A DNA stretch of 25,563 bases, taken from positions 1-25,563 of IMG/VR virus record IMGVR_UViG_3300040808_001057. One strand, given 5' to 3'. The stretch comes from a virus. Shown one piece after another: positions 1 to 25,563 of the stretch (its first letter is position 1; each line of letters starts with the position of its first letter). Both the position numbers and the translations under genes were made by a program. A model generated the notes under the pieces. The model saw only the letters and a program-made list of their open reading frames with translations. It made no database searches and was not told the origin of the DNA.

Positions 1-10
1 TAGCCTTTTA

Positions 11-49
11 TATATGTCGGGGATTTTCTAAACCATACCCCAACATATA
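11..49 (-). terminator. Hairpin downstream of the 37-aa micro-ORF
   Basis: Arms at 11-22 and 38-49 pair over 12 bp in minus-strand RNA, including one U-G wobble, around a 15-nt loop. In plus-strand RNA the same position is a C-A mismatch, so the minus strand is the better folder. It begins five bases after the stop codon of the micro-ORF at 54-167, as a terminator would. No U-run follows, so intrinsic termination is uncertain. Confidence 0.45.
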
Positions 50-53
50 GTGG

Positions 54-167
54 TTACTTAGTAAGATAGCCAACTAAATAGCCAATGCAAGCAAAGGCCA
101 AGGCTACTTTTACTAACCATTTGTTTAATTTTTCAGAGTGGGCGGGCATAGATTCAAAACCTAACAT
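54..167 (-). CDS. 37-aa single-helix membrane micro-protein
   Basis: This reading frame of 37 residues starts MLGFESMPAH and ends in a hydrophobic stretch of about 16 residues (roughly 20-35, core VALAFACIGYLVGYL) flanked by lysines, which looks like one membrane-spanning helix. A TACAAT box lies 7 nt before the ATG, the same arrangement seen at other genes here, and a hairpin follows the stop. There is no Shine-Dalgarno. I do not recognise a family. The promoter-like box, hairpin and sensible helix favour a real gene, but the ORF is short. Confidence 0.5.
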   Translation of the reverse strand: MLGFESMPAHSEKLNKWLVKVALAFACIGYLVGYLTK

Positions 168-174
168 GCTAAAA

Positions 175-180
175 ATTGTA
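175..180 (-). promoter_or_regulatory. TACAAT -10-like box, 7 nt before ATG
   Basis: Minus-strand TACAAT is followed by 7 nt (TTTTAGC) and the ATG at 167. It matches the start-proximal box seen at 2750, 3058, 3634, 3945, 7151 and 13462, with one base different from TATAAT. Confidence 0.4.
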
Positions 181-251
181 TGAAATAAACTCGGATCGGC
201 GTGGGAATTCTATCTGATTTGTTATGCGGGTCAAGCTAAACACATAACCAG

Positions 252-407
252 TTTGACTTTTTGGTTCCCATGATATCAAATCAGCTACCAATTATACATA
301 ATTTGACTTTTTGGTTTACTTTGATGGGAAGTGTGCAATAACAAGTCTCTAGTTTGACTTTTTGGTATTGCCTTTTATTTACCTTGTCTAGTTTGACTTT
401 TTGGTAT
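252..407. repeat. Four copies of a 16-bp iteron-like repeat
   Basis: The plus-strand element TTTGACTTTTTGGTWT occurs at 252-267 (last base differs), 302-317, 353-368 and 392-407, with start-to-start spacings of 50, 51 and 39 bp. Copies three and four are identical over 21 bp (349-369 and 388-408). The fourth copy forms the last codons and stop of the acetyltransferase gene. A further 15-bp copy lies inside that gene at 716-730. The 168-387 interval otherwise holds no ORF I can support, only a weak 6-bp inverted repeat (221-226/243-248). The repeats could be protein-binding sites, such as an origin or regulator array. Confidence 0.75.
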
Positions 408-867
408 TCTTTTTCCTGTATCTTAGTCTATTCTCAAGTTGTGTGATGTGAGGAATGGATATGTTTAGTGTACTAGTAGTGACTATCATTTCCTCTTGTT
501 TGGTGTGTACTCTCTTGTATGTTTTGAGAGCTTCGGTGTTATTCTTTGGAGTGAATCCGAGTAGGTGAGTGTATCCTTGTTCCTCTAGTAGCATACCCAT
601 ATGTTTGAGTAGTTTGATGGCTACACCAGAGGATCTATACTCAGGTCTCACTACGATGTCACACAGTATAGCTTTCTTTGGAATGTATTTGTTTGCTGTG
701 ATGACACCTATGACATTTGACTTTTTGGTTGCTACTAGTATCCAGTTATACTCTTGTAGTAGATCCGTATCCTTGTGATCTGGGAATTCCTCTTGCATGA
801 TATGCCATGCTTGAGCTAGGGCTTGCGCCGAGTTTATCTTGTGGACTTGGATCTCGTCGTATGTCAT
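388..867 (-). CDS. GNAT-family N-acetyltransferase
   Basis: This 159-aa protein has the acetyl-CoA binding motif A of GNAT enzymes at about residues 71-87 (IVVRPEYRSSGVAIKLL, the R-x-x-G-x-A/G loop) preceded by a beta strand (AILCDI). A later NNTEALKTYKRV segment resembles the family's motif B. It would move an acetyl group from acetyl-CoA to an amine, but the substrate cannot be told from sequence. The ATG at 867 overlaps the stop of the upstream gene by ATGA. The pentapeptide TKKSN occurs twice (residues 47-51 and 155-159), because two copies of the 16-bp repeat lie in the gene and the second supplies the C-terminus and stop. Confidence 0.85.
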   Translation of the reverse strand: MTYDEIQVHKINSAQALAQAWHIMQEEFPDHKDTDLLQEYNWILVATKKSNVIGVITANKYIPKKAILCDIVVRPEYRSSGVAIKLLKHMGMLLEEQGYTHLLGFTPKNNTEALKTYKRVHTKQEEMIVTTSTLNISIPHITQLENRLRYRKKNTKKSN

Positions 868-1067
868 TTGACTTCTTGGACACTCTTCATCTCAGCGCAC
901 CCCTTGCACGCCTCAGGATCATCAGCGTAGATGATCTCATCACAGGTCAGACAGTGATAGATCCGTTGTACTTTAGGAGCAGGAGTGTGAGCGTTCCAGT
1001 ACGAATAGAAGAGGCTACCCAGGACCAAGAAGAGCATGAGGTACTTCATTTTAGTAGGGCAATTCAT
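864..1067 (-). CDS. 67-aa membrane-anchored zinc-ribbon-like protein
   Basis: The N-terminus carries a hydrophobic helix (about residues 8-23, YLMLFLVLGSLFYSYW) that should act as a signal anchor. The rest is a short domain with two cysteine pairs, CLTC near residue 40 and CKGC near residue 54, spaced as in a small zinc ribbon. It starts by ATGA overlap with the gene at 1064-1261 and ends by ATGA overlap with the acetyltransferase, so it belongs to a translationally coupled chain. An internal ATG at 1049 (MKYLML) is a possible alternative start. Function unknown. Confidence 0.7.
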   Translation of the reverse strand: MNCPTKMKYLMLFLVLGSLFYSYWNAHTPAPKVQRIYHCLTCDEIIYADDPEACKGCAEMKSVQEVK

Positions 1068-1261
1068 AGGTATTCATCCATTTCAGAAGCGAGAGCACTG
1101 AGGAGTGCTTGTGTTGTGGTGTCATCCACTGTCAGGGTTTCTTTAGTATAGGTTCCCCCGAAACGACCCTCAAGGTACGTTATGATTGTGTCGGCATGTG
1201 AAGAAGAGGAACCGATACGCTTCACGGTTCCCCCCTCATCTTTAATAAGATAGAATGTCAT
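1064..1261 (-). CDS. 65-aa hypothetical protein
   Basis: A small soluble protein of no family I recognise. It begins MTFYLIKDEGG, has a serine run (SSSS, residues 18-21) and ends in an acidic helix. Both ends overlap neighbours by ATGA, which is the main evidence that it is translated. Confidence 0.65.
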   Translation of the reverse strand: MTFYLIKDEGGTVKRIGSSSSHADTIITYLEGRFGGTYTKETLTVDDTTTQALLSALASEMDEYL

Positions 1262-1581
1262 TTCTGGCTTTGTCTGATCCTTGATAGGAATTCTTCGAGG
1301 TCCTCGTAGACCTTGATCACCTCTCCACCCGCGAATCGGACTTCAAGGTACTCAGCAGGATCATTACTCCTGTCCATCGCAATATCTGTGCTGAACATGG
1401 GGGTGATCCTAGTGATGTTAGCTGTGTTGAGGACTGTCGTAACTGTGTCACTTTGCCCTTGCCACATAGGTATATACTCGTCTGGGAACCTGATCTTTGC
1501 CACCGATTTAAAAGACATACACAGCATGATAAGGATGCCTACCCAGCACAACAGGGCAGCTTTGCCAAATAGTTTACTCAT
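1258..1581 (-). CDS. 107-aa single-pass membrane protein
   Basis: Starting at ATG 1581 the product begins MSKLFGKAALLC and has one strongly hydrophobic helix (about residues 7-23), then a soluble region with a predicted mixed fold ending in VRFAGGEVIKVYEDLEEFL. The open frame continues upstream to 1722, but that part overlaps two other genes, and the ATG at 1581 overlaps the stop of the 34-aa ORF by ATGA with a purine-rich stretch before it, so I use the shorter start. No family recognised; an inner-membrane protein is likely. Confidence 0.7.
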   Translation of the reverse strand: MSKLFGKAALLCWVGILIMLCMSFKSVAKIRFPDEYIPMWQGQSDTVTTVLNTANITRITPMFSTDIAMDRSNDPAEYLEVRFAGGEVIKVYEDLEEFLSRIRQSQK

Positions 1582-1682
1582 TTCTTTTTCTCGTTCTGTT
1601 TCTTGAGTTCGTCGATCACTACTGCCTCTCGCACCTTTGCGGGAACCAGCGTTGCATAAATTAGTTTGCGGAAGAAGCCCAT
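1578..1682 (-). CDS. 34-aa basic micro-ORF
   Basis: The frame encodes MGFFRKLIYATLVPAKVREA followed by a charged lysine-rich tail. Its ATG lies 22 nt inside the end of the DUF4406-like gene and its TGA overlaps the ATG of the membrane protein gene (ATGA), so it links the two genes without a gap, as most neighbours here do. An N-terminal amphipathic or hydrophobic segment is followed by a coiled-coil-like tail. Function unknown. The position is the main support. Confidence 0.5.
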   Translation of the reverse strand: MGFFRKLIYATLVPAKVREAVVIDELKKQNEKKK

Positions 1683-1999
1683 GGCATTTCGTACTCGTAT
1701 TTAATAGGAATGTTAAGTTCAAACGCTACCAGTCTTTCAAGGCAAGCTCCTCTACTTTCTTGCCAACCATTTAGCATGAGGATTTCATCAGAGTCTACAA
1801 GTGCTGCCAGAGCATCACGCATGTAATCCTCCCAGCAAGCTCTCTCGTTGAACTCCATTGGATTATACACATACACATCAGCATTCTCAAGATAATCCTG
1901 AGCTTTCTTGAAGTGAGCCTCGGCTACCTCGTAGCTCCTCTTTGAGATGCTACCGCTGATGTACACACTCTTAATCTTCTCAATCACAGGCTGTGTCAT
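1661..1999 (-). CDS. DUF4406-like nucleoside 2-deoxyribosyltransferase-fold protein
   Basis: The product (112 aa from MTQPVIEKIK) opens with a beta strand and glycine-serine turn (VYISGSIS), then has YNPMEF and an acidic WEDYMRDALAALVDSDEILML stretch, and near the C-terminus W-Q-x-S-x-G-A-x-x-E. This is the pattern of DUF4406 proteins, related to nucleoside 2-deoxyribosyltransferases that handle nucleosides or nucleotides. Whether it is an active enzyme is not clear. ATG 1999 is preceded by GGGAG at 7 nt and overlaps the upstream gene by 20 nt. The frame is open to 2035, but that start has no ribosome site. Confidence 0.75.
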   Translation of the reverse strand: MTQPVIEKIKSVYISGSISKRSYEVAEAHFKKAQDYLENADVYVYNPMEFNERACWEDYMRDALAALVDSDEILMLNGWQESRGACLERLVAFELNIPIKYEYEMPWASSAN

Positions 2000-2192
2000 C
2001 TCGTAGCTCCCACATTTGGAATAGTAGTGCGGCAATCTGTCGAGAACAGACAGCAGGGTTGCCGTTGAGGACTGAGTAAGAATACTCCCAGTCCTTGATC
2101 TGAACCTGTAGGCTCATCGGAAGGTGATAGAACGACTGCATAGGCTCATTGTAGTACACAGCGTTCCAGATGTTTAGAATGTGATCTTTCAT
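1980..2192 (-). CDS. 70-aa hypothetical protein
   Basis: A small aromatic-rich helical protein (MKDHILNIWNAVYYNEPM at the start, LLFQMWELRDD near the end). I recognise no family. Its ATG overlaps the stop of the sigma-factor-like gene by ATGA, so it should be translated from the same message. Confidence 0.65.
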   Translation of the reverse strand: MKDHILNIWNAVYYNEPMQSFYHLPMSLQVQIKDWEYSYSVLNGNPAVCSRQIAALLFQMWELRDDTACD

Positions 2193-2743
2193 AGTTCGTT
2201 AGAGATTTTGCGACCTAGATCCTTGACGAGGATACTCACCTCGTTCCAGCTACGGTCTAGCTTTTTTGCAATAAGGTTGATGTTGATCTTGCCTGATTCC
2301 TTGAGTGTGCTAGGATCTTGCAGGATGCACTGTACGATGGTTTTCTGATCGTCGGTGAGGATACCTTGTAGGTCTTCAATGAACATATCAGACTCAGGAG
2401 AGAAGGTGGGATCCTCCATGTCTAGGACCTCTTCGTTGCCTACGATCTCCACGGTGTTGCGCGTGATACCATACCGCTTCGAGATCCTGGACCCCTTGCT
2501 GTTCTTGACGTTCCACAGGCAGGTCTTGAGATACTTATCAAAGCCCTTGGTCCCCCAGAACTCTTCAAAGGGGATCCCCTCCTTCTTCTCGTAGCCACGG
2601 ATAGCTTCCATAGCTGCAATCCAGATGTCCTGAGTGTTGTCGTCGTGAGAGGAGATTGCCTCGTCGCCAGAGATCCAGTGCCCGATCTTGTGGATGAGCT
2701 TGCCGTACTTCTCTTCAATTAGTTGTAGTTGATTGCTGTTCAT
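2189..2743 (-). CDS. Probable phage RNA polymerase sigma factor (sigma-70 family, gp55-like)
   Basis: The 184-aa protein has a segment at residues 38-90 (TQDIWIAAMEAIRGYEKK, then FDKYLKTCLWNVKNSK and RISKRYG) that follows the D-[IL]-x4-[IL]-x-A-x3-[YF]-[DE] pattern of sigma region 2, which binds the polymerase clamp and the -10 element. Residues 128-182 (LTDDQKTIVQCIL, then NINLIAKKLDRSWNEVSILV) resemble region 4 with a helix-turn-helix. Size and layout recall T4 gp55, the late sigma, which recognises a -10-type box alone. That fits the -10-only promoters of this window, and its own gene has one 6 nt before the ATG. The assignment is by motif, not by search. Confidence 0.6.
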   Translation of the reverse strand: MNSNQLQLIEEKYGKLIHKIGHWISGDEAISSHDDNTQDIWIAAMEAIRGYEKKEGIPFEEFWGTKGFDKYLKTCLWNVKNSKGSRISKRYGITRNTVEIVGNEEVLDMEDPTFSPESDMFIEDLQGILTDDQKTIVQCILQDPSTLKESGKININLIAKKLDRSWNEVSILVKDLGRKISNEL

Positions 2744-2749
2744 GTGTGT

Positions 2750-2755
2750 ATTATA
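2750..2755 (-). promoter_or_regulatory. TATAAT box 6 nt before the sigma-like gene ATG
   Basis: Minus-strand TATAAT is followed by ACACAC and the ATG at 2743. A start site about 7 nt after the box would fall on the A of the ATG, giving a leaderless message. A 21-bp block across box and start codon (2737-2757) is repeated at 3045-3065. Confidence 0.6.
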
Positions 2756-2760
2756 ACCTA

Positions 2761-3051
2761 TCAGGCGTTCAATGCAAGGGTTTCTCGAATAACTTCGTAA
2801 AGCTCCATCGTCTCCTCTTCGCAGGGACCCTTGTAGGAACTGATAGCATAGAGTGCGTTGTACAAGGTATCATACTCCTCGATGACCTCCCAGGTGCCCT
2901 TCGGGCGCTGTCGAATGACACGCCAGCAAGAAGCTTCCTCGTTCGAGTAGATCTTGTAGCGGCGACCTGCTTCGGTCCAGACCATGTTGAAAACATCCTT
3001 GTAGGATTCGTCGGGCGCAGGGAAGTCGAATGTGTAGTCGGTGTTGTTCAT
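2761..3051 (-). CDS. 96-aa hypothetical protein
   Basis: The product begins MNNTDYTFDFPAPDESYKDV and contains RYKIYSNEEASCWRVIRQRPKGTWEVIEEYDTLYNAL split by short turns, a mixed alpha/beta pattern. A similar strand-helix pattern occurs in the 74-aa protein at 3714-3938. I take ATG 3051 because a TATAAT box lies 6 nt before it; the frame is open to 3069 but would then contain the promoter box. Function unknown. Confidence 0.65.
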   Translation of the reverse strand: MNNTDYTFDFPAPDESYKDVFNMVWTEAGRRYKIYSNEEASCWRVIRQRPKGTWEVIEEYDTLYNALYAISSYKGPCEEETMELYEVIRETLALNA

Positions 3052-3057
3052 GTGTGT

Positions 3058-3063
3058 ATTATA
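3058..3063 (-). promoter_or_regulatory. TATAAT box 6 nt before ATG 3051
   Basis: The box TATAAT is followed by ACACAC and ATG. It begins right after the T-rich tail of the hairpin at 3070-3091, so terminator and promoter are fused. Confidence 0.6.
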
Positions 3064-3069
3064 ACACAA

Positions 3070-3091
3070 GAACCCTGGGTGTCCAGGGTTC
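3070..3091 (-). terminator. Intrinsic terminator after the lipoprotein gene
   Basis: Perfect 9-bp stem (GAACCCTGG / CCAGGGTTC) with a 4-nt loop, followed on the minus strand by TTGTGTT. It lies 11 bp after the stop at 3103 and directly before the next promoter box. Confidence 0.7.
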
Positions 3092-3102
3092 TCTCAGATA
3101 TA

Positions 3103-3627
3103 TCAGAAAATTTCTACCTCAATTGTGTATCGAGTTGAGTCAGGAATGTAGTTGAGTGTCCTTTGGCCTATACTTAGAGTGATGTCCACAGCGTCAGCAG
3201 GGAACTGTTCATTGAACGGATCCACCCCCTGGCCCCACGAATCAAACTCGGCGTGCAGCGTGTGACGGATGCCTTGAGCGTCTCGGTAGCCCAGAGACAC
3301 ATCCATGTCCCAGCCGAAAGCATAGTCGAAGGAGGCGTAGACGCTACGGCCAGCGATAGCAGTGTAGGGCAGCACGACCATGCAGTCCAGGTCGCCGTGG
3401 TGGATGTAGCCTTCAACCACAAACCTATCTGCCTCAGCCACGATGGGCTCAGTAGAGAGGAACGAGTCGTTCATAGGCTCATCCGCAGAGTAACACGGTG
3501 GAGGAGAGCTACGCCCTTCAGTGGGACTGGAGGAGCTACTGCCGCATCCTACGAGAGCGAGAGCAGCAAGGAGGAAAAGGAAGAGGGTGATAAGCATTGC
3601 TTGATATTCAGAATTGCGTTCTTGCAT
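3103..3627 (-). CDS. Phage-encoded lipoprotein
   Basis: From ATG 3627 the 174-aa product has a signal peptide with hydrophobic core at about residues 11-26 and a lipobox LVGC with Cys28, followed by a serine-rich linker (GSSSSSP). The mature part (about 145 aa) is rich in aspartate and aromatic residues and looks beta-rich (VVLPYTAIAGRSVYASFDYAF). After signal peptidase II cleavage it should be lipid-anchored outside the cytoplasmic membrane. Possible roles are superinfection exclusion or envelope modification, but nothing in the sequence decides. A GATAAT box 6 nt before the ATG supports this start over the upstream one. Confidence 0.75.
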   Translation of the reverse strand: MQERNSEYQAMLITLFLFLLAALALVGCGSSSSSPTEGRSSPPPCYSADEPMNDSFLSTEPIVAEADRFVVEGYIHHGDLDCMVVLPYTAIAGRSVYASFDYAFGWDMDVSLGYRDAQGIRHTLHAEFDSWGQGVDPFNEQFPADAVDITLSIGQRTLNYIPDSTRYTIEVEIF

Positions 3628-3633
3628 GGTGAT

Positions 3634-3639
3634 ATTATC
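3634..3639 (-). promoter_or_regulatory. GATAAT box 6 nt before lipoprotein ATG
   Basis: Minus-strand GATAAT, then ATCACC, then the ATG at 3627. It has the same geometry as the TATAAT boxes at 2750, 3058 and 3945, with one base different. Confidence 0.5.
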
Positions 3640-3646
3640 GACATTG

Positions 3647-3666
3647 GGGCTAACAGACTTTAGCCC
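3647..3666 (-). terminator. Hairpin between 74-aa gene and lipoprotein gene
   Basis: Perfect 7-bp stem GGGCTAA / TTAGCCC with a 6-nt loop, placed 47 bp after the stop at 3714 and just before the GATAAT box. The sequence after it (CAATG) is not U-rich, so it may be a weak terminator or processing site. A second, weaker hairpin (CACAC/GTGTG) lies at about 3687-3702. Confidence 0.45.
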
Positions 3667-3713
3667 TTCTGCGACAATATCCGTGCGGCACACGAAAGGT
3701 GTGTCAAGAATCA

Positions 3714-3938
3714 TCAGAAAATACCATCACCAAATGAGCGATCCTTGGCATGGTCAGCCGCGTTCTCACAATCGAACAGGTAACCCTCAGGCTTGTAACC
3801 CCAGCAGGTGTTCATCACATATCCACGATGCCTGTTTTTGGTAAGATAGTCCCTGGCATCCGCATGATCCTCGAAGATCAGAACGGGAGCAGCGGTGTAG
3901 GTGCGAGAAGTAAGGTAGTAGTAAAGATGTCGGTTCAT
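3714..3938 (-). CDS. 74-aa hypothetical protein
   Basis: The product starts MNRHLYYYLTSRTY and contains VLIFEDHADARDYLTKNRH and YLFDCENAADHAKD, two similar strand-helix units that could form a small alpha/beta fold. I recognise no family. The start at 3938 rather than 3992 is chosen because a TATAAT box lies exactly 6 nt upstream and the longer form would overlap the end of the preceding gene. Confidence 0.65.
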   Translation of the reverse strand: MNRHLYYYLTSRTYTAAPVLIFEDHADARDYLTKNRHRGYVMNTCWGYKPEGYLFDCENAADHAKDRSFGDGIF

Positions 3939-3944
3939 AGCAGT

Positions 3945-3950
3945 ATTATA
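3945..3950 (-). promoter_or_regulatory. TATAAT box 6 nt before ATG 3938
   Basis: TATAAT, ACTGCT, ATG on the minus strand. The box lies just after the stop codon of the upstream gene at 3956. Confidence 0.6.
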
Positions 3951-3955
3951 ACAAA

Positions 3956-4471
3956 TCAGGCAGAAAGTACAAGAGCTTTCTCTTGAAACCATGTAGGAAC
4001 ACAGCCACCAAGGTCCCAGTCCCAGGTGATACGCTTGCCCTCGACGAGCTTCTTGTAGACGTAGTAGCCTTGGTAAGCCTCTACGGTGTCGTTACGCTTG
4101 CATTCGTCAGGCATACATTGAGGGGGAGGCGTGAAGCCATTGCAGGGTAGGCTGGGAGGGTTGTGGCACAGGACATGCTTGAGCTTGGTCCATGAGGCGT
4201 GCTCTTTTCCACGGCGCATGAAGAACTCATTAGCAAGGTTGTGCCACAGATCGTAGAGCCAAGTGTAGTGATCTGTAGACTCACGGGTCCAGATCGTGCT
4301 AGGATGGTTCTTGTGAGCGATCTTGTAGCAATCTTCTGCCCAGGGACTGTCAGTCACTCGGTGTGCGGTGGACAGGAGTTGAGCGTACTCAATCATCATT
4401 TTGGAGCAGTGAACATCGGCATGGTCGATGGCTGCTTGCTGAGGACATTCGTGCAGGTAGAAAATGTTCAT
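3956..4471 (-). CDS. Conserved phage protein of unknown function (NIFYLHECP family)
   Basis: The 171-aa sequence has a pattern I know from many tailed phages: an N-terminal NIFYL motif, CSKMMIEYAQLLSTAHRV with conserved Cys and His, HKNHPSTIW, and a YTWLYDLWHNLANEF helix. These proteins have no established function that I can name. The conserved Cys, His and Trp suggest metal or nucleic-acid binding, which is inference. ATG 4471 is divergent from the plus-strand gene at 4529, and no clear Shine-Dalgarno is seen. Confidence 0.75.
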   Translation of the reverse strand: MNIFYLHECPQQAAIDHADVHCSKMMIEYAQLLSTAHRVTDSPWAEDCYKIAHKNHPSTIWTRESTDHYTWLYDLWHNLANEFFMRRGKEHASWTKLKHVLCHNPPSLPCNGFTPPPQCMPDECKRNDTVEAYQGYYVYKKLVEGKRITWDWDLGGCVPTWFQEKALVLSA

Positions 4472-4505
4472 CGTAGTTTCACGGTTGTAGGGACGAAAGG
4501 TCCTA

Positions 4506-4511
4506 TATAAT
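4506..4511 (+). promoter_or_regulatory. TATAAT box of the plus-strand operon
   Basis: TATATAATAC precedes the ATG at 4529 by 17 nt, and AAAGGGA in between can serve as a Shine-Dalgarno. Unlike most minus-strand boxes this one leaves a short leader. The almost palindromic CTATATAATAC also reads TATTATATAG on the other strand, so it might serve the divergent gene at 4471. Confidence 0.55.
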
Positions 4512-4528
4512 ACAAAGGGACTGCAATC

Positions 4529-5227
4529 ATGTCAAACAAAAAGCAAGAAATCCAAGAAGACCTTCGAAAGTGGGTACAAGAAAAATGGGTAGACATTGGC
4601 GCTCCAGACGGGAAAGGGGGCTACAAACCTTGCGGAAGATCCAAAGGTGAGAAGCGAAAAGGATACCCTAAATGTGTCCCCGCAGCCAAAGCGAGGTCCA
4701 TGAGCAAAGGAGAAAAACGCTCCGCAGTCAAGAGAAAACGAGCCGCAGGTAACGCTGGGCCTAAACCTACAATGGTGAAAACTAAAATGAGAGAGCAAAG
4801 AATACAATCACTTCAAGAAAAGCTTTGCGCTAGAGGCAAGGCCGCTGCCAAACGTAAGTTCAAGGTGTATCCTAGCGCATATGCCAATATGTATGCCTCT
4901 GCTGTCTGTAGTGGTAAGGTAACTCCTGGTGGAAAAAAGAAGAAGAATGAATCTTCCGAAACTTACCAGGATATGGGAATGCTTATTGCCGAAATGATGG
5001 GGCTTGTCAAGAATGTTGTTAAAGCCGCTGCTAAGACAAAAGCCGTTCAGAGTGTTGCCAAGAAAGTGGGACAGAAAGTAGTAGACAGTGGCAACAAAAA
5101 GATCAAGGACGCAGAGACAGGCGAAGCCAGTGGTCAGTCAGACAGTGAGGTTAGAAAAACCGCAGCGTCAGGACATCGTAGACTAAAGATAGGCCAAGCT
5201 ATTAAATCCATTGGAGGTAACAAGTGA
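4529..5227 (+). CDS. Very basic DUF5872-type protein
   Basis: The 232-aa lysine/arginine-rich protein starts with a DUF5872-like domain (residues 14-73: WVQEKWVDIGAPDGKGGYKP, CGRSKGEKRKGYPKCVP, SKGEKRSAVKRKRAAGN) with two conserved cysteines. Residues 99-136 form a second module (LCARGKAAAKRKFKVYPSAYA, MYASAVCSGK) also seen in marine phages. The tail (150-232) is helical and alanine/lysine-rich. Such composition suggests binding to DNA or packing in the virion; no enzymatic motif is seen. It is the first of three plus-strand genes and ends in a GTGA overlap with the next. Confidence 0.8.
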   Translation: MSNKKQEIQEDLRKWVQEKWVDIGAPDGKGGYKPCGRSKGEKRKGYPKCVPAAKARSMSKGEKRSAVKRKRAAGNAGPKPTMVKTKMREQRIQSLQEKLCARGKAAAKRKFKVYPSAYANMYASAVCSGKVTPGGKKKKNESSETYQDMGMLIAEMMGLVKNVVKAAAKTKAVQSVAKKVGQKVVDSGNKKIKDAETGEASGQSDSEVRKTAASGHRRLKIGQAIKSIGGNK

Positions 5228-5559
5228 TTAACGAAGCTTACAAAGCCTTGGGTGTTCTCATTGTAGAGAAGAAGAAGAAAGGTGTGATGCCCAAGATGAA
5301 GATGGGCGTGCATAAGAGCCGTGCGGGAGGACTGACCTCTAAAGGGGTAAAAGCTTATAGAGCAGCTAACCCTGGTTCAAAACTAAAGACTGCGGTGACC
5401 ACGAAGCCCAGTAAACTCAAGAAAGGATCCAAGCGTGCAAAGAGGAGGAAGTCTTTCTGCGCTCGTATGGGAGGCATGAAGAAAAGACTTACCTCCTCTA
5501 AGACTGCTAACGATCCTGATTCACGCATCAACAAAGCTCTTCGTAAGTGGAACTGTTAA
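5224..5559 (+). CDS. Basic DUF6321-type protein
   Basis: The 111-aa protein carries AGGLTSKGVKAYRAANPGSKL, then KRRKSFCARMGGMKKR and DPDSRINKALRKWNC, which is the DUF6321 pattern. It starts with GTG at 5224, overlapping the upstream TGA (GTGA), with GGAGG about 7 nt before it. An N-terminal helix (MINEAYKALGVLIVEKKKK) precedes the domain. The high charge and partnership with DUF5872 point to a nucleic-acid-binding or virion role, which is inference. Confidence 0.8.
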   Translation: MINEAYKALGVLIVEKKKKGVMPKMKMGVHKSRAGGLTSKGVKAYRAANPGSKLKTAVTTKPSKLKKGSKRAKRRKSFCARMGGMKKRLTSSKTANDPDSRINKALRKWNC

Positions 5560-5560
5560 T

Positions 5561-6070
5561 ATGATGGACCTCATCGCTGGAGAAAGAACTTATTCCTACG
5601 CTGTCTCTGCTGTCACAGAGGGCACTGAAGTTTCGGGGCTTCCCTTTGTAGACTCGTCAGGTGGAAGAATCAAATGCAACTATGCTAAGATCACAGTGCA
5701 TTATGATTACGACAACAATGGCGATGAACGAGATCATGCTGTCGCCTGGATCGAGCCTAGTGGACCTAATCAGTTAACTAACTTCAGCATGGTGGAGGAC
5801 CCTAATATATCTCATGAGTATACCACAGCAGATATTGCAGCAGGGAATGTTTCAGGAGTCTTTGGTCATTGTGTTTTTGCTGCTGTTAACACTCCAGGGG
5901 TCGCTGAGTTTAAATGTGATAATGGGGCGATTATGGATTCTGTAAACATCAAAGTTAAAGACCATCCCAAGACCGCATCTCATGCGGGTGACATCACCAT
6001 AGAAATAGTCTACGGCAACATCACCCCATTCAACACACTAAGACAAGATCGTTACGATAGAGGTTCTTGA
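5561..6070 (+). CDS. 169-aa acidic beta-rich protein, possibly structural
   Basis: The product has alternating hydrophobic strands (YAKITVHYDYDNNG, GDITIEIVYGNITPF) and few helices, and is acidic, unlike its two basic neighbours. I recognise no family. Its position at the end of the plus-strand operon and its beta-sandwich look fit a virion decoration protein or similar, which is a guess. The ATG follows the previous stop by one base. Its 3' end overlaps the convergent 46-aa ORF by 19 bp, and no terminator is visible between them. Confidence 0.65.
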   Translation: MMDLIAGERTYSYAVSAVTEGTEVSGLPFVDSSGGRIKCNYAKITVHYDYDNNGDERDHAVAWIEPSGPNQLTNFSMVEDPNISHEYTTADIAAGNVSGVFGHCVFAAVNTPGVAEFKCDNGAIMDSVNIKVKDHPKTASHAGDITIEIVYGNITPFNTLRQDRYDRGS

Positions 6071-6192
6071 TCCTCCTTTGCGTAGTTATCCCAGTTGATG
6101 TCATTAAAGATGTCAGTGATCTCTTGTAGAAGAGCATCAAAGTCCATGTTGACCGCACCTGAAGTGTCTACGTTTTCTTTTTCTTTACTCAT
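6052..6192 (-). CDS. 46-aa acidic micro-ORF
   Basis: The frame encodes MSKEKENVDTSGAVNMDFDA, then an acidic amphipathic helix LLQEITDIFNDINWDNYAKE. The ATG overlaps the stop of the 23-aa ORF by ATGA. The chain of overlapping starts from 6543 down to here is the main evidence. It converges on and overlaps the plus-strand gene. Function unknown. Confidence 0.55.
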   Translation of the reverse strand: MSKEKENVDTSGAVNMDFDALLQEITDIFNDINWDNYAKEDQEPLS

Positions 6193-6260
6193 GATTTAGG
6201 AATAGGCGAGCATTGCCCAGTGCATCCACCCGATGCGTTACAGTTAATACATTCAGTCAT
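6189..6260 (-). CDS. 23-aa cysteine-rich micro-ORF
   Basis: The peptide MTECINCNASGGCTGQCSPI has four cysteines as C-x2-C-x5-C-x3-C, a spacing able to bind zinc or an iron-sulfur cluster. Its ATG overlaps the end of the DUF1599-like gene by 8 nt and its stop overlaps the next ATG by ATGA. Very short, so the claim rests on the overlap pattern and the cysteines. Confidence 0.45.
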   Translation of the reverse strand: MTECINCNASGGCTGQCSPIPKS

Positions 6261-6543
6261 CTTTCTCGTCGTAGCGTTTCATCGCCAGGAGCCCGTAACC
6301 TACAATGTCCTGCCACGGATTCTCACTGAAAGCTTTTGGGTCGTTAGCGATTCGGAATAGTTTATCTAGTATACGAGCGATTGTCAATAGATCATCATAT
6401 TGATTTAATTGTATACCATTAGGGAACATCTGACGAAGGCACTCCCCACTACGTCCGAAGGAATCACCGTAGGCATTTTGTTTAGCTTGTACTAGCTGCC
6501 CTACGTCCCAGCCAATACTGTCGTAACTGTCACTCGATTTCAT
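6253..6543 (-). CDS. DUF1599-like protein (nucleotide-metabolism associated)
   Basis: The 96-aa protein has QAKQNAYGDSFGRSGECL followed by DLLTIARILDKLFRIAND and an ENPWQDIVGYGLLA ending. The K-x-x-x-Y-G-D-S start, the central helix with R-x-x-D-K and the late D-I-V-G-Y helix resemble DUF1599 proteins, small all-helical relatives of MazG-type folds found near nucleotide-modification genes in phages. GAGG lies 9 nt before ATG 6543, which overlaps the upstream gene by 14 nt. Enzymatic activity is not established. Confidence 0.6.
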   Translation of the reverse strand: MKSSDSYDSIGWDVGQLVQAKQNAYGDSFGRSGECLRQMFPNGIQLNQYDDLLTIARILDKLFRIANDPKAFSENPWQDIVGYGLLAMKRYDEKDD

Positions 6544-6769
6544 TTAATAGTTCCTCTACCTGCTTTTTCATCTCCAAGCAAGCCATGTATGACCCTTTTG
6601 CAAAGTCTGCGGTGGATTCATTGCGGTCATTGACAGGGCACTTATTATACAAATCAATCCAATAGGCTGCATGTTCCGAGATGCATTTCTTTACCTCGTT
6701 CAACGTCAAAGAGCAATACGACTCTTTCTTCGTCGCTTCTGTTGTATGCTGAGTGTTCTTGTGTGTCAT
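6530..6769 (-). CDS. 79-aa hypothetical helical protein overlapping the hydroxylase gene
   Basis: The C-terminal two thirds (AAYWIDLYNKCP, then SYMACLEMKKQVEELLNE) looks like a normal helical protein and its stop overlaps the next ATG. The N-terminal part is less convincing, since from ATG 6769 it overlaps the end of the hydroxylase gene by 116 bp. No other in-frame ATG lies before residue 60, so either this long overlap is real or a TTG (for instance around LTLNEVKK) is used. Function unknown. Confidence 0.5.
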   Translation of the reverse strand: MTHKNTQHTTEATKKESYCSLTLNEVKKCISEHAAYWIDLYNKCPVNDRNESTADFAKGSYMACLEMKKQVEELLNEIE

Positions 6770-7145
6770 CGAATAATAGTAGTTGTCCTGGCTCCCAGGA
6801 GATAAGTTTCTTGTTTACTATCATACCACAGTCGTCAGGTATTTTTATACCTAAATGATATCTGTATACTTGATCAGTAAACCCTGTGTGCGGAGCAATC
6901 TCTGTCCCAGGCTTTAGAATAGAGAATGATGCATTGACGAGTCCTGGGATATCCTTAAGTAACTCCCAAGTCTTCGGGCATAACTTAATACCGTCTTCAA
7001 AGACTTGATCAAAAAAAAGAAACGGGAAGACATCCCAATCCCCCGTGTAGAGATCTCTTTCAAAGTAAGGCGTGGCACCATGAATTTTGAGATACTCTTC
7101 AAGGATGTCTTCCCAGTGTTCCTTTAGTTTTTCTACCCAGGTCAT
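6654..7145 (-). CDS. Aspartyl/asparaginyl beta-hydroxylase-like 2-oxoglutarate dioxygenase
   Basis: The 163-aa protein has the features of the AspH family: ILKPGTEIAPHTG with iron ligand His86, YRYHLGI with Arg95, a WEPGQLLLFDDTQEHSAYN block with His131, and RVVLLFDV with the 2-oxoglutarate-binding Arg141. It should hydroxylate a side chain, probably of a protein, using iron and 2-oxoglutarate, but the target is unknown. The TATAAT box 5 nt before ATG 7145 lies one base from the CCA end of tRNA-Arg. It is the first message gene after the RNA operon. Confidence 0.85.
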   Translation of the reverse strand: MTWVEKLKEHWEDILEEYLKIHGATPYFERDLYTGDWDVFPFLFFDQVFEDGIKLCPKTWELLKDIPGLVNASFSILKPGTEIAPHTGFTDQVYRYHLGIKIPDDCGMIVNKKLISWEPGQLLLFDDTQEHSAYNRSDEERVVLLFDVERGKEMHLGTCSLLD

Positions 7146-7150
7146 GCCTT

Positions 7151-7156
7151 ATTATA
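7151..7156 (-). promoter_or_regulatory. TATAAT box 5 nt before hydroxylase ATG
   Basis: TATAAT, AAGGC, ATG. A 15-bp block across box and ATG (7143-7157) is identical at 13454-13468 in front of the recombinase gene. The AAGG is too close to the ATG to be a normal Shine-Dalgarno. Confidence 0.6.
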
Positions 7157-7157
7157 G

Positions 7158-7233
<76 letters not shown>

Positions 7234-7239
7234 GTTGTA

Positions 7240-7316
7240 TGGTCGGGGTGAAAGGATTCGAACCTTCGACCTTCCGCTCCCAAAGCGGACGCGCTACCAA
7301 GCTGCGCCACACCCCG
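7240..7316 (-). tRNA. tRNA-Pro(UGG)
   Basis: A 77-nt cloverleaf with encoded CCA. Acceptor CGGGGTG/CACCCCG has C1-G72 as usual for proline tRNA, and the anticodon loop TTTGGGA gives UGG. The 5' end directly abuts the stop codon of the 30-aa ORF. Confidence 0.95.
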
Positions 7317-7409
7317 TTACATGTTACACGCTTTAAAAGAGAATAACACAAATAGAATAATATAAAAACCTACCCAGCAACCGCCGTTGTATTCTTCTTT
7401 TACTTGCAT
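7317..7409 (-). CDS. 30-aa single-helix membrane micro-ORF between tRNAs
   Basis: Between tRNA-Thr and tRNA-Pro, a frame starting ATG 7409 encodes MQVKEEYNGG, a hydrophobic helix (about residues 11-24, CWVGFYIILFVLFS) and a short KACNM tail. The TAA is directly followed by the first base of tRNA-Pro. ATATTATC lies just before the ATG, without Shine-Dalgarno. The other gaps in this RNA run are 0-7 nt, so a 107-nt gap with a clean membrane peptide looks selected. Confidence 0.5.
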   Translation of the reverse strand: MQVKEEYNGGCWVGFYIILFVLFSFKACNM

Positions 7410-7423
7410 GATAATATGTATGT

Positions 7424-7498
7424 TGGAGCCAGATGTCAGACTTGAACTGACGACCGCTGCTTTACAAAAGCAGTGCTCTACCACTGAGCTAATCTGGC
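7424..7498 (-). tRNA. tRNA-Thr(UGU)
   Basis: A 75-nt cloverleaf with encoded CCA. Acceptor GCCAGAT/ATCTGGC, anticodon loop TTTGTAA (UGU), T-loop TTCAAGT. The discriminator is U, which is fine for threonine. Confidence 0.95.
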
Positions 7499-7503
7499 GT
7501 GTA

Positions 7504-7615
7504 TGGTGGAGGTGGCGCGAATCGAACGCGCGTCCAGGAAGAACGTAGAACTTTAACCTGTGGGCTATAATCGTCCCGCTTTCGCTGTCCAACCTGTCGA
7601 TACCGTTTCACCCCC
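7504..7615 (-). ncRNA. ssrA: Miniature tmRNA-like RNA (112 nt)
   Basis: Both ends are those of a tmRNA. The 5' end reads GGGGGTGAAACGGTATCGAC, with the tmRNA D-loop analogue. The 3' end has GGAC, a T-arm (stem GCGCG/CGCGC, loop TTCGATT) and CACCTCCACCA. The acceptor stem pairs over 7 bp and includes G3-U70, the alanine identity pair of tmRNA, with discriminator A. In place of an anticodon arm, CAGG-TT-GGAC (nt 20-29) pairs with GTTC-TT-CCTG (72-81) as a P2-like helix. Only 42 nt remain inside, against roughly 250-300 in usual tmRNA. One frame there reads GCG AAA GCG GGA CGA TTA TAG, a possible short tag AKAGRL; this is uncertain. It is flanked by tRNAs with the same TACA-type spacers. Confidence 0.75.
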
Positions 7616-7621
7616 GATGTA

Positions 7622-7698
7622 TGGTAGGGATGGCGGGATTCGAACCCGCACTTGACAGATTTTAAGTCTGTTGCCTCTGCCGATTGGGCTACATCCCC
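7622..7698 (-). tRNA. tRNA-Leu(UAA), short variable loop
   Basis: A 77-nt cloverleaf with encoded CCA. Acceptor GGGGATG pairs with CATCCCT (G1-U72 wobble), U8-A9 are present, the anticodon stem ACAGA/TCTGT is perfect and loop CTTAAAA gives UAA for UUA codons. The variable loop is only CAAGT, whereas bacterial leucine tRNAs normally have a long variable arm, so the amino acid charged is less certain than the anticodon. It directly abuts tRNA-Asn with no spacer. Confidence 0.85.
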
Positions 7699-7774
7699 TG
7701 GCTCCCCGAGCAGGGTTCGAACCTGCGACACAGCGGTTAACAGCCGCTTGCTCTACCAACTGAGCTATCGGGGA
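7699..7774 (-). tRNA. tRNA-Asn(GUU)
   Basis: A 76-nt cloverleaf with encoded CCA. Acceptor TCCCCGA/TCGGGGA, anticodon loop CTGTTAA (GUU), discriminator G as expected for asparagine. Its first 10 bases overlap the end of the upstream 65-aa gene, whose TAG stop is U8-A9-G10 of the tRNA. Confidence 0.95.
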
Positions 7775-7962
7775 ATCAGGCAGTACGCCTCAAACGATTT
7801 CTGTCCTGCCTTCTTGCGGTCACGCTTCACTACAAAGAAGTTGGGATCAACACCCTTCTTCATACGAAACTTCTTGTAGTGCTCGATGTATTCCTCAGCT
7901 TTCTTCTCGTTGCGGAAGAAGCCGAAAGTAATCTTATCAGACTTCTTCAGCTTGATCGACAT
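7765..7962 (-). CDS. 65-aa basic protein ending inside tRNA-Asn
   Basis: From ATG 7962 the product is MSIKLKKSDKITFGFFRNEK followed by a helix KKAEEYIEHYKKF and a basic strand (FFVVKRDRKK). GGAGG lies 6 nt before this ATG; the earlier ATGs at 7980 and 7968 are less well placed. It overlaps the upstream 69-aa gene by 26 nt and its stop codon lies in the tRNA-Asn sequence. The alpha/beta pattern and charge would fit RNA binding, but no family is recognised. Confidence 0.65.
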   Translation of the reverse strand: MSIKLKKSDKITFGFFRNEKKAEEYIEHYKKFRMKKGVDPNFFVVKRDRKKAGQKSFEAYCLIPR

Positions 7963-8146
7963 CCTCATCCTCCAGGCCAAGAAGTCCTTTTAGATCGACG
8001 ATAGCCTGAGCAACGGAGTCCTGCTGGCTTTTTGCATTTCCAAGTTGGGCTTCCATCTGCTCGACGGCTCGACCAATTTGCTCTTGCGCTTGTTCAGCCC
8101 CCTCAAGGGCTTCGGAAAGGTATTTTTCTGCTAGTTTAGTATCCAT
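7937..8146 (-). CDS. 69-aa coiled-coil protein
   Basis: The sequence MDTKLAEKYLSEALEGAEQA and the following QIGRAVEQMEAQLGNAKSQQ stretch has heptad-like hydrophobic spacing, giving one long amphipathic helix up to about residue 56, then an acidic tail (GLEDEDVDQAEEV). A coiled-coil oligomer is likely. The start at 8146 avoids the overlap with tRNA-Ile that the longer frame would have. No Shine-Dalgarno is visible; the leader is AT-rich. Function unknown. Confidence 0.65.
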   Translation of the reverse strand: MDTKLAEKYLSEALEGAEQAQEQIGRAVEQMEAQLGNAKSQQDSVAQAIVDLKGLLGLEDEDVDQAEEV

Positions 8147-8169
8147 AATAATTAATTTGGTTTGGTGTT

Positions 8170-8245
8170 TGGTCCTCCAGGGTGGAATCGAACCACCTAC
8201 CAATGCTTTATAAGAACACTGCTCTGACCAATGAGCTACTGGAGG
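8170..8245 (-). tRNA. tRNA-Ile(UAU)
   Basis: A 76-nt cloverleaf with encoded CCA. Acceptor CCTCCAG/CTGGAGG is perfect, the anticodon loop CTTATAA gives UAU for AUA codons, and the T-arm GGTGG/CCACC is perfect. The anticodon stem has two wobble pairs. The first tRNA of the operon. Confidence 0.9.
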
Positions 8246-8256
8246 GTGGTCTGGTA

Positions 8257-8306
8257 TCGAGGAGGTGTGTTCTGACAGCGGTGGTTACCCACTCGCTCCT
8301 CCTCGA
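8257..8306 (-). ncRNA. Structured 50-nt leader of the tRNA operon
   Basis: In minus-strand RNA, TCGAGGAGG pairs with CCTCCTCGA (8298-8306 with 8257-8265, 9 bp). Inside, AGCG-A-GTGG pairs with CCAC-CGCT around a GTAA (GNRA) tetraloop, with one bulged A. An 11-nt single-stranded bulge (GTCAGAACACA) lies on the 3' side only. The TATAAT box at 8313-8318 places transcription start at or just before this helix, so it would be the 5' end of the operon transcript. It may protect the 5' end, guide tRNA processing, or be an independent small RNA. Confidence 0.6.
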
Positions 8307-8312
8307 CATTAC

Positions 8313-8318
8313 ATTATA
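8313..8318 (-). promoter_or_regulatory. TATAAT box of the tRNA/tmRNA operon
   Basis: Minus-strand GGTATAATG lies 19 nt after the stop codon of the unfoldase gene and 6 nt before the 8257-8306 hairpin. No TTGACA-like -35 is seen 17 nt upstream. Confidence 0.55.
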
Positions 8319-8336
8319 CCCCAGTCTTCAGAGATT

Positions 8337-9692
8337 TCATACGGAAGAGACGTTATATTTTTCGGTGTCGATGATTTTCACCTCACCTCGCACGATCCTG
8401 GGCTTGTAGAACTCATCACCATTTTTGGGGACAAGCTCGTTCAGGATGGCATCTGCAACCTTATCGGAGACGTTGTTCTTGATGAACCTAGCAATGTTTC
8501 TGGCTCCATACTCGCGGGAGTACCCCTTGTCCGCAACAAACTCTACAAGAGCATGAGTGGTCATGATGGGTAGCTTCTCCAAGTGTAGAGCAGCAATATC
8601 CTTCACATCCTTTTTAGAAAGTGGTTTGAACACTACAGTATCATCAATACGGTTCAGGAACTCTGGGCTGAAGTGTCTCTTAACAGACTTCTTGATAACA
8701 CTCTCGCTAACAGAATCGGAAACTTCTTCTTTACTAGACATGAAGCCAACAGACTCCCGCTTGATCTCTCCAACACCCTGGTTAGATGTAAAGATAAAGA
8801 TCGACTGGGAAAAGTCTAGAACCTGTCCCATGTTATCAGTACAGGTGCCGTCATCAAGAAGACTCAGCAAGAAATCGTACAGCTTATGGTGAGCCTTCTC
8901 GATCTCATCGAACAAGAACACCCAACTGTTACTCTTCTCTGCCTTCTCAGCCAGCAGAGACTTCTCTGTGTGACCTACATAGCCTGGAGGAGATCCGATA
9001 AGCTTGGCGTACTCATGCCCACCAGCATACTCAGCGCAGTTGATCTTGTAGAAGTTACCACTGAACTTCTCTCCCAGCAGCTTTGCAAGTTGCGTCTTAC
9101 CCACGCCTGTAGGGCCGACAAAGAGAAACGAGGACTGTCCAGAGAGTCCAGAGGCCATAAGCTTCAGAGAGCGCATCAGAGCCTTGATAGCAGCCTCCTG
9201 GCCCACAATGTTCTCTAGCAGATAATCTTCCAACCTCTTCAATTCCTCGATTGACGACAAAGCCACGGGAAGCTGTACGCTCTCTTCAGTCTCCCTCTGA
9301 GTTACCCCCAGAAGCTGCTCCTTCAATCTAGCTATAGCATTATTATTACTAGGGTCCTTGAAGAAGGTCTCAGAATTTAGGTCTTCACAGATGAAGTTAA
9401 GAGAGAAGGGTGGATACATTCGGATGATAGCTTCATATGCGGCATCCACACCCTCCTGCATCAACTCAATGTCATCATCGGGAAAAAGTTCAAAGAAAGC
9501 ATCAACGTCTATGAGAAACTTTCTGACAATGAACGTCTTGTACTCATCGAACTTAATCGGCTGTGCCTCTGTTCTAATCTTTTCTCGAAGCTGATTGTAC
9601 AACTCCATCTCCTCTTCCACAACAAGACCTTTGAGGTTAAGGATTACATCAAGCTCAGGGCATACAACCCTATATGTTTTGCGCTCACTCAT
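8337..9692 (-). CDS. Single-ring ClpA/ClpX-like AAA+ unfoldase with ClpP-docking loop
   Basis: The 451-aa protein has a C-terminal AAA+ module of the ClpA/B D2 type: Walker A GPTGVGKT (193-200), pore loop GYVG (237-240), Walker B FLFDEIE (259-265), sensor 1 TSN (302-304), arginine finger in FLNRID (R348) and sensor 2 GAR (396-398). VGF at 315-317 sits where ClpA has IGL and ClpX has IGF, the loop that docks onto ClpP; ClpB lacks it. The first 150 residues are a helical domain I do not recognise, perhaps for substrate choice. No ClpP gene is in the window, so host ClpP would be the partner. The ATG overlaps the upstream gene by 8 nt. Confidence 0.85.
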   Translation of the reverse strand: MSERKTYRVVCPELDVILNLKGLVVEEEMELYNQLREKIRTEAQPIKFDEYKTFIVRKFLIDVDAFFELFPDDDIELMQEGVDAAYEAIIRMYPPFSLNFICEDLNSETFFKDPSNNNAIARLKEQLLGVTQRETEESVQLPVALSSIEELKRLEDYLLENIVGQEAAIKALMRSLKLMASGLSGQSSFLFVGPTGVGKTQLAKLLGEKFSGNFYKINCAEYAGGHEYAKLIGSPPGYVGHTEKSLLAEKAEKSNSWVFLFDEIEKAHHKLYDFLLSLLDDGTCTDNMGQVLDFSQSIFIFTSNQGVGEIKRESVGFMSSKEEVSDSVSESVIKKSVKRHFSPEFLNRIDDTVVFKPLSKKDVKDIAALHLEKLPIMTTHALVEFVADKGYSREYGARNIARFIKNNVSDKVADAILNELVPKNGDEFYKPRIVRGEVKIIDTEKYNVSSV

Positions 9693-10023
9693 TTAATAAA
9701 TTGTCTAATTCGCTGAATACAGAATTTTCGGAACCTTTAGAAGCCTTGGTGATGTTGTCACCTTTAGACTCCTCCATTTTTACAACTAGGTTGAGTATCT
9801 TGACCACATTATTCTTAGATGCTTGAGCTACTTTAAGTGCATCAACCATCAGACTCTTAGCAGTAGAGTCCTGTGGATTATCGTCAACCATGCCTCTGAA
9901 AAATCTATGAGCATCGAGAGCCAGCTTCCTGTCTTCTCCTGCCTCATCAATCAACTTCTTAGCAATTCTCTGAATCCTGGTGGGGCCGAGGATCGCGTTC
10001 TTGGGGACATAATTTGTTGGCAT
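9685..10023 (-). CDS. Helical protein, possible terminase small subunit
   Basis: The 112-aa protein starts MPTNYVPKNAILGPTRIQRI and has a long helical hairpin (LALDAHRFFRGMVDDNPQD, then SLMVDALKVAQASKNNVVKI) with an acidic tail. This resembles the central helical hairpin of T4 gp16-type small terminase proteins, but the match is only in pattern. If right, it would form a ring that presents DNA to the large terminase; that gene is not in the window. AAGGAGGG lies 8 nt before the ATG, the strongest ribosome site around, suggesting high expression. Confidence 0.4.
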   Translation of the reverse strand: MPTNYVPKNAILGPTRIQRIAKKLIDEAGEDRKLALDAHRFFRGMVDDNPQDSTAKSLMVDALKVAQASKNNVVKILNLVVKMEESKGDNITKASKGSENSVFSELDNLLNE

Positions 10024-10024
10024 G

Positions 10025-10156
10025 TCAATTTCCCTCCTTATTATCTAGGGACTCTGCGATCTTTTTTTGTACATACCAAGTAACAATGTCTTCCCACTCG
10101 CCATGAGTTAGCTCTAGGCCGAAGGGCTTCCAGGGTAGAATCTCATTTTTTAGCAT
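10025..10156 (-). CDS. 43-aa micro-ORF
   Basis: The frame from ATG 10156 encodes MLKNEILPWKPFGLELTHGE followed by WEDIVTWYVQKKIAESLDNK. It has a tryptophan-rich, protein-like composition and an AGGTGA ribosome site 5 nt upstream. It overlaps the end of the 82-aa gene by 14 nt and its end contains the ribosome site of the next gene. It fills an otherwise empty gap in a region without gaps. No family recognised. Confidence 0.6.
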   Translation of the reverse strand: MLKNEILPWKPFGLELTHGEWEDIVTWYVQKKIAESLDNKEGN

Positions 10157-10391
10157 TAGGATCACCTAGGATTTCAACAAATGCCAGATGTGCATCCTTC
10201 ATCTCAACCCCTGGAGGTAGATCGAATGATGTTTTGGTATCTCTAATTGCTTGAACAATGTCTACCTTTTCTGGGTATTCCATCTCTAGCTCTAGATGAA
10301 CCTTAAGTGTTCTGTTAATTAGATCCCTGCGCCTATTCTTGGCAGTGAAATCCAACTTAGTCTTTTCTTGCTTGCTAAACCAATTCTTCAT
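10143..10391 (-). CDS. 82-aa hypothetical protein
   Basis: A basic N-terminal half (MKNWFSKQEKTKLDFTAKNR, RRDLINRTLKVHLELEMEYP) is followed by a helix and PPGVEMKDAHLAFVEILGDP. The ATG overlaps the oxygenase stop by ATGA. No family recognised. Confidence 0.65.
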   Translation of the reverse strand: MKNWFSKQEKTKLDFTAKNRRRDLINRTLKVHLELEMEYPEKVDIVQAIRDTKTSFDLPPGVEMKDAHLAFVEILGDPNAKK

Positions 10392-10990
10392 TTTATTGTT
10401 CCCGTATAGTGAATGACAAGAGCATATCTTGTGCCCTTTGTTATTTTATTCACTTGATGTTGTGTAAACCCGTCCCACACTAGGGCTGACCCAACTTCTT
10501 TCTCACCCCCTATCATAGTCTCTTCTCCCATAGAATTAAAAATGACAGTCTCTCCTCCTTCAAAATTATCATTAAGAAGGATCGCAGCAGTTGCTACGAT
10601 AGGTGGGCGGATGCCGTTAGGTCCTGAGTCCCAATCGCAGTGCGACTCGAAGAAGCCTCCTTCTTCATACTTCAAAATCCAGAACCCGTGGTGTCCTGTG
10701 ACCACATCGCATACCGTGTTAGACAAGCTCCAGTTGATATGCCTCAGGAAGCTCTCTCCGATAGAAAACAGGTCAGGAAGAACAGAGATGATCTTCTCAT
10801 CATTGTTCGTCCTGACCTTAGAAAATGGGTTGGCGATCTGATACTCAAGACACCAAGGATTGTAAGACCATTCAGATCGCTTCCCCCGTTCGTCAACCAA
10901 CTCCATGAGTGTTTTAGCACACTCTTCACTGATTACATTTTTTGCTGTCAGATAGGCGGGAGCAGGGTTATTTACTTTTACGTCTTGCAT
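10388..10990 (-). CDS. Prolyl-4-hydroxylase-like 2OG-Fe(II) oxygenase
   Basis: In the 200-aa form starting MQDVKVNN, the iron ligands are H117-x-D119 (in ESHCDWDSG) and His178 (GFTQHQVNKI), and Arg188 (KGTRYALVIHY) should bind 2-oxoglutarate. The ILLNDNFEGGETVIF strand is typical of the P4Hc domain. It should hydroxylate a protein or nucleic-acid substrate; the target is unknown. The frame also has ATG 11026 (12 residues longer, MSTKKRKSLRNS), which would overlap the 59-aa ORF by 59 instead of 23 bp. Neither start has a strong ribosome site. It is the second 2OG hydroxylase of the window. Confidence 0.8.
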   Translation of the reverse strand: MQDVKVNNPAPAYLTAKNVISEECAKTLMELVDERGKRSEWSYNPWCLEYQIANPFSKVRTNNDEKIISVLPDLFSIGESFLRHINWSLSNTVCDVVTGHHGFWILKYEEGGFFESHCDWDSGPNGIRPPIVATAAILLNDNFEGGETVIFNSMGEETMIGGEKEVGSALVWDGFTQHQVNKITKGTRYALVIHYTGTIK

Positions 10991-11147
10991 TGAATTTCTC
11001 AAACTCTTCCTCTTCTTCGTACTCATCGTGCTCGAAAGAGTTCATCACATTATAGGATTGATTGAGTTGAGTCTTCTTTGGTTTACGCTGTTTCTTTTTA
11101 CTAGAGGTGTTGTAGTCCTCTCTGTCTTTTCTATATGTGTGTCCCAT
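10968..11147 (-). CDS. 59-aa charge-segregated micro-protein
   Basis: The frame encodes a basic N-terminal half (MGHTYRKDREDYNTSSKKKQ, then RKPKKTQ) and a strongly acidic block (EHDEYEEEEEFE) with a short basic end (NARRKSK). It begins by TAATG overlap with the upstream gene and overlaps the start of the oxygenase in another frame, so translation is probably coupled on both sides. Likely disordered. No family recognised. Confidence 0.6.
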   Translation of the reverse strand: MGHTYRKDREDYNTSSKKKQRKPKKTQLNQSYNVMNSFEHDEYEEEEEFEKFNARRKSK

Positions 11148-11485
11148 TAGCTAAAAAGGCCGAATTCGTCGTCGTCCTCTTGAGAGTATCGCAAAGATAT
11201 CGCTGCCAAGGCTCTAGATACTTTTCCATCCATCGGGAAAGCCATAGCGACCGATTCCGTCAGGTCGTCCCAGTACATACTGCCGCAGCTAGGATCTTCT
11301 TCCATCATGTCGTACACTAGATTGTAGAGACAGCAGTTCCTGTAATACTTCAGAAATTCAGGAGAGCCATTATCTATAAGCTCTTCACCGTTTTTTCTGT
11401 TTAAAAAGAAATTTATCTGGGCGACAGTGATGTACAAGCCATCCTCATCAACCATCAAAGGTTCTCTGTAGTCTCCTTCCAACAT
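11147..11485 (-). CDS. 112-aa acidic hypothetical protein
   Basis: The protein starts MLEGDYREPLMVDEDGLYIT, has a central helical part with LKYYRNCCLYNLVYDMMEED and an acidic end (SQEDDDEFGLFS). I recognise no family. The acidic, hydrophobic last residues resemble tails that dock on partner proteins, which is only inference. Its ATG follows a strong hairpin terminator; no clear Shine-Dalgarno is present (leader CGTTTATTATC). Confidence 0.65.
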   Translation of the reverse strand: MLEGDYREPLMVDEDGLYITVAQINFFLNRKNGEELIDNGSPEFLKYYRNCCLYNLVYDMMEEDPSCGSMYWDDLTESVAMAFPMDGKVSRALAAISLRYSQEDDDEFGLFS

Positions 11486-11495
11486 GATAATAAAC

Positions 11496-11531
11496 GAGGG
11501 AGGGGTGGACGGGGGAAAACACCCCTCCCTC
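11496..11531 (-). terminator. Strong hairpin terminator after the DUF932 gene
   Basis: Perfect 12-bp G/C-rich stem (GAGGGAGGGGTG and its complement) with a 12-nt loop, followed on the minus strand by GTTTATTAT. It lies 6 bp after the stop at 11538. Confidence 0.8.
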
Positions 11532-11537
11532 TAAGAA

Positions 11538-12428
11538 TTAGTTGAGAGCAACGCCCTCACTGTATGTAGAGGCAAGCTCCCACAGTTGTTGGTTCAAATT
11601 CACATCTTTTTGAATGTTCGAGATGGAGCGAACCATTCGGTTAGTCCCCTCGTTGCGGAAACCTCCACGGAGCAGATTCTCTTGAGCCACGTTGAACGTG
11701 CGCCAAAGATCAGTACCCGTGTCCGCTTCACGGCGAGGCGTGGAGAGGTTTTTCAGGATGCTCTCATGCGGAGAGTCCCAGCGAAGCTTTGCGGCATCAG
11801 CAAAGAAGTCCTTACGGCTGCGCTCAGAAAGCTCCGTCCCTTGCCAGCTACCGATCTTATCCGCGATTTCCGAAGATTGGGTGATAAGCTGACGAGAAGC
11901 GTCCTGCACCTGCTTGGCCTCGAAGCCAATGTGACGAATATGGATCCTGCCGAAATCTTGTTCGGAGATCACCATCCCGTTAGAGCAGATCATGCGGAAG
12001 ATGCCCCCTTGTAGGGTGTACCCTCCGAGGCCATTGTGAGCGTTGATGAGAAGCATCTCAGGGAAGCTGTCGCCAGCGCCAAACTTCTCCATGTCCATGT
12101 CTTCGTGACGGAGGCGGATAATGTGCTTGGCGTGATCCTTGCTCCACTTACGAGCACTGACCTGCTGGGCCTTCCAAGCGGTCCAACCCTCATCTTGTAG
12201 GATGGACAGGATTTCAGTGGTGGGGAGGAAGGTGTACCGATCAGATACACGGCCCTCTTCGGGAGCAGTAGCGAAAGCAGCGGGAGCGTACTTGCGGATG
12301 AGTTCTTCGTTCTTGATAGCAACCATAGGAGTGTCCTCTTGTGTTTGTTGAGTGTGAGTTCTGCCGAACGTGGCGTCAAACGCGCCATTGATCATTCTTG
12401 AAAGCTCTTCGTAGAATTTGTCGTCCAT
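11538..12428 (-). CDS. DUF932 phage/plasmid-like protein
   Basis: The 296-aa protein has a DUF932 core: FLPTTEILSILQDEGWTA near residue 65, RLRHEDMDMEKFGAGDSFPE, LLINAHNGLGGYTLQGGIFR and MICSNGMVISEQDFGRIHI. This family is common on phages and plasmids and its biochemical role is not settled. A GAGG stretch about 9 nt before ATG 12428 is a usable ribosome site, and a TATAAT box lies upstream; a strong hairpin follows. It therefore looks like a one-gene transcription unit, well expressed. Confidence 0.85.
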   Translation of the reverse strand: MDDKFYEELSRMINGAFDATFGRTHTQQTQEDTPMVAIKNEELIRKYAPAAFATAPEEGRVSDRYTFLPTTEILSILQDEGWTAWKAQQVSARKWSKDHAKHIIRLRHEDMDMEKFGAGDSFPEMLLINAHNGLGGYTLQGGIFRMICSNGMVISEQDFGRIHIRHIGFEAKQVQDASRQLITQSSEIADKIGSWQGTELSERSRKDFFADAAKLRWDSPHESILKNLSTPRREADTGTDLWRTFNVAQENLLRGGFRNEGTNRMVRSISNIQKDVNLNQQLWELASTYSEGVALN

Positions 12429-12454
12429 GTCGTAATGCCTCGTTCGGTCCCCCT

Positions 12455-12460
12455 ATTATA
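12455..12460 (-). promoter_or_regulatory. TATAAT box of the DUF932 gene
   Basis: Minus-strand GTATAATAGG, 26 nt before the ATG, in the 44-bp gap after the recombinase gene. Here a leader of about 20 nt with a ribosome site remains, unlike the start-proximal boxes. Confidence 0.55.
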
Positions 12461-12472
12461 CTCGTTCAGCGA

Positions 12473-13456
12473 TTAGTTGCAATCGGAAACGCCAATTACT
12501 TTGCGAAGTTCAGCAAATTCTTCGCCTAAGAAGCTCTCGTAAAAGGACTTACGTTGGAACTTCTTGTCTCCGAAAGTGAACCACGCACCACTCTGCTGCA
12601 CGATCCCGTCTACCACAAGGAAGTCTAGGAGCCCTTCGTAAGGGTCCAGGCCCTCGTCATACATCAGCTTGAACGTAGTCTCGCGGAATGGAATGGATAC
12701 CTTGTTCTTGGTGTTCCTGAGCCTTCCCTGGATACCGATGATCTGCTTGTTCTCATCCTTGATAAGGTCAGAGGTCTTGTTCGAGATCGTCTTCATGTTG
12801 ACGCCCAGGTAGTATTCAAGGCTCTTGCCTCCTGCTGCCTGGGTTTCTGGGTTCCCATACATGACGCCCACCTTGTTACGGATCTGGTTGATGACCACTA
12901 GGCCCACCTTGTGCTTGCGTAGCAGGGGATTGATCTTGCGTAGACAGGCACCCGTGCTCTTGGCCCTGACGGCTCCCTGCATGTTGTTGCCGTCGTAGTT
13001 CTCTGCCTCGAACTCAGCCTTAGAGGGAGAGACAGCAATACTGTCGTATGCGATCACGATAGGAGTGTCTGCGTCTGTCTCTCTGATGGCCTTGATCGTG
13101 TCCTCGATGACCTGGAAGCAATCTTCTAGCGTGTCAGGAGCAGCGTAAATCAACTTCTTAGGGTCTAGGCCCAGGCTCTCAGCAAACTCTGGGTTATAAG
13201 CATTCTCAGAGTCCACAAGCATGGCGTAGTAGCCTTTGTGCTGCGCGTCCTTCAGGATGTGCGTAGCGAACACAGTCTTAGCTGTGGATGCCTCACCCAT
13301 GAACTGTGTGATCATACCGATAGGGATGCCTTTGGTGTAGTCCCCGCTGATGACACGGTTGAGGGCGTAGCTCCCTGTGGAGACGAAGCCCATGTCTGTA
13401 ATCTGATCGGAAAGGAGGCCCGCGTTCTTGAGCCTGTCTAATACTGTTTTGTCCAT
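12473..13456 (-). CDS. RecA/UvsX-family recombinase
   Basis: The 327-aa protein has GEASTAKT (54-61) as Walker A, a Walker B strand IVIAYDS, and the RecA loop-2 region VVINQIRNKVGVMYGNPETQ followed by AAGGKSLEYY. The C-terminal FLVVDGIVQQSGAWFTFGDK matches bacterial RecA. The glycine before the Walker A lysine is alanine; T4-type UvsX proteins also deviate at that position. It should form filaments on single-stranded DNA and drive strand exchange, with the gp32-like and UvsY-like proteins of this window. ATG 13456 has a TATAAT box 5 nt upstream. Confidence 0.93.
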   Translation of the reverse strand: MDKTVLDRLKNAGLLSDQITDMGFVSTGSYALNRVISGDYTKGIPIGMITQFMGEASTAKTVFATHILKDAQHKGYYAMLVDSENAYNPEFAESLGLDPKKLIYAAPDTLEDCFQVIEDTIKAIRETDADTPIVIAYDSIAVSPSKAEFEAENYDGNNMQGAVRAKSTGACLRKINPLLRKHKVGLVVINQIRNKVGVMYGNPETQAAGGKSLEYYLGVNMKTISNKTSDLIKDENKQIIGIQGRLRNTKNKVSIPFRETTFKLMYDEGLDPYEGLLDFLVVDGIVQQSGAWFTFGDKKFQRKSFYESFLGEEFAELRKVIGVSDCN

Positions 13457-13461
13457 GCCTT

Positions 13462-13467
13462 ATTATA
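13462..13467 (-). promoter_or_regulatory. TATAAT box 5 nt before recombinase ATG
   Basis: TATAAT, AAGGC, ATG, the same 15 bp as at 7143-7157. Just upstream AAAAAGTCAAAAGATC resembles the 16-bp repeat of 252-407 (AAAAAGTCAAA core). Confidence 0.6.
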
Positions 13468-13481
13468 GATCTTTTGACTTT

Positions 13482-13817
13482 TTAGCCACTGTAAACCACA
13501 TCTTTAATTCCGTACTTGTGAATCAATCCCATGCAGCAGGGGCACGGTTTAGCCAGCAGATCATTAGCTCTGTAAACGTACATCGTAGCCCCTTTGATGT
13601 TTATCCCCTGTCTGATAGCCTTGTAGATAGCATGACTCTCAGCATGAAGAGTTGACCATGCACCTGACCCGTACTTAGGATGTGTTTTCCTAGAATTAGG
13701 AGCAGCCACTAGGACCTTATTGCCCTTTGCTATGGCTGCTCCCATTTTGAAACGATGATCAGATTTTTCAGATTGTTTGATAGCTGCCCTCATGGGCGGC
13801 GTAGGCTCAAGGTCCAT
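13482..13817 (-). CDS. Cytidine/dCMP deaminase-family protein
   Basis: The 111-aa protein has HAE (58-60) and PCPCC (91-95), the zinc ligands and catalytic glutamate of the cytidine and deoxycytidylate deaminase fold (H-A-E and P-C-x-x-C). Phage members usually turn dCMP into dUMP for dTMP synthesis, but at 111 aa it is shorter than many, and a tRNA or free-base substrate cannot be excluded. ATG 13817 overlaps the upstream stop as TGATG. Confidence 0.85.
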   Translation of the reverse strand: MDLEPTPPMRAAIKQSEKSDHRFKMGAAIAKGNKVLVAAPNSRKTHPKYGSGAWSTLHAESHAIYKAIRQGINIKGATMYVYRANDLLAKPCPCCMGLIHKYGIKDVVYSG

Positions 13818-14029
13818 CAAAAGCTTCCTGGATTATAAACACCCTCTCCTGTGATCTTTACTCTCGGAGTACAGTTACCCATGTACCTCTCAAGAGTGCT
13901 GGGCTTCTCCTTATTAGGATCACAGTCAAGGCAGCGTGCTTCTTTCTTACCTTCTTCGTAGTTTTCCATCTTCATGTAAACAGACCAAAAAGCATCACAC
14001 TCAGTGCAATAGAATTCGTAGTCAGGCAT
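13817..14029 (-). CDS. FmdB-like zinc-ribbon protein (first copy)
   Basis: The 70-aa protein begins MPDYEFYCTECDAFW, with CxxC at residues 8-11, and has CLDC at residues 33-36; the end KITGEGVYNPGSF matches the FmdB pattern. Such zinc ribbons are thought to be regulatory or to bind nucleic acid. Its ATG overlaps the MazG stop as TGATG. A second member lies at 23660-24148. Confidence 0.75.
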   Translation of the reverse strand: MPDYEFYCTECDAFWSVYMKMENYEEGKKEARCLDCDPNKEKPSTLERYMGNCTPRVKITGEGVYNPGSF

Positions 14030-14349
14030 CAGCGGTTGTCTCCTGAACCACCAAGGACTCCTCTATATTTTCTATCCCCAAGCTTCGCGATGTTTCTTCT
14101 GGCTACCGTCTCTAGGTCAGTGCCTAGTTCCGTTGCAATCTGTGCCACATACCAAAGAACGTCACCTAACTCTTTTGCAAGCTGATCAATGTCATTCACT
14201 TCGGCTTCGCCTCCTTTGTCTCGGAGAATCTTCTTGTATTTGTTGCAAAGCTCCCCAGCCTCACCTGCGAGGCCGAGAATAGGATAGTTGAGTCCTTCGG
14301 GGTAAATTGCGGTTTCGTTTGCTTGAATCTGATAATCGTTTAATTTCAT
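14029..14349 (-). CDS. MazG-like nucleotide pyrophosphohydrolase
   Basis: The 106-aa all-helical protein has E30-A-G-E33 and E60-L-G-D63 (LAKELGDVLWYVAQIA), the E-x2-E / E-x2-D metal-binding motif of MazG-type enzymes, which hydrolyse nucleoside triphosphates to monophosphates and pyrophosphate. Phage forms are thought to shape nucleotide pools or (p)ppGpp signalling. It overlaps the glycosyltransferase stop by ATGA. It sits with the deaminase, so a nucleotide-pool role is sensible. Confidence 0.88.
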   Translation of the reverse strand: MKLNDYQIQANETAIYPEGLNYPILGLAGEAGELCNKYKKILRDKGGEAEVNDIDQLAKELGDVLWYVAQIATELGTDLETVARRNIAKLGDRKYRGVLGGSGDNR

Positions 14350-15176
14350 TTTATGTCTCCAAATACTTCTACTATTTCTCTAAATCGGTGACGCTCTACT
14401 GAATCGCACTCTCCGTGGCACGCCTGAAACACCTTGTTTATATTAAAAGAAAGCGAAACATCTTGTTCTTCCTTCAGTGCCGAACCTATCGCAAGTTCAG
14501 GCACAAAGTAGCGGTCACCTGGGCGCATATCTGGGTTAGCAGACCAACAACCGATACCTTTTTTGATTCTAAAGTAATTCAGTGTGAAGTCGTCTGACGT
14601 AGGAAAGAATTTTACTTTATCCATGTTAAAAATGTCTTCCTTGTCAAACCAATGGGGCTCGTAAGTAACTCCCGCATGTCCCACAGAGTAGTTAAATACC
14701 CATCCAGGTTGATATCTTCTAGTTGCTAACCTACTCCAGTCCCATTCAAAGTTTTTGAGATCATCACCAACCAAATCCATAGAAAGAACATTCATCGCTG
14801 CCTGTTCTCCTGTCTCCAAATGTTTGTTAACAAGACGTTCCAGCAACTTTGGGTGAAACTCCGTATCGTCGTCCACCGTCACTATTATACAATCTTCATC
14901 GTATACTTTTTCTAGTGTTGGGATGATTTTTCTGTGCGACCCATAGTTTTCTACCCAGCACACCTCTATGAGCGGATCTTCCACAATCTTTCTAAGATCC
15001 TCGTTTGTTATTTCTTTGTCCTTGAAGCCTTCATCCAGTTTGAAGGGCTCCTCGGAAAGATTAACATAGATTTTGTCTGGAGTAAGAGTTTGCTCTACCA
15101 AAGAGCGCAAAGTAATCGCCAAAGATTTCTGACGATTGAATATGGAGGTCAGAGTGACATATACAGGTTTCTTCAT
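14346..15176 (-). CDS. GT-A-fold glycosyltransferase
   Basis: The 276-aa protein starts with a GT-A Rossmann-like strand (PVYVTLTSIFNRQKSLAITL) and has DDD at 102-104 (CIIVTVDDDTEFHPKLLERL), the metal- and nucleotide-sugar-binding motif. Later ACHGECDSVERHRF may form part of the acceptor side. Donor and acceptor sugars cannot be read from sequence. It is the last gene of a seven-gene run of glycosyl- and methyltransferases, and has its own TATAAT box 12 nt before the ATG. Confidence 0.8.
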   Translation of the reverse strand: MKKPVYVTLTSIFNRQKSLAITLRSLVEQTLTPDKIYVNLSEEPFKLDEGFKDKEITNEDLRKIVEDPLIEVCWVENYGSHRKIIPTLEKVYDEDCIIVTVDDDTEFHPKLLERLVNKHLETGEQAAMNVLSMDLVGDDLKNFEWDWSRLATRRYQPGWVFNYSVGHAGVTYEPHWFDKEDIFNMDKVKFFPTSDDFTLNYFRIKKGIGCWSANPDMRPGDRYFVPELAIGSALKEEQDVSLSFNINKVFQACHGECDSVERHRFREIVEVFGDIK

Positions 15177-15188
15177 ACTGTATTTAGT

Positions 15189-15194
15189 ATTATA
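15189..15194 (-). promoter_or_regulatory. TATAAT box before the 14346 glycosyltransferase
   Basis: Minus-strand GATATAATAC, 12 nt before ATG 15176, leaving a leader of about five bases. A palindrome CTTATAAATTATAAG (15202-15216) lies immediately upstream, overlapping the previous stop codon. Confidence 0.5.
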
Positions 15195-15202
15195 TCACCG
15201 TC

Positions 15203-15736
15203 TTATAATTTATAAGTTGTTATATGTGGATACGGTTGATTATCGTATACTTCAATAACCTCGTACCCTAGATCTTTCCACTCCTGAGAACTCCAAGCAG
15301 AAATATGACATTCATAAGGATTACCATAAGCCTCTCCTTGGGGCTCCTCGCCCAGAGGCATACCGAAGATAAGCTTATCATACTTATCCTCTAGTTTAGG
15401 AAGAATGGAGAGAAATTCCTCTTTGAGTAAATGCTCTGGGCCATGCCAAAACAGCAACAAATCAGCCTCTGGTAGCTTATCAACATCTACTATACTAAGG
15501 TTGTAAATCTTATCTTCTGGGCATCCTTGGCTGATTGCAGCTGAAACATTTGGTTCAAACACTTCTACTATGGACCAATCCACGTTATTAGATTTACAAA
15601 TATTAATCCACCAGTGCCTGGTAGGTTGTTGCCAGTCATGGAACCCTACGTTTACCATGCTGGTGAACTCGGTCTTTTGAAAAACGTCACAAACAGTTTT
15701 TTCTCGTTGTGTGTAGTTGTGTTTTGGTATAATCAT
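15203..15736 (-). CDS. Methyltransferase-like protein
   Basis: The 177-aa product from ATG 15736 has SMVNVGFHDWQQPTRHWW as a likely SAM-binding motif I and WSIVEVFEPN as the strand with the acidic residue that would hold the ribose, then ADLLLFWHGPEHLLKEEF and NPYECHISAWSSQEWKDLGY, a pattern of class I methyltransferases acting on sugar or lipid precursors. The start uses an ATGA overlap with the next gene. The frame is open to 15775, but that is inside the neighbour. Confidence 0.6.
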   Translation of the reverse strand: MIIPKHNYTQREKTVCDVFQKTEFTSMVNVGFHDWQQPTRHWWINICKSNNVDWSIVEVFEPNVSAAISQGCPEDKIYNLSIVDVDKLPEADLLLFWHGPEHLLKEEFLSILPKLEDKYDKLIFGMPLGEEPQGEAYGNPYECHISAWSSQEWKDLGYEVIEVYDNQPYPHITTYKL

Positions 15737-16302
15737 TTTTGAATAGCAAGATAGCCGCAAGTTAAGTGACCCCACATAGGGTTAGTGAATTTAGAAGAAT
15801 TACCTGTTAGTCTATTTTTTGTATCCTGAATTGAGGCTCCGACGAACTGTTCAACCGTCTCTAGTTGAAGCCCAGGAAGATCGAAAGTGATAAACAAGTA
15901 TCCTCCAGGCTTAACCATGTCTAGCAGGTTCTTCATAACGGTAACGTGATCAAAAGGAACTTCCTCAACAGTGCTGATATTCACCACAGCATCGAAAGAC
16001 TCTTTCCACTCTTCTTTAGGAGATTGTGTAATATCATATACACCTGTATTTTCTAAAGTTGATGGTATGATGTCAGTGTGAAAAACATGCATCTTAAGCT
16101 CGTCAATGCACTCTTTAAACTGAACGTGGGGACCTTCAAAGCCCCAAGAAGTGTTGTGGATCTTACTCCCCTCCTCTACATGTTCACGAAGTTGAGACTC
16201 AACTTTACAATATTCATAAGGTCTAGACCAGCAGTGGCCGTCAAAATACTCCTCGACAGAATCGTCTGAGGAATCAAAATACTTAAATTCTAAAACTTTC
16301 AT
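15733..16302 (-). CDS. Class I SAM-dependent methyltransferase
   Basis: The 189-aa product from MKVLEFKYFD has FDAVVNISTVEEVPFDHV, then VMKNLLDMVKPGGYLFITFD, the motif IV to post-V region of Methyltransf_11-type enzymes. The usual glycine-rich motif I is weak in the N-terminal half. The ATG is one base after the upstream TAA. It probably methylates a sugar made by the neighbouring glycosyltransferases, which is inference from position. Confidence 0.65.
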   Translation of the reverse strand: MKVLEFKYFDSSDDSVEEYFDGHCWSRPYEYCKVESQLREHVEEGSKIHNTSWGFEGPHVQFKECIDELKMHVFHTDIIPSTLENTGVYDITQSPKEEWKESFDAVVNISTVEEVPFDHVTVMKNLLDMVKPGGYLFITFDLPGLQLETVEQFVGASIQDTKNRLTGNSSKFTNPMWGHLTCGYLAIQK

Positions 16303-16303
16303 A

Positions 16304-17008
16304 TTACCAAACGCAGGTTTTGTAAAGGTCGCGTCCCCCTTGAAGATATCCTCGATTAGCACCAATGCCTAGATCGACGTTGAATACGCTTCCTGTATCA
16401 ATAATAGTATTGGTAGGAAACTCTTTAAATAGCTTGTAACACAAAATATTGGCGAATGGGCCAGCACAAAGTAAAACTAGGTAATGCTCATCCCCGTTCT
16501 GCGATAACTTATCTACCAGCTTATCATAAACGTCAGCGTTCTTAGTCCAGGCATCTGCGCCGATAGAGATGTGAGTGTCTACCTTGAAAGGTAGCCCCGC
16601 TGGATCTCCAGGAGAGACCAGGATTATCTTGTACTGAGAAAAAGTTGAGACTACTTCACTTCTGAAAGGGATGAAGTTAGAGTTTACAAATATATTCGCC
16701 CAGGTGAGCCTTTCCTCAGGAAGCCCTGTAGCCTTCTTCATAGCTTGATAGTTAGGATCACCCACACAACACTTACAAGCAACACCTACGAAATAGTTCT
16801 CCTGATTATGTGTGAATGATTTATAAAGATCTAGCCTGATATCTTCTTGCCCAGTGAAGTTGAATTCTCCCTTGTGTAGAAGGTTAAGGTGAGTTCCATT
16901 CATGATCATCATCTCACCATCGCCAAACCTCGTAATAGAAAAAGGCTCCTTGTCTTCTAGCTTCCTCTTAAGGAAGTTAAGGTCATTCAAGAATGAGGTT
17001 GTCAACAT
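16304..17008 (-). CDS. GT-D-fold (DUF1792-type) glycosyltransferase-like protein
   Basis: The 234-aa product from MLTTSFLNDL has FSITRFGDGEMMIMNG at about 23-38, the RFGDGE motif of DUF1792 proteins, which adopt the GT-D glycosyltransferase fold and use DxE to bind metal and UDP-sugar. Later LVSPGDPAGLPFKVDTHISI and LLCAGPFANILCYKLF complete the domain. ATG 17008 overlaps the upstream gene by 7 nt. Confidence 0.7.
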   Translation of the reverse strand: MLTTSFLNDLNFLKRKLEDKEPFSITRFGDGEMMIMNGTHLNLLHKGEFNFTGQEDIRLDLYKSFTHNQENYFVGVACKCCVGDPNYQAMKKATGLPEERLTWANIFVNSNFIPFRSEVVSTFSQYKIILVSPGDPAGLPFKVDTHISIGADAWTKNADVYDKLVDKLSQNGDEHYLVLLCAGPFANILCYKLFKEFPTNTIIDTGSVFNVDLGIGANRGYLQGGRDLYKTCVW

Positions 17009-17745
17009 ATCTTGTTTACGGTCTCCCAACCATTGTCTATACCATGAGAGATACATTGATCTCGTTCTGCGTAAAATTGTGGGATAGACTTCAATGATCC
17101 ATTAGAGGAAGCCTTATTATCGTTACCGTACTCTTCTGGCTTTATAGAACTCCACATAGCAGGATCATTCGGAGGATGTGGAGGGCAATAAGTTTTAACA
17201 TTGCCATGCTTCTTTGCTAGAAAGGAAAGTTGAATATCTTCACCATTCTCCAAAGTAAAAGGAGTTTCATACCACATGTAATTAAGGTGTTCTCTTTTCA
17301 TAAACCAAGCATGACCTACAAGATCCACTTCTTGCGTGATCGGATTTTTTGAAGGCCAGCCTACCCTAACATGCTGAAAGTAGCGCCGAGAGTGAAGTAT
17401 GCACCCCGCCCCTCCAAGAATTCCAGGAGTCTGCTTCATAGTATTCAGACAGTTCTCAAACCACTTTGGCCCAGGAATAGTATCATCATCGAAGAAGGCA
17501 ACGTAGTCAGTATCAGCGATTAAGCCAACAGCGAAACGGGCATGATACTTACAATTAGTATCCGACTTGAATACCTTATCCAAACCAAGAGCGTATGGGT
17601 TAAACTTCTTGTTCTCTGGGCAAGCATTCATCCACAGCCAGATCTTCGTCGGCTTCACCGACTGAGCCCTGATAGCAGAGATCTGCTCCTTAAGGTACTC
17701 TGGCCTTTTATAGCAGTTCAGAATTACTGTAATAGTTCCTTCCAT
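17002..17745 (-). CDS. GT2-type glycosyltransferase
   Basis: The 247-aa protein begins TITVILNCYKRPEYLKEQI and has FFDDDTIPGPKW with DDD at 86-88, followed by GGAGCILHSRRY and an ENGEDIQLSFLAKKHG acceptor-side motif (E-D). This is a typical GT-A inverting enzyme of the GT2 kind. The ATG overlaps the end of the upstream GT4 gene by 22 nt without a clear ribosome site. Confidence 0.85.
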   Translation of the reverse strand: MEGTITVILNCYKRPEYLKEQISAIRAQSVKPTKIWLWMNACPENKKFNPYALGLDKVFKSDTNCKYHARFAVGLIADTDYVAFFDDDTIPGPKWFENCLNTMKQTPGILGGAGCILHSRRYFQHVRVGWPSKNPITQEVDLVGHAWFMKREHLNYMWYETPFTLENGEDIQLSFLAKKHGNVKTYCPPHPPNDPAMWSSIKPEEYGNDNKASSNGSLKSIPQFYAERDQCISHGIDNGWETVNKIC

Positions 17746-18509
17746 TTTTCTACGATCTCGTCTTCTTCCATGATCTGTGGTAGGAACTGAACCCCACCAT
17801 AAGGGATACCCGCGAGCTTACACTCAGCCTCAACCAGACCAAAGGTCTCCGAATGTGAGGAGTGATAAACAGCGTCTACCTCATTATACATTTTCTCTCT
17901 ATCGTCCTCATGCTGTCGAATCTCAACGACCCCTTCAACCACAAGCGGCAGAATATACTTTACAAAATAGTTAGAATCATTTAGTTTTCCAAAAAGCAGG
18001 ATTCTTTCGTACCCAGCCTCGCGTGCCAGAGCTATTGCTTGTGCTGGGTGCTTGTTCGAGTCGATGCTCCCGATGACTGCTGCCTTCTTGTTCTTGGGTG
18101 CAGACCAGTTGACTTTTTGGACATGCGGAGGTATTACCACCTGTGGGTGATCAACGCCCTGTAAGAGCCTCTGTCGCTCGCTAACAAAGTGTACGACATC
18201 TACCTTGTCTAAACTCATGTCGGCTACATTGGACAGAGAGGGGGATTCATGGCAACTGTAGATAAGTCTCTTATTTGCGACCACATCCACAGCCCTAATA
18301 GGCACATAATGTGCTATCACTCTGTCGGTCGGCAGAACCCGAATACCCTCTACTCCACCAGACTGGCATTTATCCTTGTGCCAATCATGGGGTCCATAGA
18401 AGGTGCAGTCATAGCCCTCCTCATTTAGCTTATTAGTTAGCCAAATGAAATGACAGGTACTGCCTCCAGGCTTGGACCAACCACTAATAATCTTAACTGT
18501 CTTTGACAC
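17724..18509 (-). CDS. GT4-type glycosyltransferase
   Basis: From GTG 18509 the 261-aa product starts MSKTVKIISGWSKPGGSTCH, a typical GT-B opening strand with glycine-rich loop, and near the end has HSSHSETFGLVEAECKLAGI, the E-x7-E motif that binds the nucleotide sugar. AAGGAG lies 7 nt before the GTG, which decides the start; the frame is open to 18677 but that part lies within the neighbour. It overlaps the upstream gene by 17 nt. HVQKVNW encodes a near copy of the 16-bp repeat at about 18110, probably by chance. Confidence 0.8.
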   Translation of the reverse strand: MSKTVKIISGWSKPGGSTCHFIWLTNKLNEEGYDCTFYGPHDWHKDKCQSGGVEGIRVLPTDRVIAHYVPIRAVDVVANKRLIYSCHESPSLSNVADMSLDKVDVVHFVSERQRLLQGVDHPQVVIPPHVQKVNWSAPKNKKAAVIGSIDSNKHPAQAIALAREAGYERILLFGKLNDSNYFVKYILPLVVEGVVEIRQHEDDREKMYNEVDAVYHSSHSETFGLVEAECKLAGIPYGGVQFLPQIMEEDEIVEKWKELLQ

Positions 18510-19665
18510 CGATAAGCTCCTTGTAAAGATCCAGTCGCTGTCCAACGACCTTACCCATGTTGAAGGCTTCTTCTGTTTTTTGATGTAGGTTCTCTCCCAT
18601 ACGCTTAACCATGTCAGGCTTCTTGGCGCACATAGAAAGAACACGAGTCCATTCAGAGATAGGCTTCTTTGGGTCAATCAAGAACCCAGTCTCGCCATCC
18701 TCAATCCATTCATCGTAGGCACCACAATTGGTAGCTACTAGGGGAATTTTGTACCTACCACACTCGGCAACCTTAATCTCAGACTTGCAGTCGTTAAACT
18801 CATTGAACTCTAGAGGAGCCAAAGCCACATCCATGTCTGTGTAGAATACGCCGTAGCGGTCTGGCATCTGTGCGTAGTGAATCCTCCAATTAGATTGTCC
18901 TTTGAACCCACGAAGAATGATCTCTCTGTACTTCTTCCAAACATCTACCTGCCAGTCATCCTTCGGAGTGTTGGGAGGCGGGTGCCCGTAGAAATCCCAT
19001 CTACAGTTCTCTCTACCGACTCTCTGATTCACGAAATGCGGGACACCACTGAAATACCTCAGGTCTTGCTCATGATGAATTCCACCTACCCAGCCGAACC
19101 TAGTGTAGTTTTTCTTAGGCTTTGCGATCTTCTCCATGTTCCAACAGGGAAGATCATAATCAATACTATTTTTAACAATAGCCAGAGTGTTCTTAGGATT
19201 ACAAAACACCTTTACCCTTTCAGCAAACTTTCTCTGAGTTACAGTCACCAGATTAGCATTGTTGTAGATAAACTTTGTGATTTCCTCTAATCCCTTCTCC
19301 TTATAGACGTTGTATAGCCTATGGCCCGTGTAAATGTTAGTCAGTAGGTCATCAGTATCGTAATGCACAAACTTACCAAACTCATGAGCCTTGCCCACGA
19401 TGCGAGCGGTGTAGTTGCCTCCGAAATTACTAAGGTTCTGTGTGAAGATCACATCAGCCCATTTCATGTCTTCGAAGTCCCAGTTCTCTTTCCACTTCCC
19501 CGTCTTCTCATCAATACCTAGAGGATTCTTGTTCCAGCGAACTTCTACCTTATCCCCATGAACCTGCTGTAGCTTCTTGATAGGGCAAATGATTCTATAG
19601 TAAGAGCAACCACCCTCGTTTGCGGGCACTGCTAGGATCTTTAATTTCTCTGTAGTTTCGGCCAT
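18493..19665 (-). CDS. GT4-type glycosyltransferase, first gene of the glycosylation cassette
   Basis: The 390-aa GT-B protein begins LKILAVPANEGGCSYYRIIC, has VIFTQNLSNFGGNYTARIV and VHYDTDDLL in the N-terminal half, and KSEIKVAECGRYKIPLVATN followed by GETGFLIDP in the C-terminal half, as in GT4 enzymes. It is the 5' gene of the run 14346-19665. Its ATG lies directly after a hairpin and T-rich stretch and has no Shine-Dalgarno. Confidence 0.85.
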   Translation of the reverse strand: MAETTEKLKILAVPANEGGCSYYRIICPIKKLQQVHGDKVEVRWNKNPLGIDEKTGKWKENWDFEDMKWADVIFTQNLSNFGGNYTARIVGKAHEFGKFVHYDTDDLLTNIYTGHRLYNVYKEKGLEEITKFIYNNANLVTVTQRKFAERVKVFCNPKNTLAIVKNSIDYDLPCWNMEKIAKPKKNYTRFGWVGGIHHEQDLRYFSGVPHFVNQRVGRENCRWDFYGHPPPNTPKDDWQVDVWKKYREIILRGFKGQSNWRIHYAQMPDRYGVFYTDMDVALAPLEFNEFNDCKSEIKVAECGRYKIPLVATNCGAYDEWIEDGETGFLIDPKKPISEWTRVLSMCAKKPDMVKRMGENLHQKTEEAFNMGKVVGQRLDLYKELIGVKDS

Positions 19666-19673
19666 AATAAAAA

Positions 19674-19701
19674 TAGGAAGACATATTTCTATGTCTTCCT
19701 A
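19674..19701 (-). terminator. Hairpin terminator between lipoprotein and glycosylation genes
   Basis: A 12-bp stem (TAGGAAGACATA and its complement) with a GAAA loop on the minus strand, then TTTTTATT and the ATG of the next gene. It lies 32 bp after the stop at 19733. The TATAAT box at 19701-19706 overlaps its upstream arm, so transcripts from that box would begin within the hairpin. Confidence 0.65.
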
Positions 19702-19706
19702 TTATA
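19701..19706 (-). promoter_or_regulatory. TATAAT box upstream of the glycosylation cassette
   Basis: Minus-strand CTATAATAGG, 35 nt before ATG 19665 and touching the hairpin at 19674-19701. It is the likely promoter of the glycosyl- and methyltransferase run. Confidence 0.45.
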
Positions 19707-19732
19707 GGTCTAAGTTACTTTAAGTTAAGTAA

Positions 19733-20263
19733 TTAAGCCATTTCTTCGTCTTCTTCTTCGACAGCCATTTGACTGGCTTCCGTGGAATGGGAGACTCCGA
19801 TAGCAGCGGCTACACCGTGAATGGTGCCAGCGATGTCAACATTGCTGTCCGTAGGAACCATAGCCTTAATGGCCTTAGCATAGTTTCTACGCTTTCGGCG
19901 GCTGATGAGCGTAAGGATACCCTCCCAAGCAGCGAGCCCAGGAACGAAACTTGCACCGATACCAAAGAGCGCGTCAAGGATGCCTGGAATATCGCCCTCG
20001 CCAGGAGAGAAAGGAACATAAGCACCCTCCTCAATCAGGTCGTCACGGTCAGCCAGGACAAGCTGGGTGCCCTCAGGAAGCTCACCTACCACGCTGGCAG
20101 GTAGAGTCTCAAGCGGGACGGGCTCCATCTCAGCGCCCTCTACGAGTTGGGATGGAGTGGTTACAACAGTGTCCTCACCAAAGAGGTCACTTAGAACTTT
20201 GCAGGAGGAGAACCCCGTCATAATGACGAGAGCCGCTGCAAGGGATAGAATAATGTTTTTCAT
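19733..20263 (-). CDS. Lipoprotein with a second membrane segment, possible spanin-like protein
   Basis: The 176-aa protein has a signal peptide and lipobox FSSC (Cys21), an acidic proline-rich region (residues 30-90), a hydrophobic stretch at about 94-120 (PGILDALFGIGASFVPGLAA) followed by a basic SRRKRRNYAKAIK, a second mildly hydrophobic helix near 143-157 and an acidic end (EEEDEEMA). Lipid anchor plus inner-membrane helix is the layout of unimolecular spanins that fuse the two membranes at lysis, but the long tail after the helix is unusual. Other membrane roles are equally possible. Confidence 0.6.
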   Translation of the reverse strand: MKNIILSLAAALVIMTGFSSCKVLSDLFGEDTVVTTPSQLVEGAEMEPVPLETLPASVVGELPEGTQLVLADRDDLIEEGAYVPFSPGEGDIPGILDALFGIGASFVPGLAAWEGILTLISRRKRRNYAKAIKAMVPTDSNVDIAGTIHGVAAAIGVSHSTEASQMAVEEEDEEMA

Positions 20264-20265
20264 AA

Positions 20266-21009
20266 TCAGCTTTGAAGTTTAGATAGGTAATCGTTATCCG
20301 AAACTTCCTCGGACTGTTTCACGTTACCCTCGACAACAGGCACACCCGCAAGAGACTGCGCCGCCATCTTAACCTCCTCATAATCTTCAAGCTTCACAAG
20401 TTCGTGAACATCATGAAGACTATCCATGTAGGAGGCAATTTCTGCCTTGGAGCCTAGCGGGGAGGACTTAGGCCGTGGAGCAGATTGATCGTACTTAGGC
20501 CACGGGCTACCTGCCTCCATCTCCTTGACAATCTTAAAATCATGACCCGACTGAAGGTCAGTGATGTCTCCGAAATCCTCATCGAGCATTGCAGCGATGA
20601 TCTTCTTGAAGATGATTACACCCACAGAAAGAATCTTGACATCGCCAGTGTCTCGATCAAGAATGTTCATATAGTAGCGAGCGCGAGGCTTAATCTTTCT
20701 AGCGAGGTCCTCGTCTTCCTTCCTACCAGTCTTCCACAGACCGTAGTATAGATCGCACAAGGGGCAAGCCTCACCATGTACCTTGCGGCAATGGAAGTTC
20801 TTGTATTGCCCATCAGGCATTTCAACCCTGTGGATCTTCGTTTCAGCGTAGAACTCTCGGTCCTCGTCCCTCCAAGGAAGAAGGCGAACAGAGTTTGATC
20901 CTTCTGGAATCTTGTAGAACTTGTTAAGAAAGTCTGAGTTTTCGGAGGTGTTGCCGCCACCGTTAAGTTGTTCGTGTTTCCGTCGTAGTGCTTCTAGGTC
21001 AATAGCCAT
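20266..21009 (-). CDS. gp32-like single-stranded DNA-binding protein
   Basis: The 247-aa product from MAIDLEALRRKH has a short basic N-terminal segment as used for cooperative binding, then VRLLPWRDEDREFYAET, and a zinc motif with H60, C74, C82 and C85 (HCRKVHGEACPLCDLYYG), matching the His-Cys3 site of T4 gp32. RYYMNILDRDTGDVKILSVG is the typical OB-fold strand region. The C-terminus is acidic (EEVSDNDYLSKLQS). GAGG lies 8 nt before the ATG; the frame is open further upstream. It is shorter than T4 gp32 (301 aa). It coats single strands during replication and recombination. Confidence 0.9.
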   Translation of the reverse strand: MAIDLEALRRKHEQLNGGGNTSENSDFLNKFYKIPEGSNSVRLLPWRDEDREFYAETKIHRVEMPDGQYKNFHCRKVHGEACPLCDLYYGLWKTGRKEDEDLARKIKPRARYYMNILDRDTGDVKILSVGVIIFKKIIAAMLDEDFGDITDLQSGHDFKIVKEMEAGSPWPKYDQSAPRPKSSPLGSKAEIASYMDSLHDVHELVKLEDYEEVKMAAQSLAGVPVVEGNVKQSEEVSDNDYLSKLQS

Positions 21010-21019
21010 TGTAGTTTCC

Positions 21020-21451
21020 TCAGTTGTATAGTTTGGTTTCTGCGCGTCGGTTGCTTGACATCTGGACAAGCATATCTTTCTTGTGCTCAAGAGCCCGACA
21101 CAGACCCTTGAGAACCTCATACCTGAATGAAGCTTCATTCAGTTGCTTCTGCGCCACATCGTAAGCCTCGTCGCTGAACACTAGATCATCTAGATTCTGC
21201 GCGGTAAGCTTAGTCGAAGAGGCGCTTCTGTGACCAGCGCGTAGCTTTGCAACGAGCGTAGTCAGGTCGCTTCGAATGTCATCAAGCTCATGTTTTGCGG
21301 ATGCCATCAACCCATGATAGTATGAGTAGACAGAAGCTTGGTTAGACATATCCAACTCAATTTGATTCTGATTAACTTTAGTTAATGCGTCAGAGATCTC
21401 CTTGTAGTTTTCCCAGTTAAAATTTTCTAGTAGTTCTGATAAATCGTTCAT
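21020..21451 (-). CDS. UvsY-like recombination mediator
   Basis: The 143-aa all-helical protein ends with LNEASFRYEVLKGLCRALEH, KKDMLVQMSSNRRAE, the pattern of UvsY-like proteins in T4-related phages, which load the recombinase onto gp32-coated DNA. The N-terminal half (NYKEISDALTKVNQNQIELD) is also helical. It lies immediately upstream of the gp32-like gene, as a partner would. The match is by pattern, so moderate confidence. Confidence 0.6.
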   Translation of the reverse strand: MNDLSELLENFNWENYKEISDALTKVNQNQIELDMSNQASVYSYYHGLMASAKHELDDIRSDLTTLVAKLRAGHRSASSTKLTAQNLDDLVFSDEAYDVAQKQLNEASFRYEVLKGLCRALEHKKDMLVQMSSNRRAETKLYN

Positions 21452-21453
21452 AA

Positions 21454-22005
21454 TTAGTAGTCTTGACCGCCTTTAACTGGGGAGGGTGTAGGCCCAACAC
21501 CTCCAGGTCCTGGCGAATCAATAAAGGCGTCTTGAGAATAAGTAGTTTGTTGCTGGCTCTCTACAGTCTGCTCAGGAGACAGTACCCCGCCAGATCTTCT
21601 TCTACCAGACGTAGTATTAGAGCGCACTGTTTGAGATTCTCGCACAGTTTTTGTGATAAAGTCTCCACCTTTTAGTTTCTCTGAAGTTTCTGGTCGGTAA
21701 GCCTGTTTGCGTCTCTTTGGGAAGCGTAGGTCGTACTGAGCTTCCGTTATAATAGAAAGCTCTCCCTGAGCGTCTGATGCTATGTAATCTCCAGGACGGC
21801 CCAACATAGCAGCATTTCTAGGATTATTCTCATTAGCAGACACCAACGCAAAAGGAACAGACATTCGGAAAATACTTTGATTGTCTGCTATCAGCGTTGG
21901 CGTGAGTAACCTACCGAAGCGCCACCTGCCCTCAAGATAAATGGAAAAGCGCGTGAGCCTCTGTCTGGTTCTATTTAGTATATCTTTTTGTTCTAAGTCT
22001 TTCAT
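21454..22005 (-). CDS. 183-aa hypothetical protein with disordered tail
   Basis: From ATG 22005 (MKDLEQKDIL), with GGGGTG before it, the first 110 residues look folded (FSIYLEGRWRFGRLLTPTLI, MLGRPGDYIASDAQGELSII), the rest is rich in Ser, Gln, Pro and Gly and likely disordered. The PGDYI motif resembles short barrels in which a protein is read as a quality check, but I name no family. The position between the metallopeptidase and UvsY-like gene gives no clear clue. Confidence 0.6.
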   Translation of the reverse strand: MKDLEQKDILNRTRQRLTRFSIYLEGRWRFGRLLTPTLIADNQSIFRMSVPFALVSANENNPRNAAMLGRPGDYIASDAQGELSIITEAQYDLRFPKRRKQAYRPETSEKLKGGDFITKTVRESQTVRSNTTSGRRRSGGVLSPEQTVESQQQTTYSQDAFIDSPGPGGVGPTPSPVKGGQDY

Positions 22006-22018
22006 AAAAGCACCCCAC

Positions 22019-22354
22019 TTATTTAGGGCGCTCGAAGATATACTCAAACAGTTCCGGGTTTAGATTCGTAAATAACCTAAGCATGTTGCCAGTTATCATG
22101 GTCAGAAATTCATTGTTGACTGAGGGCATGTCTTCATCGTTTCCCAAACCAAACATATCATACCCAATGTGAATGATCTCATGCAGGAGTGTGTTTTTAT
22201 AGTCTTCCAAGCTTTGATTAGGATCAATCCTTAGAATAGCCTTTGAAAAATCTACATCTCCATGAAGTGAGTCCTTGGTCAAAGACTTCTGCTCTATGGT
22301 GTAAACCTTGGAACCTGTCTTCACCTCCATTGGGTGTACTGGCTTTTGTTTCAT
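22019..22354 (-). CDS. Zincin-type metallopeptidase-like protein (ImmA/IrrE or SprT-like)
   Basis: The 111-aa protein has LLHEIIHIGYDMFGL with HEIIH at 58-62, the H-E-x-x-H zinc-protease motif, preceded by a strand AILRIDPNQ as in ImmA/IrrE and related domains. A third zinc ligand could be a downstream acidic residue (E82). It might cut a regulator or a host protein. GGAG lies 7 nt before ATG 22354, one base after the helicase stop. Confidence 0.7.
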   Translation of the reverse strand: MKQKPVHPMEVKTGSKVYTIEQKSLTKDSLHGDVDFSKAILRIDPNQSLEDYKNTLLHEIIHIGYDMFGLGNDEDMPSVNNEFLTMITGNMLRLFTNLNPELFEYIFERPK

Positions 22355-22355
22355 G

Positions 22356-23657
22356 TCATTCTCCTAGAGCCTCTTCGCCCTCAGACATTCGTAGGATACC
22401 GTAGTCCACCTCCATAGGAACAGTGAACCTGGGGCGACCATTCCGAGATTTGATAACGAAGGCACGCATACGCCCAGCATCAAACTCCTCCTCGGACTGG
22501 TTCAAAGACATAGCAAAATCGCATGTCCTGATCTTTCCGTAAGAGTCCCCCAACTCAGCGTCGGTAATAATTTTTACCATCCTCCCCTGCCTGTTAGTCT
22601 GCGTGGCAGTCCAGATGAGGAAGTTATGCTCCATAGCCACACCGCGAAGCTCCTCCGCAATCTTCTGCTGCGCTTGATACTCCTGCTGAACTTCCCTCGC
22701 AGGTCGAAGTAGCTCAAGGTAGTCTACAATAAGTAGATCAGGCTCGAACTCCTCATAGTTCTTTAGCTGCACCAAAAGATTACGAATGGTGTTGATGGAA
22801 GCCTGTCCCGTGGGGAACTCCTTGATAACTAGCTCGCTTCCAGGGAACTGCTCCCTGAACATCTCTAGGCGCTCCTTAACAGTAAGCTGATTTGCTGGGT
22901 CCTTCAGCTTGAACTGAGGTGTAAGCGTCATAACCGAGTCGAACCGTTGAGCGATCTTATCCTCGCTCATCTCAAGAGAGAGGTACAAAACCTTCTTGCC
23001 TTCCATCATCGAGTGTACGCCTTGATTGACAAGGAACAGGGACTTTCCGACTCCAGGGGGAGCAACAACCATTGCCAGTTCTTTGGCACCCAAACCCCCC
23101 TCTAGAGACTTGTTGATGCTTGGCAGAAAGGTCTTGTATTTTTCCTCATGTTTTTTGTTGAAGATACGGTCCCAACGATCACTGAGATCTTCGAAGTAAT
23201 CTTGTCCCGTATCCACATCGCGGTTGATGAGAAGCGCCTTTTTTACAAGCGCCTCCACCTCGTCCATACGATTCTCCTTGATAAGGGAGATACTGTCTGC
23301 GATGGCTCCCTTCATGGCCTCCTTCTTTGCGAAGTTCTCCACTAGGTCAAGCATATACTCCGAGTCACCTACAGTAGACGCATCAACATTGTTGACGTAC
23401 TGAAGTTCATCTTGGTAATCAGAAACAGTCTCTCTAGAATTCAGTTTAGTCTTGACATCCTCAATGATGTAATCATCAATAGGAAGCTTGCCATACTTCT
23501 CGTAGTGAGCACGCACACTCTCGAAGATCTTTGAGTGTGTAGGGTAGTCGAAGTATTCAGGCTTGACTAGGTTTACAATCTGTAGATAGAAATCCTTGTC
23601 AGACTTGAGGAGATACAGGATCCCTCGCTGAATGTTGTCAGAAAAATCGTAGGCCAT
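22356..23657 (-). CDS. DnaB-type replicative helicase
   Basis: The 433-aa protein has an N-terminal helical domain (1-150, with SKIFESVRAHYEKYGKLP), a RecA-type motor with Walker A APPGVGKS (199-206), VLYLSLEMSEDKIAQRFD, Walker B LLIVDYLELL (308-317), ATQTNR (351-356) and a DSYGKIRTCDFAMSL region. This is the DnaB/gp41 family, a hexameric ring that unwinds DNA at the fork. No primase domain is fused. The leader AACCCAAAAAACAATCATAAC has no Shine-Dalgarno. Confidence 0.95.
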   Translation of the reverse strand: MAYDFSDNIQRGILYLLKSDKDFYLQIVNLVKPEYFDYPTHSKIFESVRAHYEKYGKLPIDDYIIEDVKTKLNSRETVSDYQDELQYVNNVDASTVGDSEYMLDLVENFAKKEAMKGAIADSISLIKENRMDEVEALVKKALLINRDVDTGQDYFEDLSDRWDRIFNKKHEEKYKTFLPSINKSLEGGLGAKELAMVVAPPGVGKSLFLVNQGVHSMMEGKKVLYLSLEMSEDKIAQRFDSVMTLTPQFKLKDPANQLTVKERLEMFREQFPGSELVIKEFPTGQASINTIRNLLVQLKNYEEFEPDLLIVDYLELLRPAREVQQEYQAQQKIAEELRGVAMEHNFLIWTATQTNRQGRMVKIITDAELGDSYGKIRTCDFAMSLNQSEEEFDAGRMRAFVIKSRNGRPRFTVPMEVDYGILRMSEGEEALGE

Positions 23658-23659
23658 TG

Positions 23660-24148
23660 TTATGATTGTTTTTTGGGTTTATTGATGTCTAGCTTAGTGG
23701 ATCCAATGTCCTTGTAGCCCATCTTGTTAGCATTATCATAGGCTTGACCAGTCAGGTTTTTGGCATTTTCAATCTTTTGCATGGCCTCAGCCTCACTAAC
23801 CTTTCTAAGCCCACGATCTTCCCCAAGCTTGTTCCAGTCGATATTCATACTCTTATACCGATAGGATTCATCATTCATAGCATTTTTAGTGGATTCAATA
23901 CTTTGATTCAGGAATCTATCTCCCGCAGTCTTATCAAATCCCTTGTGCGCGTGCTTCTGGTAACGCGCACGCACCGTATGGAAGTCCTTATCATCGCCCC
24001 ACTTATGCTGAACATTTTGATTAGCATAATATCTTTCTGATAGTTTTCGGCACTGAGGGCACCGAGTTCTGTCGGGGGCTTTAGCTATCGAGCACTCTCG
24101 TTCCCAATAGATATTACACCCCTGACAGATCCACTCATAGATAGGCAT
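23660..24148 (-). CDS. FmdB-like zinc-ribbon protein (second copy)
   Basis: From ATG 24148 (162 aa) the product starts MPIYEWICQGCNIYWERECS and has CPQC about 20 residues later, the FmdB zinc ribbon, followed by a long charged helical region (FLNQSIESTKNAMNDESYRY, ASKEM-free, ending in lysines). GGAGG 7 nt upstream decides the start. It is fused to a longer tail than the copy at 13817. It sits directly before the helicase gene and might help load or regulate it, which is inference. Confidence 0.75.
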   Translation of the reverse strand: MPIYEWICQGCNIYWERECSIAKAPDRTRCPQCRKLSERYYANQNVQHKWGDDKDFHTVRARYQKHAHKGFDKTAGDRFLNQSIESTKNAMNDESYRYKSMNIDWNKLGEDRGLRKVSEAEAMQKIENAKNLTGQAYDNANKMGYKDIGSTKLDINKPKKQS

Positions 24149-24150
24149 AA

Positions 24151-24285
24151 TCAGTCCTCCCAATACGGGTCGTCAACGTGAGGAAGAGGCTCAAGCTCCG
24201 CAGTCTCCACCTTCAAGAGAACAGGCGTCTCCTGACTGGATTCCAACTTCGGCTGGCTCTCTTCTTGGTCCCATGTATTTTTCAA
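24151..24285 (-). CDS. Possible 44-aa ORF with TTG start, overlapping the reductase
   Basis: The frame MKNTWDQEESQPKLESSQET ending HVDDPYWED is open and runs up to 3 bp before the zinc-ribbon ATG; GGAGG is 6 nt before a TTG at 24285. It overlaps the end of the ribonucleotide reductase by 95 bp in another frame. It fills the otherwise empty 42-bp gap. The GGAGG could simply be reductase coding sequence, so this is a weak call. Confidence 0.35.
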   Translation of the reverse strand: MKNTWDQEESQPKLESSQETPVLLKVETAELEPLPHVDDPYWED

Positions 24286-25563
24286 TGTTTTCCTCCGTAA
24301 GTGCGATTGCTTGTAGTGGTTCATTGCCTTTGGACCCTGCACGATAAACGGTAAGACCCTTAAGGTATGGTGCGTAGTCTAGCGCAGCCTGAGAAAACTC
24401 CTCAGGAGTAGACGTTGCGGGAAGGTTAATTGTCTTGGAGATACACGAATCAATGTACTTCTGAACTGTGGCCTGTACTTTGATGTGATCTTCTGGTGCG
24501 ATGTCATATGCTCCAACAAAGGGCTCTAGAGATTTACCCTCATCGTAATACTGCTGGAATAGGGGATCTAGAACTAGCTGCTCCTTCCAGACGTTGGCCT
24601 GTCTGTATCTCCTGTTATACATGGCTGAGAAGATAGGCTCAATTCCGCTTGATACTCCATGAAGCATTGATATAGTTCCGCAAGGAGGAATTGTGAGCAT
24701 GACTGCGTTTCTAATTCCATGCTTTTTAATAAGCATTCGTATCCGTGCAGGGAGGGTTCTTGCAAATTCTTCATTTAGGAATTTCTTATAATCAAACTCA
24801 GGGAAGGGCTGCTTGTCGCGAGCAAGGTATATAGACATCTTGTAGGACTCGTCACGAATAGTTCCGAACAACCTTTCTAGGAACTCAAGACACTTCTCGC
24901 TTCCATACCTGATACCTAGCTTAATAAGCATGTAATGTAGCCCCGTAACACCAAGCCCGATGCGCCTGGACCGCTCACCAACCAGCTTACACTCCTCTGT
25001 GGGGAAGGTGTTGACGGTCAGAACATTGTCTAGGAACCTGACACCAGTACGAACAGTCTTAGCTAGACGCTTCCAATCAATGTCGGTTCCGTCATCCAGA
25101 ACCATATTATTTAGGTTAATATTAGCTAGGCAGCAGTTACCATAGGAGGGCAGAGAGATCTCGCCACAAGGATTCGTGCTGTCGAGGCTCTCGAAGTACG
25201 ATACGTTGGTGTAGCTGTTCGCTAGATCAATGTTGTAGATACCTGGGTCCCCAGACTCCACAGAGTTCTTCCAGATCATGTCCCAAAGCTCACGCGCCTT
25301 GATGTCTCGCATACCGATCATCTCAAACGTGTCGGTCCACTTAACCTTGTGAAAGTTCTCTGCTCTGACTAGCGCATCCTCCTCACTAGTACCAATGACG
25401 CTAATCACATCATCACCACTTCTGGAGATGTCGTAAGAGTGATACTCTTTGTTGTTAAACGTAAAGAACCATGGCTCGTTAAGCTCCACAGCTTCAAGGA
25501 ATCGGTTGGTGATAGCAACGGAGATGTTGAAGTTGTTTAGCTGACCTTGATCGAGCTTAACAG
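24191..25563 (-). CDS. nrdJ: Class II (B12-dependent) ribonucleotide reductase, 5' part beyond window
   Basis: The visible 456 codons lack the N-terminus, which lies past 25563. Upstream of an internal GTG at 25489 the frame continues in-family (NNFNISVAITNRFLEAV). Motifs are STNPCGEISLPSYGNCCLAN with the active-site N-C-E pattern, RRIGLGVTGLHYML, PPCGTISMLHGVSSGIEPIF for the phosphate loop, LTVYRAGSKGNEPLQ, and a C-terminal CSLEGGDC pair for re-reduction. This fits monomeric adenosylcobalamin-dependent enzymes making dNTP precursors. Most relatives have P-T-G-T where this has P-C-G-T. Confidence 0.9.
   Translation of the reverse strand, partial: VKLDQGQLNNFNISVAITNRFLEAVELNEPWFFTFNNKEYHSYDISRSGDDVISVIGTSEEDALVRAENFHKVKWTDTFEMIGMRDIKARELWDMIWKNSVESGDPGIYNIDLANSYTNVSYFESLDSTNPCGEISLPSYGNCCLANINLNNMVLDDGTDIDWKRLAKTVRTGVRFLDNVLTVNTFPTEECKLVGERSRRIGLGVTGLHYMLIKLGIRYGSEKCLEFLERLFGTIRDESYKMSIYLARDKQPFPEFDYKKFLNEEFARTLPARIRMLIKKHGIRNAVMLTIPPCGTISMLHGVSSGIEPIFSAMYNRRYRQANVWKEQLVLDPLFQQYYDEGKSLEPFVGAYDIAPEDHIKVQATVQKYIDSCISKTINLPATSTPEEFSQAALDYAPYLKGLTVYRAGSKGNEPLQAIALTEENIEKYMGPRREPAEVGIQSGDACSLEGGDCGA

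Follow-up and report, generated by a model that had tools for sequence, protein, structure and literature searches.

On comparative sequence evidence, the 109–112-nt form of tmRNA described here is a conserved, phage-specific family of tag-less tmRNAs, represented in the stretch of viral DNA analysed (the window; 25,563 nt, IMG/VR record IMGVR_UViG_3300040808_001057) by a 112-nt RNA gene at 7504–7615 on the minus strand. tmRNA is a bacterial RNA that frees stuck ribosomes, and part of it tags proteins for destruction. The window RNA is a real tmRNA-type molecule: it matches the Rfam tmRNA model RF00023 with 63.9 bits (cmscan, E 5e-23; gathering score 47 bits), with model positions 1–374 of 374 aligned and the central ~300 positions missing. 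It is a tmRNA tRNA-like domain (TLD) without a tag in a phage genome, i.e., of the TLD-only, DS6A type. We infer that its most likely role, with a probability of roughly 60%, would be that of a competitor of host tmRNA for both SmpB and stalled ribosomes.

The first-pass annotation had proposed a 112-nt miniature tmRNA with short spacers inside a phage tRNA cluster, leaving the strand implicit; the RNA proves to be real, its gene lies on the minus strand, and the Infernal comparison that the annotation suggested aligns both ends to RF00023 at a score above the gathering score. Phage genes surround the mini-tmRNA gene, which is flanked upstream by tRNA-Leu(UAA) (7622–7698, minus strand) and downstream by tRNA-Thr(UGU) (7424–7498, minus strand), with spacers of 6 nt on the Leu side and 5 nt on the Thr side according to the tRNA ends given by ARAGORN; the cluster order is Ile-Asn-Leu-[mini]-Thr-Pro-Arg. 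The mini-tmRNA was not called by ARAGORN in the same run that found the six flanking tRNAs. The folding energy of the single window sequence is unremarkable (z -1.3), and the case beyond chance therefore rests on the Rfam score, the ten distinct covarying homologues and the covariation itself. The UvsX protein of the window phage is <35% identical to those of cultured phages.

Several other features lie close to the cluster. A Clp-type AAA+ unfoldase gene (8337–9692, minus strand; AAA_2 and ClpB_D2-small; phrog_4871 ‘ATP-dependent protease’) adjoins the tRNAs and mini-tmRNA and is conserved in many phage contigs; the window protein has a VGF motif at the place of the ClpP loop in ClpC. Two nearby genes (6654–7145 and 10388–11026, both minus strand) encode an aspartyl/asparaginyl beta-hydroxylase-like protein and a 2OG-Fe(II) oxygenase. 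Between the Clp-like gene and tRNA-Ile, and directly after a TATAAT box, lies a strongly structured, apparently unknown RNA (8250–8308, minus strand; z -4.5) that forms a hairpin with a large one-sided bulge carrying an invariant CAGAAC. Its fold also occurs in five relatives (L024, L025, L032, L034, and L035), with 11 of 19 pairs compensated, and a search against Rfam gave no match even at E 1.

The structure of the 112-nt RNA can be followed part by part on the minus strand. The acceptor stem is formed by GGGGGUG (RNA nt 1–7; 7609–7615) and CACCUCC (nt 102–108; 7508–7514) with all seven positions paired; two pairs are changed on both sides among the homologues, and G3·U70 is invariant. With the encoded discriminator A and CCA (7504–7507; 3′ end ACCA), invariant in ten of ten homologues, this is the alanine-type acceptor of tmRNA. 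The D-loop-like segment AAACGGUAUCGA (7597–7608), the presumed SmpB site, agrees with the RF00023 consensus, and its GGU.U.GAC is invariant across the 109–112-nt family. As in tmRNA, a P2 helix replaces the anticodon arm: CAGG-UU-GGAC (nt 20–29; 7587–7596) and GUUC-UU-CCUG (nt 72–81; 7535–7544) form eight pairs, 4+4 around a UU/YU internal loop, with 100% of cells in the alignment paired, four pairs changed on both sides, and base variants CAGG/CCTG, CAAG/CTTG, CGGG/CCCG, and CTCG/CGAG. The linker from P2 to the T-arm is a conserved GGAC, the GAC of which (nt 82–84; 7532–7534) is invariant in ten of ten and contains, by our alignment with the E. coli ends, the equivalent of E. coli A334. The T-arm (nt 85–101; 7515–7531) has five pairs, three of them changed on both sides, again with 100% of cells paired.

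The 42 nt enclosed by P2 comprise a GC-GNRA-GC side hairpin (nt 31–38; 7578–7585), with an invariant stem and a tetraloop that reads either GAAA or GCAA in each of the ten sequences, and, in place of the mRNA-like domain, a covarying P3 stem-loop (nt 40–68; 7548–7576). The basal GGAC/GUYC helix of P3 shows a compensatory change to AGAC/GUCU, and its four basal pairs are fully paired and covarying; the apical pairs are uncertain, with 51–60 and 52–59 unsupported by the ten-sequence comparison. None of PK1–PK4 or H5 was found in the window RNA, in which only these 42 nt stand where the central RF00023 positions are unmatched. As judged from the alignment, the mRNA-like domain and pseudoknots are replaced by a compact, conserved three-way structure. 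The features first noted from the letters alone (tmRNA-type 5′ end, T-arm, and 3′ end, the G3-U70 alanine pair, the encoded CCA, the P2-like helix, and the 42 nt inside it) were all borne out.

A pattern of tmRNA ends with a short spacer recovered 16 stretches in IMG/VR, seven of them exactly 112 nt, and an inner-loop pattern together with a covariance model (R1) added forms of 109–111 nt. The 109–112-nt forms score >108 bits against R1, versus ≤32 bits for ordinary tRNAs, although the sequences used to build R1 match it by construction. Across the ten distinct sequences 95.6% of cells are paired, and 11 pairs are changed on both sides (37 such cells; because the sequences share kinship, the events are fewer than the cells). 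None of 500 shuffles reaches the observed values of pairing and covariation, and slid controls pair 38–56%. Two of the homologues (L156 and L158) come from GC-rich phage contigs that have no tRNA genes; there the mini gene sits between genes that, from a reading of their proteins, are SSB-like and RecA-like.

These data bear on two readings that would make the window RNA something other than a functional tag-less molecule, and we consider both very improbable. That the gene is a decaying relic of a full-length phage tmRNA would fit its scattered distribution among near relatives of the window phage, some of which have it and others not, with the tRNA cluster retained either way; yet compensatory changes in the acceptor, P2, P3, and T-arm, a near-constant length, invariant loops, and the occurrence in unrelated phages lacking a tRNA cluster contradict decay, as the first-pass annotation had anticipated when it set aside a scrambled relic and called for a search of related phages for co-changing acceptor and P2 pairs. 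The same annotation had offered two alternatives, a very short tag or a tag-less decoy. In the former, translation would resume at GCG and add AKAGRL from the frame GCG AAA GCG GGA CGA TTA TAG (7565–7585, minus strand); this frame runs without a stop through six codons in the window and ten in L009, L010, and L018, and some bacteria do have genuine tags of only 2 aa (PMC11915505). However, homologues with the same fold translate as AKAERLKPKG* (L009), AQAGRLKPTV* (L010), and AKARRLTPK* (L159), compared with AKAGRL* in the window, so that the stop falls at codon 7, 10, or 11, or is absent (L155, L157, L156, and L158). Changes in the frame show no bias to codon position 3, frames 1 and 2 of the inner region are no better, and UAA recurs in several members because it pairs with UUA. 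The supposed codons fall within base-paired segments or hairpins, neither PK1 nor H5 is present, and among the homologues there is no conserved frame with a stop that would constitute an mRNA-like domain. The tag AKAGRL is accordingly rejected, and the tag-less decoy is the alternative that fits, with DS6A as precedent.

The DS6A ‘TLD only’ tmRNA (tmRNA Website tmID 11587; Mao et al. 2009; Hudson et al. 2014, PMC4131195) is like the window RNA a phage-encoded, tag-less tRNA-like domain, and the likeness in tmRNA-type acceptor and T-arm is expected. By description, on which the comparison with DS6A was made, that RNA is little more than a TLD, whereas the window RNA has within P2 a further, conserved domain of 42 nt and is one of a covarying family. 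Full-length one-piece tmRNA (RF00023) shares the ends, D-loop-like segment, P2, T-arm, G3·U70, and CCA, but is about 230–400 nt long and has the PK1–PK4, H5, and tag frame that the 112-nt window RNA lacks. The tmRNAs of jakobid and oomycete mitochondria (RF02544) and the ~65-bp tmRNAs of Mallomonadaceae plastids likewise keep the tRNA-like domain and have lost the tag (PMC11915505); these are organellar, and the mitochondrial ones usually permuted, whereas the window RNA is one-piece and viral with a distinct inner domain. Permuted two-piece tmRNA (RF04321) has tmRNA ends in common with the window RNA and differs in gene order and tag; a permuted reading of the window gene is rejected, since RF04321 gave only partial matches (28.4 and 14.4 bits) and the 5′ piece comes first. 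Tag-less tmRNA was thus already known from one phage (DS6A) and from organelles (PMC11915505); what is new is the 109–112-nt form with its conserved inner domain, its covariation, and its spread over unrelated phages, cultured examples included. We found no description of this form, its family, or the cultured examples in the open-access literature.

Permuted two-piece tmRNA genes occur in Stenotrophomonas Menderavirus Marzo (L019) and Alcaligenes phage QDWS595 (L023), both at first taken for mini-like forms but full-length, and in crAss-like cr50_1 (L140); in all three the annotation is absent or extends into neighboring tRNAs.

At least nine further phage contigs have forms of 65–83 nt with the same ends, as does the cultured Streptomyces phage Shaeky, in which an unannotated 82-nt form (59.3 bits) lies inside the tRNA cluster. 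Two (L104 and L005) have a bare P2 hairpin, and others have short loops (L001/L002, L006/L008, L007, L014, L016, L017, and L119). G3·U70 is present in every short form, although the search pattern did not require it (in L014 and L016 when read with the 5′ base included, as in the cmscan alignment). In an unbiased word count, TAAAGCC (≤1 mismatch) occurs in 9 of 11 representative inner segments, some of which may have common ancestry, whereas none of 300 shuffles exceeds 6. A diverged, unannotated 79-nt relative lies in the tRNA clusters of about 92 Streptomyces phage records, most of them from the BE group (Samistivirus and Karimacvirus); it is at L137:593–671, at L143:3735–3813, and in ~90 other records. 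In this form G3·U70 and the loop GAAAGCCGACAATGG are invariant, and P2 has 100% of cells paired with five pairs changed on both sides; because it scores only ~30 bits against RF00023, close to tRNAs, we call it a candidate only. UCGAC and GGACG have been lost from the BE forms, which may not bind SmpB. A full-length tmRNA is also present in both of the phages with the 79-nt candidate that were examined, Teutsch and Sushi23. By their shared ends, mini forms are distributed over many unrelated phages, including cultured ones.

Streptomyces phage Alone3 (L154, about 279–357) has an unannotated tmRNA-like mini RNA scoring 36.8 bits against RF00023, below the cut-off, with a loop AAAGCCGCATGCGG in common with Shaeky. 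In a phage that also has an 81-nt mini-tmRNA (L001:1859–1932 and L002:1365–1438 for the tRNA), a tRNA that ARAGORN names Pyl has the anticodon CUA and might suppress amber codons. Matches in Milly, ctl617, MD-2021a, SanaSana, and a Bordetella phage were rejected as integration-site ends, tRNAs, or unrelated, and a longer-spacing pattern for intermediate forms gave only two weak matches, of which one lacks a proper 3′ end and the other lies in coding-like sequence.

A scan of 84,980 genomes of bacteria and archaea with the mini-tmRNA pattern gave nothing, and a search of cellular genomes for a donor of the ends, made with the exact 5′ 23-mer, gave no hit. No SmpB gene was found in the 24 phage records bearing a mini form, most of which are fragments.

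As a competitor, the mini-tmRNA would mature in the manner of the neighboring tRNAs, receive alanine from the host AlaRS, and associate with the host’s SmpB; the resulting Ala-RNA·SmpB·EF-Tu would vie with host tmRNA for both SmpB and stalled ribosomes while offering no resume codon, and host trans-translation and tagging would thereby be damped during infection. By our alignment with the ends of the E. coli tmRNA, the nucleotides equivalent to its U17 and A334 do not vary in the 112-nt class. In E. coli, SmpB Trp122 stacks on these two nucleotides (PMC8363625). According to PMC4131195, which cites Mao 2009, tmRNA is strongly inhibited by a TLD-only molecule of the DS6A kind, perhaps via SmpB titration, and the inhibition does not depend on charging of that molecule; according to PMC3968760, which cites Neubauer 2012, alanyl-TLD·SmpB·EF-Tu alone docks on a stalled ribosome in a crystal. 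Given inhibition without charging, pure titration fails to explain why G3·U70 is kept everywhere. Its retention points to a role for charging and so allows for a model of ribosome entry instead of SmpB titration alone. A plain decoy would also have no need of the conserved inner 42-nt domain, which the 65–67-nt forms lack.

The same observations could be read as productive rescue without a tag, in which the charged mini-tmRNA with SmpB would enter the stalled ribosome and take the nascent chain, another factor would release it, and the protein would stay unmarked. An analogous proposal exists for mitochondrial tmRNAs without a tag, tag-less mitochondrial and some plastid tmRNAs persist (PMC11915505), and the 112-nt class retains G3·U70, the discriminator A, and CCA, with G3·U70 present in every lineage, as would be expected were charging important. 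This is nonetheless unlikely, since the RNA lacks a resume codon, PK1, and a stop codon, and hence any known way of ribosome release, and no rescue factor was identified in the phage. We also think it improbable that the fold does another job, whether as bait for a host nuclease or toxin attacking tRNA or tmRNA or as a structural RNA unrelated to rescue: mini genes are often in tRNA clusters, phage tRNA sets are tied to anti-tRNA defences (PMC10264068), and the UAAAGCC loop motif, conserved across mini forms, is not explained by SmpB titration, but it is exactly the AlaRS- and SmpB-recognition parts that are retained, pointing to tmRNA partners. Competition for SmpB and stalled ribosomes thus remains our preferred reading.

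More tentatively, and well short of an even chance, the mini forms may constitute a widespread, unrecognized phage class of charged, tag-less tmRNAs with conserved inner domains of their own (the GNRA/P3 domain in the 109–112-nt form and the UAAAGCC loop in the ~80-nt form), which, as Ala-RNA·SmpB, would gain entry to stalled ribosomes and turn rescue to the phage’s advantage, beyond soaking up SmpB, in some phages beside a separate full-length phage tmRNA. In the accessible literature, tag-less phage tmRNA has so far been a single curiosity (DS6A). As natural minimal tmRNAs, the mini forms could be used to ask which elements are enough for AlaRS, SmpB, and ribosome entry; in the cultured Streptomyces phages the gene could be deleted. 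That the mini forms recur across many phages not related to one another, with compensatory changes and with alanine identity retained throughout, argues that manipulation of trans-translation is a recurrent phage strategy.
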